Of a DNA stretch of 64,000 nucleotides, positions 1 through 64,000 are shown one piece after another. The notes below the pieces were generated by a model. The model was not told the DNA's origin. It saw only the letters and a program-made list of their open reading frames with translations, and did not search any database. Position 1 is the stretch's first letter; each line of letters opens with the position of its first letter. A program made the position numbers and the translations under genes. The stretch spans positions 744,001 through 808,000 of the forward strand of contig NZ_SMYL01000001.1 of assembly GCF_004358105.1 (NCBI RefSeq). The letters are read 5' to 3'. Source of the DNA: Sapientia aquatica (lineage in GTDB: Bacteria > Pseudomonadota > Gammaproteobacteria > Burkholderiales > Burkholderiaceae_D).

Positions 1-386
1 CTTTGGATATGTTGCCGATGGAGCCAATCGCTGATGTGAAGTTTTTGCTGGGAGATTTTCGTGAGCAGGAAATATTGGATTTGCTGGAATCGAGCTTGCT
101 AGGTCGTAAAGTCGATTTGGTGTTGTCCGATATGGCGCCGAACTTGTCTGGCATCCCCACGGCGGATGCGGCGAGGATTGAAGACATTATTGAACTGGCG
201 ATTGAATTTTCTAGGGCACATTTAAAACCAAGTGGTTCTTTGTTGGTAAAATGCTTTCATGGCCCGGCTTACAACACGGTTTGGGCGCGTTTTAAAAGCG
301 AATTCAACCAGGTTTCCTCCAAAAAGCCAAAAGCTAGTCGCGACAAGTCCTCAGAAATATTTATTCTGGGGCGTGGCTTAAAATAA
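1..386 (+). CDS. rlmE: 23S rRNA (uridine-2'-O)-methyltransferase RlmE, 3' part
   Basis: This is the C-terminal part of RlmE (FtsJ/RrmJ), which methylates the 2'-O of U2552 in 23S rRNA of the 50S subunit using SAM. The frame is open to the left edge, so the true start and the N-terminal SAM-binding loop are outside the window. What remains carries three of the four family catalytic residues: Asp in VLSDMAPN, Lys in SLLVKCFHG, and Glu near the end in [10 protein letters not shown]. The position just upstream of ftsH is the conserved arrangement in many proteobacteria. A 181-base gap separates the two genes. Confidence 0.93.
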
Positions 387-427
387 GTTGATAAAGTAAA
401 AATTTGTTGAATTTAACCAACTTATAC

Positions 428-455
428 TTGATAAACATTAAGCCGGCACTATATG
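428..455 (+). promoter_or_regulatory. possible sigma-70-type promoter for ftsH
   Basis: TTGATA at 428-433 and TATATG at 450-455 are spaced by 16 bases, about 110 bases before the ftsH start. Both boxes are partial matches to consensus. A small hairpin (CCCGG/CCGGG, 499-515) follows in the leader. I see no convincing heat-shock (sigma-32) promoter, although ftsH has one in E. coli. Confidence 0.35.
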
Positions 456-567
456 CTGAACAATCAAGTTGGCTAATTCCGAGTAAAATATTTTAAAACC
501 CGGCAATTTTCCGGGCGCATTGTTTTTTGTGGTTGCAAAAGACGCAATGAGTGTCTAAGGAGTTTTT

Positions 568-2442
568 GTGAATAATATGTTTTCTAAAGCAGCAATTTAT
601 GTCGTTATCGCGATGGTGCTGTTCATGGTGTTTAAGCAGTTTGACGGCAAAGGATTAAATTCCGGCGGATCGACAGTTGCTTATTCTGACTTCTTAGAGC
701 AAATCAAAGCTAAGCAATTACGTGAAGTGACGATCGAAGATCGAAATATCACTGCAGTTACCGTTGAGGGTAACAAGATTAAAACTACCGGTACTTACTT
801 AGATCGTGGCTTGATCGGTGATTTAGTCGCTAACGGCATCAAGTTCGACGTCAAGCAAGCCGAAGAGCCATCTTTATTAGTCCAATTATTGATGTCTTGG
901 GGGCCAATGTTGCTCCTGATCGGTGTTTGGGTATTCTTCATGCGCCAAATGCAAGGCGGCGGCAAGGGTGGGGCGTTTTCCTTCGGAAAGTCCAAAGCCC
1001 GGATGCTTGATGACACAAATAATAATGTTAGTTTCGCTGATGTCGCTGGTTGCGATGAGGCTAAAGAAGAAGTCCAAGAAATCGTCGAATTTTTGCGCGA
1101 CCCAACTAAATTCCAAAAATTAGGCGGACGTATTCCTCGTGGTGTTTTGATGGTTGGCCCTCCAGGTACGGGTAAAACACTGTTGGCGCGTGCAATTGCT
1201 GGCGAAGCTAAGGTGCCTTTCTTCACAATTTCCGGTTCTGACTTTGTCGAAATGTTCGTTGGCGTTGGTGCATCGCGGGTTCGCGACATGTTTGAGAACG
1301 CTAAAAAACATGCACCATGTATTATTTTTATCGACGAGATTGACGCTGTCGGTCGTCATCGCGGTGCCGGTATGGGTGGCGGAAACGACGAACGCGAACA
1401 AACGTTGAATCAAATGTTGGTTGAGATGGATGGCTTTGAAGCCAATTCAGGCGTCATCGTCATTGCGGCAACCAACCGCGCCGACGTGTTAGACAAAGCC
1501 TTGTTGCGCCCAGGTCGTTTTGACCGTCAAGTTACCGTTGGATTGCCAGACATTCGTGGTCGTGAGCAGATTTTGAATGTTCATATGCGCAAAGTGCCGA
1601 TTGCGCCCGATGTTAAAGCCGATATTTTGGCTCGTGGCACGCCGGGTTTCTCAGGTGCGGATTTGGCCAATTTGGTAAATGAATCTGCTTTATTCGCAGC
1701 GCGCCGTAACAAGCGCTTGGTCGAAATGCAGGATTTTGAAGACGCCAAAGATAAGATTTACATGGGTCCGGAACGGAAATCGATGGTTATGCGTGAAGAC
1801 GAGCGTCGTAACACCGCGTACCATGAATCCGGCCATGCCGTTGTAGCAAGCTTGTTGCCGAAGGCTGATCCGGTGCATAAAGTGACAATCATGCCGCGCG
1901 GTCAAGCATTAGGTTTAACTTGGCAACTTCCAGAGCACGATCAAATTAGTGGCTACAAAGATAAAATGCTCGGTGAAATCACCATTTTATTTGGTGGTCG
2001 AATTGCGGAAGAAATTTTTGTCGGTCAAATGTCAACTGGCGCGTCGAACGATTTCGCTCGTGCCACCAAGTTAGCACGCGCAATGGTGACGCGTTTCGGG
2101 ATGTCCGAAAAATTGGGTGTGATGGTGTACGAAGACAGTCAACAAGAAGGCTATTTTGGCGGCGCCTCTAAGACAATTTCTGAGGCAACTCAACAAACCG
2201 TCGACGCTGAAATTCGCCGTATTTTAGACACCCAATATGCTCAGTCCCGTCAATTGCTGGAAGAAAATCGGGATAAGGTCGAAGCGATGACCAAAGCGTT
2301 GCTGGACTGGGAAACAATCGATGCCGATCAAATTGGTGACATTATGCAAGGGTTGGAACCACGTCCACCAAAGATCAGTGGATCGATCAGAAAACCAAGT
2401 TCTGGCGATGGGATTGCTCCAAGCGTGACCGCAACCGTCTAG
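568..2442 (+). CDS. ftsH: ATP-dependent zinc metalloprotease FtsH
   Basis: FtsH is the inner-membrane AAA+ protease that degrades unassembled membrane proteins and short-lived cytosolic regulators. The 624-residue protein has the full family layout: a membrane helix at about 7-24, a periplasmic domain, a second helix at about 104-124, Walker A GPPGTGKT (197-204), Walker B IIFIDEID (252-259), the second region of homology around 304-320, and the zinc-protease motif HESGH (419-423). I chose the GTG at 568 because AAGGAG (557-562) lies five bases upstream. The in-frame ATG at 577 would be too far from it. A strong terminator follows, so ftsH probably ends its own transcript. Confidence 0.98.
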
Positions 2443-2497
2443 TCTCGGTTTTTCGGGTGGCTAGCACGGGCAGAAAATCAGACATAAATTGGTTGAA

Positions 2498-2527
2498 AAG
2501 GCGGGGTTTATTCCTCGCCTTTTTTTT
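2498..2527 (+). terminator. intrinsic terminator after ftsH
   Basis: A nine-base stem (AAGGCGGGG / CCTCGCCTT, one mismatch) with a six-base loop runs into eight T residues. It separates ftsH from folP. Confidence 0.85.
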
Positions 2528-2549
2528 AATCTAAAAATAATTAAGCAAT

Positions 2550-3416
2550 ATGAATAAATATCTACAATGCGGGCGCTTTCGCTTGCCAATTACTGGTGAA
2601 AATGCCCGACCTTTAGTTATGGGAATTCTCAACGTAACGCCCGATTCGTTTTCCGATGGTTCTGATCACAATCAATTAAATTTTTTGTTGGATCGAGCTG
2701 AAGCGATGATTAATGCGGGAGTTGACATCATTGATATTGGCGGCGAATCCACGCGACCTGGCGCTCAGCCAGTTAGCCTAGAGACTGAATTACAGCGCGT
2801 CATGCCAATCATTTACGCTTTGCAAGATTGCGGCATTCCACTCTCCATTGACACTTATAAACCCGAAGTCATGCGCGAGGCGCAAATCGCTGGTGTGGAC
2901 ATGATTAATGATGTGCATGGATTTAGAGCAAAAGGCGCCTTAGACGTCGTGGCTCAAGGTGATTGCGCGCTGTGTATTATGCACATGCAAAACACGCCGC
3001 AGACGATGCAAGATCAGCCTCTTTATGACGATGTGTTGACCGAGGTCAGTGATTTTTTTGCTGAGCGAATTAATCAAATTCAGTTGCACAATATCGCCAA
3101 AAACCGACTGTTGCTCGACGTTGGATTTGGATTTGGTAAAAGTTTGCCGCATAATCTGACGCTTCTGCAAAATCAAAAGTTGTTTTCAGAGCGATTCAGT
3201 TTGCCCGTCTTAGCTGGCCTTTCCCGAAAATCAATGTTGGGTGCAATTACTGGGAAGCCTGTTGAGCTCAGAATGGCAGCGAGCATCGGAGCTGCGCTCA
3301 CGGCAGTTGTAAATGGCGCGCATATTGTACGGGTGCATGATGTGGCAGAGACTATTGATGCACTGAAAATTTGGACGGCTTCAAACAATAAATCAGACTC
3401 AGCTTTGGCTGAATAA
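2550..3416 (+). CDS. folP: dihydropteroate synthase
   Basis: FolP condenses 4-aminobenzoate with 6-hydroxymethyl-7,8-dihydropterin pyrophosphate to make dihydropteroate in folate synthesis, and is the sulfonamide target. The 288-residue length fits. Both family signatures are visible: [13 protein letters not shown] (25-37) and [11 protein letters not shown] (62-72). The C-terminal SRKSMLG loop that binds pterin and sulfonamide is also present. glmM begins eight bases after its stop, the conserved folP-glmM pair, so the two are very likely co-transcribed from a promoter downstream of the ftsH terminator. Confidence 0.97.
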
Positions 3417-3424
3417 GGACAATA

Positions 3425-4762
3425 ATGACGAGAAAATATTTTGGTACGGATGGCATTCGCGGAAAAGTCGGGAAAGCGCCAATTACTCCAGATTTTGTGA
3501 TGCGCTTGGGGTATGCCGCGGGACAGGTACTAGCAAAAGTGAAGCATCAAGAGTCCAACCGACCAACAGTATTGATCGGAAAAGATACGCGAATTTCTGG
3601 TTATATGTTGGAAGCTGCTCTGCAAGCCGGTTTTGCCGCGGCTGGAGTCGATGTTGTACTGGCTGGCCCGGTGCCAACGCCGGCGATTGCTTATTTAACG
3701 CGCGCATTACGTTTAAATGCGGGTGTTGTGATTTCGGCGTCGCATAATCCATTCGATGACAACGGTATTAAATTTTTCTCTGCCCAAGGAACCAAGTTGC
3801 CGGACGATGTAGAGCTAGAAATTGAAGCGGGCTTAGAGCGCGAAATGGGTTGCGTGCCATCGGAAAAACTCGGTAAAGCACGCCGCCTTGATGACGCGCA
3901 AGGGCGTTACATTGAATTTTGTAAAAGCAGCTTCCCTAACGAGCTTGATTTGCGCGGCTTAAAAATCGTTGTCGATTGCGCGCACGGAGCCGCTTACCAC
4001 ATTGCTCCGCATGTGCTGCATGAATTGGGCGCTGAAGTTATTGCCATTGGCAATCAACCAAACGGACTCAACATCAACGATAAAGTCGGCGCAACTGATA
4101 CAGCCGCATTAGCGCAAGCAGTTGTCCACCATCATGCTGATCTTGGTATTGCGCTGGATGGCGATGCAGATCGATTGATGATGACGGACTCTACTGGGCG
4201 AGTCTATAACGGCGATGAATTGTTATACCTCATGGCGCAAGATAGGCTGCAGCAAGGTCAGTTGTCCGGCGTGGTCGGTACGTTGATGACCAACATGGCG
4301 CTGGAAGTTGCCTTTGCTGAGTTAGGTGTGCCGTTTGCCCGAGCTAAAGTTGGTGATCGATATGTGCTCGAATTAATGCGTGAACACGGCTGGATATTAG
4401 GTGGTGAAGGATCGGGGCATCTACTTTGTTTAGATAAACATAGCACTGGGGATGGCATCATCTCGGCACTGCAAGTGTTATCAGCGCTGCGTCGCCATAA
4501 CAAAACCTTGCCAGAATTTTTCGCTGGCATTTCCATGTTCCCGCAGGCCTTAGTTAATGTGCGCGTGCCAGTTGGAACGGATTGGCAAAAAAATGCGGCG
4601 ATGGTGGCAGACAAAGCTGAGGTTGAAGCCGAATTAGGGAAAAACGGACGCGTACTGATCCGCGCCTCTGGCACCGAGCCATTAATTCGAGTCATGGTTG
4701 AAGCGCGTGAGGAAGCGATTGCGAAACAAATGGCCCAACGATTGGCGGCCTTTTTAGCTTAG
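3425..4762 (+). CDS. glmM: phosphoglucosamine mutase
   Basis: GlmM converts glucosamine-6-phosphate to glucosamine-1-phosphate on the way to UDP-GlcNAc for peptidoglycan and lipopolysaccharide. The 445-residue protein begins with the typical [10 protein letters not shown]. The active-site serine is Ser106 in [12 protein letters not shown], the metal loop is LDGDADR near 244, and the phosphate-binding [12 protein letters not shown] lies near the C-terminus. It follows folP with eight bases between. No clear terminator is seen after it, and a 348-base non-coding stretch separates it from leuC. Confidence 0.98.
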
Positions 4763-5110
4763 CAATATCAAGGATGAGTGGTGGAAGAAAGCAATACTTC
4801 TCTGTTGCCACTCGTTGATTAGTTGACTGGCCTTTATCGCTTAATTCGTCCCTAAAAGTCTGGTTTGGTTAATTAATTTGAATAAATTCAATAGCTTATT
4901 TGGTGCTCATTAATTTGTTTAAGTGTTGAATTTTATGCGGCATCACGTTAAATCACCGTACTGCTGTCAGTTTTAAATTCGGTGAAAACGAGTTTAAGCA
5001 AAGAAAAATCGGTAAATTTTACAATCAGTCGAGCCGCTATGCTCTGTCTGCACGACAACTATGGCATAATCTAAGGCTCGAATAAATATGCCCACTAGGT
5101 TGCAAGCATT
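4763..5110. other. intergenic region glmM-leuC
   Basis: This 348-base AT-rich stretch holds no open frame that looks coding and no strong terminator. Near its right end an extended -10 element stands out and is listed separately. An inverted pair CGAGCC (5030-5035) / GGCTCG (5075-5080) brackets that element and might be an operator, but it is short enough to be chance. Confidence 0.6.
5062..5070 (+). promoter_or_regulatory. possible extended -10 promoter for leuC
   Basis: TGGCATAAT reads as an extended -10 (TGn followed by CATAAT) 40 bases before the leuC ATG. I see no good -35 box 17 bases upstream, which is tolerable for extended -10 promoters. I found no leucine-rich leader peptide ahead of it. 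Confidence 0.35.
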
Positions 5111-6511
5111 ATGTTGAAAACGCTTTACGATAAATTATGGGAATCGCACGCGATTCACACCGAGCCGGACGGAACCACGATCTTGTACATCGATCGTCAT
5201 TTGTTGCACGAAGTCACCAGTCCACAGGCTTTTGACGGTTTGCGTTTGGCAAATCGCCAACCTTGGCGTAACTCAGCAAATCTAGTCGTGGCCGATCACA
5301 ACGTACCGACCACCAACCGAATTAATGGAATTGACGACCCAACTTCGCGTCTGCAAGTTGAAACACTTGATGCCAACACCAAACAATACGGATTGACTTA
5401 CTTTGGCATGAACGATAAACGCCAAGGTATCGTGCATGTAATTGGGCCTGAGCAGGGCGCGACATTGCCTGGCATGACAGTGGTTTGCGGCGATTCACAC
5501 ACCTCGACACACGGGGCCTTTGGTTGTTTAGCGCATGGGATCGGAACTTCCGAAGTGGAGCACGTGTTAGCAACCCAAACTTTGGTCACGCAAAAATCAA
5601 AAGCAATGCTGGTTCAAGTGGACGGTGTTTTGTCCGCAGGAGTCACTGCCAAAGACATCGTATTAGCGATTATTGGCAAGATTGGCACAGCCGGTGGAAC
5701 GGGTTATGCAATTGAATTTGCTGGCTCAGCGATTCGTAGTTTATCCATGGAAGGTCGCATGACCGTCTGCAATATGGCGATCGAAGCTGGCGCGCGCGCT
5801 GGGATGATTGCCGTGGACGACACGACCATCAATTATGTAAAAGGCCGACCTTATTCTCCAGTTGGTCCGCAATGGGATCAGGCGGTTACTTATTGGCGAA
5901 CGTTGCACTCTGATGCGGGCGCGCCGTTTGATTTAGTGATTCATTTGAATGCCGCAGAAATTAAGCCGCAAGTCACGTGGGGCACATCGCCAGAGATGGT
6001 GCTAGCCATTGATGGTCGGATTCCAGATCCAGATCAAGAGCGCGATGCCGTTAAGCGTGACGCCATTGAAAAAGCATTGGCGTACATGGCCCTAAAGCCG
6101 AATACCGCCTTGACCGACATTCGTATCGACAAAGTGTTTATTGGATCTTGCACTAATTCGCGGATTGAAGACTTGCGTGCAGCAGCCTCAGTTGTGCGTG
6201 GAAAGCATCGCGCTTCGAACGTAAAATTGGCGATGGTCGTGCCAGGGTCTGGGCTGGTTAAAGAACAGGCTGAGCGAGAAGGTCTTGATCGTATTTTTAA
6301 AGACGCTGGCTTTGAATGGCGTGAACCAGGCTGTTCGATGTGCTTGGCCATGAATGCGGATCGGTTGGAACCGGGCGAGCGCTGCGCTTCAACATCGAAT
6401 CGCAATTTTGAGGGACGCCAAGGTCAAGGTGGTCGAACTCACTTGGTCTCACCTGCGATGGCCGCAGCAGCCGGAATTGCCGGTCATTTTGTCGATATCC
6501 GCAAATTGTAA
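5111..6511 (+). CDS. leuC: 3-isopropylmalate dehydratase large subunit
   Basis: LeuC is the catalytic [4Fe-4S] subunit that, with LeuD, isomerises 2-isopropylmalate to 3-isopropylmalate in leucine synthesis. The 466-residue length equals that of the E. coli protein. Aconitase-family motifs are plain: [15 protein letters not shown], the first cluster cysteine in [14 protein letters not shown], and the other two in GCSMCLAMN. The ATG at 5111 gives the usual N-terminus ([11 protein letters not shown]). It heads a leuC-(entericidin)-leuD-leuB-asd run on one strand. Confidence 0.98.
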
Positions 6512-6567
6512 GTCGGCATTATTGTTTCAATAAAACTTAACTTTTGTTATTAAAAAGGGGAATAAAA

Positions 6568-6696
6568 ATGAAGAAAATAGCGTTAGCTTGTTTAGCCGTT
6601 TTAACTTTGACTACTCTAACTGCCTGCAACACCATGGCCGGTATAGGCAAAGACGTAAAAAGCATGGGGCAATCGGTAGAAAATGCGGCCAAATAA
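6568..6696 (+). CDS. entericidin A/B-family small lipoprotein
   Basis: This 42-residue lipoprotein precursor was read directly from the sequence. The N-terminus is MKKIALACLAVLTLTTLTAC, with lipobox LTAC and the lipid-modified Cys at 20. A short tail (NTMAGIGKDVKSMGQSVENA...) follows, closely matching the entericidin family. AAAGGGG lies about seven bases before the ATG. Entericidins are tiny lipoproteins first described as an antidote/toxin pair in E. coli; only one copy is seen here. An entericidin between leuC and leuD recurs in related bacteria. A leucine-specific role is not known to me. Confidence 0.88.
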   Translation: MKKIALACLAVLTLTTLTACNTMAGIGKDVKSMGQSVENAAK

Positions 6697-6764
6697 TTCG
6701 TAATTTGGCCCCGAGATTGTCGAATTACAAAGCGCACTAGTAGGTGCATTTTGAAAGTAAGTAA

Positions 6765-7412
6765 GTGGATAAATTTATTGTACATAAAGGCATAGTTGCT
6801 CCATTGGATCGCGCCAATGTGGATACCGATGCCATTATTCCGAAGCAGTTTTTGAAATCAATACATCGCACCGGTTTCGGTCCAAATCTGTTTGATGAGT
6901 GGCGTTATCTTGATCACGGCGAACCCGGGATTGACAACAGTAAGCGACCGGTGAACCCTGATTTTGTATTGAATCAAGCGCGTTACCAAGGAGCGTCGAT
7001 TTTATTGGCGCGTAAAAACTTTGGTTGTGGTTCTTCACGCGAACACGCTCCGTGGGCTTTGCAGCAATTCGGCTTTCGCGCAATTATTGCGCCTAGCTTT
7101 GCAGACATCTTCTACAACAATTGCTTTAAAAATGGTTTGTTGCCGATTGTGTTGCCTGAGACGGTAATTGATTCTCTATTCAATGAGATTAATGCGTTTA
7201 TCGGCTATCAGCTGCAAATCGACTTGGAACAGCAAGTTATTTCCACTGCCAATGGCGACCGTCATTTTAAGTTTGATTTGGATGCGTTCCGCAAACATTG
7301 CCTCTTGAATGGTTTGGATGATATTGCGCTGACGTTGCGTTCGTCCGATAAGATCCGCGATTTTGAAGCCCGTCATTTGGCTAATCAGCCTTGGTTAGCT
7401 AACTCGATTTAA
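6765..7412 (+). CDS. leuD: 3-isopropylmalate dehydratase small subunit
   Basis: LeuD is the swivel-domain subunit that completes isopropylmalate isomerase with LeuC. The 215-residue protein shows the family segments [32 protein letters not shown] and [13 protein letters not shown]. The start is the GTG at 6765, giving [22 protein letters not shown]; the upstream ribosome site is weak. leuB starts 25 bases after the stop. The entericidin gene separates it from leuC. Confidence 0.97.
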
Positions 7413-7437
7413 TCTTTTCTCACTCTTAATTTACACA

Positions 7438-8508
7438 ATGAAAATCGCAATCTTGCCAGGCGATGGTATCGGCCCAGAAATCGTTGATCAAGCGGTCAAT
7501 GTACTGAATGCTTTGGATTTGAAATTTGAAATGGAATCCGCGCCAGTCGGTGGCGCAGGCTATGCAGCACATGGCCATCCATTGCCTGAGGCCACGTTGA
7601 AGCTCGCGCAGGAAGCGGATGCAATTCTGTTTGGCGCAGTCGGTGACTGGAAATACGATACGCTTGAGCGTTCCCTGAGACCAGAACAGGCGATTTTAGG
7701 ATTGCGTAAGAACCTTAATTTATTCGCCAATTTGCGCCCAGCGATTTTGTACCCAGAATTGTCTGGCGCATCAACTCTAAAACCAGAAGTGGTCTCTGGT
7801 TTGGATATCTTGATTATCCGTGAGCTGACCGGCGATATCTATTTTGGCAAGCCGCGCGGGGTTCGGATTGCAACCGATGGCGCGTTTGTTGGTGAACGTG
7901 AAGGCTACGACACTATGCGTTATGCCGAAACTGAAATCAGACGAATTGCCCATGTTGCGTTTCAAGCGGCTCAGAAGCGTGACAAGCGTTTAACCAGCGT
8001 CGATAAAGCCAATGTGTTAGAGACTTTCCAGTTTTGGAAAGACATCGTTACCGATGTTCACAAAGAATATCCCGATGTAGCGTTGGATCATATGTACGTG
8101 GATAACGCCGCGATGCAGTTGATACGCGCACCAAAGAAATTCGACGTCATGGTCACCGGTAATATGTTTGGCGATATTTTGTCCGATGCCGCCGCAATGT
8201 TGACCGGCTCAATTGGTATGTTGCCGTCTGCTTCGCTGGATAAGAATAATAAAGGTTTGTACGAGCCGTCACACGGTTCCGCGCCGGACATTGCTGGCAA
8301 AGGAATTGCGAACCCATTAGCGACGATTTTATCGGCTGCCATGATGTTGCGTTTTTCTTTGGGACTTCCAGAGCAGGCCGATCGCATTGAGAACGCGGTC
8401 AAAAAAGTATTGGCTCAAGGTTTGCGTACACCGGATATTTATGAAGCAGGTACGACAAAAGTAGGAACAGTAGAAATGGGTGAAGCGGTCGTTCGTGCCT
8501 TAATCTAA
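7438..8508 (+). CDS. leuB: 3-isopropylmalate dehydrogenase
   Basis: LeuB oxidatively decarboxylates 3-isopropylmalate to 2-oxoisocaproate with NAD+, the third leucine-specific step. The 356-residue protein starts [16 protein letters not shown]. It carries the substrate-binding arginines ([22 protein letters not shown]), the metal-binding [13 protein letters not shown], and the NAD site [18 protein letters not shown]. It sits between leuD and asd in one transcriptional direction. Confidence 0.98.
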
Positions 8509-8557
8509 TTACGATAGGCTCATCCGTATTTAAAATTCAATTCAGCGGGAAGATAAA

Positions 8558-9682
8558 ATGAAATTAGTTGGTCTGGTTGGTTGGCGTGGCATGGTGGGTT
8601 CGGTCTTGTTGCAGCGCATGCAAGAAGAGGGCGATTTCGCTCATATTGAACCGGTATTTTTCTCAACATCTAACGCGGGTGGTCAAGCACCTAGCTTGGC
8701 GAAGAATGAGACGACATTGCAAGACGCAAATGATATTGCCGCATTGAAGAAGTGCGACATTATTATTACCTGCCAAGGTGGTGACTATACTTCCGAGATT
8801 TTCCCGCAATTGCGCGCAAGCGGTTGGGACGGCTATTGGATTGACGCGGCTTCCACGTTGCGCATGAACGAAGATGCAATTATTGTCTTGGACCCAGTTA
8901 ATTCGGATGTCATCAAGGCTGGTTTAGCGCGTGGCATCAAAAACTACATCGGCGGAAATTGCACAGTTTCCTGCATGTTGATGGGCTTAGGCGGCTTGTT
9001 TAAACACGATATGGTGGAGTGGGTAAATAGCATGACTTACCAAGCTGCATCAGGCGGTGGTGCGCAGCATATGCGTGAGTTGTTGACGCAGTTCGGACAA
9101 ATTAACGCTTCAGTCAAGTCATTGTTGGATAACCCAAGTTCAGCAATTTTAGAGATTGATCGGCAAGTTTTGGCGCAGCAACACGCATTTACTGCGGAAG
9201 AAACCAAACAATTCGGCGTTCCATTGGCGGGTAATCTAATTCCTTGGATTGATAAAGATTTGGGCGACGGTAGTTCCAAAGAAGAATGGAAAGCTGGCGT
9301 TGAAACCAATAAAATCCTCGGCCGCGGTGTTGGATTTGAAAAAGCGGCGATTCCGGTAGATGGTTTGTGCGTACGAATCGGTGCAATGCGTTGCCACTCG
9401 CAGGCATTAACCATCAAGCTTCGCCAAGACGTGCCGTTAAATGAAATTGAAGCGATTATCGCGCAAAGTAATCCATGGGCAAAAGTTGTCGAAAATACTC
9501 GTGAAGCCTCAATGCGCGAGTTGACCCCAGCGGCGGTTACTGGTGGCATGATCATTCCGGTTGGACGTCTGCGTAAGTTGCAAATGGGGGGCGAATATTT
9601 GTCCGCCTTTACCGTTGGGGATCAATTATTATGGGGTGCTGCCGAACCCTTACGGCGCATGCTACGTATTTTGGTCGATTGA
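8558..9682 (+). CDS. asd: aspartate-semialdehyde dehydrogenase
   Basis: Asd reduces aspartyl-4-phosphate to aspartate semialdehyde with NADPH, feeding lysine/diaminopimelate, threonine and methionine synthesis. The 374-residue protein begins with the Rossmann segment [14 protein letters not shown]. The catalytic cysteine is Cys135 in [11 protein letters not shown], and the substrate-binding [10 protein letters not shown] lies further on. GGGAAG lies about seven bases before the ATG. The Asd type matches the gammaproteobacterial-like enzyme of betaproteobacteria. A clean terminator follows. Confidence 0.97.
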
Positions 9683-9700
9683 TTTGTAACCAATTAGCAA

Positions 9701-9728
9701 AAAAAAGGGACTGTTAAGTCCCTTTTTT
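9701..9728 (+). terminator. intrinsic terminator after asd
   Basis: A perfect stem AGGGACT / AGTCCCT with loop GTTA is flanked by A-rich and T-rich runs, so it could stop transcription from either side. It closes the leu-asd cluster. Confidence 0.9.
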
Positions 9729-10024
9729 ACAATATTACTGTTCGTAAATTACAGTGCAACATATAATCATGCAAGATTTGAACTATTGTATGAAGGTAAC
9801 ATTTGGTAACTATGTGTTGCTTCGGCATCATTAAAATTGCTCGTAATCAAGATAAACTTGCAACCCTAAGTTCCTGATGTTAATGTGAAAAGCCGAAATA
9901 TCATTTCGGGACGGGCAAAGAGTTCAATTGAGCAACTTTTTGGGCTGAATGTTAATTATTAAAAACGGCTCACGAGTTCCTTAGCACCTGTAGCTATTAT
10001 CTCAATCAATTTACGTCATAAAAT
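9729..10024. other. fimV upstream region
   Basis: About 300 bases without a gene. The one clear structure is a perfect seven-base inverted repeat CCGAAAT-ATC-ATTTCGG at 9893-9909, about 115 bases before the fimV start. It could be an operator or a leader hairpin; no T-run follows, so it is not a terminator. TATTAT at 9995-10000 could be a -10 box, but no good -35 is seen. Confidence 0.5.
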
Positions 10025-12877
10025 ATGCAACCGAAAAAATACGCAATATTTGCCTCAATGAGTGTGAAAACGTTAGGTTTAGCGTTAGCTTCTTCTTGCT
10101 TGATCTTCTCAGGTGCTGATGCAGCAGGATTAGGAAAGCTAACAGTGCTGTCAGCGCTGGGGCAACCGCTTAGAGCTGAAATTGAACTCACGTCGTTCAC
10201 CAATGATGATATTGGTAATACGGTTCCAAAACTCGCCAGTCAAGAAGCATTCCGCCAAGCAAACATTGATTTCAACTCGAATTTATTGACGTTGCGTTTT
10301 GCTGTTGAACAACGAGGCACACGCCACTACGTATTGGTAACTTCGACGCAGTCGGTTAATGAGCCGTTCGTTGAAATTTTGCTGGAACTCAACTCAAGTA
10401 CCGGTAAATTGACCCGTGAATACACGATGTTGATCGATCCACTTGAGATGCAAACTACCAACGCCGCATCCAGCGTTGCGCCAAAGGTCGCTCCAACAAG
10501 CGCTCCACAAATAATCAATGCAGCACCTGCACCAGTCGCACCAGCGCCGACCCAATCCCCAGCGCCGGCAGCTACCTCACCGGTTGCTAAGCCAATTGAA
10601 AAAAATACTGCGCCAGCGCCATCCAAATCTGACAGCGCGTCCAGTGATAAAACTGGTGAGTACCAAATTAAAAGCGGTGACACCTTAGGCAAGATTGCCG
10701 ATCAATTTAAGCCTGCGGGTGTTTCGCTGGATCAAATGTTGGTCGCGATTCATCGCAGCAATCCCAACGTGTTCATCAACAATAATATGAACTTGCTGCG
10801 TTCGGGTCGTATCATTTCAATTCCTGGCGCTTCGGAGATTGAACGCACCAGCGCGCCAGAAGCGCGCAAAATTGTGCTGGCGCAATCGATCGATTTCAAC
10901 GCATACCGTAACAAACTAGCCAACCAAGTCGCACAAGGTGCGCCAGAGAAAGCAGCTGAATCCAAAAAAGTCGATAGCGGAAAGATTACTGCTAAGGTCA
11001 CCGAAACACCTACCTCGGCCAACGAATCGAAAGACAAGTTAAAACTTTCCAAAGCGCAGATCCAAGAGCAAGCCGATAAAAAAGCGCAGGAAGAAGACAA
11101 AATCGCCAAGCAAAAAGCGCTCGAAGCAGCGAATGCTCGCGTCAAAGAATTGGAACAAAATACGGCAAAACTGCAAGGCATCTTGGATCTAAAAAACAAG
11201 GCTGCGGCGAGCTCAGCATCAGCGTCTGCAGCTTCAACTGCGGCATCCGCTTCAGCCGCGGCATCCACCAAATCGAGTGCTGCAGCACCAGCAGCATCGG
11301 TGGCCGCTTCAGCCACATCATCTTTGCCAAAAATCGAAGCTAATGTTCCCGCTTCAGCGCCTGCTCACAAGCAAACAGTTCGCCCTAAAGTGATCGCTGC
11401 GCCAGTTTCAGAGCCGCCTAGCTTCTTTGCAGATTGGTTAAGTTATTTGCCGTATGGTGCGGTCGCCTTGGCGGCGCTCGGTTTAGCGGGAATTTACGTC
11501 AGCAAGCGCAATAAAAAGCCTGAACACTTCGACGACGAAAGCATTTTGACCGGTTCCAGCATGAAGGCCAACTCCTTGTTTGGCTCGACTGGCGGTCAAA
11601 GCGTTGATACGAATAACAGCGTCTTTAATTCAAATTTTGCCCCATCAGCAAGTCAATTGGATGCGAACGAAGTTGACCCAGTTGCTGAAGCTGACGTCTA
11701 CATTGCTTACGGACGCGATGAGCAAGCCGAAGAAATTCTGCGCGAAGCTCTGCGCACCCAACCAGATCGTCAAGCCGTTCGGGTTAAGCTGTTAGAAATT
11801 TATGCGCACCGGAAAGATACGCGAACGTTCGAAACGGTTGCTAGCGAATTGTATGGAATGACTGGCGGCGCAGGTCCCGATTGGGCGCAAGCGGCTTCCT
11901 TGGGCTTGATGATTGATCCACAAAATCCTTTGTATGCTGGCGGAAATTCTGGAGATCACGCAGCCGTTCTTGGCGCATCAACCTTGCCGGTCGAAAGTCT
12001 TGATCCCGAGGCATTGTTGGGTAATTCGTTGTCGCAAGAGATGCTCAATTCAATCTCGGCAAAAAATGATTTAAGTCCATCCATGTTTATGGGGGACGTG
12101 AATGATTCAACCCATCGGACCAAAGATTTAAATGAGGGGCTTGATTTTGATTTGGGTCTAACAATTCCTCCATCAGAACCTGAGGATGAATTCGCGCCGG
12201 CCAAGCCTTCGACTCCAGCTCCAGCAGCTTCAACAGCACCAGCAACCCCGGTTGCAGAAGCTAAGCCCGCCGATGACCACCACGGCAATGATCTGCAATT
12301 TGAATCGCATGATTTCAGTGCTCCAGCAAAACAAGCCGCTCCGAGCGTCAGCGAGTCTACTGACGCAGTTGGCACGACTACCGAAGAAGTAGCTGAGACC
12401 GAAAATCCTAGCTTAGACTTTGCGGCCTTGGACTTTGACTTTGATATTCCTGCATCCAAAGAGGCAGAACATCCTCAAGCAGAGCCAGTCGCCCATGCGA
12501 TGGAAGAAATTCCGCATTTTGATTTGCCGCCTTCCGTGCCGGCAGCAGCCGAAGCGGCGTCAATCTCGCCGTCCACGTTTGACTTTGATTTGTCAGGCAT
12601 TGATCTTGAGTTGCCAAAAGTGTCTGGTTCTCATTCGACTGGCGAGCCTAATTTTGAACCGCATGCTGCTCCAGCAAGTGTTGCTGAAGAGGTTGGTTCT
12701 GAAGCGGTATCGGAAGAAGAGTTTAGCGCTGAAATGGCAACCAAGCTCGATTTGGCAGTTGCCTATCAAGAAATTGGCGATAAAGATGGCGCGCGTGAAT
12801 TATTGGATGAAGTGTTAAAAGCTGGAAATCAAGAGCAAATCGCTCGCGCAAAAGCAATGCTGCAAGAATTGGCGTAA
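10025..12877 (+). CDS. fimV: FimV/HubP family polar hub protein
   Basis: FimV-type proteins are inner-membrane, peptidoglycan-binding scaffolds that place type IV pili and signalling proteins at the cell pole. This 950-residue protein has a signal peptide (cleavage near residue 33, GADA-AG), the FimV N-terminal domain, a Pro/Ala linker, a LysM motif at about 211-265 (GEYQIKSGDTLGKIADQF), a coiled coil near 335-395, a membrane helix near 471-490, TPR-like repeats (ADVYIAYGRDEQAEEILREA), an acidic region, and the conserved C-terminal TPR segment (LDLAVAYQEIGDKDGARELL). It lies between asd and truA, as in other Burkholderiales. A second FimV-like gene lies at about 40.4-42.4 kb. Confidence 0.95.
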   Translation: MQPKKYAIFASMSVKTLGLALASSCLIFSGADAAGLGKLTVLSALGQPLRAEIELTSFTNDDIGNTVPKLASQEAFRQANIDFNSNLLTLRFAVEQRGTRHYVLVTSTQSVNEPFVEILLELNSSTGKLTREYTMLIDPLEMQTTNAASSVAPKVAPTSAPQIINAAPAPVAPAPTQSPAPAATSPVAKPIEKNTAPAPSKSDSASSDKTGEYQIKSGDTLGKIADQFKPAGVSLDQMLVAIHRSNPNVFINNNMNLLRSGRIISIPGASEIERTSAPEARKIVLAQSIDFNAYRNKLANQVAQGAPEKAAESKKVDSGKITAKVTETPTSANESKDKLKLSKAQIQEQADKKAQEEDKIAKQKALEAANARVKELEQNTAKLQGILDLKNKAAASSASASAASTAASASAAASTKSSAAAPAASVAASATSSLPKIEANVPASAPAHKQTVRPKVIAAPVSEPPSFFADWLSYLPYGAVALAALGLAGIYVSKRNKKPEHFDDESILTGSSMKANSLFGSTGGQSVDTNNSVFNSNFAPSASQLDANEVDPVAEADVYIAYGRDEQAEEILREALRTQPDRQAVRVKLLEIYAHRKDTRTFETVASELYGMTGGAGPDWAQAASLGLMIDPQNPLYAGGNSGDHAAVLGASTLPVESLDPEALLGNSLSQEMLNSISAKNDLSPSMFMGDVNDSTHRTKDLNEGLDFDLGLTIPPSEPEDEFAPAKPSTPAPAASTAPATPVAEAKPADDHHGNDLQFESHDFSAPAKQAAPSVSESTDAVGTTTEEVAETENPSLDFAALDFDFDIPASKEAEHPQAEPVAHAMEEIPHFDLPPSVPAAAEAASISPSTFDFDLSGIDLELPKVSGSHSTGEPNFEPHAAPASVAEEVGSEAVSEEEFSAEMATKLDLAVAYQEIGDKDGARELLDEVLKAGNQEQIARAKAMLQELA

Positions 12878-12895
12878 AACAATATTGCTTTAAAG

Positions 12896-12927
12896 ACGGG
12901 CGCTGCGTTATGCTAGCGCCCGTTTTT
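12896..12927 (+). terminator. intrinsic terminator after fimV
   Basis: Perfect nine-base stem ACGGGCGCT / AGCGCCCGT with a ten-base loop, followed by five T residues, 18 bases after the fimV stop. Confidence 0.9.
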
Positions 12928-12965
12928 ATTTGATTGTCAGAACATTTGTTGAGTCGAGGATGTAA

Positions 12966-13769
12966 GTGAAGCGCATTGTTTTAGGGGTTCAATATGACGG
13001 TAAGCCTTGGCTCGGTTGGCAAGCGCAACCGCACGGTCAAACAGTACAAGATAAGTTGGAATTTGCGCTGAAAGCGATTGCAGACGCCCCGATTAAAGTT
13101 TCCTGCGCAGGGAGAACCGACGCTGGCGTCCATGCCCTAGAGCAAGTTGTGCATTTTGATACCGATATTGATCGTCCCTTAACGTCTTGGGTGCGGGGTG
13201 TAAATGCCCATTTGCCTGATTCTATTGCTGTTCGCTGGTCCAGTGAAATTATTCAACCTGCCGATTCCGAGCAAGACTTTCACTCAAGATACAGCGCCAC
13301 TGCGCGCACTTACCACTACGTTTTATACAATCATTCGGTACGTTCACCGATTTTATCGGGCAGAGCGGGGTGGGTGTTCCGACCGTTAGATGAGCAGAAA
13401 ATGCTCGAAGCAGCCCAATATTTGCTGGGCGAGCACGATTTTTCGTCGTTTCGGGCGACAAGTTGTCAGGCAAAATCGCCAGTTAAGCAGATGTATTCCA
13501 TCTCAATCGTGCGTCAGGGTAATTTGATCTTTTGTACACTTAAGGCCAGCGCGTTTTTGCATCATATGGTACGCAACATCGTCGGTAGCTTGATTGTGGT
13601 CGGTGTTGGCAATCAGCCGCCAGAATGGATGCGCGAAGTCCTTCTGACTTGTGACCGAAGCATTGCGGCGCCGACTTTTATGCCGGACGGACTGTACTTG
13701 GCAAAAGTTGACTATCACCCAAAATGGAATCTGCCTCAGCAGGTCACAACCGACAATTGGTTTGCCTAG
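12966..13769 (+). CDS. truA: tRNA pseudouridine(38-40) synthase
   Basis: TruA makes pseudouridine at positions 38, 39 and 40 of the anticodon arm of many tRNAs. The 267-residue protein has the catalytic aspartate Asp52 in AGRTDAGVHALEQ, the downstream FHSRYSATARTYHYVL segment and the C-terminal FLHHMVRNIVGSLI helix. The start is the GTG at 12966, with GAGG about eight bases upstream; it gives the usual MKRIVLGVQYDGKPWLGWQ. It sits between fimV and trpF, 19 bases before the trpF start, so truA and the trp genes may share a transcript. Confidence 0.97.
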   Translation: MKRIVLGVQYDGKPWLGWQAQPHGQTVQDKLEFALKAIADAPIKVSCAGRTDAGVHALEQVVHFDTDIDRPLTSWVRGVNAHLPDSIAVRWSSEIIQPADSEQDFHSRYSATARTYHYVLYNHSVRSPILSGRAGWVFRPLDEQKMLEAAQYLLGEHDFSSFRATSCQAKSPVKQMYSISIVRQGNLIFCTLKASAFLHHMVRNIVGSLIVVGVGNQPPEWMREVLLTCDRSIAAPTFMPDGLYLAKVDYHPKWNLPQQVTTDNWFA

Positions 13770-13788
13770 TCAACCTTATGGAAGAGCA

Positions 13789-14484
13789 ATGGTAACTCGG
13801 ATCAAAATTTGTGGATTTACCCAAAACGAAGACGTGCAAGTCGCCGTTGAGTTGGGCGTTCATGCGCTGGGTTTTGTGTTTTATGCGGGCAGCGCACGCT
13901 ATGTTGAACCTAGGCGCGCCCAAGAATTAATCGCGTTGATCCCTCCTTTTGCTACCTCAGTTGGACTATTCGTCAATGCAAGCTTGGAAGAGGTTTCCGC
14001 CACTATGGCAATTGCGCCGGTTTCTTTGCTGCAATTTCATGGTGATGAGCCGCTTGAGCAGTGCCATGCGATTGCTGAAGCGGTTAAGCGTCCATTCATA
14101 CGCGCTTTGCGGGTCAAGCCGAACATGAATGCGGTGGATTTGTTACAATACGAATCTGTGTGTAAATCTGGCAGTCCGTGGTTCCAAGGATTGCTGCTAG
14201 ATACCTTTGTTGATAGTTTCGGTGGTAGTGGAAAGGTTTTTGATTGGTCAATTATCCCAAAAGAACTCGCGCCTCGGGTCGTTTTAAGTGGTGGATTAAC
14301 CGTGCACAATGTAAGTGGTGCGGTGGCCCAACTTCGCCCTAGCGCAGTTGACATCAGTAGTGGTGTAGAACTTGCCAAGGGCATTAAAGACCCCGCTAAA
14401 ATGCGCGCCTTTATTGATGCGGTGCAATTAGCTGACACTAACTTAACTGAGCAAAATCATGACTTCAACAGCAGAATTAATTAA
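13789..14484 (+). CDS. trpF: phosphoribosylanthranilate isomerase
   Basis: TrpF performs the Amadori rearrangement of phosphoribosylanthranilate to CdRP, the third step from chorismate to tryptophan. The 231-residue (beta/alpha)8 protein starts [14 protein letters not shown], with the catalytic Cys8; the catalytic aspartate is in [12 protein letters not shown]. The C-terminal phosphate-binding segments are VLSGGL and VDISSGVE. The frame is open much further upstream into truA, but the ATG at 13789 has GGAAGAG just before it and matches the family N-terminus. The 3' end overlaps trpB by 26 bases, consistent with translational coupling. Confidence 0.96.
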
Positions 14485-15724
14485 TGTCGCCGACGACGTT
14501 ACATCCTCCGTATCAACTTCCTCAAACGCACCATACCACTTGCCGGATGCACGCGGCCACTTTGGTATGTATGGCGGCAGCTTTGTTTCCGAAACTCTCA
14601 GTCACGCGCTGGGCGAACTGACTGAAGCGTACGCGCATTATTCAACCGATCCAGAATTCTTGGCCGAATATCACAGCGAGCTGAAATATTTCGTCGGTCG
14701 TCCTTCGCCGATTTACCATGCCAAACGCTGGTCGTCAGAAATCGGCGGTGCGCAAATATTTTTTAAGCGGGAAGACCTAAACCATACTGGCGCGCACAAG
14801 ATCAACAACGTAATCGGCCAAGCTTTGCTGGCCAAGCGCATGGGCAAACCACGTGTTATCGCTGAAACCGGCGCGGGGCAACACGGTGTCGCAACTGCCA
14901 CAATCTGCGCGCGGTTTGGCTTGGAATGTGTCGTCTACATGGGATCCGAGGACGTCGCCCGCCAAGCCCAAAACGTGTATCGCATGAAGTTGTTGGGCGC
15001 GACAGTCGTGCCCGTGGAATCCGGTTCCAAGACACTCAAAGACGCGCTCAATGAAGCAATGCGGGATTGGGTTGCTAATGTGGACAATACCTTCTACATC
15101 ATTGGCACTGTCGCGGGTCCACATCCTTATCCGATGATGGTCAGGGATTTTCAGGTGGTGATCGGTAAGGAATGTCTGGTACAGATGCCAGAATTGGCTG
15201 GTCGCCAACCTGATGCGGTGATTGCCTGTGTGGGCGGTGGCTCAAATGCGATTGGTATTTTCCATCCGTATATTGATTACCCTGAGGTAAAACTCATTGG
15301 CGTCGAAGCAGCCGGCGAGGGAATTAACACTGGCAAACATTCGGCCTCACTGACTGCTGGCTCTCCGGGTGTCCTGCATGGCAATCGGACTTATCTGTTG
15401 CAAGATGCAAACGGTCAAGTTATTGAAACTCATTCGGTTTCAGCGGGCTTAGATTACCCTGGCGTTGGTCCAGAACACGCTTGGTTAAAGGACTGTGGTC
15501 GCGCTCAATATGAAACGATTACCGATAAAGAAGCGCTCAAAGCATTTCACGATTGCTGCCGAATTGAAGGAATTATTCCCGCTTTGGAGTCCAGTCATGC
15601 AATTGCGTACGCAACCAAATTAGCGGCAACTTTGCCAAAAGATAAATTATTGCTCGTGAATTTATCCGGACGTGGTGATAAAGACATGCATACCGTAGCG
15701 CAACAAGCCGGTATTCCGCTTTAA
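14459..15724 (+). CDS. trpB: tryptophan synthase beta chain
   Basis: TrpB condenses indole, channelled from TrpA, with serine to give tryptophan, using PLP. The 421-residue protein carries the PLP lysine at about Lys114 in [14 protein letters not shown], the loop [12 protein letters not shown], and the glycine-rich phosphate cradle [11 protein letters not shown]. An N-terminal extension of about 30 residues precedes [19 protein letters not shown]. The ATG at 14459 lies inside the end of trpF. A later start would be possible but no better start codon with a ribosome site is visible. trpA follows after 19 bases. Confidence 0.97.
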
Positions 15725-15743
15725 TCTCACTCAAGGAAATTTC

Positions 15744-16553
15744 ATGTCAAGAATTAAACAAACTTTTGTTGAACTCGCCAATCAAGGTCGAAAAGGCTTA
15801 ATCCCGTTTATCACCGCTGGTGACCCAAGTGCATCGGCAACCGTGAAATTAATGCATGCTTTGGTCAAGGGCGGGGCGGATATTATCGAGCTTGGTGTGC
15901 CATTTTCGGACCCAATGGCCGATGGCCCAGTCATTCAACGCGCCTCGGAACGTGCTTTAAAGAATGGTGTTGGGCTTTCCGATGTATTACAATGCGTGCG
16001 TGAATTCCGTGAGAGCAATATTTCTACCCCAATCGTGTTGATGGGATATGCCAATCCGATTGAGCGTATGGGGACGGAAAAATTTGTGACGGAAGCGGCC
16101 AATGCTGGCGTTGACGGTGTTTTGGTGGTGGATTACCCGCCCGAAGAATCACTGGAATATGCGGCATGCATGAAAAAGCATGGCTTAGATGTGATTTTCT
16201 TGCTTGCTCCAACGTCAACCCAACAACGCATCGAGCAAGTAGCCCAAATCGCGAGCGGATATGTGTATTACGTCTCGTTGAAAGGGGTTACCGGCAACAA
16301 CGTGATCGATCTTTCTGAAGTCAATCGCATGCTGCCGATAATAAAGAATCACGTAAAAGTGCCGATTGCCGTTGGATTTGGTATTCGTGATGGCGCAACA
16401 GCCAAGCTAATCGCCAGCGTTTCTGACGCGGTGGTCATTGGAAGCCGAATTATTCAGGAAGTAGAAGCGTATAACGATGTTGCCGACAAGGCTGGTTTAT
16501 ACGGCAAAGTTCAAGAATTTATCGGTGGTGTGCGCCACGCTATTGATAGTTGA
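15744..16553 (+). CDS. trpA: tryptophan synthase alpha chain
   Basis: TrpA cleaves indole-3-glycerol phosphate to indole and glyceraldehyde-3-phosphate and passes indole to TrpB. The 269-residue TIM barrel has the two catalytic acids Glu49 and Asp60 in [19 protein letters not shown], and the phosphate-binding segments VGFGIRDG and VVIGSRI. AAGGAA lies six bases before the ATG. It is the last of trpF-trpB-trpA; trpE, trpG, trpD and trpC are not in the window. Confidence 0.97.
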
Positions 16554-16564
16554 ACGTTTAACGT

Positions 16565-16594
16565 CGCAAGCGCTGGTTAATTTGAGCGCTTGCG
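16565..16594 (+). promoter_or_regulatory. perfect ten-base hairpin after trpA
   Basis: CGCAAGCGCT and AGCGCTTGCG form a perfect ten-base stem around a ten-base loop, starting 12 bases after the trpA stop. No T-run follows, so it is more likely an mRNA 3'-end structure or a binding site than an intrinsic terminator. A second, terminator-like hairpin lies just downstream. Confidence 0.6.
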
Positions 16595-16607
16595 CAAAGT
16601 AATACAG

Positions 16608-16634
16608 AAAAAACGCCCGTAGCATTGGCGTTTT
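16608..16634 (+). terminator. terminator-like hairpin just before accD
   Basis: AAAACGCC (16610-16617) pairs perfectly with GGCGTTTT (16627-16634) across a nine-base loop. The T-run is inside the stem and only four long, and the accD ribosome site (AAGGAGAG) starts five bases later. It may be a terminator for the trp genes or an attenuator-like leader structure for accD. Confidence 0.55.
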
Positions 16635-16650
16635 GCATAAGGAGAGAAAA

Positions 16651-17523
16651 ATGAGCTGGTTAGAAAAACTACTTCCACCAAGAATTCAACGTAACGACGC
16701 GTCCACACGCAAGTCCATCCCTGAAGGACTGTGGGTCAAATGCCCGTCGTGCGAAGCGGTTTTATATCGCTCTGATCTAGAAGCCAATCTGCACGTTTGC
16801 CCTAAGTGCAGCCATCACATGCGCATCAGCGCGCGTGAGCGCTTGGATAGCTTGTTAGACGCAGGTGGACATTATGAAATCGGCCAAGAAACTCTGCCTG
16901 TTGATACCTTGAAATTTAAAGACAGCAAAAAATACACCGATCGTTTGAAAGCGGCGATGGATTCAACCGGTGAGACCGATGCGCTGGTCGTCTTGGGTGG
17001 TTCAATTCTGAGTATTCCTGTGGTTGTAGCCTGCTTCGAATTCGACTTCATGGCCGGTTCGATGGGCTCTGTTGTTGGTGAGCGTTTTGTTCGTGGTGTG
17101 AATGCGGCGTTGGAGCAAAAAGTGCCGTTTATCTGCATTACCGCAACCGGTGGCGCACGTATGCAAGAAGGTTTGCTGTCGTTGATGCAAATGGCAAAAA
17201 CTACCGCGATGCTGACTAAGCTGTCTGAGAAAAAGCTGCCATTTATTTCTGTATTGACCGATCCGACTACCGGTGGTGTATCAGCCTCATTCGCGTTCAT
17301 GGGCGACATCGTCATGGCTGAGCCAAAGGCGTTAATCGGTTTTGCTGGCGCACGTGTGATTGAAAATACAGTGCGTGAGAAATTGCCAGAAGGCTTCCAG
17401 CGCGCTGAGTTTTTGATTCAAAAAGGTGCGATTGATATGATTGTTGATCGTCGCAAAATGCGCGAAGAAATAGCCAAATTGCTGGCCTTGCTGCAAAATC
17501 AACCAGCCGAAGCGGTAGCGTAA
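16651..17523 (+). CDS. accD: acetyl-CoA carboxylase carboxyltransferase beta subunit
   Basis: AccD forms, with AccA, the carboxyltransferase that moves CO2 from biotin to acetyl-CoA, the first committed step of fatty-acid synthesis. The 290-residue protein has the N-terminal zinc ribbon Cys31-Cys34 / Cys50-Cys53, then the crotonase-like fold with [11 protein letters not shown] and the carboxybiotin segment [12 protein letters not shown]. The ATG at 16651 follows a strong AAGGAGAG; a TTG start at 16633 would fall inside the upstream hairpin. The trpA-accD-folC order is conserved in betaproteobacteria. Confidence 0.98.
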
Positions 17524-17541
17524 TTAAATCTTCGGCCCGAT

Positions 17542-17568
17542 AAAACCACGGTACGCCGTGGTTTTTTT
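17542..17568 (+). terminator. intrinsic terminator after accD
   Basis: AAAACCACGG / CCGTGGTTTT with loop TACG, extending into seven T residues, 18 bases after the accD stop. folC starts only 23 bases later, so folC may depend on read-through or on a promoter inside accD. Confidence 0.88.
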
Positions 17569-17590
17569 CATTATTCATCAGCATTTAAAA

Positions 17591-18898
17591 ATGACATCAA
17601 TGTCCACCACAAACTCGCTAACCACTTTATCCGACTGGCTAGCCCATCTAGAAACAGCACATCCGACCGTGATCGAAATGGGCTTGCAGCGCGTAAATAC
17701 AGTCAAAGAGCGTCTTGGAATCACGTTTGAATGTCCAGTAATTATCGTCGGTGGAACTAACGGCAAAGGCTCGACCTGCGCCATGCTGGAATCGATCTTA
17801 ATGCAAGGCGGGTATAAAGTTGGCTTATATACCTCGCCCCATTTAATTCACTTTAACGAGCGCGCCAGAATTAACGGCATCTCTGTGGTGGACGCTGATT
17901 TTGTACAAGCTTTCCACGCAGTTGAATTGGCTAAGGCTGAAATCTCGCTGAGCTATTTTGAATTCACGATGCTGGCATGCACCAAGATTTTTGCTGATGC
18001 CAAGTTGGATGCAGTGATATTGGAAGTTGGCCTAGGTGGGCGCTTGGACGCGGTTAATATATTTGAGGCGGATGTCGCAATCGTCACCAGCGTTGATATC
18101 GACCACGTGGAGTATTTGGGCGATACGCGCGAGAAAATCGGATTTGAAAAAGCCGGCATTTTTAGAGCACATGCAACGGCGATATGCTCCGATCCAAGTC
18201 CGCCGCAAACGTTGATTGATCACGCTAACCAAATCGGCGCTGATTTATGGTTGTTTGGCCGCGATTTTAACTACGCGGGCGACAAGCAACAGTGGAACTA
18301 TGCAGGACGTCACCAACGGCGTCATTCGCTTGCCTATCCTAGTTTGCGCGGCGCCAATCAACTGCTGAATGCCTCGGCTGCGCTGGCTGCATTAGAAGCA
18401 CTACGTGACCGCTTGCCATTGGGGGCGCAAGAAATTCGCAGCGGCTTGGTCATGATTGATTTGCCGGGCCGTTTCCAAGTCTTAGCCGGACGACCAACCG
18501 TTGTTCTCGACGTGGCGCACAATCCGCATGCGGCGGCAACTTTGCACCAAAATCTGGACAATATGGGATTTCATGCATACACCTATGCCGTGTTCGGTGC
18601 CATGCAAGACAAAGATATTTTGGGTGTGATTAATCAACTAAAAAATCAAATCGACCATTGGTGTTTGACTGATTTACCCCTTCCTCGAGCGGCTTCGGCT
18701 CAACACATAAGTTCACTATTAAGCGAGGCCGGAGTAACAATCGACAAGGATCACAGCATTCAATGCTTTGAAAATCCAGCAAATGCCTATACATATGCCT
18801 TAAGTAGAGCAGGGGAAAATGATAGAATAGTGGTTTTCGGGTCATTCTTAACCGTTGCAGGTGTAATTGAATGCCGAAATAATAAAAAACAACCTTAG
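17591..18898 (+). CDS. folC: bifunctional dihydrofolate/folylpolyglutamate synthase
   Basis: FolC adds glutamate to dihydropteroate and then further glutamates to reduced folates, using ATP. The 435-residue protein has the P-loop VGGTNGKGSTCAMLESI, the SPHLIHFNERARING segment typical of the Mur-ligase-like family, and the C-terminal-domain entry DVAHNPHAA. The frame is open upstream into the terminator, so I took the first ATG after it (17591); the ATG at 17600 is an equal alternative, and neither has a clear ribosome site. It precedes the SPOR gene, as in related genomes. Confidence 0.95.
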   Translation: MTSMSTTNSLTTLSDWLAHLETAHPTVIEMGLQRVNTVKERLGITFECPVIIVGGTNGKGSTCAMLESILMQGGYKVGLYTSPHLIHFNERARINGISVVDADFVQAFHAVELAKAEISLSYFEFTMLACTKIFADAKLDAVILEVGLGGRLDAVNIFEADVAIVTSVDIDHVEYLGDTREKIGFEKAGIFRAHATAICSDPSPPQTLIDHANQIGADLWLFGRDFNYAGDKQQWNYAGRHQRRHSLAYPSLRGANQLLNASAALAALEALRDRLPLGAQEIRSGLVMIDLPGRFQVLAGRPTVVLDVAHNPHAAATLHQNLDNMGFHAYTYAVFGAMQDKDILGVINQLKNQIDHWCLTDLPLPRAASAQHISSLLSEAGVTIDKDHSIQCFENPANAYTYALSRAGENDRIVVFGSFLTVAGVIECRNNKKQP

Positions 18899-18992
18899 CC
18901 TGAACCCAATAAGGGAAAAATAATGGTTAGCGTTTCACACTGGTTTTTTATTTAACAAAGTAGTTTACTCGTTTAATACACTGACATTTCGC

Positions 18993-19946
18993 ATGAGCTT
19001 GTTCTCCAACTTCAGTAAAAAACAACCCGAAGTCACTTCCGTGGCAGAAGCACTAGCGTCAGCAAGTGAGGCGACGCCACCAAAAGCGAAAAGTCGCAAG
19101 TCCGAAAATCGCCACACCAATGCGCAAAACGAGCAACTTGTCCCAGAAAAAAAACGTGCGCGTCGCCGCTTAATTGGCGCGATTGCGATGGTGTTAGCCG
19201 TGGTCATCGGCTTGCCGATGGTGCTCGACTCCGAACCTAAGCCGATTAATAAAAACATCACTATTCAAATCCCGTCCAAAGAGTCGACCGTCGCATCGTT
19301 GGACAGCAAAGAAGAATTGGTGCCTGAAGATATTCTAGACCCAGCAGCTAAACGCGCTGTAGCACCGGTTGCAACGCCCGCATTGGCAGCGACATCGCCC
19401 GCTTTACCCGAAAAAACAGCCGAGCCAGTCAAGCCAAACGCCGATGCTATCAAAGCCGAGCCCGTCGTTAAATCGGCCAAGCCAGAAGTGAAGCCAGAGC
19501 CGAAAGCTGAAACCAAGGTAGATATTAAACCCGACACCAAAGTCGACACCAAATCAGAACCTCGACACGTTGCCGAAGTCGCGCCCAAAAAAGAAGCCGC
19601 ACCAGTTACCGCAACGAAAACAGAATCCAAAAACACGCCACACGTATCGACTTCAGAAGAGTCTGCACGCGCCTTGGCAATCTTAGGTGGAGCGGACCCA
19701 AGCTCAACGACCTCTAAAACACGAATTGTTGTGCAAGTTGGCGCCTTTGCTACGCAAGAAAAAGTAAATGAATTACAAACAAAATTGACCTCGGCCGGTA
19801 TTAAATCCTTTACCCAAAAGGTTGCAACCAGTTCTGGCGATAAAATTCGCGTGCGTGTTGGCCCGTTTAACGACAAGGAATCGGCCGATAAAATGAAAGC
19901 TCAGTTAGAAAAAATAGGTTTGAATGGCAGCTTAATCCCGCTATAA
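18993..19946 (+). CDS. SPOR-domain inner-membrane protein (DedD-like)
   Basis: This 317-residue protein has a basic cytoplasmic N-terminus, a single membrane helix at about 60-78 (RLIGAIAMVLAVVIGLPMVL), a long Lys/Pro/Glu/Ala-rich periplasmic linker (about 80-235), and a C-terminal SPOR domain (about 242-317, starting RIVVQVGAFATQEKVNELQ). SPOR domains bind denuded septal peptidoglycan, and DedD-type proteins help division. The folC-SPOR-cvpA-purF order is the same as the folC-dedD-cvpA-purF cluster of E. coli, which supports the DedD-like assignment. The linker is repetitive (KPEVKPEPKAETKVDIKPDT-like). cvpA begins four bases after the stop. Confidence 0.9.
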   Translation: MSLFSNFSKKQPEVTSVAEALASASEATPPKAKSRKSENRHTNAQNEQLVPEKKRARRRLIGAIAMVLAVVIGLPMVLDSEPKPINKNITIQIPSKESTVASLDSKEELVPEDILDPAAKRAVAPVATPALAATSPALPEKTAEPVKPNADAIKAEPVVKSAKPEVKPEPKAETKVDIKPDTKVDTKSEPRHVAEVAPKKEAAPVTATKTESKNTPHVSTSEESARALAILGGADPSSTTSKTRIVVQVGAFATQEKVNELQTKLTSAGIKSFTQKVATSSGDKIRVRVGPFNDKESADKMKAQLEKIGLNGSLIPL

Positions 19947-19950
19947 ATTT

Positions 19951-20433
19951 ATGACCATCTTTGATTATTTGGTTTTGTTTATATTGATTTCATCCATCAT
20001 CATTAGCATGATGCGCGGGCTGCTCAAAGAAATACTGTCTCTTGCTAGTTGGATAATTGCGTTCTGGGTAGCAAACGCGTACGGCACAAAATTAGCCGAA
20101 TTGATTCCATTTTCGGAATTATCAGTCAGATTAATTATTGCATTTGTAGCTTTGTTCATTGGCGTGCGTTTGCTAATGTGGTTATTAGCAATGGCGCTCG
20201 ACAGCATTATCACCGCAGGTGGACTAAAGCTCGTTGATCGCGGCCTTGGTGGCTTATTTGGATTGGCACGCGGATTGATTATCGTATTTGCATTAATGCT
20301 AGTTTGTGGAACAACCAGTTTGCCCCAGCAACCATTTTGGAAAAATGCGTTTTTAAGACCAATTGTAGAAACAGCGGCGCTTACCGCCAAACCTTATCTG
20401 CCGGGTTCTTTTGCCCAGTATGTCAAATTTTAA
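19951..20433 (+). CDS. cvpA: CvpA family membrane protein
   Basis: CvpA is a small inner-membrane protein required for colicin V production in E. coli and linked to envelope homeostasis; its molecular function is unsettled. The 160-residue protein starts MTIFDYLVLFILISSIIISM and has about four hydrophobic helices with the conserved MRGLLKEILSLASWIIAFWVA and GLFGLARGLIIV segments. It lies between the SPOR gene and purF, with only 22 bases before purF, as in E. coli. Confidence 0.95.
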   Translation: MTIFDYLVLFILISSIIISMMRGLLKEILSLASWIIAFWVANAYGTKLAELIPFSELSVRLIIAFVALFIGVRLLMWLLAMALDSIITAGGLKLVDRGLGGLFGLARGLIIVFALMLVCGTTSLPQQPFWKNAFLRPIVETAALTAKPYLPGSFAQYVKF

Positions 20434-20455
20434 TTCATCGTTTTAGGAGTCCACC

Positions 20456-21973
20456 ATGTGTGGGATAGTCGGCGTAGTTTCAAATAGCATGGTTAATCAA
20501 GTGATTTACGATGCGCTTCTCTTGTTGCAACATCGTGGTCAAGATGCGGCAGGTATCGCAACGAGTCATGGCAGTTCATTCGCGATGCATAAAGCCAACG
20601 GCTTGGTGCGTGACGTTTTCCGCACGCGCAATATGCGCTCTTTGCCGGGTAACGTCGGTATTGGTCAAGTGCGTTATCCAACCGCTGGCTCCACTAGCGA
20701 AGAAGAAGCTCAACCATTTTATGTCAATGCCCCGTTTGGCATCGTTTTGGCACATAACGGTAATCTAACCAATGCAGAACAATTAAAAATTGAACTGTTT
20801 AAAAACGACCGTCGCCACATCAATACGGATTCGGATTCTGAAGTATTGTTGAACGTGTTAGCGCACGAAATTCAACAAGCGACCACGTCGTATTCACTCG
20901 ATCCTGCCACCTTGTTTGGCGCTATCCGACGCTTACATAACCGGGTGCGTGGTTCGTATGCAGTCGTGGCGCAAATTGCTGGTTATGGCTTGTTAGCTTT
21001 CCGCGATCCATATGGTATTCGTCCATTATGTTTAGGTATTTCGGAAACTGAAAAAGGCCCGGAATACATGATCGCCAGTGAGTCGGTAGCACTCGAAGGT
21101 TTGGGCTTTAAATTTGTACGTGACGTTGAACCGGGTGAAGCGATTTTCATTGATGAAGATCACAAAATGTACACCCAGCAATGTGCAGAAAATCCAACTC
21201 TCAACCCTTGCGCATTCGAGTACGTGTATTTAGCTCGTCCTGATTCCGTGTTAGACGGCGCCTCCGTGTACGAAACCCGTTTAAAAATGGGTGAATATCT
21301 AGCTGACCAAGTGCGTCAACAAATTTCATCGGGTGCGATTGATGTGGTCATGCCGATTCCTGATTCTTCCCGTCCTTCTGCGATGCAATTGGCGTTGAAA
21401 TTGAATTTGGAATACCGTGAAGGCTTTATTAAAAATCGCTACATTGGCCGTACCTTCATCATGCCGGGCAACGTTTCGCGCCGTAAATCGGTCCGTCAAA
21501 AGTTGAACGCGATCGGTGCTGAATTTAAAGGCAAATCGGTTTTGCTAGTCGATGATTCCATCGTGCGCGGTACAACAAGCCGCGAGATCGTCCAAATGGC
21601 GCGCGAATCAGGTGCGACCCGCGTTGTGTTTGCCTCAGCCGCGCCACCAGTTAAGTTCCCTAACGTGTACGGCATTGATATGCCAACTCGCCAAGAATTA
21701 ATCGCTTATGGCCGCAGCGACGAAGAAATCTGTCGCGAGATTACTGCTGATGCATTGGTCTATCAAGAAGTCTCTGCGATGCGTCGTGCGATTGCTGACG
21801 TGAACCCACGTTTGTCTAGTTTAGAAGCCTCGTGTTTTGACGGTGAATACATCACTGGAGATATTACGCGCGAGTATTTAGACAAACTGGAATGGGCCCG
21901 CAATCATCCAAAAGCGCGGATTGAAGACGGCGTTCCATCGCAATTAAATCTTAATTTGGCTAGAAGCGAGTAG
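20456..21973 (+). CDS. purF: amidophosphoribosyltransferase
   Basis: PurF makes 5-phosphoribosylamine from PRPP and glutamine, the first committed step of purine synthesis. The 505-residue protein has the N-terminal nucleophile Cys after the initiator Met (MCGIVGVVSNS), glutaminase motifs (QHRGQDAAGI, VRYPTAGS), and the PRPP-binding loop VLLVDDSIVRGTTSREIV. AGGAG lies eight bases before the ATG. The next gene starts three bases after the stop, so they are probably co-translated. Confidence 0.98.
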   Translation: MCGIVGVVSNSMVNQVIYDALLLLQHRGQDAAGIATSHGSSFAMHKANGLVRDVFRTRNMRSLPGNVGIGQVRYPTAGSTSEEEAQPFYVNAPFGIVLAHNGNLTNAEQLKIELFKNDRRHINTDSDSEVLLNVLAHEIQQATTSYSLDPATLFGAIRRLHNRVRGSYAVVAQIAGYGLLAFRDPYGIRPLCLGISETEKGPEYMIASESVALEGLGFKFVRDVEPGEAIFIDEDHKMYTQQCAENPTLNPCAFEYVYLARPDSVLDGASVYETRLKMGEYLADQVRQQISSGAIDVVMPIPDSSRPSAMQLALKLNLEYREGFIKNRYIGRTFIMPGNVSRRKSVRQKLNAIGAEFKGKSVLLVDDSIVRGTTSREIVQMARESGATRVVFASAAPPVKFPNVYGIDMPTRQELIAYGRSDEEICREITADALVYQEVSAMRRAIADVNPRLSSLEASCFDGEYITGDITREYLDKLEWARNHPKARIEDGVPSQLNLNLARSE

Positions 21974-21976
21974 TGT

Positions 21977-23206
21977 ATGACGGGGTTTACCACCACCATT
22001 TTGCATAATGATCGTCAGAGTGAGATTGAACACGGGTCGATACACAAGCCTATTCACAGCGCAGTGACTTTTGGCTACGCCGATGCGCGCGAATTGGCCG
22101 ATGTATTCCAAGGGAAAAAGGCCGGTTACCGTTATGGCCGCCAAGGGAACCCGACTGTCACGGCGTTGGAAGATAAGATCACCAAAATGGAAAATGGGGT
22201 GGCTAGCCTTTGTTTTTCTAGCGGCATGGCTGCTATTGGCGCGATTCCGCTCGGGTTGCTTAAAAACGGTGACCACATTGTTTCATCGGCCTTTTTGTTT
22301 GGTAATACCAGCAATTTGTGGCAAACGATTACTTCACTGGGCGTATCCACTTCCTTTGTGGATGCGACCAACGTGGCTAATGTTGAAGCGGCGTTGACAC
22401 CCAATACGCGCATCGTATTTGTCGAAACTATCGCCAATCCGCGCACCCAAGTTGCTGACTTAAAAGAGATTGGTGAGTTGTGCCAAGCGCGCGGTATTTT
22501 GTTTGTCGTCGATAACACGATGACTTCGCCATTTTTGTTTCACCCAAAAACAGTTGGCGCTGGGTTGGTAATCAATTCCTTGACCAAAGCAATCTCGGGC
22601 CACGGCGACGTTTTGGGTGGTTGCATCACCGATACGGGTGCTTATGATTGGAACCTGTATCCTAATATCGCCCCCAACATCAAGAAGCAAGCTCCCGCGA
22701 TGTGGGGAATCAATCAGTTACGCGGCAAAGCGTTGCGCGACTTTGGCGCCTGTTTGTCGCCGGATGCGGCGCATCAAATTGCCATCGGTGCAGAAACCAT
22801 GGCGCTGCGGGTTGAACGCCAGTGCAGCAATGCGCTGCAACTCACCGAGCTTTTAGCAGCGAGCGATAAGGTGGCAGCGGTGCATTACCCAGGCTTAAAA
22901 AATCATCCACAACACGGTTTGTCATCCGAACTATTTAAAGCGCACGGTTCGATTTTTAGCTTCGAATTAAAACCGCACATTGATTGCTTCGACTTTCTTA
23001 ATCGCTTGAATATTCCAATTTCAGCAACCCACTTAGGCGACAATCGCACGTTGATTATCCCAGTAGCGCACACCATTTTCTTTGAAATGGGCCAAGAGCG
23101 CCGCGCCGCGATGGGAATCTCTGAATCGTTGGTGCGCGTGTCGGTCGGGATTGAAGATAGCGACGATTTGTTAGCTGATTTTGCCCAAGCATTAGCAGCA
23201 TTTTAA
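21977..23206 (+). CDS. PLP-dependent Cys/Met-metabolism enzyme (cystathionine gamma-synthase / O-succinylhomoserine sulfhydrylase family)
   Basis: A 409-residue fold-type I PLP enzyme of the Cys/Met metabolism family. YRYGRQGNPTV and SGMAAIGAIPLGLLKNGDHI contact the cofactor phosphate. The PLP lysine is in NSLTKAISGHGDVLGG, and the aspartate in FVVDNTMTSPFLFHP pairs with the pyridine nitrogen. In betaproteobacteria the gene after purF is often metZ (O-succinylhomoserine sulfhydrylase), but this sequence fits the looser cystathionine gamma-synthase family label. Sequence reading alone cannot tell which thiol or homoserine ester it uses. It is tightly linked to purF and ends at a terminator. 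Confidence 0.87.
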   Translation: MTGFTTTILHNDRQSEIEHGSIHKPIHSAVTFGYADARELADVFQGKKAGYRYGRQGNPTVTALEDKITKMENGVASLCFSSGMAAIGAIPLGLLKNGDHIVSSAFLFGNTSNLWQTITSLGVSTSFVDATNVANVEAALTPNTRIVFVETIANPRTQVADLKEIGELCQARGILFVVDNTMTSPFLFHPKTVGAGLVINSLTKAISGHGDVLGGCITDTGAYDWNLYPNIAPNIKKQAPAMWGINQLRGKALRDFGACLSPDAAHQIAIGAETMALRVERQCSNALQLTELLAASDKVAAVHYPGLKNHPQHGLSSELFKAHGSIFSFELKPHIDCFDFLNRLNIPISATHLGDNRTLIIPVAHTIFFEMGQERRAAMGISESLVRVSVGIEDSDDLLADFAQALAAF

Positions 23207-23211
23207 AACAA

Positions 23212-23239
23212 GGGCAGAGTTGGCTATCTGCCCATTTTT
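23212..23239 (+). terminator. intrinsic terminator after the purF operon
   Basis: GGGCAGA / TCTGCCC with an eight-base loop, followed by ATTTTT, a few bases after the stop of the PLP enzyme gene. Confidence 0.8.
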
Positions 23240-23287
23240 AATGTTGATCGCCCCACGTAGTTAGTCTGCCCCATCCCAAAGGAAGCC

Positions 23288-25777
23288 ATGTTTATACAAT
23301 CTCTTCGCATGACCTGGCGTGATTGGCGGGCTGGGGAATTGCGCTTTTTGTTGTTGGCGTTAGTGATTGCGGTTGGCGCCTTAAGCTCGGTCGGTTTCTT
23401 CGTCGATCGCGTCAGTAATGGATTACAGCGCGATGCCAATCAATTGCTGGGTGCTGATTTGGTAATCAGTGCCGATGCGCCTATCTTGGGGACATTGCAA
23501 ACCTCGGTTCCCGAACTACAGCAACTCACCCAAGCCCGCACCACATCGTTTGTCAGTATGGCACTCAGTGCTAACGAAACCCAAAGTAAGTTGGTGTCTG
23601 TCAAGGCGGTTAGTGCAGGATACCCCTTGCGCGGCGAATTGACGCTGGACAGCGGAGCAGCAGGGCGCTCGGTTCCTGACGCGGGTAGCGTTTGGGTTGA
23701 TCCGGCGGTGCTCAGCGCATTGCAACTGAGTTTGGGTGATCGTTTAAAGCTGGGTGAACACTCTTTCGTTATCCGCCACGTAATTGAAAATGAACCCGAT
23801 CGCGGTTCGTCCTTCCTCAATTTTGCGCCGCGTGTGATGCTGGCTGAAAGTGATTTGGCCGCGACCAATCTAATTCAACCTGGTTCGCGGGTTACCTATC
23901 GCTTGCAATTGTCTGGTGCATCCGAAGGTATCGCGCAAGCGCAAAAGGCGTTGGAAAATGTCATCGCGGCCCAGAAGTTAAAAGGTATTAATCTCGAATC
24001 GTTAGCGACAGGACGCCCAGAAATGCGGGCGACTTTGGATCGTGCTAAACAATTTTTGTCGCTAGTGAGCTTGCTTTCAGCAATGTTGGCTGCTTTAGCG
24101 ATTGCGTTATCTTCACGCCGTTTCATGCTGCGCCACATCGATTCAGTAGCGATGCTGCGCTGCCTAGGAATGACCCAAACCCAAGTCACGCTGCTGTATT
24201 TAATTGAATTTGTCGTCTTGGGTTTAGTGGCCAGTGTGCTCGGCGCTTTGCTCGGATACGCCGCGCATTTAGGCTTGTTAATTTGGCTTAAAAGCTTCAT
24301 CACAACGACTTTACCGCAGCCGTCCGTTATTCCCGCTTTACAAGGGATTGCGATTGGTATGTTGCTGTTAATTGGTTTTGCGATTCCACCGATTCTGCAG
24401 CTACGCAATGTGCCGCACAATTTAATGGTGCGACGCGATACCGGTGGGCCGCAAGCGCATACCTTGTTTGCCTATTTAATTGGCATTGTGATGTTTGGAC
24501 TTTTGCTGTTATGGCAGACCGGCAATGCTAAATTGGCAGGATTCACTTTGCTCGGATTCTTGGGTGGATTCGTGTTATTCGGAATCTGCGCTTGGTTATT
24601 TTTGCGTGCCACTAAGTTGATGCGCAATTGGTTTTCCGCTTCGGCGTGGCGCTTTGCGATTAATGCTTTGCAGCGTCGCCCAATGGCCAGTGTGGTGCAA
24701 GTGGTGGCGCTGTCTTTGGGCTTGATGGCTTTACTGTTGCTCACCGTGATTCGCGCTGACTTATTGAACGCTTGGCAGCAAGCCACGCCAGTTAATGCGC
24801 CGAATCAATTCATGATTAATATTTTGCCGGAACAAAAAGAAGCGGTTGCTGGGTTATTGGCCCAGCATCAAATTCAGAATCCTGTTTTGTATCCGATGAT
24901 TCGTGGCCGACTAATTGCGGTCAACGATGGTCCGATAACGGCGGATAAATTTGACGCCGAGAATGCAAAACGCATGGTCGAGCGCGAGTTTAATTTATCG
25001 ACCATGGAGCAAATGCAATCGCATAACCAATTGATTGCGGGGCATTGGTTTGATCTGAAAACTGGCGCTCCAGAGGCTTCGATTGAAGAGGGCATTGCTA
25101 GAACGCTGCATTTGAAAATGGGTGACACATTACGTTTCGATGTTGGCGGCCAGCAGATCGACGTTCGTATCACCAGCATCCGCAAGCTCGAGTGGAGTTC
25201 GATGCAGGTCAACTTCTTTGTCATTATTGATCCCAAAAGCGCCGCTGATTTACCGCAAACCTGGATTACTGCGTTCCACTTGCCTGCGACCCAAAGCAGG
25301 TTAATTACTGAATTGTCACGCGACTATCCTAATTTAACGATTGTTGATACCGGAGCAATTCTGAAGCAGGTGCAAGATGTGCTCGATCAGGTGGTCGCGG
25401 CTGTGCAATTCTTATTTTTATTTACCGTGATCTGTGGATTGCTCGTACTCTATGCAGCCCTGCAAAGTTCGCAACAGCAGCGCTTGCAGGAATCGAGCTT
25501 GCTGCGCGCGTTGGGTGCATCCCGAAAACAATTATCGCAGTCGCAATGGATAGAATACGGCTTGATCGGTAGTTTAGCGGGCTTATTAGCTGCCTTGGGT
25601 GCAGCGGTCATCGGCTGGGTGTTAGCGCGCTTTGTGTTTGAATTTGCGTTTCAACCTAGCCCATTTTTAGTGTTATTCGGTTTATTGGGTGGCATCGTGT
25701 GTGCGCTCGCTGGTGGATGGATAGGTTTAAGACAAATCCTTTCACAGCCGCCATTGTTGAGTTTACGGGAAGGGTAA
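23288..25777 (+). CDS. FtsX/YbbP-like ABC transporter permease
   Basis: An 829-residue membrane protein with the duplicated FtsX-like permease layout: N-terminal helix (FLLLALVIAVGALSSVGFFV), a large extracytoplasmic domain, helices around 260-430, a second large soluble domain (about 500-690), and three C-terminal helices (FLFLFTVICGLLVLYAALQS and onward). The cytoplasmic coupling motif is visible twice (LRCLGMTQTQVTLLYLIEF and LRALGASRKQLSQSQWIEY). This matches YbbP-type permeases, which work with a YbbA-type ATPase. No ATPase gene is adjacent, which is odd. The substrate is unknown. The hemoglobin gene follows immediately. Confidence 0.88.
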   Translation: MFIQSLRMTWRDWRAGELRFLLLALVIAVGALSSVGFFVDRVSNGLQRDANQLLGADLVISADAPILGTLQTSVPELQQLTQARTTSFVSMALSANETQSKLVSVKAVSAGYPLRGELTLDSGAAGRSVPDAGSVWVDPAVLSALQLSLGDRLKLGEHSFVIRHVIENEPDRGSSFLNFAPRVMLAESDLAATNLIQPGSRVTYRLQLSGASEGIAQAQKALENVIAAQKLKGINLESLATGRPEMRATLDRAKQFLSLVSLLSAMLAALAIALSSRRFMLRHIDSVAMLRCLGMTQTQVTLLYLIEFVVLGLVASVLGALLGYAAHLGLLIWLKSFITTTLPQPSVIPALQGIAIGMLLLIGFAIPPILQLRNVPHNLMVRRDTGGPQAHTLFAYLIGIVMFGLLLLWQTGNAKLAGFTLLGFLGGFVLFGICAWLFLRATKLMRNWFSASAWRFAINALQRRPMASVVQVVALSLGLMALLLLTVIRADLLNAWQQATPVNAPNQFMINILPEQKEAVAGLLAQHQIQNPVLYPMIRGRLIAVNDGPITADKFDAENAKRMVEREFNLSTMEQMQSHNQLIAGHWFDLKTGAPEASIEEGIARTLHLKMGDTLRFDVGGQQIDVRITSIRKLEWSSMQVNFFVIIDPKSAADLPQTWITAFHLPATQSRLITELSRDYPNLTIVDTGAILKQVQDVLDQVVAAVQFLFLFTVICGLLVLYAALQSSQQQRLQESSLLRALGASRKQLSQSQWIEYGLIGSLAGLLAALGAAVIGWVLARFVFEFAFQPSPFLVLFGLLGGIVCALAGGWIGLRQILSQPPLLSLREG

Positions 25778-25783
25778 TTGTTA

Positions 25784-26218
25784 ATGTCTGATCAGACTGA
25801 ATCGACTAATCAAACGGAAAATAGCGAGTCGGAGGACACGATTACGCTGTATGAGCGCATCGGCGGTGAGCACAAGTTGCGCGAATTAGTCGATCGTTTT
25901 TACGATGTAATGGCGCTGGAGAATGACTTTAAAGGCATTCTCAGTTTGCATCCCACGTCACTCGATGGCTCCCGCGATAAATTGTTTTGGTTCTTGAGCG
26001 GCTGGATGGGCGGCCCAAATTTGTACATCGAGAAATTCGGCCACCCGCGCCTACGCGCCCGTCATTTGCCCTACGCGATTGGCATTTCAGAGCGCAATCA
26101 ATGGCTAACTTGTATGGCCAGCGCGATGCAAGATGTTGAGATTGAAGAGCATTTGCGCGACCATCTATTGCAGTCGTTTTATCAAACCGCCGATTGGATG
26201 CGCAACCGCGAAGGTTGA
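25784..26218 (+). CDS. group II truncated hemoglobin
   Basis: A 144-residue protein whose core (LYERIGGEHKLRELVDRFYD) is the truncated-globin N-terminus. The proximal His is in FGHPRLRARHLPYAIG and the group II tryptophan at G8 is in ISERNQWLTCM. Such globins bind O2 or NO and are usually linked to nitrosative-stress defence or oxygen handling. I chose the ATG at 25784, preceded by GGAAGGG; the TTG at 25778 is less likely. It abuts the permease gene and is followed after 57 bases by a methyltransferase gene, probably one operon. Confidence 0.93.
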   Translation: MSDQTESTNQTENSESEDTITLYERIGGEHKLRELVDRFYDVMALENDFKGILSLHPTSLDGSRDKLFWFLSGWMGGPNLYIEKFGHPRLRARHLPYAIGISERNQWLTCMASAMQDVEIEEHLRDHLLQSFYQTADWMRNREG

Positions 26219-26275
26219 GTACGCTGGCCTCCAATTCACAACCTTTAGCGCACAAGCCAACTCAGATCGACTTTA

Positions 26276-27439
26276 ATGAAACTCACCCAAGAAGTATTCC
26301 AATGGCAAGAAGCCCCGCAAACCCAGCAGGTTTTGTGGCGTGCGGAAAATGGCTCGTTGCCGCCTAAGCGTTTCATTCTGGCCGACGACACCTTAAACGC
26401 TGACACGGCGTATAAATTGGCCTGCGAAGGCTGCGGCTTGTTATGGCAAGGCGACTTTCAAAACGCCCGCCAACTGTTGCAAGCCTTGGCTAGACGATGT
26501 GATCGACCAGTAAAAAAATCACGCAAAAAAACGAACGACGAAACGCCGGTAAGCCCCGCTCAGTTATTTAATCTGCATCGCCAAGCCCAATCGCAACGTG
26601 CCCGCGTGTTGGCGATGGTGTTGATTCCATTGAATAGCGATTACAGCGTGCCCTTAAAACGTGCACCCGACGTGCTGCAGGCTTGCGTTGAAGCGTACGG
26701 ACCGCGTACCGATTCAAGCATTAATTCGATTGTTTCATTGCGTGAATTGCAGGCGCTAATCGGCGCGCATGAATGGCGTAAAAAGGGCGTCGCGATTCCA
26801 GAATTGGAAGGTGTAATTTATCCGCATTACGGCGTTTTCTCGCCAGTTCGCGGCGAATATATTTCGCTAATTGCGAGCGCGCCACTGCCAGATAAGGCGA
26901 GCACTTTGGCCTTTGACATCGGTACCGGAACTGGCGTAATTGCAGCCTTATTAGCCAAGCGCGGCATCAAAAAAATTATCGCGACCGATCAAGATCAGCG
27001 CGCCTTGACTTGCGCCCAAGACAATCTCAGACAGCTTGAAGTGAGCGATAAAGTGGAGTTGCTCAAAACAGACTTATTTCCCGACGCAAGAGCGGCGCTA
27101 ATCGTGTGCAATCCTCCGTGGATTCCCGCGCGGCCAAGTTCGCCGATCGAATACGCGATCTTTGATCCCGAAAGCAGAATGTTAAAAGGCTTTTTGAGCG
27201 GATTAGCTGAACATTTGGACGTCGGTGGAGAAGGGTGGTTAATTCTATCCGACATCGCAGAACACTTAGGCTTGCGCCCACGTTCTGATTTGCTAGCATG
27301 GATTGAAGCCGCCGGACTTCGGATAATTGAACGCCTAGACATTAAACCTAAGCACCCAAAAACCGCCGATACCGAAGATGCATTGCACGCCGCTCGTGCC
27401 GCTGAAATCACTTCGTTATGGCGTTTGACGATTAAATAA
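26276..27439 (+). CDS. class I SAM-dependent methyltransferase (NPPW type)
   Basis: A 387-residue protein with a C-terminal Rossmann methyltransferase domain: SAM motif FDIGTGTGVIAALLAKRG from about 213, an acidic motif II (IIATDQDQRAL), and the catalytic NPPW at 279-282. NPPW/NPPY loops are typical of enzymes that methylate an amino or amide nitrogen, such as HemK/PrmC or the RlmG/RsmC group. The N-terminal 190 residues are not a domain I recognise and contain a Lys-rich insertion (about 83-92). The target is therefore open. It lies downstream of the truncated hemoglobin gene. Confidence 0.85.
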   Translation: MKLTQEVFQWQEAPQTQQVLWRAENGSLPPKRFILADDTLNADTAYKLACEGCGLLWQGDFQNARQLLQALARRCDRPVKKSRKKTNDETPVSPAQLFNLHRQAQSQRARVLAMVLIPLNSDYSVPLKRAPDVLQACVEAYGPRTDSSINSIVSLRELQALIGAHEWRKKGVAIPELEGVIYPHYGVFSPVRGEYISLIASAPLPDKASTLAFDIGTGTGVIAALLAKRGIKKIIATDQDQRALTCAQDNLRQLEVSDKVELLKTDLFPDARAALIVCNPPWIPARPSSPIEYAIFDPESRMLKGFLSGLAEHLDVGGEGWLILSDIAEHLGLRPRSDLLAWIEAAGLRIIERLDIKPKHPKTADTEDALHAARAAEITSLWRLTIK

Positions 27440-27462
27440 CTAGCCACAAAGGAATTCAAACA

Positions 27463-27675
27463 ATGTCTAAACCAGCCCGCATTCTGACTTTTAAATGCAA
27501 AAAATGCGCCAAACCGGTACAGGTTTTTCTGCAAAAAGTATCGGCCTGCTCCCACATTCAGCCCTATCAAGGCATCTGTGATTGCGGCGAATTGTATCGC
27601 CACGCAACCGGCCAAGCGGATGCCGTACAGTCATTTTTGAATTCTACCGATAGCCAATGGGCGCATCATCATTAA
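27463..27675 (+). CDS. small zinc-ribbon-like protein of unknown function
   Basis: A 70-residue protein with AAAGGAA eight bases before the ATG. It has CKKC near residue 12 and a second pair CDCG near 46, separated by a spacer containing Cys and His, which suggests a small metal-binding ribbon (inference). The C-terminus ends HHH. It follows the methyltransferase gene by 23 bases in the same direction, so it is probably the last gene of that operon. I do not recognise the family. Confidence 0.65.
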   Translation: MSKPARILTFKCKKCAKPVQVFLQKVSACSHIQPYQGICDCGELYRHATGQADAVQSFLNSTDSQWAHHH

Positions 27676-27753
27676 CGTTATTCATTAGGTTTATTTTCTA
27701 ACCTATTGAATAATTGAGGTTTAATTTTAGCGCGAATCCCCAAGCATGGGCCA

Positions 27754-27840
27754 ATGAATATGAGCACTCGTTATGATCTATTGATTGAAAACAATTCGAT
27801 TTCAATCGCCCCGATTGACGCAGGCAAGCACATGGCGTGA
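27754..27840 (+). CDS. possible 28-residue leader peptide or small ORF
   Basis: ATG AAT ATG ... TGA encodes 28 residues (MNMSTRYDLLIENNSISIAP, then eight more). Its TGA stop overlaps the GTG start of the next gene in the sequence GTGA, the classic arrangement for translational coupling. No strong ribosome site precedes it. It could be a coupled small protein, the remnant of a longer N-terminal domain lost by frameshift, or chance. Confidence 0.3.
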   Translation: MNMSTRYDLLIENNSISIAPIDAGKHMA

Positions 27841-28223
27841 ATTTACAAGTGGGTTGGTCAAATGTCGCCAAGATATTTGCGAAAAATCTACCGTCCCCAT
27901 TAGAAATTGAGCGTGCAATTGATCTGATCGAGGAAGAAATCAGCCGCACTAAAGCAGTTCTTGAGCCAGGCGCTCAGGTACACGCAAAACAGGCTTCTAT
28001 CCGCCAAATCGCCGCTACAGCTGGACTCGATGTGCCGCACCAAACGCAACTGTCCGCCAACGCGGTGGAGAATCTGTTTACCAGAATGACGATGGCCGCT
28101 TACGGTAATTCAGCGCCAGGGGATGCGGACCATTCGGCCGAATTCTTTGCCGCGTTAATGAACCTCAGGGAGTTGATGCATCATCTTGGAATTGATCCGG
28201 CTGTAATTGACTTACAAGAATAG
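27837..28223 (+). CDS. hypothetical protein, 128 residues
   Basis: The GTG-started frame encodes a mostly helical, soluble protein (GWSNVAKIFAKNLPSPLEIE at the start, a conserved-looking EFFAALMNLRELMHHLGIDP near the end). I do not recognise the family. There is no signal peptide, membrane helix or catalytic motif that I can name. The start is coupled to the end of a 28-codon ORF. No other start is better, because an in-frame TGA lies close upstream (the upstream ORF is in another frame). The third-position pattern looks coding and no opposite-strand gene competes. Confidence 0.6.
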   Translation: MNLQVGWSNVAKIFAKNLPSPLEIERAIDLIEEEISRTKAVLEPGAQVHAKQASIRQIAATAGLDVPHQTQLSANAVENLFTRMTMAAYGNSAPGDADHSAEFFAALMNLRELMHHLGIDPAVIDLQE

Positions 28224-28295
28224 ATGTTGATTTATGCCTGGCACGGTAAAGACGATAGTGGCGAAGAGTTCAAATTCAGCACTGCGAAAGAATAA
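28224..28295 (+). CDS. possible 23-residue ORF after the 128-residue gene
   Basis: ATG directly follows the stop of the preceding gene (TAGATG) and encodes MLIYAWHGKDDSGEEFKFST plus AKE. It may be a tiny coupled gene or the remnant of a longer reading frame. AT-rich sequence follows to the end of the cytochrome gene. Low certainty. Confidence 0.25.
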   Translation: MLIYAWHGKDDSGEEFKFSTAKE

Positions 28296-28379
28296 ACATA
28301 ATTTTACATAATATAAATTATGCGTAATTATGCTTATATTTACCGACGCCGGTTTTCGTCAATTTAGACCGATCCTACC

Positions 28380-29030
28380 TCAGCGCAAACTGGATAAATA
28401 ATTCGCCAAATCCACGATCTCGTTATTCTGCAATCCGTTTGTAATTGCGCTCATCGGCGCATAAATGCGTTCGCCTGTTTTGTCGCGATAACGTGTGATT
28501 GACGCTCTTAGATAACCAATTTGCTGGCCAGCTAAACGCGGAATCGATTCGCCACCCAAACCTTGTTGGCCGTGGCACATCACACAGCGCTGCAAGTAAA
28601 TTTTTTGGCCGTTTGATGAAGTGACATTACTTGCAGGTTTCACTGCTTTGCTTGAATAAAATACACTCGCATTAATCCGATCTTCTTCGCTTAACATTTT
28701 CATTAGCCCTTGCATAAATTCGTATTGGCGTTGGCCTTTAACAAACTTATCGATTTGAGTGAGCAAATAATGAGGATTTTGGCCGGCGAGATTCGGGACA
28801 TCTGTCTTTAGGCTATTGCCATCAGGTCCGTGGCAATTGGCACAAAAAAAGCTGAAGTTATGCGCTTTCGCTATCGACTTCTCGGTCGCCGATGGACTCG
28901 CCAAAATGCCCTTCAATTGATCATCCAGCGGAGAAAGGTCGGTAATAGTTTGCGCTTGGCACGGCAAAACGATAGCCCATAGCGCGCAAATTGCTATCAC
29001 GTGCGTCCATTTAGACCAATGTGGATTCAA
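28380..29030 (-). CDS. diheme c-type cytochrome (c4-like)
   Basis: A 216-residue exported cytochrome. The N-terminal signal peptide ends near 26 (LPCQAQ). Two heme-binding sites follow, CANCH (63-67) and CVMCH (149-153), each in a cytochrome c class I half (about 45-125 and 135-216). The spacing and segments such as VPNLAGQNPHYLLTQIDKF and IPRLAGQQIGYLRASITRY resemble the diheme cytochrome c4 family, which carries electrons in the periplasm to terminal oxidases. It stands alone on the minus strand and its partner cannot be told from the context. Confidence 0.92.
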   Translation of the reverse strand: MNPHWSKWTHVIAICALWAIVLPCQAQTITDLSPLDDQLKGILASPSATEKSIAKAHNFSFFCANCHGPDGNSLKTDVPNLAGQNPHYLLTQIDKFVKGQRQYEFMQGLMKMLSEEDRINASVFYSSKAVKPASNVTSSNGQKIYLQRCVMCHGQQGLGGESIPRLAGQQIGYLRASITRYRDKTGERIYAPMSAITNGLQNNEIVDLANYLSSLR

Positions 29031-29188
29031 GGTATTTCTCCCAGTAAGTAATTGGGAGAAGTCTAGGCGTAATCAGCAATTAGATCGTTGATTCAAGTCA
29101 ACTGTTTCGCTTCGAAATTGGGCGAGTACAACTGTCATCGCACGCGGCTGGAAGGAGAAGTTTTTGCGTCGTGATTACGTATCGGCAC

Positions 29189-29217
29189 TTGTTCAAAGTG
29201 TCCATAAAAGGTATGAT
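29189..29217 (+). promoter_or_regulatory. promoter for tRNA-Arg
   Basis: TTGTTC (29189-29194) and TATGAT (29212-29217) with a 17-base spacer, about 48 bases before the mature tRNA 5' end. Confidence 0.5.
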
Positions 29218-29265
29218 TCGGCCTTCGCGTAACAGCCATGTTTGTATCGGCTTTTGCCTCAATAA

Positions 29266-29342
29266 CTGCCCTTAGCTCAACTGGATAGAGCAATGCCCTT
29301 CTAAGGCATAGGTTGCTGGTTCGATTCCAGCAGGGCAGGCCA
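29266..29342 (+). tRNA. tRNA-Arg (anticodon TCT)
   Basis: A full cloverleaf can be drawn. The acceptor stem CTGCCCT/AGGGCAG is perfect, the D stem is GCTC/GAGC, the anticodon stem ATGCC/GGCAT encloses CTTCTAA with anticodon TCT, and the T stem GCTGG/CCAGC encloses TTCGATT. The discriminator is G and CCA is encoded. It would read AGA codons. Length is 77 bases. Confidence 0.96.
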
Positions 29343-29359
29343 AAATTGCAAGCCCTTGC

Positions 29360-29390
29360 CCGGCCAACGCACTACTTCTGCGCTGGCCGG
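29360..29390 (-). terminator. hairpin after the S53 protease gene
   Basis: CCGGCCAACGC / GCGCTGGCCGG form an eleven-base stem with one mismatch and a nine-base loop, 14 bases beyond the protease stop on the minus strand. The sequence after it on that strand has only a short T-run (ATTTT), so it may be a weak terminator. It also lies just downstream of tRNA-Arg and could process that transcript. Confidence 0.5.
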
Positions 29391-29404
29391 ATTCAGGAAG
29401 ATTA

Positions 29405-30450
29405 TCAGTTGGTGATCGAGACGATGATGCTGGCCGCAGTGCTTTTCCCAGCTGCATCGGTGGCAGATACCTGCAAGTTGTATGTGCCAGCAACGGGTGC
29501 ACTCCACTTCACCGAAAAGGTGCTCATGCCGCCCGAGGCATTTACGCTCATTCCTGCTGGCGCCCCGCCAATACCTACTCCACTGATATTGGAACTGCTG
29601 TCATTGATTTGAATGGTTCCACTTAACGGCGTCCCTACTTTGCCGGTCAGTCCAGTGGCTGTAACAATCGGACCACCTGCTTGTGTCACTGTAAATCCGA
29701 CCACGCCTGTGCCGACCAGACCGGTTTTACTATCCTTGGCCACAACGTTCACACTGTAGCTTCCGGCTATCGGAGAATTCCAACTAATGGCACCGTTTGC
29801 ACTGATCGACATGCCAGTTGGTGCGCCTGCTAATGACCACGTGCACGGGTTGGTGTCGGTGGTCGTCACGGTAAAGTTGACTGGCGTGCTTGCGACCGCT
29901 GCGACATTGCCGCCGATGACAACCGGTCCCGCTGTTTTGTTGACGATAACGCTATACACACCAACAGCCGACAATCCATTAATCATGTCTTTTGCGGTGA
30001 TCGTTACGGAATAGGTTCCTGCGACTGGTTTGGCCCAGCTTACCAGCCCTGCACTGCTCAATGTCATCCCGGACGGATTGCCGGAAATGGTTAAACTCGT
30101 AGGATTGGCGTCACTGACAACTACTGGGAAAGTCAACGCTTGACCTGCGGTGACGGCGACTGTGCCGCTGCTGATGACCGGTACAGTGGCCGTTGCCACG
30201 AAAACGGTGTACACACCTTGACCAGTCAAACCGGTTTTACTGTCTGTCGCCACGACGTTGACCGTGTAGGTTCCAGCAACTGGCGAATTCCAAGTTACTA
30301 CCGCCTTGCTGTTGATGGTCATGCCATTCGGTGCGCCCTGCAAGCTCATTGTGTAGGCGTTGGCGTCAGTAACTGTCGCGGTAAATGTCATGGCTTTGCC
30401 CGCAATGGCGCTGATTGAATACCCGCCGCTGACCGATGGTGCTGACGCCA
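29405..30450 (-). repeat. four tandem Ig-like (He_PIG/cadherin-like) protein repeats
   Basis: The C-terminal part of the S53 protease consists of four repeats of about 80-90 residues. Each has the pattern G..P.GM.I....V.W..PVAGTY.V.V.A.D...G, for example VSWAKPVAGTYSVTITAKD and ISWNSPIAGSYSVNVVAKD. Repeats of this kind form beta-sandwich stalks on surface proteins. Repeats one and three are the most similar (DSKTGL in both); the fourth is the most divergent. Confidence 0.85.
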
Positions 30451-32014
30451 TTTGCAGGCCAGTTAAGGTATTAATTAGTGCGCTGGCGTTGGGCGTGCCT
30501 AAACCAGTCGGAACGTCATATCCTTTTTTGGTCACGCACACCGCGCAAGTGCCATCGTTACCCGTAGCAACGTCATAAAAGTCAGCGGCGTAGGTGGCAG
30601 CGGTCGAAGCAATTTGCGTGTAAAGCGCGACATGCGGATCACCCAGCATGCCCTTGCCTGCCTGAACCCGCATTGCGTTGGCGATGGCTGCTAGGCCGGC
30701 CCACTGTGGCGTGGCCAGACTAGTGCCGCCGGCAATCACCCAAGATACTTGGCAGAAGCTGCAAGTCGTTTGGTTGGGAATCACAGCAGTCATCTGGCCG
30801 GAATTCGGATCGGCATTAAAGGCCACGTCGGCGACTGCGCGGAAACCATAGTTTTGCATCCCTGCTGACTTCGTGGTCTGATAGGCAGGTGTCGGCTCAA
30901 ACGCGCTGATACCGCCGCCGGTGCTGGACCAAGCAACTTCGGAACGTGCACCGGTTCCGCTGTAATTGAGTGTGGTACCGCCCACCGCCATTACGTTTGG
31001 CGAAACCGCAGGCCAGCTGACTGCCGCCCCACTGTCGCCCGTGGCAGCAAAATACGTCATGTTTGGTGCTTGGAAATAGCTGTCGGCACCCAAAACGTAG
31101 CTGCCTTCATTGCCAGCAAAACTCATCGACACAACGCCAGGACCCATCTTGTTAGCTAGCTGAATTGCACCGGTCATGCCGCCAAATGTGGCGTTTGGTG
31201 CTTCGATCAATACGATACGTGCCAAGGGCGCCATGGCATGCGCCCACTGCACATCCAGCGCAGTTTCGACCGCCCACTTAGCATCGTAGGCTGGCGCTGT
31301 GGCGCTCATCGTACCGTTAGCACCACTGTAGATTTTATAGAAATCACAACCATTTTTCGATGGTGCAGAAAGTGGAAGACTGGCATTTGCTGCCAATGTG
31401 ACGCTGTTACATGCGGGAAGACCGAATAACTGGCTAAAAGCTCCTAATTCGCCAGCGATCATCTGGTCGTCAAAGGAATCGATAATATAAATTGTCTGCC
31501 CTGCTCCGTACTGCGCGAGCTGAGCCGCCGACAAATTGGCATAGCTGGCAGGAAGCGCCGGCAATCCGTAGGCTGCGCGAATTTGGGCCGGACGGTAATA
31601 CACGGTTGTCGCTGCTGTGCTCGCCGATGGTGACATGGTCACAGTTTCACCAGCAACCAGCTTGGATACCGCAAGGTGGCTCGTGGAGTTCCGGCGAACC
31701 GCTTCGGGAATCAATTTGACTTGCGGCGCTTCATGGGCTGAACTGGACGACCCGTCTGCATCGATTGCGCTCGGCGTATCAGGCAGAACAGGGGCGAGAT
31801 GGTATGTTGGCTCGAATGTCGCTCCAGCTGCCTGCGCCGCAGTTGCACCACCGTCGAACACTAATGTTGAGCTCGTTATTGCAGCGGGTGCCGTGCTGGT
31901 CGGAGCCGATGCCATGTCAGTTTTGCCGCCGCATGCCGATAGCAAACAGGCTGTCCCGACCGCAGTAACCAGCAATTTGAGAGAAATGGGGAGAGGTTGA
32001 ATCGAGCGTTGCAT
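29405..32014 (-). CDS. S53 (sedolisin-type) serine-carboxyl peptidase lipoprotein with Ig-like repeats
   Basis: An 869-residue exported protease. The N-terminus is a lipoprotein signal (LLSAC, lipid-modified Cys28). The peptidase domain spans about 140-535 and has the full sedolisin set: Glu250 and Asp254 (WAVETALDVQWAHAMAP), oxyanion Asp327 (AATGDSGAAVSWPA) and nucleophile Ser432 (GGTSLATPQWAGL). The C-terminal third is four tandem Ig-like repeats. Only about 110 residues of low-complexity sequence lie between Cys28 and the catalytic domain, so I see no canonical S53 propeptide. The start is the ATG at 32014, with AAGGA seven bases upstream; the TTG two codons earlier is less likely. A c-di-GMP-I riboswitch sits in the leader. 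Confidence 0.93.
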   Translation of the reverse strand: MQRSIQPLPISLKLLVTAVGTACLLSACGGKTDMASAPTSTAPAAITSSTLVFDGGATAAQAAGATFEPTYHLAPVLPDTPSAIDADGSSSSAHEAPQVKLIPEAVRRNSTSHLAVSKLVAGETVTMSPSASTAATTVYYRPAQIRAAYGLPALPASYANLSAAQLAQYGAGQTIYIIDSFDDQMIAGELGAFSQLFGLPACNSVTLAANASLPLSAPSKNGCDFYKIYSGANGTMSATAPAYDAKWAVETALDVQWAHAMAPLARIVLIEAPNATFGGMTGAIQLANKMGPGVVSMSFAGNEGSYVLGADSYFQAPNMTYFAATGDSGAAVSWPAVSPNVMAVGGTTLNYSGTGARSEVAWSSTGGGISAFEPTPAYQTTKSAGMQNYGFRAVADVAFNADPNSGQMTAVIPNQTTCSFCQVSWVIAGGTSLATPQWAGLAAIANAMRVQAGKGMLGDPHVALYTQIASTAATYAADFYDVATGNDGTCAVCVTKKGYDVPTGLGTPNASALINTLTGLQMASAPSVSGGYSISAIAGKAMTFTATVTDANAYTMSLQGAPNGMTINSKAVVTWNSPVAGTYTVNVVATDSKTGLTGQGVYTVFVATATVPVISSGTVAVTAGQALTFPVVVSDANPTSLTISGNPSGMTLSSAGLVSWAKPVAGTYSVTITAKDMINGLSAVGVYSVIVNKTAGPVVIGGNVAAVASTPVNFTVTTTDTNPCTWSLAGAPTGMSISANGAISWNSPIAGSYSVNVVAKDSKTGLVGTGVVGFTVTQAGGPIVTATGLTGKVGTPLSGTIQINDSSSNISGVGIGGAPAGMSVNASGGMSTFSVKWSAPVAGTYNLQVSATDAAGKSTAASIIVSITN

Positions 32015-32087
32015 GGGCAAGTCCTTAAAGTCAGCCTGGACGTGCTCGATGCGACGTGCGTGGTCTGCCCGATAAAGGACAGAACAG

Positions 32088-32170
32088 TACTATCGGCAAC
32101 CCCGCTACCATTGCGCCATGCGCTGTAGGCCGGAGGCTTTGCGTCCCCGCCTTTCGACGGGTTTGCCCAG
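32088..32170 (-). ncRNA. cyclic di-GMP-I (GEMM-I) riboswitch
   Basis: On the minus strand the RNA reads GGGCAAACC, a stem capped by a GAAA tetraloop, GGGACGCAAAGCCUCCGGCC, a variable hairpin (GCGC-AUG-GCGC), then GGUAGCGGGGUUGCCGAU. These blocks match the c-di-GMP-I aptamer in order and spacing, including the conserved ligand-contact regions around the first GGGCAAACC, the GGACGCAAAGCC core and the AGCGGGGUU segment. It lies about 75 bases before the S53 protease start, with nothing else between. The remaining bases up to the PilZ gene (about 32230-32417) hold nothing I can name. Confidence 0.95.
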
Positions 32171-32202
32171 GAGATTGTGTTTAAAACAATCACTTGGAAA
32201 CC

Positions 32203-32229
32203 AATATAGTTTCCACATGGAAATGTTAA
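32203..32229 (-). promoter_or_regulatory. possible promoter for the riboswitch-S53 transcript
   Basis: On the minus strand TTAACA (32229-32224) and TATATT (32208-32203) are separated by 15 bases, a short spacer. An inverted repeat GGAAAC / GTTTCC overlaps this site on the plus strand and could be an operator. The transcript would start about 30 bases before the aptamer. Confidence 0.35.
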
Positions 32230-32417
32230 TTCTCAGAAGGTGATAATGCAAGCTAAATTTTTAGATTGAATTGTCTACAGCATCGTTGCCTCGATCTAGT
32301 AAGCAGGTAAGCTGAGCTCCGCATGCTACTTTGGCGCTTTGATTTTAGTTGGCTAACACGCAAGCTATTGTCGCCTTATTTAGCTCTCTAGTCGGCTTGG
32401 CACAAAGTTGGTGCTAA

Positions 32418-32831
32418 TCAATTCAAAATGTACTGTGATGTCTCTTGCAGCTCGCAACGCAAATACGGCTGCATGCCATGATGGAATTTTTTTAATTGCG
32501 TTTTAATGATGTTTTCGACGTTTCCGTCAAAGGTAAAACCCGACGTGTTGTAGAAGCTGCTCGATTTGTCATTCCAAACGAGATTAATCTGGCAAGAAGT
32601 GTGGATGCTTTGTTCGTGATCGGCTTCGTTGATAAACACCAGATTGTATTTTGGATGCAAAAGTGGCTCGTCCGATTCTGTCAGCAGTTGAATCCCGCTA
32701 AAGCTTAAGTTGACGACCAGCGCCGCAACGCCGTGATTAGCTGTAAACACCCACATCGGAATATAGTCGTGTTCAAAGGGATAGTTAAAACATTGAACGC
32801 GATGATGAATGCGTTTATCGGAAAGATTCAT
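32418..32831 (-). CDS. PilZ-domain-like protein
   Basis: A 137-residue soluble protein with the c-di-GMP-binding signature of PilZ domains: RxxxR as Arg7-IHH-Arg11 near the N-terminus, and NxSxxG as Asn41-LSFS-Gly46 about 30 residues later. AAAG lies just before the ATG. The rest is hydrophilic with alternating beta-like segments, consistent with a single PilZ barrel plus a helical tail. The family call rests on the motif pair and spacing. It lies next to the riboswitch-controlled protease gene on the same strand but about 660 bases upstream of the aptamer, so a shared c-di-GMP circuit is inference. Confidence 0.7.
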   Translation of the reverse strand: MNLSDKRIHHRVQCFNYPFEHDYIPMWVFTANHGVAALVVNLSFSGIQLLTESDEPLLHPKYNLVFINEADHEQSIHTSCQINLVWNDKSSSFYNTSGFTFDGNVENIIKTQLKKFHHGMQPYLRCELQETSQYILN

Positions 32832-33027
32832 GTCTTTATCCTAAATTTGTAGTCAACAATATTGACGCGCAGCAATCTGGTACTTCAGTCTAGGATAGTT
32901 TTCGGAAAAAACAATTTATTTGAAAAATCGGTGAGGAAAAGTAAAAAAGCCTTGGTTTAGTATTTTTTGCGGCTTAATTGCTACGGAGTTGCTAACTTAT
33001 TATTAAAAGGGGCGAGATCCAATAGAC

Positions 33028-33056
33028 AAAAAAATACCCGCACTAAGCGGGTATTT
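33028..33056 (-). terminator. intrinsic terminator after tRNA-Ser
   Basis: On the minus strand AAATACCCGC / GCGGGTATTT form a perfect ten-base stem with a five-base loop, followed by a T-run, eight bases beyond the tRNA 3' end. Confidence 0.9.
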
Positions 33057-33063
33057 AAATATT

Positions 33064-33153
33064 TGGCGGAAGGTGTGAGATTCGAACTCACGAAGGCTTT
33101 AACACCTCGCCAGTTTTCAAGACTGGTGCATTCAACCGCTCTGCCAACCTTCC
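33064..33153 (-). tRNA. tRNA-Ser (anticodon TGA)
   Basis: A 90-base class II tRNA. The acceptor stem is GGAAGGT/ACCTTCC, the anticodon stem CCAGT/ACTGG encloses CTTGAAA with anticodon TGA, a long variable arm follows, the T loop is TTCGAAT, and CCA is encoded. It would read UCA and related serine codons. Confidence 0.96.
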
Positions 33154-33162
33154 AAGCCCGCT

Positions 33163-33191
33163 ATTATATCTAGGGTTTTAAGTTCTGGCTA
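33163..33191 (-). promoter_or_regulatory. promoter for tRNA-Ser
   Basis: On the minus strand a perfect TATAAT (33168-33163) lies 17 bases from TAGCCA (33191-33186), nine bases before the tRNA 5' end. The discriminator AGCGGGC is G+C-rich, as is usual for stringently controlled stable-RNA promoters. Confidence 0.65.
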
Positions 33192-33244
33192 GTAGTTGCA
33201 GTTGAATTACTTGAAATAAAGCATTAAATAAGCCGAGCTCAAGG

Positions 33245-35320
33245 TTAGCCGTTAAACCCCTGCCCTTTGCTGGCTAGCGAATGTAACAATGGTGCGACTT
33301 CCCATACATTGCCGTAATGCCCTTGTGCATAGTGGCGGATGGCTTTTTCCACGTTGGCTAATCCAATCGTGTCGGCGTATAACATCGGGCCGCCTAGATG
33401 CAGTGGGAATCCGTAACCGCTTAAATAAACCATGTCGATATCGGAGGCACGCTGAGCGATGCCCTCTTCCAGAATGAAGGCCGCTTCGTTGACTAAGGCG
33501 TAAATCAAACGTTCAGCGATTTCTTGGTCTGAAATTGTTCTGCGCGTTAAACCGATTTCGGTGGAATGCTGCTCGATTAATTGGCGCACCAATTCGGAAG
33601 GATGCGCGGTGCGGTCGCCGGGCTGGTAGTCGTACCACCCTGCTCCGGTCTTTTGTCCGAAGCGACCCAGATCGCACAATTTATCGGCGGTTTTTGAGTA
33701 CACCATGTCAGGTTTTTCGATGGCGCGACGTTTTCGGATGGCGTAGCTGATGTCGTTACCCGCTAAATCTCCCATGCGGAATGGGCCCATAGCGAAACCC
33801 AGTTTCTCGACCGCTTTATCGACCTGTTCAGGCAAACAACCTTCGTCTAATAGGAAACCTGCCTGTTGAATGTATTTTTCAAGCATGCGATTACCGATGA
33901 AGCCGTCGCACACGCCAGACACAACGCCAATTTTTTTGAGTTTTTTAGCCAGTGCCATGGCACTTGCTAAGACCTCGCGCGAGGTTTGTTTGCCACGCAC
34001 GATTTCCAATAACTTCATCACGTTAGCTGGGCTAAAAAAATGCGTACCGACGACGTCTTCGGGGCGTTTGGTGAAGCTGGCGATTTGATTTAAATCCAAG
34101 GTCGATGTGTTGGAGGCCAAGATCGCGCCCGGTTTCATCACTTTATCAAGCTGTTCGAATACCGATTGCTTTACGCCCATGTCTTCGAATACAGCCTCAA
34201 TGACGATGTCAGCGTTGGCAATGTCGGCGTAGTCCAACGTACCCGAAATCAGCGCAATCCGTTGCTCGCATTTCTCTGGGCCTAATTTGCCTTTGTCGCG
34301 CGTATTTTGGTAATTTTTCGCGATAGTCGCTAAGCCCTTTTCAAGCGCTTGCTCTTTGGTTTCTAGAATTTTTACTGGAATGCCGGCGTTGGCAAAATTC
34401 ATCGCAATACCGCCACCCATGGTGCCTGCGCCGATTACTGCGGCCGATTTGATGGCACGAATTGGCGTATCCGCCGGTACGTCGGGAATTTTGCTGGCGG
34501 CGCGTTCGGCAAAGAAGGCGTGACGCAGCGCTTTCGATTCAGCGCCCGCCACCAGTGTGTAAAACAACTGGCGCTCAAATAGGATTCCTTCATCGAACGG
34601 CATCGTAACAGATGCCGAAACAGCCTCGATACAGTCGAGCGGCGCGATTAGGAATCCGCGTTTGGCTTGTTTCTTGGCGTGTTCGATGACGTCGCTAAAA
34701 TGAGAATGGCTCACATTTTGGTCACGTACTTTTGGTAAAGGCCGAGTGGCTGCCACCTTTTGTGCAAATGCCAGAGCACCTGCGAAGAAATCACCGTCGA
34801 TAATTTCATCAAACAACGCCGTTTTGGCTAAATCAGATGCGCGCTCTGGCGTGCCAGTGGTAATCATTTTTAATGCAATTTCTAATCCAACAGCGCGCGG
34901 CAAGCGCTGCGTCCCGCCCGCGCCGGGCAGCAAGCCTAATTTAACTTCGGGCAAGGCAATTTGTGCATCGGGCGTGGAAATCCGGTAATGGCATCCAAGG
35001 GATAATTCCAAACCGCCGCCCATACAAACATGATGAATTGCCGCAATTACTGGTTTGGTGCAGTTCTCAACCACATCGATTAATGTGTGTAAGTTTGGCT
35101 CGGCCAAAGACTTGGGTGAGTTAAATTCTTTAATATCCGCTCCACCAGAAAACGCGTTGCCCGCGCCAGTAATAATGATCGCGGTAATTGCATCGTCCGC
35201 TAAAGCGCGATTGATGCCGTCAACAGCGGCGCCGCGCGTTTCCAAGTTCATGCCGTTGACCGGCGGATTGTTTAACGTGATTACTGCGACGCTGCCGTGC
35301 GCTTGATATTGTGCTGTCAT
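33245..35320 (-). CDS. bifunctional enoyl-CoA hydratase / 3-hydroxyacyl-CoA dehydrogenase (FadB/FadJ-like)
   Basis: A 691-residue fatty-acid beta-oxidation enzyme. The N-terminal crotonase domain (about 1-190) has the oxyanion segments AFSGGADIKEF and VCMGGGLELSLGCHYRIS and the catalytic-region LGLLPGAGGTQRLPR. The NAD-binding domain begins near 288 (AAVIGAGTMGGGIAMNFANAG). The C-terminal dehydrogenase part includes ASNTSTLDLNQIA, GTHFFSPANVMKLLEIV and GFIGNRMLEKYIQQAGFLL. It converts enoyl-CoA to 3-ketoacyl-CoA. No thiolase gene is adjacent. An acyl-CoA ligase gene lies 120 bases upstream on the same strand, so the two may form an operon. Confidence 0.94.
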   Translation of the reverse strand: MTAQYQAHGSVAVITLNNPPVNGMNLETRGAAVDGINRALADDAITAIIITGAGNAFSGGADIKEFNSPKSLAEPNLHTLIDVVENCTKPVIAAIHHVCMGGGLELSLGCHYRISTPDAQIALPEVKLGLLPGAGGTQRLPRAVGLEIALKMITTGTPERASDLAKTALFDEIIDGDFFAGALAFAQKVAATRPLPKVRDQNVSHSHFSDVIEHAKKQAKRGFLIAPLDCIEAVSASVTMPFDEGILFERQLFYTLVAGAESKALRHAFFAERAASKIPDVPADTPIRAIKSAAVIGAGTMGGGIAMNFANAGIPVKILETKEQALEKGLATIAKNYQNTRDKGKLGPEKCEQRIALISGTLDYADIANADIVIEAVFEDMGVKQSVFEQLDKVMKPGAILASNTSTLDLNQIASFTKRPEDVVGTHFFSPANVMKLLEIVRGKQTSREVLASAMALAKKLKKIGVVSGVCDGFIGNRMLEKYIQQAGFLLDEGCLPEQVDKAVEKLGFAMGPFRMGDLAGNDISYAIRKRRAIEKPDMVYSKTADKLCDLGRFGQKTGAGWYDYQPGDRTAHPSELVRQLIEQHSTEIGLTRRTISDQEIAERLIYALVNEAAFILEEGIAQRASDIDMVYLSGYGFPLHLGGPMLYADTIGLANVEKAIRHYAQGHYGNVWEVAPLLHSLASKGQGFNG

Positions 35321-35441
35321 GTAGAGTCCTCTGCTAGTGAGTGAAACGTTAAATCGATAAAGGTAGATGTTATCAGTAATCGCTGTTTATCAATTAATCG
35401 TCACGCGCTGGTTAAATGAATGAAGGGCTGCCGAAATTAGT

Positions 35442-37106
35442 TTATTTGCTCGGCAATACATAATCCTTATAGGTTTCGCGCAGTTTATTTTTTAAGATTT
35501 TACCGGTCGCGCCTATCGGTAATGCCGGTATAAACAGCACATCGTCCGGCAGCCACCATTTGGCGACTTTACCGTCAAAGAATTTGATTAACTCGTCTTT
35601 TCCCAATGCCACGTTTGGTCGCAAAACGACCAGTAACAATGGGCGCTCGTCCCATTTGGGATGAAAAATGCCAATGCAAGCGGCTTGTAAAACGGCTGGA
35701 TGCGACATCGCTACGTTTTCAATATCGATTGTGCCTATCCATTCGCCGCCCGATTTAATGACGTCTTTGCTGCGGTCAGTAATGCGCATATATCCATCGG
35801 CATTAATGGTGGCGACATCTCCTGTTGGAAACCAGCCGTCTTCTAAAACGTGCCCACCTTCGTTTTTAAAGTAATGATCGAGAATCCAAGGGCCTTGAAC
35901 CAATAAATTGCCAAAGGTAGTTCCATCCCAGGGCAACTCCTTGCCATTGTCATCGACGATTTTCATGTCCACGCCGAACAAGGGATGTCCTTGCGTTTGG
36001 AGCAAGGCATCTTGCTCGGCTTTCGGCAGAGTGAGGTGTTTGGCTTGCAATGTGGCGGTTGTGCCGAGCGGTGACAGCTCCGTCATGCCCCAAGCGTGGA
36101 CCACTTCCACGGCGTAGTTTTCGCGCAAGGTTTTCATCATCGCCGGTGGGCAAGCTGATCCGCCGATAACGGTGCGCTTAAGGCTGGAAAATTTAACTTT
36201 TTGTTGTTCCATGTACTGAATCAGCCCCAGCCAAACAGTGGGAACTCCGGCTGAAAAAGTAACTTGTTCTTGTTCCATTAATTCATATAGCGATTTTCCG
36301 TCTAATGCGGGCCCAGGGAAAACCAACTTCGCCCCGGTCAACGGCGCCGAATAAGGAATGCCCCACGCATTGACATGGAACATGGGAACGACCGGCAGGA
36401 TCACGTCGCGCGAGCCGATATTCATCGCGTCGGGCAAGGCTGAGGCAAAGGAATGCAAAACGGTGGAACGGTGAGAATACAAAACGCCTTTGGGATTGCC
36501 TGTTGTGCCAGAGGTATAGCACAGCGACGCCGCTGTATTTTCATCGAAATTGGGCCATTCAAATTCGCAACTATGACCTGCGATGAAGTCCTCGTAACTC
36601 AAAAGATTTGGAATGACGGAATTAGCAGGGAGATGCGAGGCGTCGCTTAATAAGACAAAAGCTTTTACCGTGCTGCAACGTGCGGCAATCGCCTCAATTA
36701 TCGGCAAAAAAGTCACATCAAAAAACAGTACTTGGTCCTCCGCGTGATTGCACAAATAGCTGATTTGATCGGCGTGCAGCCTTGGATTGATGGTGTGCAA
36801 AATAGAGCCTGAGCCCGACACCGCGTAATACAGTTCCAAATGACGATAACCATTCCAAGCCAGTGTCGCAACTCGGTCACTGGCGCCAATGCCGAACTTT
36901 GCCAGCGCGTTGGCAAGTTGTTTCGCGCGCTGATGAAGTTGTTTATAGGTCGTTCGATGAATATCGCCTTCAGCGCGCCGCGACACAATTTCATTGTCAC
37001 CAAAATAGCGGTCAGCGTGTTTAATAATGCCGGAAATAAGCAATGGCTTATTCATCATTTGCCCCAGCATCGGGGCATGATTGGAGTGTTGTGGGGTGGT
37101 CATCAT
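35442..37106 (-). CDS. AMP-dependent acyl-CoA synthetase/ligase
   Basis: A 554-residue adenylate-forming enzyme that activates a carboxylic acid to its CoA ester. The P-loop-like motif is [19 protein letters not shown]. Later motifs include [43 protein letters not shown], and the C-terminal catalytic lysine region [14 protein letters not shown]. It resembles medium/long-chain fatty-acyl or 3-methylmercaptopropionyl-CoA ligases, and the substrate cannot be fixed by reading. The start is ATG ATG at 37106; either Met is possible. A perfect palindrome lies upstream and a FadB-like gene downstream, pointing to fatty-acid use. Confidence 0.92.
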
Positions 37107-37172
37107 TACGCCTTTTTATGCAATATAAAAACGGTAACGATGATGCTGGAATGGGTTGATTTTAGTCAACGT

Positions 37173-37198
37173 TTAATCATGCTGCGCTGCATGATTAA
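37173..37198. promoter_or_regulatory. perfect ten-base palindrome between dinG-like and acyl-CoA ligase genes
   Basis: TTAATCATGC / GCATGATTAA around TGCGCT, about 67 bases before the acyl-CoA ligase start and 19 bases after the helicase stop. No T-run follows on the minus strand; a TTGACT -35-like box lies next to it (37166-37171 region). It looks more like a repressor operator than a terminator. Confidence 0.5.
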
Positions 37199-37216
37199 TT
37201 AGTTCGGCTGTCTTGC

Positions 37217-39244
37217 TTATGCTGGATCGTCGCCCGATTTTAAGCTGCGGAAAAATTCTTCCACCACAGCTAATTCGCGGGTGCGACTAAACGGCGGCAT
37301 ACTTTGCCATACGCGCGCGCCGTAGGGCTTGGACAAGATACGAGGATCGCATAGCATCAGCACGCCACGATCCGTTTCGTCGCGAATTAAACGCCCTGCT
37401 CCTTGTTTAAGGTTGATGATTGCCTCCGGCAATTGATGATGCACAAAACCGTTTTTGCCTTGCCGTTCCATCGCATTGATGCGCGCAGATAAAACGGGAT
37501 CATCGGGTGGCGCAAAAGGCAGCTTATCAATCACGACCAAGGAAAGCGCTTTTCCACGCACGTCGATCCCTTCCCAAAAGCTTTGACTGCCGACCAGGAT
37601 GCCGTTACCCGCTTGGCGGAATTTATCGAGTAGTTCAGTACGCCCGGATTCGCCTTGTACAAATAACGGGAAGTTTAAATTGCGCGCAGCGAATTCTTCC
37701 CGTAAGCGTTCTGCCGATTGTTTTACCGCTCGCAAGGTGGTGCAAAGTAAAAATGCTCGACCACCCGAAGCAATTAGTACCGGCAATGCAGCGTCGATTA
37801 CGGCATCGGTGTAATTCGGTGAGCGCGGCTCTGGCATGCCGGTTGGAATGTACAAAATTCCTTGTTTGGCATAATCAAACGGGCTGGGCCAGCTCATTGC
37901 CGTTTCTTCGCCTAAGCCCATTTGCGCGGTGTAATGCGAGAAGTCTTTTTTTACTGCTAGGGTTGCCGAGGTAAAAATCCACGCGCGCGAGTTGCCTTCG
38001 CGCTGTTTATTGAAAATCGGGGCAATCGAGAGCGGCGTGCGATGTAATTGCAGCGAGCTGGAATAGGCTTCGACCCACAACACGCATTCTTGCCCTGCTA
38101 GCTCGGACGCTTTGGGCGGCTCTTTGCCCCAGCTATCAAGTTGATCGGATAATTCCAACGCTCTGACGCGGCATAGCTCAATCGTTTCGGCGCGCTCCGC
38201 TTGCTTTTCTAGCGTCTCCAATAAAGTGCTTAAGTGTTCTTTTAGTGTTTCCAGAGCTGGGAAAAAATCGCTGGAAGGCGCAATTTGCGGTAGCGACAAT
38301 TTGACTTGCTCGGGCGGGAAGCACAGCCGTAAATCACGCGCTGCTTTTTCAACCGGCATCACAATCTTGGCCCATTCGGCGCCATCGCGCGCGTGGGAAA
38401 GTCCTTCCGCCAAGACATCGCGGCACAATTCCAAGATTTGCGAAGTAGATATGGTTTCGCCAAAGAATAACGTCGCTGTATCCGGCAATTGATGCGCTTC
38501 GTCAAAAATAACAGTGTTAGCAGAAGGCAATAATTCGGCAATTCCAGTATCTTTTAAGGCCACATCGGCGAAAAATAAATGGTGGTTCACCACCACCACA
38601 TCGGCTTTTTGCGCTTCTTTGCGTGCCTTCATCACAAAGCAATCTTGGTAATACTGGCATTCCGAGCCCAAGCAGTTTTCTTTGGTGGATGTGACCAAAT
38701 TCCAGATTAACGCAGTTTCTGGCACTTGCGATAATTCGGCTTTGTCGCCGCTGGTCGTTGTTTTGATAAAGCGAGAAATATCGCGCAAATAACCCACGTC
38801 TTCGCGCGATGTCAGTCGTCCGTTTTGTTGCGTGCGTTCTAAGTGAAAATGGCACAGGTAATTGGCGCGTCCTTTCAGCAAAGCCACCGAAACCGGCGCA
38901 CCGAGGGCCAAACGAATCGCTGGAATATCACGCAAAAATAGTTGATCTTGTAAGTTTTTTGTTCCGGTAGAGACAATCACTTTCCCGCCCCACAGCAACG
39001 CGGGCGCTAAGTAGGCGAACGTTTTTCCGGTTCCGGTGCCAGCCTCGGCAATCAGCGTGGTTTGCCCGACAATCGCTTGAGCAATCGCTTTAGCCATTTC
39101 AATTTGTGCGTGCCGCGGTCGATAACTGCTAACAGCCGAGCCTAATTGACCGTTTGGGCCAAACAGCCTTTCAATATCGGCATCGTGAATGTGGAGTTCG
39201 GGGTTGGCTAACTGCGGCAGGTTGGAATGCGATGTTTCGGTCAA
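37217..39244 (-). CDS. DinG/YoaA-family ATP-dependent DNA helicase
   Basis: A 675-residue XPD-like superfamily 2 helicase. Motif I is AEAGTGTGKTFAYLAPALL (about 64-82). Four iron-sulfur cysteines lie in NYLC, KENC, GSEC and QDC, motif II is DEAH in VIFDEAHQLPD, and the later motifs are SATLA, GSQSFWEGIDVRG and QGAGRLIRDETDRG. Such helicases unwind DNA or R-loops 5' to 3' in repair. The length and lack of an exonuclease domain fit YoaA/DinG of proteobacteria. It stands at the head of a minus-strand run with the fatty-acid genes, but the palindrome between suggests separate control. Confidence 0.93.
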   Translation of the reverse strand: MTETSHSNLPQLANPELHIHDADIERLFGPNGQLGSAVSSYRPRHAQIEMAKAIAQAIVGQTTLIAEAGTGTGKTFAYLAPALLWGGKVIVSTGTKNLQDQLFLRDIPAIRLALGAPVSVALLKGRANYLCHFHLERTQQNGRLTSREDVGYLRDISRFIKTTTSGDKAELSQVPETALIWNLVTSTKENCLGSECQYYQDCFVMKARKEAQKADVVVVNHHLFFADVALKDTGIAELLPSANTVIFDEAHQLPDTATLFFGETISTSQILELCRDVLAEGLSHARDGAEWAKIVMPVEKAARDLRLCFPPEQVKLSLPQIAPSSDFFPALETLKEHLSTLLETLEKQAERAETIELCRVRALELSDQLDSWGKEPPKASELAGQECVLWVEAYSSSLQLHRTPLSIAPIFNKQREGNSRAWIFTSATLAVKKDFSHYTAQMGLGEETAMSWPSPFDYAKQGILYIPTGMPEPRSPNYTDAVIDAALPVLIASGGRAFLLCTTLRAVKQSAERLREEFAARNLNFPLFVQGESGRTELLDKFRQAGNGILVGSQSFWEGIDVRGKALSLVVIDKLPFAPPDDPVLSARINAMERQGKNGFVHHQLPEAIINLKQGAGRLIRDETDRGVLMLCDPRILSKPYGARVWQSMPPFSRTRELAVVEEFFRSLKSGDDPA

Positions 39245-39336
39245 AATCAGCTTTGGGGAAAATGGGTTGAGGGAAGAATAGTTAAACAGTCAGTGTGGGG
39301 TGAATTTGTGTTGGTTTTAGCTGGTTGTGCGGTGTG

Positions 39337-39537
39337 TTAAGCGGGAACGTCCGGAATTAGCTGCATCTGTAACAATTTTATGTGATCTTTTAACTGTAGC
39401 TTACGTTTTTTTAGTCGCTGTAACTGTAATTCGTCGGTATGCCCCGCTAAAATCAAGCTCTCAATGACGATATCTAAGTCTCGATGTTCAACCTTGAGCA
39501 AGGTAATGCGGTTTTGTATCTCGGAGTGATCGTTCAT
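39337..39537 (-). CDS. YdcH-family (DUF465) protein
   Basis: A 66-residue, charged, helical protein with the DUF465 pattern: an N-terminal helix with LKVEHRDLDIVIESL, and the C-terminal LQRLKKRKLQLKDHIKLLQ that ends in a heptad-like helix. YdcH proteins are small, widespread and of unknown function, predicted to form a helical hairpin. The gene stands alone, 93 bases upstream of the helicase gene on the same strand. Confidence 0.88.
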   Translation of the reverse strand: MNDHSEIQNRITLLKVEHRDLDIVIESLILAGHTDELQLQRLKKRKLQLKDHIKLLQMQLIPDVPA

Positions 39538-39636
39538 GGATTTCTTTGAAGAAAGTTAATGTTATGTCTGCGATTACATGTGATAATTTATTCTTAAATA
39601 GTAATTCAGTCCATCAGTTTAATCTAAGCAAGAGTT

Positions 39637-40437
39637 ATGAGCCAATATAAGATCGAAGCAGGAACTGGCCAGCACATCGGTGATCGCAACGAACAACAAG
39701 ATCGCGCTGGCCTTTTTGCCGCACCCAAAGCACCTGGATTCATGATGGCGGTGGTCGCCGATGGCATGGGTGGTAAAAGCGGTGGCGCCTTAGCAGCAGA
39801 ACAAGTCGTCCGTACTGCAAAGCAATTATTTGAGGAATTTGGCCCAGAAGACGACGTCGCTAAATGCATAGAAAGCATCATCCGCGAATCGCACACGATT
39901 ATTCAATTGTCGGGTATTTCCGCCGAAAAAGAGCCCCACAGCACGATTGTCATATTAATCATTACTCCCAATAACCGCGCAGTTTGGGCGCATGTTGGTG
40001 ATTCTCGCTTATACCGTTTCTCTGGCCCGAACTTGATCGAACGTACGATTGATCATTCCTATGTCGAAAAGCTGGTATCAGAAAACAAAATTACCGCCGA
40101 AGAAGCCAAAACTCATACCTTGTCCAATATTTTGGTGAATGTATTGGGTTCGAGCACGACAGAGCCGTTTATTACATTTAGCGAATACGACGATCTGAAA
40201 CCGACTGATTCGTTTTTATTGTGCTCAGATGGCTTGTGGCATTACTTTACGGATCGTGAACTTGGCGCAGTCGTGGCCGCCAATACTCCCCGCGTTGCTG
40301 CAGAAATGTTGATCAATAAAGCTCGAGAAAGAGCGCGCTCGCGCGGCGATAATTGCACGCTTGCTTTGGTGAAGTTGGTCAAACCGCCGAAGGTAGAGAA
40401 GAACTACAAAGTCGAAAAAATGCGCCGTGCGATTTAA
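39637..40437 (+). CDS. PP2C-family serine/threonine protein phosphatase
   Basis: A 266-residue metal-dependent phosphatase of the bacterial PP2C (Stp) type. Metal-binding aspartates are Asp22 (NEQQDRAGLF) and Asp42 (VVADGMGGKSGG), with later ones in LLCSDGLWHYFTDREL and RGDNCTLALVKL. Segment VWAHVGDSRLYRF is typical. Such enzymes oppose Ser/Thr kinases, but no Hanks-type kinase gene is in the window. It is convergent with the second FimV-like gene with only five bases between their ends and no terminator visible. Confidence 0.93.
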   Translation: MSQYKIEAGTGQHIGDRNEQQDRAGLFAAPKAPGFMMAVVADGMGGKSGGALAAEQVVRTAKQLFEEFGPEDDVAKCIESIIRESHTIIQLSGISAEKEPHSTIVILIITPNNRAVWAHVGDSRLYRFSGPNLIERTIDHSYVEKLVSENKITAEEAKTHTLSNILVNVLGSSTTEPFITFSEYDDLKPTDSFLLCSDGLWHYFTDRELGAVVAANTPRVAAEMLINKARERARSRGDNCTLALVKLVKPPKVEKNYKVEKMRRAI

Positions 40438-40442
40438 GCGCT

Positions 40443-42449
40443 TTATTTGTCGTCTTCTTTTTTCTCAATCTTAAAATCCAATAAGTCGAAATTCAGCGAA
40501 TTAGGATATTCGTTGAATTCGCTTGTCTCGTTTTGCTTCACATCCAAATCTGGCAATGTTTGAATCGGTTCAACATTGAAGCTGGGCGCGTCCGATGCAA
40601 TGGCAGCTGCCGGCGCAGCGGAAGCGCTAGGTGTTACGGGGAACAGCTTTTTAGTCCGTTGAATCTCGTTGCAGATTGAAATCAAAAATAAAATGTCGCG
40701 ATAAACCGGTAAATCAAAGCCATTTCGTGCGCCTTCGCGGTCGTCCACTAATAAAGATTCCAAAAACGGCAGGATGTCGCTGCTATCCCACAGAGCGCAA
40801 CATTTTGCCGCCAAATGCGGAAAGTCATCTAAGTGACGTAAGCCCTTAGGATCAATCTCTTCATTAAATTCAGGAATACTGGCGTTAAATTTACGTTTGA
40901 AGCGGCGTCGCAACTCGGTGTACTTTTGCTCATCTTTGACTAAGCGATACAAGTCGAGCAAATACAACCAAGTAATGGGCATCGAAGGATCGTCATCTAA
41001 ACCTTGCTGCTCTAAAATCTCGATGGCACGTTGCGGGTCATTGACCGACATCCAGAATTCGGCTTCTTGGGTAATATCCGAAATCTCTTCAATCTGAATT
41101 GAGTTGCCGCGTGCTGTGAAAAAATTAAATGTGCTGCTATTGGTATCTTCCAATGCCGGCAATCCCATGCGTTTGTACTTGGGATTGGGTTCGGTGTTGG
41201 ACACGGGATATTCAATTGAATCGTTTTTCGGATTGATTTCAGCAACTTTAGGTTGAGCCGGGTGCTCGATGATAGACACTGGATCAAGGTTGCCCTGCTC
41301 TGCGCTGGACTGCAATGAGTCAACGATTTCCTTCACGTTTTTCTTTTGATCGGTAGTTGGGTCCCACCAAGCTTGTTGCTTTTCTTGGCGCGAACGGCGC
41401 ACGGCCATCCAAATTGCGCCAACTAATCCGGCGAGTAAAGTCACTGCCAGTAGGATCAGTCCGATAACCAGCGGCGGTGTTTTTTCTTCTTGTTGCGCTT
41501 TTAACTTGCTTTGCTGTTTCAACTGTTCCACTTCGGCTTCCAGCTTTTTAATTTTCGCCTGATCGTTTTTGGTGGAAATTTGTGACGCAGCGTCTGGGTC
41601 TTCTCCGCGCAACAAAGCGGCAAAGCGCGCTTGCGCAAGTTTGTTTTCTTGAATCCGCACTTGGTCCGCTGGCGCGGTCGATTGCTCGGTCATCGTTTGC
41701 GACATTTTGAGATCGTATTCGCTCGTCGCTTCTTGATTGCTAATTTTTAATACGTTCTTGAGCTTTGGCGCTGAGTCGTCACGCTTGTGCTTCTTTTTCG
41801 GCACATCCAGATTGAGCGAGGGACTCATCGCTTTGTTCGTCACCGGAACTGCAGTAACATCCGCGGGCGCCGCGCTACTGCCGTCGGCACGATCGTGTTT
41901 GCGTTTACTACGCGTCGGCTTGTTGTTGGGGGCTAAGTCCGACGTTTTGGCCCCAGCGACAGCGCTCGTTTCAGCCGGTTGTGTTGACTCAACCACGGGA
42001 AGCTCGGTCGTTGCTACCGCAGGAATCGCTGACTTGGTGGCAGCAATATAGGAAGGCGATTCGGGATAATCGAGCAGCAAGGAATACTCGCGTTGTATCA
42101 ACGTGCCGCAGACAACGGAGACCGACAATTTAATCGCCGGTTCTGAGATGGCGACTTTGGTGCTCAGATTAAGGTAAACGGTTTTTGACGATTGCGCCGA
42201 ATAGCCAAACTCGATGTGCGGCACAGCAATTAAATCGCCGTTTAAGGTTTCAATCTTAGTTTTGAAACAGCTCGGCACTAATACATCTTCTGTTGCGCCA
42301 TTCACTGGTATTTGAACGCGTAACATTTGCCCTATGCCAGAGCGAACCGACACATCGCCCACGCCAATTGCGTAAGCCGACGGGTTGCATACTGTCAAAC
42401 ATGCAAAGGCAATGACGTTCAGTGAAAAATGGCGATCAAAATGACGAAT
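40443..42449 (-). CDS. FimV-like inner-membrane protein, second copy, with a probable ATT start
   Basis: A second FimV-type protein: FimV N-terminal-like domain (GVGDVSVRSGIGQMLRVQIP, about 27-150), a low-complexity Lys/Pro/Ser linker, a coiled coil (KIKKLEAEVEQLKQQSKLKA), a membrane helix at about 325-347, and TPR-like cytoplasmic repeats (FWMSVNDPQRAIEILEQQG and onward). No LysM motif is visible, unlike the copy at 10 kb. The nearest conventional start is a TTG at 42398, which cuts a signal peptide in half. ATT at 42449 has GGAG six bases upstream and yields a complete signal peptide (charged RHFDRHF, hydrophobic LNVIAFACLTVC, cleavage SAYA-IG). No ATG, GTG or TTG lies between. Confidence 0.85.
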   Translation of the reverse strand: MRHFDRHFSLNVIAFACLTVCNPSAYAIGVGDVSVRSGIGQMLRVQIPVNGATEDVLVPSCFKTKIETLNGDLIAVPHIEFGYSAQSSKTVYLNLSTKVAISEPAIKLSVSVVCGTLIQREYSLLLDYPESPSYIAATKSAIPAVATTELPVVESTQPAETSAVAGAKTSDLAPNNKPTRSKRKHDRADGSSAAPADVTAVPVTNKAMSPSLNLDVPKKKHKRDDSAPKLKNVLKISNQEATSEYDLKMSQTMTEQSTAPADQVRIQENKLAQARFAALLRGEDPDAASQISTKNDQAKIKKLEAEVEQLKQQSKLKAQQEEKTPPLVIGLILLAVTLLAGLVGAIWMAVRRSRQEKQQAWWDPTTDQKKNVKEIVDSLQSSAEQGNLDPVSIIEHPAQPKVAEINPKNDSIEYPVSNTEPNPKYKRMGLPALEDTNSSTFNFFTARGNSIQIEEISDITQEAEFWMSVNDPQRAIEILEQQGLDDDPSMPITWLYLLDLYRLVKDEQKYTELRRRFKRKFNASIPEFNEEIDPKGLRHLDDFPHLAAKCCALWDSSDILPFLESLLVDDREGARNGFDLPVYRDILFLISICNEIQRTKKLFPVTPSASAAPAAAIASDAPSFNVEPIQTLPDLDVKQNETSEFNEYPNSLNFDLLDFKIEKKEDDK

Positions 42450-42455
42450 AATAGG

Positions 42456-42461
42456 CTCCTG
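42456..42461 (-). promoter_or_regulatory. ribosome binding site for the ATT start
   Basis: CAGGAG on the minus strand. GGAG is six bases from the ATT at 42449, the optimal distance, and 57 bases from the TTG at 42398, far too distant. This decides in favour of ATT. Confidence 0.6.
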
Positions 42462-42788
42462 CTGATACGGATTTATTTAAATAAATTGAAGTTAATTGTT
42501 AGTATTTTTATGACCTAACCAAATTATCTAAACAATACTGGTATTGCTCTAAGTTCAATTGCAGCGCAAAGTTAGCTGGCTAAATCGGTTCCGCCACACT
42601 AAGTGGTCAGCGCTTAAGTCGATGCTAACACCGGCAGCATTAGGTATTAGTGGAAATTAACACTATTAATTGCCATCTGTTAACTATTTAAGATAATACA
42701 AACAGGGAGATTTAAAAGAAACTTTGCAAAAAAGTGAATTACTTTCCCGAAAACAGTCAGTTTTATTGCGCCGCCAAAAATGTTTCCT
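42462..42788. other. intergenic region upstream of the second fimV-like gene
   Basis: About 330 AT-rich bases with no gene. A weak minus-strand promoter can be drawn: TTGTTT (42535-42530), 17-base spacer, CATAAA (42512-42507). A perfect 16-base palindrome ATTTATTTAAATAAAT (42471-42486) lies between it and the ribosome site. Nothing else is recognisable. Confidence 0.4.
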
Positions 42789-42815
42789 ATTGGTATTATT
42801 TTTCTAATAACCAAT
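42789..42815 (-). terminator. hairpin after trmJ
   Basis: On the minus strand ATTGGTTATTA / TAATACCAAT pair with one bulged base around a GAAAAA loop, 19 bases beyond the trmJ stop. The T-run after it is interrupted. Plausible weak terminator. Confidence 0.45.
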
Positions 42816-42833
42816 ATTATTTACTTCAGGAAC

Positions 42834-43607
42834 TTATTTGTCCAACATTTTCTTGGCAATTCCACGCAAAATGTTAATTTCTTCAATTTCTAGTTGGGTT
42901 CTAGCAAATAAACGTTTAAGTCGGGGCATCAGTTTTTTGGGACTGGCCGGATCGATAAATTTAATTGCAATCAAGCCCTGCTCTAAATGTTCAAACATGG
43001 CGTCAATATCAACCAGCGACGCAACTTCTCCCTTAAAGCCCACGTTATTCACATTAGTATTGCCCAATTGCGCGGTGACGCGGCATTCGTAAGCTAAAAC
43101 TTGTACGGCTTGTGCAAGATTGAGCGACGAATACTGTGGATTGGCGGGAATGTTGATGAGATAGTTGCATTTTTCGACGATCTCATTGGGCAGGCCAAAT
43201 CGTTCGTTGCCCAAAATCAATGCGGCGTTGATGTTTGCGGCAGAGTTGATGTTTTCCGCAAACTGACGCGGATCTAAAACTGGCGGCGAAAACTCCCGCA
43301 GCCTCGCGCTAACCGCCGCCGCCAGATCGCACGAAACCAAGGCTTCTTGAATGGTGGAGACAATAACGGCCTGCTCTAATACGTCGGTCGCGCCGCTGGC
43401 CATGGCAATTGCTTCGGGGTGGGACAACACATCGGGCAAGCGTGGATTAACTAAGTAAAGCTGTGAAAATCCCATTGTTTTCATCGCGCGCGCGACCGAA
43501 CCGACGTTGCCCGGGTGGCTGGTTTCAACTAAAACAAACCGCAAACGATCAAAAAGTGTTGGATGAGCAGGATTGGGTGGGGAGGCGCAGGAACTTGTCG
43601 GGGGCAT
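42834..43607 (-). CDS. trmJ: tRNA (cytidine/uridine-2'-O-)-methyltransferase TrmJ
   Basis: A 257-residue SPOUT (TrmH-family group 1) methyltransferase, which 2'-O-methylates position 32 of the anticodon loop in several tRNAs. The N-terminus after about 22 residues reads RFVLVETSHPGNVGSVARAMKT, the family hallmark. The knotted SAM site includes AALILGNERFGLPNE and the C-terminal SLNLAQAVQVLAYE. The first about 20 residues (Ser/Pro-rich) look like an extension, but no other good start is seen. It is divergent from suhB with 225 bases between, a common betaproteobacterial arrangement. Confidence 0.92.
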   Translation of the reverse strand: MPPTSSCASPPNPAHPTLFDRLRFVLVETSHPGNVGSVARAMKTMGFSQLYLVNPRLPDVLSHPEAIAMASGATDVLEQAVIVSTIQEALVSCDLAAAVSARLREFSPPVLDPRQFAENINSAANINAALILGNERFGLPNEIVEKCNYLINIPANPQYSSLNLAQAVQVLAYECRVTAQLGNTNVNNVGFKGEVASLVDIDAMFEHLEQGLIAIKFIDPASPKKLMPRLKRLFARTQLEIEEINILRGIAKKMLDK

Positions 43608-43832
43608 GTATTTAAGATCAGCTAAATTGAGATGTGGGGGTATTTCAGGTAGAATGCGCGAACTATTGCGTTTTGACTAGTTTTCCATATTATTTCCACT
43701 TAATTGGCAATTCAGAATTCAAAACACATTGCTCTTTAATTTTATGCGCTGGCTACTACTATACAAGAGTAGATAAATTACTCGAATATTGCCTAATGGC
43801 AAGCGTGTGAACGACATTTTAACGGAAATACT

Positions 43833-44624
43833 ATGCATCCTATGCTAAATACGGCGATTAAAGCCGCGCGCCGTGGCGCGACCATCATCAATCGTGCATC
43901 CTTCGACTTAGATCGAATCGATATCACTGAAAAACAGCACAACGATTATGTCTCCGATGTAGATAAATCGGCGGAAGCTGCCATTATTGAAGTGCTCAGC
44001 AGCGCCTATCCAAGCCACGCGTTTTTAGCAGAAGAATCGGGTGAATCGGCTAATTTGAATCCGAATAGCGAATTCGTCTGGATTATTGATCCGTTAGATG
44101 GCACCACCAATTTCTTGCATGGATTTCCGCAATACTGCGTTTCCATCGCTCTGCAACAAGCTGGCGTAATTACCCAAGCTGTTATTTTTGATCCTACTCG
44201 CAATGAACTCTTTGCCGCCACCAAAGGCGCTGGCGCGTTTTTAAACGACAAACGTATCCGCGTGACCAAGCGCGACAAATTAGCTGATTCATTAATTGGT
44301 ACTGGCTTCCCGTTCCGTAACGCAACCGATATCGACAACTACATCCCTATGTTTAAAGCCATGTCGGGCAAATGCCAAGGCTTGCGTCGTCCTGGTTCGG
44401 CGGCGCTTGACTTAGCTTATGTTGGGATGGGGCGTTTGGATGGTTTCTTTGAAAAAGGCTTAAAGCCTTGGGATATTGCAGCGGGCTCCTTAATCGTGAC
44501 CGAATCTGGCGGAATTACCGGTACTTTTAGCGGCGAATCGGATTACCTATTTAAGGGCGACGTGATTTCTGCTAATCCAAAAGTATTTGCTCAAATGGTC
44601 AATATTCTCAAACCGTTCGCATAA
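43833..44624 (+). CDS. suhB: inositol-1-monophosphatase family protein SuhB
   Basis: A 263-residue Mg2+-dependent phosphatase. Metal ligands are Glu67/Glu68 (AFLAEESG) and the motif DPLDGTT at about 86-92 ([17 protein letters not shown]); the second signature is [16 protein letters not shown] near 211. In proteobacteria SuhB also acts as an RNA-polymerase-associated factor in rRNA antitermination, so the phosphatase reaction may not be its main role. It is divergent from trmJ, as is common. A terminator-like hairpin follows. Confidence 0.95.
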
Positions 44625-44637
44625 ATTTTCTTCTGCT

Positions 44638-44666
44638 GGCGACTGCCCTTAGGCGGTCGCCTTCTC
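44638..44666 (+). terminator. hairpin after suhB
   Basis: GGCGACTGCC / GGCGGTCGCC form a ten-base stem (one T-G pair) with loop CTTA, then TTCTCTATT, 13 bases after the suhB stop. Confidence 0.65.
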
Positions 44667-44809
44667 TATTCCGACTCAATGATTGTTTGTGATTGTTAGT
44701 CGATCCTTTTCAACCTATTCTTAATCCTGTTTTTGATCTAAGAACCCGTTGAACAAACCGTTTCAACTCAATTCATCACTTTGTTGCAGCATCACTTATT
44801 ACCCACTCA

Positions 44810-46177
44810 ATGACCACATTTTTAGAACTCGGTTTAGCCCCAGAAATTCTTCGCGCCGTCAGCGAAAAAGGCTATACCACGCCAACACCTATCCAATTGC
44901 AAGCCATTCCAGCAGTATTGACTGGGCAAGACTTGTTGGCTGGTGCCCAAACTGGCACAGGTAAAACGGCAGGCTTCACCCTGCCCTTGTTACAGCGTTT
45001 GCTCACCCTGAGTAAGCCAGCGGGAGCGGCAGCGACCAACCGCCGCGCCATTCGCGCTTTGATCTTAACCCCGACGCGTGAATTAGCCGCTCAGGTCGAA
45101 GAAAGCGTGCGGACTTACGGCAAGTATTTGCCTCTGACTTCCGGCGTGATCTTCGGCGGCGTTGGAATTAATCCGCAAATCAAATTACTCAAAAGCGGTG
45201 TCGATACACTGGTTGCCACCCCGGGTCGCCTGCTCGATCACATTGGTCAGGGCACCATCGATTTAAGCCAAATCAAAATTTTGGTGCTCGATGAAGCCGA
45301 TCGTATGTTGGATATGGGCTTTATTCGCGACATCCGCAAAATCTTAGAATTGCTTCCGAAGCAACGCCAAAACTTGCTTTTCTCAGCAACATTTTCTAAT
45401 GAAATCAAAGAATTAGCCGATAAACTTCTTAATTCACCTGCAATGATAGAAGTGGCGCGCCGCAACTCTACGGTGGAAGTTATCTCGCAAAAACTGCATC
45501 CAGTGAACCGCGACGGCAAACACACTTTATTGGCGCATCTAATTAAAACGCTGAAATGGTCGCAAGTTTTGGTCTTCACCCGCACCAAACATGGTGCCAA
45601 TAAATTGGTTGAGCAATTGGGCAAAGTCGATATCACCAGCATGGCAATTCACGGCAATAAAAGCCAATCGGCACGCACCAAAGCCCTAGCAGAATTCAAA
45701 GACGGTAGCTTGCAAGTCTTGGTCGCAACCGACATCGCGGCACGCGGAATCGATATTGACCAATTGCCGCACGTGGTCAACTATGACCTGCCGAATGTGC
45801 CGGAAGATTACGTGCATCGCATTGGCCGCACTGGTCGTGCTGGTGCTGGTGGTGAGGCGGTTTCTTTGGTCTGCGTCGATGAATTAAAATTGTTGGCGGA
45901 CATTGAGAAATTCATTAAGCGTAAGATCGTCAGCGAAGTAGTTCCCGGATTTGAACCAGATTTAAACGCCAAACCGCAGCCAATTCAATTACGCAGCCAT
46001 CCAGAACAGCGTCCTAATTCTGGCCAACGCCGCGCCCCTGCCAAAGCGGGTGCAGCCAATTCCGGCGCAAGAAAACCCAATGTCGCGCCGGCCACTGGTT
46101 CAGGTTCGCGCCCGGGTAGTAAAGCACCCAATGCGACAGCCCGACGAAGCAGTAGCGGCAGTCGTGGGCGTGGATGA
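44810..46177 (+). CDS. DEAD-box RNA helicase (RhlE-like)
   Basis: A 455-residue DEAD-box helicase that remodels RNA, usually in ribosome assembly or RNA decay. Motifs appear in order: Q motif ([12 protein letters not shown]), Walker A AQTGTGKT (46-53), [12 protein letters not shown] at 161-164, SAT near 193, [18 protein letters not shown], and [10 protein letters not shown]. The C-terminal tail (about 385-455) is basic and low complexity, rich in Arg, Ser, Gly and Pro ([20 protein letters not shown]), as in RhlE proteins. The 184-base upstream gap has no clear promoter. A strong terminator follows. Confidence 0.95.
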
Positions 46178-46227
46178 TTATCTAATGTAGTAGATTAGAA
46201 TAAGTTTCTATCCTATTGAATTTAAAT

Positions 46228-46256
46228 AAAAAAAGCCGATTGATTCGGCTTTTTTA
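46228..46256 (+). terminator. intrinsic terminator after the RhlE-like gene
   Basis: AAAAGCCGA / TCGGCTTTT around TTGAT with further A and T runs on both sides. Perfect stem, able to act in both directions. Confidence 0.92.
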
Positions 46257-46336
46257 TTTTTCGTGGGACATTAATTTGCTAGACTGCCGATGCCCAGTAG
46301 TTGCGGCCATGAACCAAGTTAAGGAAACCTGAAAAT

Positions 46337-46891
46337 ATGAAAACGTGGATTGCTTTGCTCAAAGGTGTCAACGTGGGCGGCAATAATAAGCTGCCGATGG
46401 CGCAATTAAGGTTGCTGTTGGAATCGAACGGTTTCCATGAGGTACGAACCTATATTCAAAGCGGAAACGTCATTTTTCGTCATCAGCAATCCGATCGCGT
46501 CAACTTGGCGCAATCTATTAGTGAGATTATCGCGGCGCATTTTGGGTTTAAGCCTTCGGTGGTTTTGCTCACTAACGAAGAACTAGCTGCCGCGATTGAG
46601 CAGCAGCCATTTTCTGATTTATCGATTGAAAAAGACGCTAAGGTTTTGCACTTTTTCTTTTTTGATGCTGCGCCGACCAATGTCAACCAAGCTCGACTCG
46701 CTGCTTCATTACACCAATCGGAACGCTTGCTGGTGGTTGGCAGCGTTGCGTACTTTCATACCCCCAACGGCTTTGGCAAATCTAAGCTAGGCGCGAAAAT
46801 GGAATCGGTGTTTGGCGCTCCATGCACCGCCCGCAATTGGACGACTGTTGATGCAATCCTGAGATTGGTCGCTGGCGAATCAGCAAATTGA
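46337..46891 (+). CDS. DUF1697 family protein
   Basis: A 184-residue soluble protein with the DUF1697 N-terminal signature WIALLKGVNVGGNNKLPMAQ and the later EVRTYIQSGNVIF. The end shows the conserved LGAKMESVFGAPCTARNWTTVDAI. The family is widespread and has no established function. AAGGAAAC lies about nine bases before the ATG. It is convergent with the next gene, which ends five bases away on the other strand. Confidence 0.92.
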   Translation: MKTWIALLKGVNVGGNNKLPMAQLRLLLESNGFHEVRTYIQSGNVIFRHQQSDRVNLAQSISEIIAAHFGFKPSVVLLTNEELAAAIEQQPFSDLSIEKDAKVLHFFFFDAAPTNVNQARLAASLHQSERLLVVGSVAYFHTPNGFGKSKLGAKMESVFGAPCTARNWTTVDAILRLVAGESAN

Positions 46892-46896
46892 ATCCC

Positions 46897-47412
46897 CTAC
46901 TCTTCTTCGCTAATGGTCGGGAACGACCAACTGGCATACAGCGTAGGCAGAGTTGTCAGCAGCGACATTAGATAAAAAAGTAAACCTAGCATCGCTTTGA
47001 TGAGTATTTCGCGCTTCCAATCGGCGTAAGCGCTAAGGCCGATTAAACACCAGATGCCGACGATGGCGACAATACTTATTACGCCGAATGTAAAAAGATG
47101 CGCTTTTCGGCCCATCATTCTATCGAGTTCGTCCAGGTTTTCATTGGGTTGCGCCGCTTGTTTGATTGGCCCAAAAATCGGAAAAAATACACTCAAACAA
47201 AAACACAGCATCATTCCCGCATAACCAAACCAATATTGATCGGGATAAAAAAGAATAATGCCGAACCCAACCGTTCCCAACGCCAGAGTAACAATCGGTA
47301 AGAAACGCATTGCGCGCCGACGTGCTGGACGCTCGCTGAGCTTTGGAATGCCGGTCCACCTAGCAATCTTATCTAAGCGTTCTAACAGAACATTGTTTTC
47401 GCTAATCGACAT
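46897..47412 (-). CDS. four-helix membrane protein of unknown function
   Basis: A 171-residue inner-membrane protein with hydrophobic segments at about 37-55, 62-84, 105-128 and 136-160, a basic N-terminal stretch (RPARRRAMRF) and an acidic loop (NENLDELDRMMGRK). I chose the ATG at 47412, with GGGAG eight bases upstream, over the ATG at 47430 that overlaps that ribosome site. The XRE regulator gene lies 112 bases upstream on the same strand. This resembles common pairs of a small XRE regulator and a membrane protein. I do not recognise the family. Confidence 0.75.
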   Translation of the reverse strand: MSISENNVLLERLDKIARWTGIPKLSERPARRRAMRFLPIVTLALGTVGFGIILFYPDQYWFGYAGMMLCFCLSVFFPIFGPIKQAAQPNENLDELDRMMGRKAHLFTFGVISIVAIVGIWCLIGLSAYADWKREILIKAMLGLLFYLMSLLTTLPTLYASWSFPTISEEE

Positions 47413-47524
47413 CGTTTTGACTCCCTGCATAGATTCTAGAATTGACTAATTTACGCTTATAGTTCGATCCCGCCACCGCGTTTGTAGATACGGTTGCGAG
47501 AATTTAGCCCGAAATAAGCTTGCC

Positions 47525-47773
47525 TCAATTTTTGCTTTCATCGGCCCGTTTTAATGCGCTGGCGATTGATTCAAACGGCTCCAGCGAAAACAATAACTCA
47601 ACAGTTACCCCAAAATAGCGTGCAATTTTTAAGGCCAATTCCAAGCTTGGCTGGTAATCGCCGCGCTCTAAATAGCCTACCGTTTGATTGTTCACGCCAA
47701 TCGCTTCGGCCAGTTCTTTGCGCGATATGCCGCGTTCTGTCCGAAATAGCGCAATTCGATTGTGGATTGCCAT
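47525..47773 (-). CDS. XRE-family helix-turn-helix regulator
   Basis: An 82-residue DNA-binding protein. The helix-turn-helix occupies about 17-36 (SRKELAEAIGVNNQTVGYLE) within the canonical Xre fold, followed by the typical PSLELALKIARYFGVTVELLF. The short C-terminal tail (FESIASALKRADESKN) is charged. Its likely targets are its own promoter and the membrane-protein gene just downstream; this is inference from position. No toxin-like partner gene is seen. Confidence 0.92.
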   Translation of the reverse strand: MAIHNRIALFRTERGISRKELAEAIGVNNQTVGYLERGDYQPSLELALKIARYFGVTVELLFSLEPFESIASALKRADESKN

Positions 47774-47896
47774 TTGTCATCACCAAAACAATAATTTATT
47801 GTGTGCTCACAACATTTTGTAATGATATTCAACGAAATAATTAAAATCAACACAAATATCACGATAAGGCAGGAATCGCTGCTAGAACCTTTTGCA

Positions 47897-47928
47897 CAAA
47901 AAAACGCCACGAACTAAGCCGTGGCGTT
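47897..47928 (-). terminator. intrinsic terminator after the giant coiled-coil gene
   Basis: On the minus strand AACGCCACG / CGTGGCGTT form a nine-base stem, then eight T residues. It lies about 40 bases after the stop of the coiled-coil gene. The other arm also ends in a T-rich stretch, so it could act both ways. Confidence 0.88.
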
Positions 47929-47969
47929 CTTATTTTGCAGTTAATCGGGCGACGTCGCCCTTGGATTGT

Positions 47970-50900
47970 TTAGCGTTTGGCTTGGGATAAATTCAAACTC
48001 ATCTTTAAAGCAGAGTGAGCTGCGACCGGGGTTGTATTACTGGCGACCAATTGTGTTTTAGTTGGGCTGACCAAATCGGTCACGATAGACGTGCTGCTTA
48101 CGCCCATCAAGACAATCAAGCCAGCTAAAACGGTGCTCAAACGTTTGGCTTTCGGCGCGGCGGGAACGTCAATCGGCGCATCTTGTAATACTTGCTGAGC
48201 GCGATTAATCCATTCGTTGCCGTCTGCGCGTTGGTTCGATAAACGCTCAAACAATTGGCTCGATAGCTGCTCGGCTTGCTGCATTTTTTCCTGCAAATGA
48301 CGCTGTTCGGCTAGTTGCTGCTCTTCGGTTTTGCGTGAATAGTGCGCTAGCTTTTGCTCCAATAAGGTTAATACCAACTGCTGTTTCTGCGCGTTCAAGG
48401 TGGCTTTTTGTGCTGCTTCTTGTTCAAGTCGGCAGACTTCAGCTTCAAGCTCGACGGCCTTGGCCAGTTGCGCGACTTTTTCGTGTTCGGCATTGATCAA
48501 CGCTTCTTGCTGCTGCAATTGCTTTTGCAGCAATTCGGTTTGTTGCTGTTCCAATTCGGCGCGATAGGCTTGGCATTGGGCTTGTTGCTGTTCGATGACC
48601 ATGCGTTGCTGGATGAACTGAAGTTGCTGACTGATCGCGGTGATTTTTGCGATGGTTTCTTGCTGCAACTGTTGTTCTAATTCCAGTTTGCTTTGCTCTA
48701 ATTCGGCTAAGCGCTGCGCTTCGATTAGGTGACGTTGTTTTTCTTGTTGCGACAAGCGTGCTGCTTCGGCTTGTTGTTTGCTTTGCTCTGCAATAGCCAA
48801 TTGGGCTGCGTGTTGCCGTTCTAAGGCTTGCTTCATCTCTTGCTCGTCACGCAATTGCTGTTGCGCCAGCAGCGCTTGCTGTTGCTGTAAGCGCGTTTGT
48901 TGCGCTAATTCTTTGGCGGTTGCTTCCTCGGCTTGGCGTTGACGGTCTAAGGCAATCGCCGCGGCGCGTTGTTCGCGCAGTTGCTGGGCTTGGGCGCGCT
49001 TGATCTTTTCTAGCTCATTGGCCTGCTGGATTGCTAATTGTGCGGCGCGCTCTTGCAGGCGTTGATTAATGCGGGCTAGCTTTTCAATCTGGGTTAAGCG
49101 CGCTTGTTGTTCGGCGTAGCGCACTTCCAGCAACTGTTTTGCATCTTGCTCCGCTTTGCTGCGTTGTTGATGCAAGCTGCTGAGTTCTTGTTCCGCGTGC
49201 AGGCGCTCTTCCAAGGCTTGGATGGCTTGCTGTTCGGCTTTGATGCGCTCTTGTTGGACTTGCTCGTATTCTTTGTTTTTGGCAATCCGTTCAGCGATCA
49301 ACGTGCGCGATTCTTGGATTTGTTGCAGGAGCTGATTTTCGGACACGGTTTGCAGCAGGACTTCTTGCTCAGCTTGCTCGGCTTGCTCTTGTTTGGCTTT
49401 AAGCAGTTCTTGGACCGCCATACGGCTTTGGGCTAGCTGTTTGGTTTTTTCCAAAATGGCGGCTTTTTGTTGCACAAGCAATTCGGCGGCGGCATGCGCT
49501 GCCTGCTCTTCTTGTTGCTGTTGCAGGTGCAAATCGCGCGCCTTTTGTTCTTCGGCTAAACGCTGTTGCAATTGCAGTTGATGCGCTTGTTGTGCTTCTA
49601 ACTTGGCTTGGTGAGTTTGAATCGCTTGCTGTTCTAAGGCGAAATTGCTTCCTTCTTGGGCTAGCAATTTGGCAGCTAATTCTTGTTTGGTTTTGGCGGC
49701 GGCCAACACTTGTTCGCGTAGCGCGGTTTGCGCTTTGGCGTCCTGCAAACGCTGTTCGGTGAGGCGGATCGATTCCTCGATGGCGCGTTGTTTGGCGCCC
49801 TCTTCTTCGGACAATTGCTTTAACACGCCGGCTTGTTTTAATTCGGCCGCTTTACGTGCTTCGGTTTGTTGAAATAGCGCTTGCTCGGCCAAGCATTTTT
49901 CGTGCATGGCGTTGGCTTGCTGCTGTTCAGCTTCGGCATGTTTTAACTTAAGCTGCGACAAATTCACGCTTTGCTTAGCTTGGTCTAAAGCGGCCATGGC
50001 GGCATTGCGTTGGGCTTCGCGCTGGACTTGCAGCTGCGCGACTTGATGCAATCCGGCTTTGGTTTGTGCTTGCTTGGCTAATAAGATTTTTTGCTGTTCT
50101 TCGGCCTGCATTTGCAGCAGAATTTTTTGCTCGTGCTCAGTCGCGCTGGTTTGCTGATTAATCTGATGCAATTCCTGCTCTTTCAATATCCGTTCTTGCG
50201 TCGCTTGCGCGACTTTTAAGGCGGATTGAGCGCGTTGATGTTCTGCTTGTGCTTTGTTTTTTAATAGCGCTAAGGTGGTTTGCTCTTGTTCGACACGCCG
50301 ACGTTTGGCGTGCACCACTTCTAAGGCTTGGCGGCTTTTTTCTACTAGGGTAATCGCGGCTTGCTGTTTTAAGCGGCTGTATTCGAGATTTTGCTCTAGG
50401 ACGATTTTGCCGGCGCGGTATTCAACGGCGTGCAAGGCCTGGGCGGCGAGTGCGGCTTGCTCTTGCATCGCGATGACATCGTTTTGCGCTTTTAAAATCG
50501 CCGCTTGCTTTTGTTCTTCCTCAATTAATTGCTGCTTGCTTTGGGTTTGTTGCTCTAGCAGTTCACGCGCAGTTTTCATCGCGATGACGTGCTGACGTTC
50601 AACCGCCACCAAATGTTTGGCTTGCTCAGCATGTTGACTTTGGAGTTGGGCGTTTTCTTGTTGCAGCCGCGTGTGTTCGGCCTGCGCCGCTTCGCGTACT
50701 TGCTCAGCGAGTTGCTGCTTTAGGGCGGCTTGGGCGGCTTGTTGTTCTAGCTTTAAACGTTGCTCGGCGCTGGCTTTGGCTTGTTGTTCGCTCTCTAACC
50801 GCTGATGAATTAGTTTCGCCGCGTCTTGCTCGGTTTGTTCGCGTTGGCGCGCTTGTTCAATCGCCAGCGCTTCTTGTTGTAAGCGTTGTTGCGCGGCTTG

Positions 50901-51980
50901 CTCGGCTTGCTGTTCTAGCTCGATGTGCTTCCATGCTTGCTCTTGCAGCGCTTTTTCGGTCGCAATACGTTGCTCGGCGACGACTTTGAGTTTCTGCTCA
51001 GCTTCATGGCGCGCTTGCGCGGTGGTGGCCGCCATGCTTTCTTTGTATAGCCGTTGCTCGGCGGCTTGTTGCAATTCGTATTCCGCTTTTAAGCGCGCTT
51101 CTAAGGCTTCGGTGGCGGCTTTTTCGGTTTCGATGCGGGCGCGGTAAATTTCTTGCTGCTCTTTTAACACGTTGGCATGCGCTTTGGCTTGCTCTAAAGC
51201 CCAGATTTCGGTTGTGGTGTTTTCGCGGGTCAGTTGCAATGCAGCGGCTTGGGCTAATTCGCGTTCGGCGCGGACCGATAAATTCTTTTCTTTAGACTCA
51301 AGTAAGGCTTCGGCTTTAACTTTGGCGGTCTGTTCTAAATGCTGTTCAGCACGCGCTAGTTCCAATAACTTGGCTTCGGATTGGGTGCGCGCTGCGGCTT
51401 CTTGGCGGGTTGATTCTTCGGTTTCTGACAGCAAAACGAACTGCTCACGCGCTTGGGCAGCTTGTTGAATGAACTGTTCGCCAGCTTGTTTAGCACGCTC
51501 GCTGAGCGACTTTTCTAATTCGATTTGTTCGGCCGCGCGTTGCTTGGCGAGTTGCTCGGCTTCTAGGCGTTCTTGCGCAGCACGAGTCGCTTTGGCATCC
51601 ATTTGGACCCGCTCGCTGATGGCTTGCAACTCTTTTTGGGTTGCCGCGATGCGGATTTGCTGCGCTAAACGGGCTTGCTGCTCGGCTTGCAAGCGCGCTT
51701 TGGAAATTTGCTTGGCTTCTTCTTCGAGGATTAAAGCTTGTTCGGCTTCGATGGCCGCTTGATTGTCGAATTCGGCCCGATCTTCCGCCGCGGCGCGGGC
51801 TCTGGCTTCGGTAAAGGCGCGGTTTTCGGCGGCAACGGTGGCGCGTGCTTCGGCTTCAACGCGGGCAATGGCAGCGCGGATGGACTTTAAATCCATGACG
51901 CGATTGTTGTCATCATTAAATCCGTCTAATTCCTCTGCATCTAATGCTGGCATTGATGGCTGTGAATGCGCGGTATCCAT
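47970..51980 (-). CDS. giant Gln/Ala/Glu-rich coiled-coil protein with a C-terminal membrane anchor
   Basis: A 1336-residue protein that I cannot assign to a family. Residues 1-30 are acidic (ALDAEELDGFNDDNNRVMDL). From about 35 to 1240 it is nearly continuous heptad-like helix, very rich in Gln, Ala, Glu, Lys and Leu (for example EQQARLAQQIRIAATQKELQ), with almost no Gly or Pro. A short Pro/Ala/Lys hinge (VPAAPKAKR) precedes one membrane helix at about 1277-1301 (LSTVLAGLIVLMGVSSTSIV) and a 35-residue tail. By the positive-inside rule the coiled coil would be cytoplasmic and the tail periplasmic. GGGAG lies six bases before the ATG. It has its own terminator, so it is probably a single-gene transcript. 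Confidence 0.85.
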   Translation of the reverse strand: MDTAHSQPSMPALDAEELDGFNDDNNRVMDLKSIRAAIARVEAEARATVAAENRAFTEARARAAAEDRAEFDNQAAIEAEQALILEEEAKQISKARLQAEQQARLAQQIRIAATQKELQAISERVQMDAKATRAAQERLEAEQLAKQRAAEQIELEKSLSERAKQAGEQFIQQAAQAREQFVLLSETEESTRQEAAARTQSEAKLLELARAEQHLEQTAKVKAEALLESKEKNLSVRAERELAQAAALQLTRENTTTEIWALEQAKAHANVLKEQQEIYRARIETEKAATEALEARLKAEYELQQAAEQRLYKESMAATTAQARHEAEQKLKVVAEQRIATEKALQEQAWKHIELEQQAEQAAQQRLQQEALAIEQARQREQTEQDAAKLIHQRLESEQQAKASAEQRLKLEQQAAQAALKQQLAEQVREAAQAEHTRLQQENAQLQSQHAEQAKHLVAVERQHVIAMKTARELLEQQTQSKQQLIEEEQKQAAILKAQNDVIAMQEQAALAAQALHAVEYRAGKIVLEQNLEYSRLKQQAAITLVEKSRQALEVVHAKRRRVEQEQTTLALLKNKAQAEHQRAQSALKVAQATQERILKEQELHQINQQTSATEHEQKILLQMQAEEQQKILLAKQAQTKAGLHQVAQLQVQREAQRNAAMAALDQAKQSVNLSQLKLKHAEAEQQQANAMHEKCLAEQALFQQTEARKAAELKQAGVLKQLSEEEGAKQRAIEESIRLTEQRLQDAKAQTALREQVLAAAKTKQELAAKLLAQEGSNFALEQQAIQTHQAKLEAQQAHQLQLQQRLAEEQKARDLHLQQQQEEQAAHAAAELLVQQKAAILEKTKQLAQSRMAVQELLKAKQEQAEQAEQEVLLQTVSENQLLQQIQESRTLIAERIAKNKEYEQVQQERIKAEQQAIQALEERLHAEQELSSLHQQRSKAEQDAKQLLEVRYAEQQARLTQIEKLARINQRLQERAAQLAIQQANELEKIKRAQAQQLREQRAAAIALDRQRQAEEATAKELAQQTRLQQQQALLAQQQLRDEQEMKQALERQHAAQLAIAEQSKQQAEAARLSQQEKQRHLIEAQRLAELEQSKLELEQQLQQETIAKITAISQQLQFIQQRMVIEQQQAQCQAYRAELEQQQTELLQKQLQQQEALINAEHEKVAQLAKAVELEAEVCRLEQEAAQKATLNAQKQQLVLTLLEQKLAHYSRKTEEQQLAEQRHLQEKMQQAEQLSSQLFERLSNQRADGNEWINRAQQVLQDAPIDVPAAPKAKRLSTVLAGLIVLMGVSSTSIVTDLVSPTKTQLVASNTTPVAAHSALKMSLNLSQAKR

Positions 51981-52142
51981 AAGCTGCTCCCGTTGATTTG
52001 ATATTCATCACTGACGTTGATGGCGGTGCATTGCAAAGACAACGTCTCAGGTTGGATTATCAGCATTTCAAGCGGAATTCATTGCCCGAATAGAAGGGGA
52101 ATTGTGAAGCTTATTTAAAATGAATTTCTGTATGGAAATTTT

Positions 52143-52913
52143 TTAGTGGGAATATTGACTAACGATTGCGTCGTATTCTTTTGACTTTTTGAGGGCGATT
52201 AAGGACTTATTGAAACGCTCTAACGCAGGTTTCATTTGCATCTGTTTGGCAAAAGCTAGGTACAGCCAATCTTCTAAGAGCGGATTGGGAAGTGCCTTAA
52301 AGCGGTCTTTGTTGGCTAATAACAGCGGATCAGTCACGACGACTTTTTGGAATGAGCTGGATCCTAAAATCGCCACATCAATGCGCCCTAATAACAGTTT
52401 TTTTAGACGTGAGACTTGATTCGTATCGGTTTCGGCAATGATTTTTTTGTTGGCTACAGCGGCATCGAATGCATCCCCAAAGCTTGAGCCTAAGGGAAAT
52501 CCAACCACTAATCCGTTCAAGTCGGCCAACGTGTTAAAACTAAAACTATTCTCCTTTAGCACCATCAATCGCACCTTGTTTTGATACGTGGGTTCGGAAA
52601 AATCGTAGTTTTTGGCGCGTTCGGCGTTCAATGTGAAGCTTACGATGCCGCCCTTCCCTTGAGCCGATTCTGCGATCGCGCGTTTCCAGGGCAGCAGCTT
52701 AAAAGTGTATGTGTCGCCAGTATCTTTTGAAATCCTTGCAAACAGGGCCGGAATAACACCAGCGGGTTTGCCGTTATCCAGATAAGTCTGAGGGTCAAAC
52801 GAGTCGCCCCCGTAAATCACAATATTTTCGGCATGGCAAACCTGACAGAGTAAAATTAGTCCCGCACATAAAATAAGCGTTTTTAATCGATCAGTAAAAA
52901 ACATCGTTTTCAT
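52143..52913 (-). CDS. periplasmic solute-binding protein (family 3-like)
   Basis: A 256-residue exported protein with a signal peptide (ILCAGLILLCQVCHAEN, cleavage near 28). It has the two-lobed binding-protein pattern seen in polar amino-acid transporters: DNGKPAGVIPALFARISKDT, LPWKRAIAESAQGKGGI, then LADLNGLVVGFPLGSSF and LLLGRIDVAILGSSS. No permease or ATPase gene is adjacent, so it may serve a distant transporter or act as a sensor. It starts at ATG 52913 or at the ATG three codons later. The ligand is unknown. Confidence 0.85.
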   Translation of the reverse strand: MKTMFFTDRLKTLILCAGLILLCQVCHAENIVIYGGDSFDPQTYLDNGKPAGVIPALFARISKDTGDTYTFKLLPWKRAIAESAQGKGGIVSFTLNAERAKNYDFSEPTYQNKVRLMVLKENSFSFNTLADLNGLVVGFPLGSSFGDAFDAAVANKKIIAETDTNQVSRLKKLLLGRIDVAILGSSSFQKVVVTDPLLLANKDRFKALPNPLLEDWLYLAFAKQMQMKPALERFNKSLIALKKSKEYDAIVSQYSH

Positions 52914-53190
52914 TCAGATAAGTTTTATTGCGAATAGAAGGCCACCTTTTGCCGCCTTCTAGCTATCAACCTAGCAGAAAAACAGGGACATACAATCAAA
53001 CAGCCTTGCAGTTCCAGCTGAAACCGGGTTGAAATCATTAGTTTATTAAAGGCTGCCCAGCGGCAATGATAAAGCATTTAGCGCAGAGCAACTTGACGCC
53101 CATCAGGTCGATTAGTGGTATCAAACCAGTCAAATACGTTAAACTGCTCCCCCCGAACTCTAAAGCTCTATTTTTAACAGCCCCAACGCC

Positions 53191-53556
53191 ATGAACAAAG
53201 AAGAAGCCATCCAGATCGCCAACGAATCCTTGAGATCAAATGCCCTTAATGCTAGCAACACTCAGTTTTCACAAGTGGTGCGCTATGTGGATGATGAGGG
53301 CTGGTGGTTGAATATTCCGCTCACCAGTTTTCGCAAAGAATGTCATTTTTTGCTCTGTAGCGAAAAAGCGCGGATTTTTCGGCATTTGATGCTCAAGCCA
53401 AACGCGATCTTAAGCCCCGCGACCAAATTCCGCATTAAAGATGGGATTGCTGATGTGTTTATTTCTGCCGCGAATCCAAAACGCTTAGCAGATAAGCTGC
53501 CTGGCGGCACAAAATATAGCTTTAATAAACACTTGATTGACGAGCATCGCTATTGA
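53191..53556 (+). CDS. hypothetical protein, 121 residues
   Basis: A soluble 121-residue protein beginning MNKEEAIQIANESLRSN. It has several aromatic residues in the middle (DDEGWWLNIPLTSF), two Cys in HFLLCSEKARIF, and the C-terminal AANPKRLADKLPGGTKYSFN. No signal peptide or membrane helix. I do not recognise it, and there is no good ribosome site before the ATG. It sits between the binding-protein gene (divergent) and galU (convergent). Length and codon pattern suggest it is real. Confidence 0.6.
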   Translation: MNKEEAIQIANESLRSNALNASNTQFSQVVRYVDDEGWWLNIPLTSFRKECHFLLCSEKARIFRHLMLKPNAILSPATKFRIKDGIADVFISAANPKRLADKLPGGTKYSFNKHLIDEHRY

Positions 53557-53587
53557 AATAGCTGCGTGTCGTCACTGAATTAACTAT

Positions 53588-53609
53588 CAGCTCGTTTGCT
53601 AGCGAGCTG
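53588..53609. terminator. hairpin between the 121-residue gene and galU
   Basis: CAGCTCG / CGAGCTG with an eight-base loop, between two converging genes. No T-run on either side, so it is only a weak candidate for a shared terminator. Confidence 0.35.
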
Positions 53610-53631
53610 CATTCCGAACACATCGAGCGAA

Positions 53632-54510
53632 TTAAAACTTGGTTTCGTGCAGATAAGCTTTGAATTCTTCCCCCACTTCATGATGCAAAGTGCCCAGCAT
53701 CATCGACGCTTTCAAATAACCTAATTTGCTACCGCAATCATAGCGAGTCGCAGCAAAACGATAAGCTAAATAAGGGTGATCTTTAAGCATGGCTGCGATG
53801 GCATCGGTGAGTTGGATTTCGCCGCCTGAACCTTTGCCGATTTTTTCGAGGTACGAGAAAATTTTCCCGTCTAAGACATAGCGACCGACAACCGCCAATG
53901 TGGATGGTGCTTGATCTGGTGATGGTTTTTCGACGATGCCAGACATACGTTCTAAGCGATCTTTGTATGGCACGCCGCTAACGATGCCGTATTGTTTGGT
54001 TTGCTCTCTCGGTACGTCCTGCACTGCGACTAAACTAGCTTGCTCTTGCTCGAACAGTTTGACCATTTGCTCGGTGGTATTGGTTTGTCCTGCTTCAGCC
54101 AACATGAAATCGTCGGCCAGCAACACAGCGAATGGCTCATCACCAACCACTGGCTTGGCGCATAAAACGGCATGTCCTAAACCAAGCGCTGCGGGTTGGC
54201 GGATGTAAATGCAGGTGACCGATTTTGGAATGACGTTGCGCACTAAATCAAGCAGCGCGGTTTTGTTCGACGCTTCTAATTCGGTTTCTAATTCGTAGGC
54301 GGTATCAAAATGATCTTCAATCGCGCGCTTGTTGCGGCCAGTGATAAAGATTAATTCGGTAATGCCAGCGGCAACGGCTTCTTCGACCGCATATTGAATC
54401 AACGGCTTATCGACAAGCGTGAGCATTTCTTTCGGTTGGGCTTTGGTTGCGGGCAAAAACCGACTACCCAAACCGGCTACTGGAAATACTGCTTTGGTGA
54501 TTTTTTTCAT
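53632..54510 (-). CDS. galU: UTP-glucose-1-phosphate uridylyltransferase
   Basis: GalU makes UDP-glucose from UTP and glucose-1-phosphate for polysaccharide, lipopolysaccharide and trehalose pathways. The 292-residue protein has the nucleotidyltransferase N-terminus [22 protein letters not shown] (the loop at about 10-31), the region [18 protein letters not shown], the metal aspartate in [11 protein letters not shown], and [11 protein letters not shown] near 237. It lies just downstream of ligA on the same strand, 34 bases apart. Confidence 0.97.
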
Positions 54511-54544
54511 CTAGCTTTCTCGCTATCGGATTTATATGTCAATG

Positions 54545-56674
<2,130 letters not shown>

Positions 56675-56714
56675 TTAAATAAAATTGCCCTGTTACGTCA
56701 TTCACAGCTAAGAA

Positions 56715-56764
56715 CATCGTTGCGACGCAAATGCCACCTAACAGAGCAATGTGGTGCAACGATG
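56715..56764. promoter_or_regulatory. long inverted repeat between zipA and ligA
   Basis: CATCGTTGC (56715-56723) and GCAACGATG (56756-56764) pair perfectly, and an inner CCAC/GTGG pair can extend the structure. It begins right after the zipA stop on the minus strand. No T-run follows, so it may be an mRNA structure tuning ligA relative to zipA. Confidence 0.45.
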
Positions 56765-56765
56765 A

Positions 56766-57866
56766 CTAACTAAATATCCGCACGGCTCGGCTGGAGCCAG
56801 CAGGAATATCCGCGGCCTGCATAGCGCTATAAAACAGCTCAACTTGTTCGTAAATTTGATCTATCGTCGCGTCGTCTAATTCAGAATTGCTATCATCAAC
56901 AACCGCACCGCCCAAGCGCAGCGCAAGGTTTTTAGCGCACGAAATCATCGCTTTAAAGCCGCCACGCGCAGGCGCTACACAAGGCACATCCAATAACAAT
57001 GTAATGCGCGAAGTAGTTTGTTCGGTAATTCCTGCATTGGTTGATAAGGTGTATAAGGCCCCACCTTCGCCGTCCAACATGGCTAAGCGGCCGTCTGGAC
57101 GCACATCAAAACCTTGCTTTTCAAGCGCTGCTAACAGCGTTGCAATCGCCCACGGAGCGCCTTTGCTTTGCACGTTGACGCTTAACTGCGCGTCATGTTC
57201 GGTGACGAAAATGTGCAAATCGCGTCCCGCGTCCATGACATGCTTCATGTCGGGAATATCGGGATAGGCATTCAAATTATCGGCAATTTGTTTAACTCGC
57301 GTGACCAGTTCTGAATATTCCAACTCATTCAACGGTCCGCTACGGCTAACCAACTGCGCGCCGGCAATGACCTGGCTATACATCACGCCGTGAGTAATCA
57401 TTTCGCGCTTACCGTCCTCATTTATGCCGATGAAATGCACCGGTTTATTGCCGATGCGGCGGAACGATTGGATTTCACTCAAAATTTTATCGCCGCGAAT
57501 TGGGCTATCAAATTCCATCGGAATAATGCAATCGATAAAATCATCGACCGGCAAATCCATTTCAACGGGAGCTGGAGCTGAAAACACGTTTTGCTCAAGG
57601 TCTGGTGACACCGATTGATGCGTATTGCCAGCATGAATTGAGGCTGGATGCGCCGGCGCTTGTTCGTCTAAAACGGGTTCGCGCTTGAGCGGCGCGCTTG
57701 AAGGGTCCGATGCCGAGCCAGGCTTCATCAACACGTCATCTTGGTTGCTGCCAAAGGCGCGTTCAACGTTTTTCTTGGCGCGATATTCTTGCCAAAAATT
57801 ATAAATAACGACGCCCAAAATAACGGCCCCACCAGCGCCCCATAAAGTCAAATTTAAATCTGTCAT
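56766..57866 (-). CDS. zipA: cell division protein ZipA (FtsZ-binding)
   Basis: A 366-residue protein with an N-terminal membrane anchor (about 6-25, LTLWGAGGAVILGVVIYNFW), a short charged segment, a Pro/Ser linker, and the C-terminal ZipA domain from about 110 (FIDCIIPMEFDSPIRGDKIL and onward, including KPVHFIGINEDG and GVMYSQVIAGAQLVSRSG). ZipA-type proteins tether FtsZ to the membrane at the division septum. Betaproteobacterial members are divergent from the E. coli one. Its ATG overlaps the smc stop (ATGA), so the two are translationally coupled. Confidence 0.93.
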   Translation of the reverse strand: MTDLNLTLWGAGGAVILGVVIYNFWQEYRAKKNVERAFGSNQDDVLMKPGSASDPSSAPLKREPVLDEQAPAHPASIHAGNTHQSVSPDLEQNVFSAPAPVEMDLPVDDFIDCIIPMEFDSPIRGDKILSEIQSFRRIGNKPVHFIGINEDGKREMITHGVMYSQVIAGAQLVSRSGPLNELEYSELVTRVKQIADNLNAYPDIPDMKHVMDAGRDLHIFVTEHDAQLSVNVQSKGAPWAIATLLAALEKQGFDVRPDGRLAMLDGEGGALYTLSTNAGITEQTTSRITLLLDVPCVAPARGGFKAMISCAKNLALRLGGAVVDDSNSELDDATIDQIYEQVELFYSAMQAADIPAGSSRAVRIFS

Positions 57867-60800
57867 GCTGCTTGAACCTCTGTAGCAAAGTTGACTGCGG
57901 ATTCCATATCAACGGCAACAATACGCGACACGCCCTGTTCTTGCATCGTCACGCCGATCAATTGCTGCGCCATTTCCATCGCAATTTTATTATGAGAAAT
58001 AAACAAGAATTGAGTATTGGCCGACATTTTCTTGACCATATTGCAGAAGCGCTCGGTGTTTGAATCGTCCAGCGGCGCATCAACCTCATCTAATAAGCAG
58101 AACGGCGCAGGGTTGAGTTGGAACATCGAGAACACTAAGGCGGTCGCGGTTAATGCCTTTTCACCACCCGAGAGCAAGTGAATCGTGGCATTTTTCTTGC
58201 CCGGTGGTTGCGCCATCACTTGAACACCAGAATCTAAAATCTCATCGCCCGTCATCACCAATTTCGCTTGCCCGCCGCCAAATAAGATCGGGAACAATTC
58301 GGCGAAATGCAGGTTGACCTTATCAAACGTGTCTTGCAATAAGTCGCGAGTTTCCATGTCGATTTTGTGAATCGCATCTTGCAAAGTTTGAATCGCTTCC
58401 GTTAGATCAGCGTGCTGCGCGTCTAAGAATTGTTTACGTTCGGTCGCTTGCGTCAGTTCATCCAACGCCGCCAAGTTGACCGCGCCTAAAGCGATTACTG
58501 CGTTACCTAAACGGGTGACTTCGCCTTGCAAATACGAGGCTTTTAAATCTGGAGTTAATTTTTCTGACAACGCCGCTAATTGATCGGCGTCCATCCCAAC
58601 GTCGGTCAAGGCTTGCGCATATTGTTCTTGATTTAACCGTGCCGCTTGCTCTTTCAATTGCAATTCCATAATGCGATCGCGCTGTGGTTGCAGATTGCGT
58701 TCGGCTTGATTTTTAGCGTCTTCGTGCGTCCGCAATTGTTGTGTGAGTTGATCTAATTCATGCCGTGCATCGGACAACGCGCGCTCTTGTTGACTTCGCT
58801 TATCGAGTAACTCTTGCAGACCTTCTTGTACCGACTCGTCTTCCATATTTTCGAGTTCCAACATGCCTTGTTGCATGGATTCGAAAACTTGGGCGGCTTG
58901 CGTATTGGCGGTGCTAATGGTGCGCTTGAGTTCTTCAACGGTTTGGTAATGTGTGCGCTCGGCAAACGCCGCTTGTTGCGCTGCTAATTCCAAGTCACGC
59001 AACTTCGTGCGCGCCAAGTTCAGTTGCTGCTCTTGCTCCAAATGCGTGGTTTGCCAATCTTCAAATTGCTCTTGCTCTTGAGCTAAACCAATGTCGAGCT
59101 CTTCAAACTTTTGCTCCGATTCGGCTTTGAGTTGCTGCTGTTCTTGCTCTTGCGCTTTGATCTCAGCTAAATCAGTCTCAATCTGCACACTGCGTTGATT
59201 AAAGCGCGATTGAATCTCGGTCAGCTTCATGACTTCAATCTGCAAGGTGTGGACTTGTTGCGTCAAGCCTTGCACCGTGCCGCGCAATTCTTGCAAGCGC
59301 GACGTTGCTTGGGTGTAAGCGGCTTCGGCGCGAATCGCATTGGCGCGTGCTTGTTCTGCTAATAGTTGTTGCGCCCGAGTTTGCTTTTGTAAATGTTCGA
59401 TCTCTTGCGCGCGCGCCAGCATGCCATCTTGTTCCGCGTCGGAAGCATAAAAACGCACGCTGGACGCTGAAATCAAATGACCTTGTTTGGTCACGAAACA
59501 ACCGCCCGCTGGCAGTTTGGCGCGTTCCATGAGTGCGCTGGCGGCGTCTTCGGCGATATAAACGTGTTGCAACCAATCTTGTAAAACGGCGCGCAAATTA
59601 GAGTCATTTAGCTGCAACAAGGACATCAATGTCGGGTAATTCGCCTCTGTTACCGATGGGTTGCCCACCGCATTAGCCGAATAAAACGCTAATTTTGCCG
59701 GTGGCGCGTCACCAAAAAATGCTTTAGCCCAATCCAGATTAGAGACTTCTAATGCTTGCGTGCGCTCGCGTAAAACGGCTTCTAACGCTGTTTCCCAACC
59801 ATCTTTAATGTGCAGCTTTTGCCATAAACGTGGCAAATTGGTGAGTTCATGTTTAGCTAACCAAGGCTGAACTTTGCCTTCACTTTGTACGCTGGCTTGC
59901 AACTGGGTCAGCGCGGCTAAACGGGCTTCTAGCTGCGCGTTGGCGGACGATTCCGTCTGCACTTGTTGCTGCGCTGCTTGGCGCGCTTGGTCTAGCTCAG
60001 GGTGACGCTGTTGGATTTCATCGAGCTGCTGCTGCGCTTGCTCCAAATCCATGCGCTTTTCTTCTAATTGCTCGGAGAGATTGGTCAAGTGTGTTTGATC
60101 GGGCAGTTGCAAACCGCTTTTTTCTTGCTGCAAACGTTCGCGCCGCAGTACTAAACCGTTCAACACATTATTGGCGTTGCGTTGTTGCGCGGATTCCAAT
60201 TCAATTTGCTGCTGCATTTGCATGATCTTGGCGCGCCAATCAGCGGTTTTTTGCTGGCCAGTGCGCCATTTCTCTTCTTGCTCGGGCAATTGCTGGGCAT
60301 GTTGCTCGGCCGCTTGTTTGGCTTCTTCAGAACGCGCCGCTAATTCTTCGATCTCGATTTCCGCTTCTGCTAATTCGTTTTGCTTGTCTTGCTCTTGGCG
60401 TTGCCATTGTTCACGTTGCACTTTTAAGGTGTTCAATTGCATTTGCAAGCGGCTGCGCGAATCGACCACGAACCGGATTTGGGCTTCTAAACTGCCAATT
60501 TCCGAATTGGTCTGATAAAGATGGCCTTGCGCCTGGTGCATTTTATCGCCCACGCTGTAATGCGCTTGGCGGAGTTGCTCTAATTCCAGCTCGACGTGAC
60601 GCAGCTTGGCGGTGTTTTCTTCTAGATCGGTTTGTGCTTGCTCGATATCTCTGAAGAATTTCTCTTGCTCGGTTCCAGCTTCTTTTTGCTTTAACAGCCA
60701 GAGCAGTTTCTGTTTTTCTTCCTGATCAGATTGCAACGAGCGGAATTTATTGGCGACAATCGCTTGCGCTTCGAGTTTCTCTAAATTGACGTTGAGTTCG

Positions 60801-61396
60801 CGCAAAATGTCTTCCACGCGGACTAAATTTTCATTGGTGCTGTGAATTCGATTCTCGGTTTCACGGCGGCGTTCTTTGTAGCGCGATACGCCAGCAGCTT
60901 CCTCCAAGAAAATCCGTAATTCTTCCGGACGCGCTTCGATAATGCGCGAAATCATGCCTTGACCAATAATCGCGTAAGCGCGCGGTCCTAAGCCGGTACC
61001 GAGAAAAATATCTTGAATGTCGCGTCGTCTAACTGCCTGATTATTAATGTAATAGGTCGAGGTGCCGTCACGCGTTAAGGTGCGCTTGACGGAAATTTCG
61101 GCATACTGGCCCCATTGCCCTGCGGCCTTGCCCAAACTGTTATCAAACACCAATTCAACCGAAGCACGTCCTGCTGGCTTGCGGTTCGTTGAACCATTAA
61201 AAATCACGTCTTGCATCGATTCGCCGCGCAATTCGGAGGCTTTGGATTCACCTAGAACCCAACGCACCGCATCGATAATGTTTGATTTACCGCACCCATT
61301 CGGCCCGACAACACCAACTAATTGGCCTGGCACGTGGAAATGAGAAAGTTCAACAAAGGATTTGAATCCAGATAATTTAATGGAGGTTAAGCGCAC
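57863..61396 (-). CDS. smc: chromosome segregation protein SMC
   Basis: SMC condenses and segregates the chromosome with ScpA and ScpB. The 1177-residue protein has Walker A GPNGCGKSN (31-39), two long coiled-coil arms, a hinge at about 510-640 (LTNLPRLWQKLHIKDGWETA and following), the ABC signature LLSGGEKALTA near 1073, and Walker B FCLLDEVDAPLDDSN. The length is typical. The ATG at 61396 gives MRLTSIKLSGFKSF, the standard start. It heads the smc-zipA-ligA-galU run on the minus strand. The upstream gap (332 bases) is shared with the divergent CAP gene. Confidence 0.98.
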   Translation of the reverse strand: MRLTSIKLSGFKSFVELSHFHVPGQLVGVVGPNGCGKSNIIDAVRWVLGESKASELRGESMQDVIFNGSTNRKPAGRASVELVFDNSLGKAAGQWGQYAEISVKRTLTRDGTSTYYINNQAVRRRDIQDIFLGTGLGPRAYAIIGQGMISRIIEARPEELRIFLEEAAGVSRYKERRRETENRIHSTNENLVRVEDILRELNVNLEKLEAQAIVANKFRSLQSDQEEKQKLLWLLKQKEAGTEQEKFFRDIEQAQTDLEENTAKLRHVELELEQLRQAHYSVGDKMHQAQGHLYQTNSEIGSLEAQIRFVVDSRSRLQMQLNTLKVQREQWQRQEQDKQNELAEAEIEIEELAARSEEAKQAAEQHAQQLPEQEEKWRTGQQKTADWRAKIMQMQQQIELESAQQRNANNVLNGLVLRRERLQQEKSGLQLPDQTHLTNLSEQLEEKRMDLEQAQQQLDEIQQRHPELDQARQAAQQQVQTESSANAQLEARLAALTQLQASVQSEGKVQPWLAKHELTNLPRLWQKLHIKDGWETALEAVLRERTQALEVSNLDWAKAFFGDAPPAKLAFYSANAVGNPSVTEANYPTLMSLLQLNDSNLRAVLQDWLQHVYIAEDAASALMERAKLPAGGCFVTKQGHLISASSVRFYASDAEQDGMLARAQEIEHLQKQTRAQQLLAEQARANAIRAEAAYTQATSRLQELRGTVQGLTQQVHTLQIEVMKLTEIQSRFNQRSVQIETDLAEIKAQEQEQQQLKAESEQKFEELDIGLAQEQEQFEDWQTTHLEQEQQLNLARTKLRDLELAAQQAAFAERTHYQTVEELKRTISTANTQAAQVFESMQQGMLELENMEDESVQEGLQELLDKRSQQERALSDARHELDQLTQQLRTHEDAKNQAERNLQPQRDRIMELQLKEQAARLNQEQYAQALTDVGMDADQLAALSEKLTPDLKASYLQGEVTRLGNAVIALGAVNLAALDELTQATERKQFLDAQHADLTEAIQTLQDAIHKIDMETRDLLQDTFDKVNLHFAELFPILFGGGQAKLVMTGDEILDSGVQVMAQPPGKKNATIHLLSGGEKALTATALVFSMFQLNPAPFCLLDEVDAPLDDSNTERFCNMVKKMSANTQFLFISHNKIAMEMAQQLIGVTMQEQGVSRIVAVDMESAVNFATEVQAA

Positions 61397-61500
61397 AATG
61401 AATGTAATTAAATGTTATTTGAGTATTGTTAGGCTATTTTGGCAGCAATATGAACATGTTTTAATGGTGCAAACCAAGGTCTGTCTTCCCAAGCCCCGCA

Positions 61501-61506
61501 TATAAT
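61501..61506 (+). promoter_or_regulatory. possible -10 box for the CAP lipoprotein gene
   Basis: A perfect TATAAT about 220 bases before the CAP gene. No good -35 box lies 16-18 bases upstream. If used, the leader would be about 215 bases and would contain the hairpin at 61554-61588. Confidence 0.3.
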
Positions 61507-61553
61507 AGCATCGGATTTTTTACTTTTAGAATTTTTATGACAACCCGTTGTCC

Positions 61554-61588
61554 TTAGGTGGCAACAAAAACAATGGTGTTGCACCTAA
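61554..61588 (+). promoter_or_regulatory. strong leader hairpin upstream of the CAP lipoprotein gene
   Basis: TTAGGTGGCAACA and TGTTGCACCTAA form a 12-base-pair stem with one bulged G around a ten-base loop. No T-run follows. It lies about 140 bases before the CAP-domain gene and does not match a riboswitch class that I know. The rest of the 61397-61728 gap holds only the -10-like box listed separately. Confidence 0.55.
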
Positions 61589-61728
61589 CGCGGCAAGCTT
61601 TGTGACATATAAGTTAATGCATTAACAGGCGACTTGGTTTATATTACCGCTCTACAATTTAATGCCGCATTTGATTCTTTCTTAGACGACGGCTCTTTTG
61701 CTCTAAGCGCAACAAAATTAAGGTTTTC

Positions 61729-62796
61729 ATGAAAAAAATAGCAATTACTGGTTTGATCGTTACTTCAATCGCCTTAGTTTCATGCGGCGGCAGCGTTAAT
61801 ACCATCCCAGCTGGAACAGTCATTCCAGGCAGTCTTCAAAATTACCTCAATACGCCCACCTACGTTACCGGCACGGAAGAGTTGGCGGCGTTTAACGCAA
61901 TTAATACGTTCCGATTTGGCATGGGCCTCGGTTACTGGCAGCAAAACGTATTGCTTGATCAAACAGCTGCTGCACACATGGCGTATTCGAAGGCCAATGA
62001 TCCAACGTTCCAACAAGATCTAGAAACCTCGGGCGCAACTGGCTTTACAGGAATTACTCCAAGCGCTCGCGCAATCGCTCAGGGTTACTACTATTTAACC
62101 AATACTGTTACCGCAACAAATGTTCCTACCGCATCGGTTGGCGAGTTTTACGCTGTTGGCACCGGAGCGAGTGCTGTGAGTTCAATGGTCAACACGATTT
62201 ATCACCGCGGCGGATTAATGGCGCAAGGGACGGTGCAAATGGGCTTGGCGCGCGATACGGCAGGTGCAGCAACGGCCAATACGCATTGGTGGCTAAATCA
62301 TGGTCGATTGACTAGCGCTCAAAGCGTGGCTTCTAACTATTTCGCACAATATCCAAGCGACGGCGCTGTGAGCGTGCCGTTATCCATGTCCTTAGAGACG
62401 CCCTCGGTATATACCAGCTACACGACAGCGGCACAATTTGCTGCCAACACCAGTTCACCGGTTAGCGTTCATACTTCGGCAAGCACCAATTTAACCGTCA
62501 CGTCATTTACCGTATCGGTTGCAGGTTCCTCTACACCGTTGCCTGGCAAGGTTTGGACCATGGCAAACGACCCTAATTTGAACACCAATAATTATTCAAC
62601 CGCGACATTAAATTTAACAACGCCGCCGACACCAACGCCAACCATTCCAGCCTACGAAGCTTATTGGGTTGGAACTCAACCGTTCTTGCCAAATACAACC
62701 TATACAGCAACATTTACGGGTTCGACTTTTTTGGTGACCTATGGCTTGACCAATACCATTACCAAAACGTGGAACTTCACTACCGGCAGTCACTAG
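61729..62796 (+). CDS. CAP-domain (SCP/PR-1-like) lipoprotein
   Basis: A 355-residue exported lipoprotein: signal peptide with lipobox LVSC, lipid-modified Cys19. A CAP (cysteine-rich secretory/antigen 5/PR-1) domain spans about 50-205, marked by FNAINTFRFGMGLGYWQQNV, LLDQTAAAHMAYSKAND and THWWLNHGR. A Thr/Ser/Ala-rich C-terminal region follows (about 215-355), with AQFAANTSSPVSVHTSASTN and a Pro/Thr run (PPTPTPTIP). CAP proteins are secreted and of varied or unknown function. The gene is inserted between smc and dapC. A terminator follows. Confidence 0.85.
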   Translation: MKKIAITGLIVTSIALVSCGGSVNTIPAGTVIPGSLQNYLNTPTYVTGTEELAAFNAINTFRFGMGLGYWQQNVLLDQTAAAHMAYSKANDPTFQQDLETSGATGFTGITPSARAIAQGYYYLTNTVTATNVPTASVGEFYAVGTGASAVSSMVNTIYHRGGLMAQGTVQMGLARDTAGAATANTHWWLNHGRLTSAQSVASNYFAQYPSDGAVSVPLSMSLETPSVYTSYTTAAQFAANTSSPVSVHTSASTNLTVTSFTVSVAGSSTPLPGKVWTMANDPNLNTNNYSTATLNLTTPPTPTPTIPAYEAYWVGTQPFLPNTTYTATFTGSTFLVTYGLTNTITKTWNFTTGSH

Positions 62797-62836
62797 TTTC
62801 GCGTTCAATAATGTAGTCGTCGTTTGAGCTTGAACT

Positions 62837-62865
62837 ATGCCAGAGTAATCTCTGGCATTTTATTT
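62837..62865 (+). terminator. intrinsic terminator after the CAP gene
   Basis: ATGCCAGAG / CTCTGGCAT, perfect nine-base stem with loop TAAT, followed by TTTATTTT. Confidence 0.9.
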
Positions 62866-62939
62866 TGCGCCGAGGCTGCGCGAACATTTATCAAATTTGG
62901 GCGAATCAGTCATTTTTAACTTTACCGCTTACGATCATC

Positions 62940-64000
62940 GTGAATCCTTTATTAAGTCAATTGCAGCCCTATCCCTTTGAAAAGTTAAAACAACTCTTTA
63001 ATGGCGTTACCCCGCCTGCACATTTAGCGCCGATAAGTTTAGGCATAGGCGAACCGAAACATGACACGCCCGAGTTCATTAAGCAGGCGATCACGGCTAA
63101 TTTATCGGGATTGGCAAATTATCCGAGCACCTTGGGTTCGGATGCTTTGCGCGGCGCGATCGCCGATTGGATTGCGCGCCGCTATCAACTCCCAAGACCG
63201 AATCCAGCAACGCAAATTTTGCCCGTGAATGGTTCGCGTGAAGCGCTATTCGCCTTTGCTCAAACGGTAATCAATACCCAAGCGACTTCCTCTGCGTTGA
63301 TTATGTGCCCGAATCCGTTTTACCAAATTTACGAAGGCGCGGCCTATTTGTCCGGCGCGCAGCCGTATTTTGTGAATGCTGATCCAGCCAGAAATTACTC
63401 GCCTGATTACGCCAATGTTCCTGCTGACGTGTGGGAGCGCGTGCAACTGCTGTTTGTGTGCTCGCCCGGTAATCCTACCGGCGCGGTGTTGACGTTAGCC
63501 GATTGGCAGCAATTGTTTGAGCTGTCCGATCGTTATGGTTTTGTGATTGCTGCCGACGAATGTTATTCCGAGATTTATTTCGGCGAACAAGCACCGCTAG
63601 GGGCATTGGAAGCGGCGCACCGATTGGGCCGCACTTCGTATGCGCGCTTGCTTAGCTTTTCCAGCTTGTCGAAACGGTCTAACGCCCCCGGAATGCGCTC
63701 AGGTTTTGTCGCGGGAGACGCTGAACTGATTAAGCAATTTTTGCTATATCGCACGTATCACGGCAGCGCGATGAGTCCCGTTATTCAAGCTGCGTCGGCG
63801 TTGGCTTGGCAAGATGAGCAACACGTGATTCAAAATCGCGCCTTGTACAAAGCAAAATTCAATCAAATTACTCCGTTGTTGCAAGAGGTGCTGGACGTCC
63901 AATTACCGGATGCGGGATTTTACCTCTGGGCTAAAGTGGATAAATTAGCGCCAATTTCTGATACCGAATACGCCAAGCAACTCTATGCCGAATATAATGT
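62940..64000 (+). CDS. dapC: succinyldiaminopimelate transaminase DapC, 5' part
   Basis: The open frame runs off the right edge, so about 353 residues are visible. It is a class I/II PLP aminotransferase: GIGEPKHDTPEFIKQA, NGSREALFAFAQ, CPNPFYQIYEGAAYLSGAQP, VCSPGNPTGAVLT, AADECYSEIYFG, and the PLP lysine in FSSLSKRSNAPGMRSGFVAG. This pattern fits DapC, which transaminates N-succinyl-2-amino-6-oxopimelate in lysine/diaminopimelate synthesis, and matches the position next to smc in related genomes. The start is the GTG at 62940 (MNPLLSQLQPYPFEKLKQLF); no clear ribosome site precedes it. Other aminotransferases of this class cannot be fully excluded. Confidence 0.9.
   Translation, partial: MNPLLSQLQPYPFEKLKQLFNGVTPPAHLAPISLGIGEPKHDTPEFIKQAITANLSGLANYPSTLGSDALRGAIADWIARRYQLPRPNPATQILPVNGSREALFAFAQTVINTQATSSALIMCPNPFYQIYEGAAYLSGAQPYFVNADPARNYSPDYANVPADVWERVQLLFVCSPGNPTGAVLTLADWQQLFELSDRYGFVIAADECYSEIYFGEQAPLGALEAAHRLGRTSYARLLSFSSLSKRSNAPGMRSGFVAGDAELIKQFLLYRTYHGSAMSPVIQAASALAWQDEQHVIQNRALYKAKFNQITPLLQEVLDVQLPDAGFYLWAKVDKLAPISDTEYAKQLYAEYN

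Follow-up and report, generated by a model that had tools for sequence, protein, structure and literature searches.

Class I c-di-GMP riboswitches are described, in the passages on their targets in two reviews (PMC6366702, PMC7266159), mainly in connection with motility, chemotaxis, adherence and biofilm formation. Among the matches listed in the literature search, the closest system to the locus reported here is ZmpI/PPEP-1 (CD630_28300) of C. difficile, which the relevant passages of PMC6366702 present as a secreted protease whose transcript bears a class I riboswitch and which is repressed by c-di-GMP, and cleaves and releases surface proteins. The same passages state that the functional class I switches of C. 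difficile terminate transcription and that the two class I switches of V. cholerae act in opposite directions with no termination, and a passage of PMC7266159 describes rare GEMM variants that sense cyclic AMP-GMP.

The window analysed here, a 64-kb stretch of the genome of Sapientia aquatica, contains a protease gene with a class I c-di-GMP riboswitch and, as we predict, negative control, which makes it similar to PPEP-1/ZmpI. However, PPEP-1/ZmpI is a zinc metalloprotease of a Gram-positive bacterium in which functional class I switches act by termination (PMC6366702, same passages), whereas the protein in the window is an S53 serine peptidase lipoprotein, its control is predicted to be translational, and it belongs to a different bacterial family. 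Compared with the RF01051 family in general, the locus is alike in its full-length match, its ligand-contact G and the surface-type protein gene downstream, but differs in the S53/S8 targets of such riboswitches and in a platform with a block that complements the ribosome-binding site as well as a strand of the aptamer.

An earlier note on this DNA regarded such a protease as a non-standard member of the c-di-GMP regulon in Burkholderiales, and this holds with a qualification: class I control of a surface-acting protease has a precedent in PPEP-1/ZmpI (PMC6366702, as above), but among the matches listed in our literature search there was no description of an S53/S8 protease regulon or of a platform with two complements, an absence that is weak evidence, as subscription literature lay mostly outside the search. 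Among the matches listed for sedolisin or S53 together with c-di-GMP riboswitches, there was only PMC9144310, in whose matching part S53 is an entry in a transposon table; where "c-di-GMP riboswitch" and "serine protease" met, in the matching passages of PMC13194489, the two were unrelated; and the main text of PMC3766115 contains "GEMM" and neither "protease" nor "peptidase".

The aptamer and the lipoprotein gene behind it

The Rfam cmscan of the 64-kb window returned three matches above their gathering scores, of which two were tRNAs and the best was RF01051 (c-di-GMP-I, or GEMM-I; 82.1 bits against a gathering score of 35, E 1.2e-14), the sole c-di-GMP-I match above the cut-off. The match, computed directly, covers positions 1-87 of the 87 in the model and ends 77 nt upstream of the ATG of the protease gene. 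A GEMM-I aptamer in the minus-strand leader of this gene was what the earlier note had read from its conserved blocks, and the covariance-model search with RF01051 that it proposed returned the full model rather than an empty result. The span it gave, 32014-32170, includes the expression platform and the greater part of the aptamer, which begins 7 nt further upstream.

Model position 11, which we take to be the ligand-contact base by the Vc2 G20 numbering, is G in the window's aptamer, not the A of GEMM-Ib, and the G is invariant in the leader alignment (41/41 S53 leaders). Structural work has established that this base decides the ligand, G giving c-di-GMP and A cyclic AMP-GMP (GEMM-Ib), so by this background rule c-di-GMP rather than cyclic AMP-GMP is the expected ligand, and the leader aptamer presumably binds it. 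The host genome has 38 GGDEF matches, and therefore c-di-GMP is probably made in the host.

Table 1. Features of the riboswitch-protease locus and its surroundings; coordinates are positions in the window, except for the protein row.
Feature	Position	Strand	Basis or remark
S53 (sedolisin-like) lipoprotein gene, 869 aa	29405..32014	-	ORF with ATG at 32014
Layout of the S53 protein	residues 1-28; ~140-520; ~530-869		signal and lipobox; S53 domain; Ig-like (He_PIG) repeats
c-di-GMP-I (GEMM-I) aptamer, full length	32092..32177	-	Rfam RF01051
Aptamer 5' strand CCUGGGC (switching strand, holds the ligand-contact G)	32165..32171	-	pairs with 32041-32035
Switching block GUCCAGG	32035..32041	-	partners: aptamer 5' strand or, via GUCC, Shine-Dalgarno GGAC (32024-32021)
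Shine-Dalgarno region AAGGAC, end 6 nt 5' of ATG	32021..32026	-	sequence; script-chosen start
UUGCCCA, overlapping the A of ATG; complement of aptamer UGGGCAA (32169-32163)	32014..32020	-	rival ON-type pairing; MFE, duplex energy
Inverted repeat TGGAAACTATATTGGTTTCCA	32195..32215	-	~17 nt 5' of the aptamer; terminator-like in scan
Gene immediately upstream of the riboswitch, 137 aa	32418..32831	-	sub-threshold PilZ match
tRNA-Arg (tct)	29266..29342	+	flanks the protease gene region
tRNA-Ser (tga)	33064..33153	-	flanks the protease gene region

The 869-aa protein has a lipobox LSAC (Cys28) and three Ig-like He_PIG stretches (Pfam), and in a phmmer search against the PDB query residues 307-511 matched sedolisin, with 6m9c and its relatives as the chains hit (E 6.6e-10). 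No S53 family was returned by Pfam (E up to 0.001) or NCBIfam (E up to 1), so the S53 assignment stands on the PDB match and on four residues, E250, D254, D327 and S432, which are invariant among five sequences (the window's protein and four Chloroflexi relatives out of five recovered) and which we take to be the S53 catalytic residues Glu, Asp, oxyanion Asp and Ser. The motifs GGTS, GDSG and ExxxD are also conserved in this alignment. The protein is thus like sedolisin/pseudomonalisin in sequence and motifs but differs from it as a lipoprotein with C-terminal Ig-like repeats and with no Pfam match to the pro-domain Pro-kuma_activ (E up to 0.001). An N-terminal pro-domain is typical of S53, though not required; about 110 residues separate the lipobox from the catalytic domain. 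When genome contigs were searched with the protein, just five relatives were recovered, all from Chloroflexi, and plasmid searches gave one short match (Acinetobacter) plus distant actinobacterial S53 proteins. The strand, the S53 target gene and the Ig-like repeats were all as the earlier note had them; of its "secreted sedolisin" the homology stands, but the product is better termed a predicted lipoprotein, probably a protease anchored at the surface.

Upstream of the riboswitch, the 137-aa product has a PilZ match below threshold (E 0.0037; 18.0 against 22.5 bits) and the PilZ-like motifs RIHHR and NLSFSG, and is possibly a c-di-GMP-binding protein adjoining a c-di-GMP riboswitch. A tblastn search with this protein recovered, among the aptamer loci it covered, this protein alone. 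The inverted repeat 5' of the aptamer is perhaps a regulator site, or chance.

Aptamers and proteases in the host family and order

The host genome (4.43 Mb, 58 contigs) contains three RF01051 matches. The second aptamer stands before a paralogous S53 lipoprotein, 48% identical over residues 11-868, and the third (L145, 4615-5098; C3 of the host genome) before a 130-aa lipoprotein-like ORF. By eye, this third locus lies beside a divergent polysaccharide-export-like ORF and near glycosyltransferase-like ORFs, and its platform, CCCTCGCTC...GGAGCGAG, is the same as that of the S53 paralogue.

Within the host family, RF01051 was found in 104 of 294 genomes and in 25 of 44 genera. The matches listed in this survey amount to 143 aptamer loci; the match in G042 (32.6 bits) is under the family cut-off, and four loci (L042, L059, L082, L083) have less than 600 nt of downstream sequence. 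Of the 143 aptamers, 41 are followed directly by a gene for a protein related to the S53 protein of the window and 31 by an S8-type (subtilase) gene, so that a protease of one of these two kinds lies behind 72 of 143. Both families belong, we take it, to clan SB, and a clan SB protease lies behind an aptamer in 61 of the 104 aptamer-bearing genomes; the linkage with S53 in particular occurs in 40 of the 294 family genomes, the window's own counted. The S8 loci are L056, L088, L107 and 28 others; in the stretch examined all three S8 motifs are present in 27 of the 31, and Pfam confirmed Peptidase_S8 for the single S8 representative scanned. Besides S8, the ten Pfam-scanned representatives of non-S53 targets (taken as the longest ORF beginning at most 450 nt from the aptamer) comprised SLT transglycosylase, PKD, response regulator, cadherin-like, Spherulin4, DUF4402, MauG-type and PAS/GAF proteins; one representative matched nothing. 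At three loci, before a response regulator (L125), a cadherin-like protein (L131) and an S8-type protease (L164), the best Rfam match was RF03167 (c-di-GMP-I-GGC), whose cut-off was exceeded by L164 alone.

Seen from the protease side, relatives of the S53 protein (E up to 1e-40) number 50 genes in 49 of the 294 genomes, after two of 52 rows were joined as second pieces of the same frame, and an aptamer is present at 41 of the 50, counting as linked the gene of G049, whose two parts lie on different contigs. The aptamer is missing from nine S53 genes, those of eight genomes of one genus (g41; L151-L158) and of G099. A search upstream of the eight g41 genes found nothing of the c-di-GMP-I family, even with matches allowed up to E 1, and in other g41 genomes the aptamer stands in front of S8-type genes; control of the g41 S53 genes has apparently been lost or changed. 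In a draw of 399 genomes from the order, an S53 gene (E up to 1e-40) was found in seven; outside the host family it comes with the aptamer in G526, G497 and G419, which belong to two other families, and without it in G349 and G570 (3 of 5 linked). Because the pairing of aptamer and protease is kept in related bacteria, c-di-GMP probably turns the protease off at the RNA level.

An alternative helix in the leaders

The 41 S53 leaders were aligned from the aptamer to the start codon (alignment A1); the starts were picked by script and three were corrected (L015, L027, L040). About 20 nt 5' of the start codon, 34 of the 41 carry a block G(C/U)CCUC and the other seven have related letters. The block complements the aptamer 5' strand GAGGGC, the strand with the ligand-contact G. 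In the resulting helix of seven pairs (A1 columns 7-13 x 159-166), 96.9% of the 286 cells over the 41 leaders can pair, against 30-59% for slid control helices. Two-sided changes occur at three of the seven pairs, a count equalled by 2 of 500 shuffles, and in five cells, which 0 of 500 shuffles reached; the covariation score was likewise equalled by 0/500, whereas the count of additional pair types stands out less (reached by 30/500). RNAalifold predicted six of these pairs without being given them.

At the two inner variable pairs, compensating changes are found in three genera: in the window's own leader (L001, g1), L025 (g33) and L026 (g38), where the partners are CCUGGGC/GUCCAGG, CAGGGC/GUCCUG and UGGGC/GCCCA, respectively. 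Six of the 41 leaders (L007, L025, L026, L041, L042, L128) lack one or more of the seven pairs, and L041 lacks three. By eye, the full 6-bp complement is also present in two leaders of other families that were unused in the discovery of the helix, L159 and L161, and with one mismatch in L160 (the script start was wrong for L161 and missing for L159). Taken alone, the energy of the block helix in the window is unremarkable (p 0.126 against shuffles, 0.024 when position is included; the duplex shuffles took in 17 of the 41 leaders), and ranking the leader's own aptamer strand on its platform against the strands of other leaders carried no information, since the strands are mostly similar. The block is thus conserved and covarying by direct computation, and the alternative helix in the S53 leaders is well supported.

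The platform of the other copies in the genus, GCCCUCGCUC...GGAGCGAG, is absent from the window, which suggested that the window's copy had lost the family platform and might act with the opposite sign. This reading was dropped because the duplex search, together with a platform alignment made blind to the aptamer, placed GUCCAGG of the window, like GUCCUG of L025, in the columns of the common block, with compensating changes.

For the S8 loci, 27 of 31 leaders were aligned (L034, L123, L124 and L137 left out). Their block (GCAGUCCUGUU-like) complements the 3' strand of the aptamer in 93.0% of 243 cells over the 27 leaders; because the aptamer side is invariant there, this helix offers complementarity and no covariation. 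The duplex energy reached p <=0.05 against shuffles in 18 of 30 leaders (30 of the 31 loci shuffled). The same block also forms a hairpin with the Shine-Dalgarno sequence (90.3% of 216 cells paired), with nine two-sided changes, reached by 0 of 500 shuffles, and four of its pairs were recovered unprompted. From this arrangement the S8 leaders are predicted to follow the same OFF logic as the S53 leaders via the other (3') aptamer strand. By eye, two S8 leaders (L056, L064) have T-runs after a hairpin-like stretch that could be terminators.

Direction of control and its meaning

Because the block is complementary to a strand of the ligand pocket and, alternatively, to the Shine-Dalgarno sequence, a translational OFF switch is predicted. 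The earlier note had described neither this block nor a direction of control. When c-di-GMP is scarce, the aptamer's CCUGGGC would pair with GUCCAGG, the block would be kept off the ribosome-binding site and the protease would be made. Bound c-di-GMP would lock CCUGGGC in the ligand pocket and release the block, whose GUCC could then pair with the GGAC of the Shine-Dalgarno region, so that translation of the S53 protease would drop at high c-di-GMP. Surface proteins might accordingly be released or remodelled as cells leave the sessile state. We put the probability that this is a functional class I c-di-GMP riboswitch repressing translation of a surface-anchored S53 serine protease at high c-di-GMP at about 0.68; its OFF direction and its biological role are what we infer from the pairings and the folding calculations.

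In a model that contains no ligand-side tertiary contacts, locking the aptamer made the ribosome site costlier to open than enforcing the block helix did in 36 of 41 leaders, and cheaper in 2 (threshold 0.5 kcal/mol), the mean difference being +3.96 kcal/mol over the 41 leaders and the values for the window 8.71 against 3.93. Relative to the unconstrained ensemble, the locked aptamer raised the cost in 29 of 41 leaders and lowered it in 3, and in the window it brought the GUCC:GGAC pairing to a probability of 0.98-0.99. The block helix itself has a probability of 0.004 in the free ensemble of the window's leader, enforcing it costs 3.4 kcal/mol, and this leader folds no better than its shuffles (z -0.31). 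Masking the block freed the ribosome site to an extent among the best 25% of masked positions in 24 of 41 leaders and among the best 10% in 12; it ranked 3 of 58 in the window's leader, was weak in the g6 clade and failed in the paralogue L002 (rank 49 of 61). A control with shuffled aptamers, which took in 22 of the 41 S53 leaders, gave a modest effect, 17 of 22 having the expected sign (mean z -0.92). Overall, the alternative helix is well supported and the OFF direction for the S53 leaders moderately supported. A single fixed Shine-Dalgarno hairpin common to all S53 leaders was unsupported, with 55% of cells paired.

The strongest competitor, to which we give a smaller but appreciable share of the probability, is an ON switch in which, without ligand, UGGGCAA of the aptamer pairs with UUGCCCA across the spacer and the start codon, so that c-di-GMP would free the start and the protease would rise. 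This start-codon pairing is present in the MFE of the 188-nt window leader, its duplex energy (-10.1 kcal/mol) is close to that of the block duplex (-10.7 kcal/mol), the opposed switches of V. cholerae show both signs within class I, and in L160, a leader of another family, CCCAGG stands immediately 5' of the ATG and complements that leader's own aptamer strand, a possible ON-type element. However, among the 22 leaders covered, the stretch that best complements the aptamer strand is found 11-30 nt 5' of the start codon rather than on it, and it is the block at that upstream site that the leaders share and that covaries. With 36 nt of coding sequence added the start-codon pairing has a probability of about 0.01, yet this is not below that of the block helix in the same ensemble.

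Less probable again, and in our view unlikely, is control of transcription by intrinsic or Rho-dependent termination instead of translation, for which the terminating class I switches of C. difficile (PMC6366702, passages cited above) and the T-runs in the two S8 leaders would speak. The terminator scan of the window found nothing between the aptamer and the ATG, the one site reported (32215-32195) being upstream of the aptamer, with shuffles giving 0.7 sites on average, and the block is located at the ribosome-binding site. That the aptamer senses another dinucleotide, as rare variants sense cyclic AMP-GMP, or is a decayed relic seems very improbable to us, as the diagnostic base is G and not A, the full model is matched at 82.1 bits, and the arrangement is kept by the paralogue and by 39 other genomes of the family.

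Taken singly, riboswitch and protease are each unexceptional representatives of a known family; the apparent novelty lies in the conserved pairing of the two, in the wider regulon of proteases and in the OFF platform predicted here. More tentatively, at somewhat less than even odds, half of the class I c-di-GMP riboswitches of the family (72/143) may control surface or secreted clan SB proteases (S53, S8) via two separately built translational OFF platforms, in each of which the ribosome-binding site and a strand of the aptamer would compete for one block. If true, this would be an RNA-level programme of surface proteolysis that fires as c-di-GMP falls, an RNA counterpart to LapD/LapG, where the same kind of task is done with a protein receptor. 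The analysis supplies precise bases for testing the switch mechanism and names proteases whose substrates may include adhesins or matrix proteins. A protease regulon across genera and paralogues would, in one more group of bacteria, make surface proteolysis a direct part of the decision between sessile and motile life.
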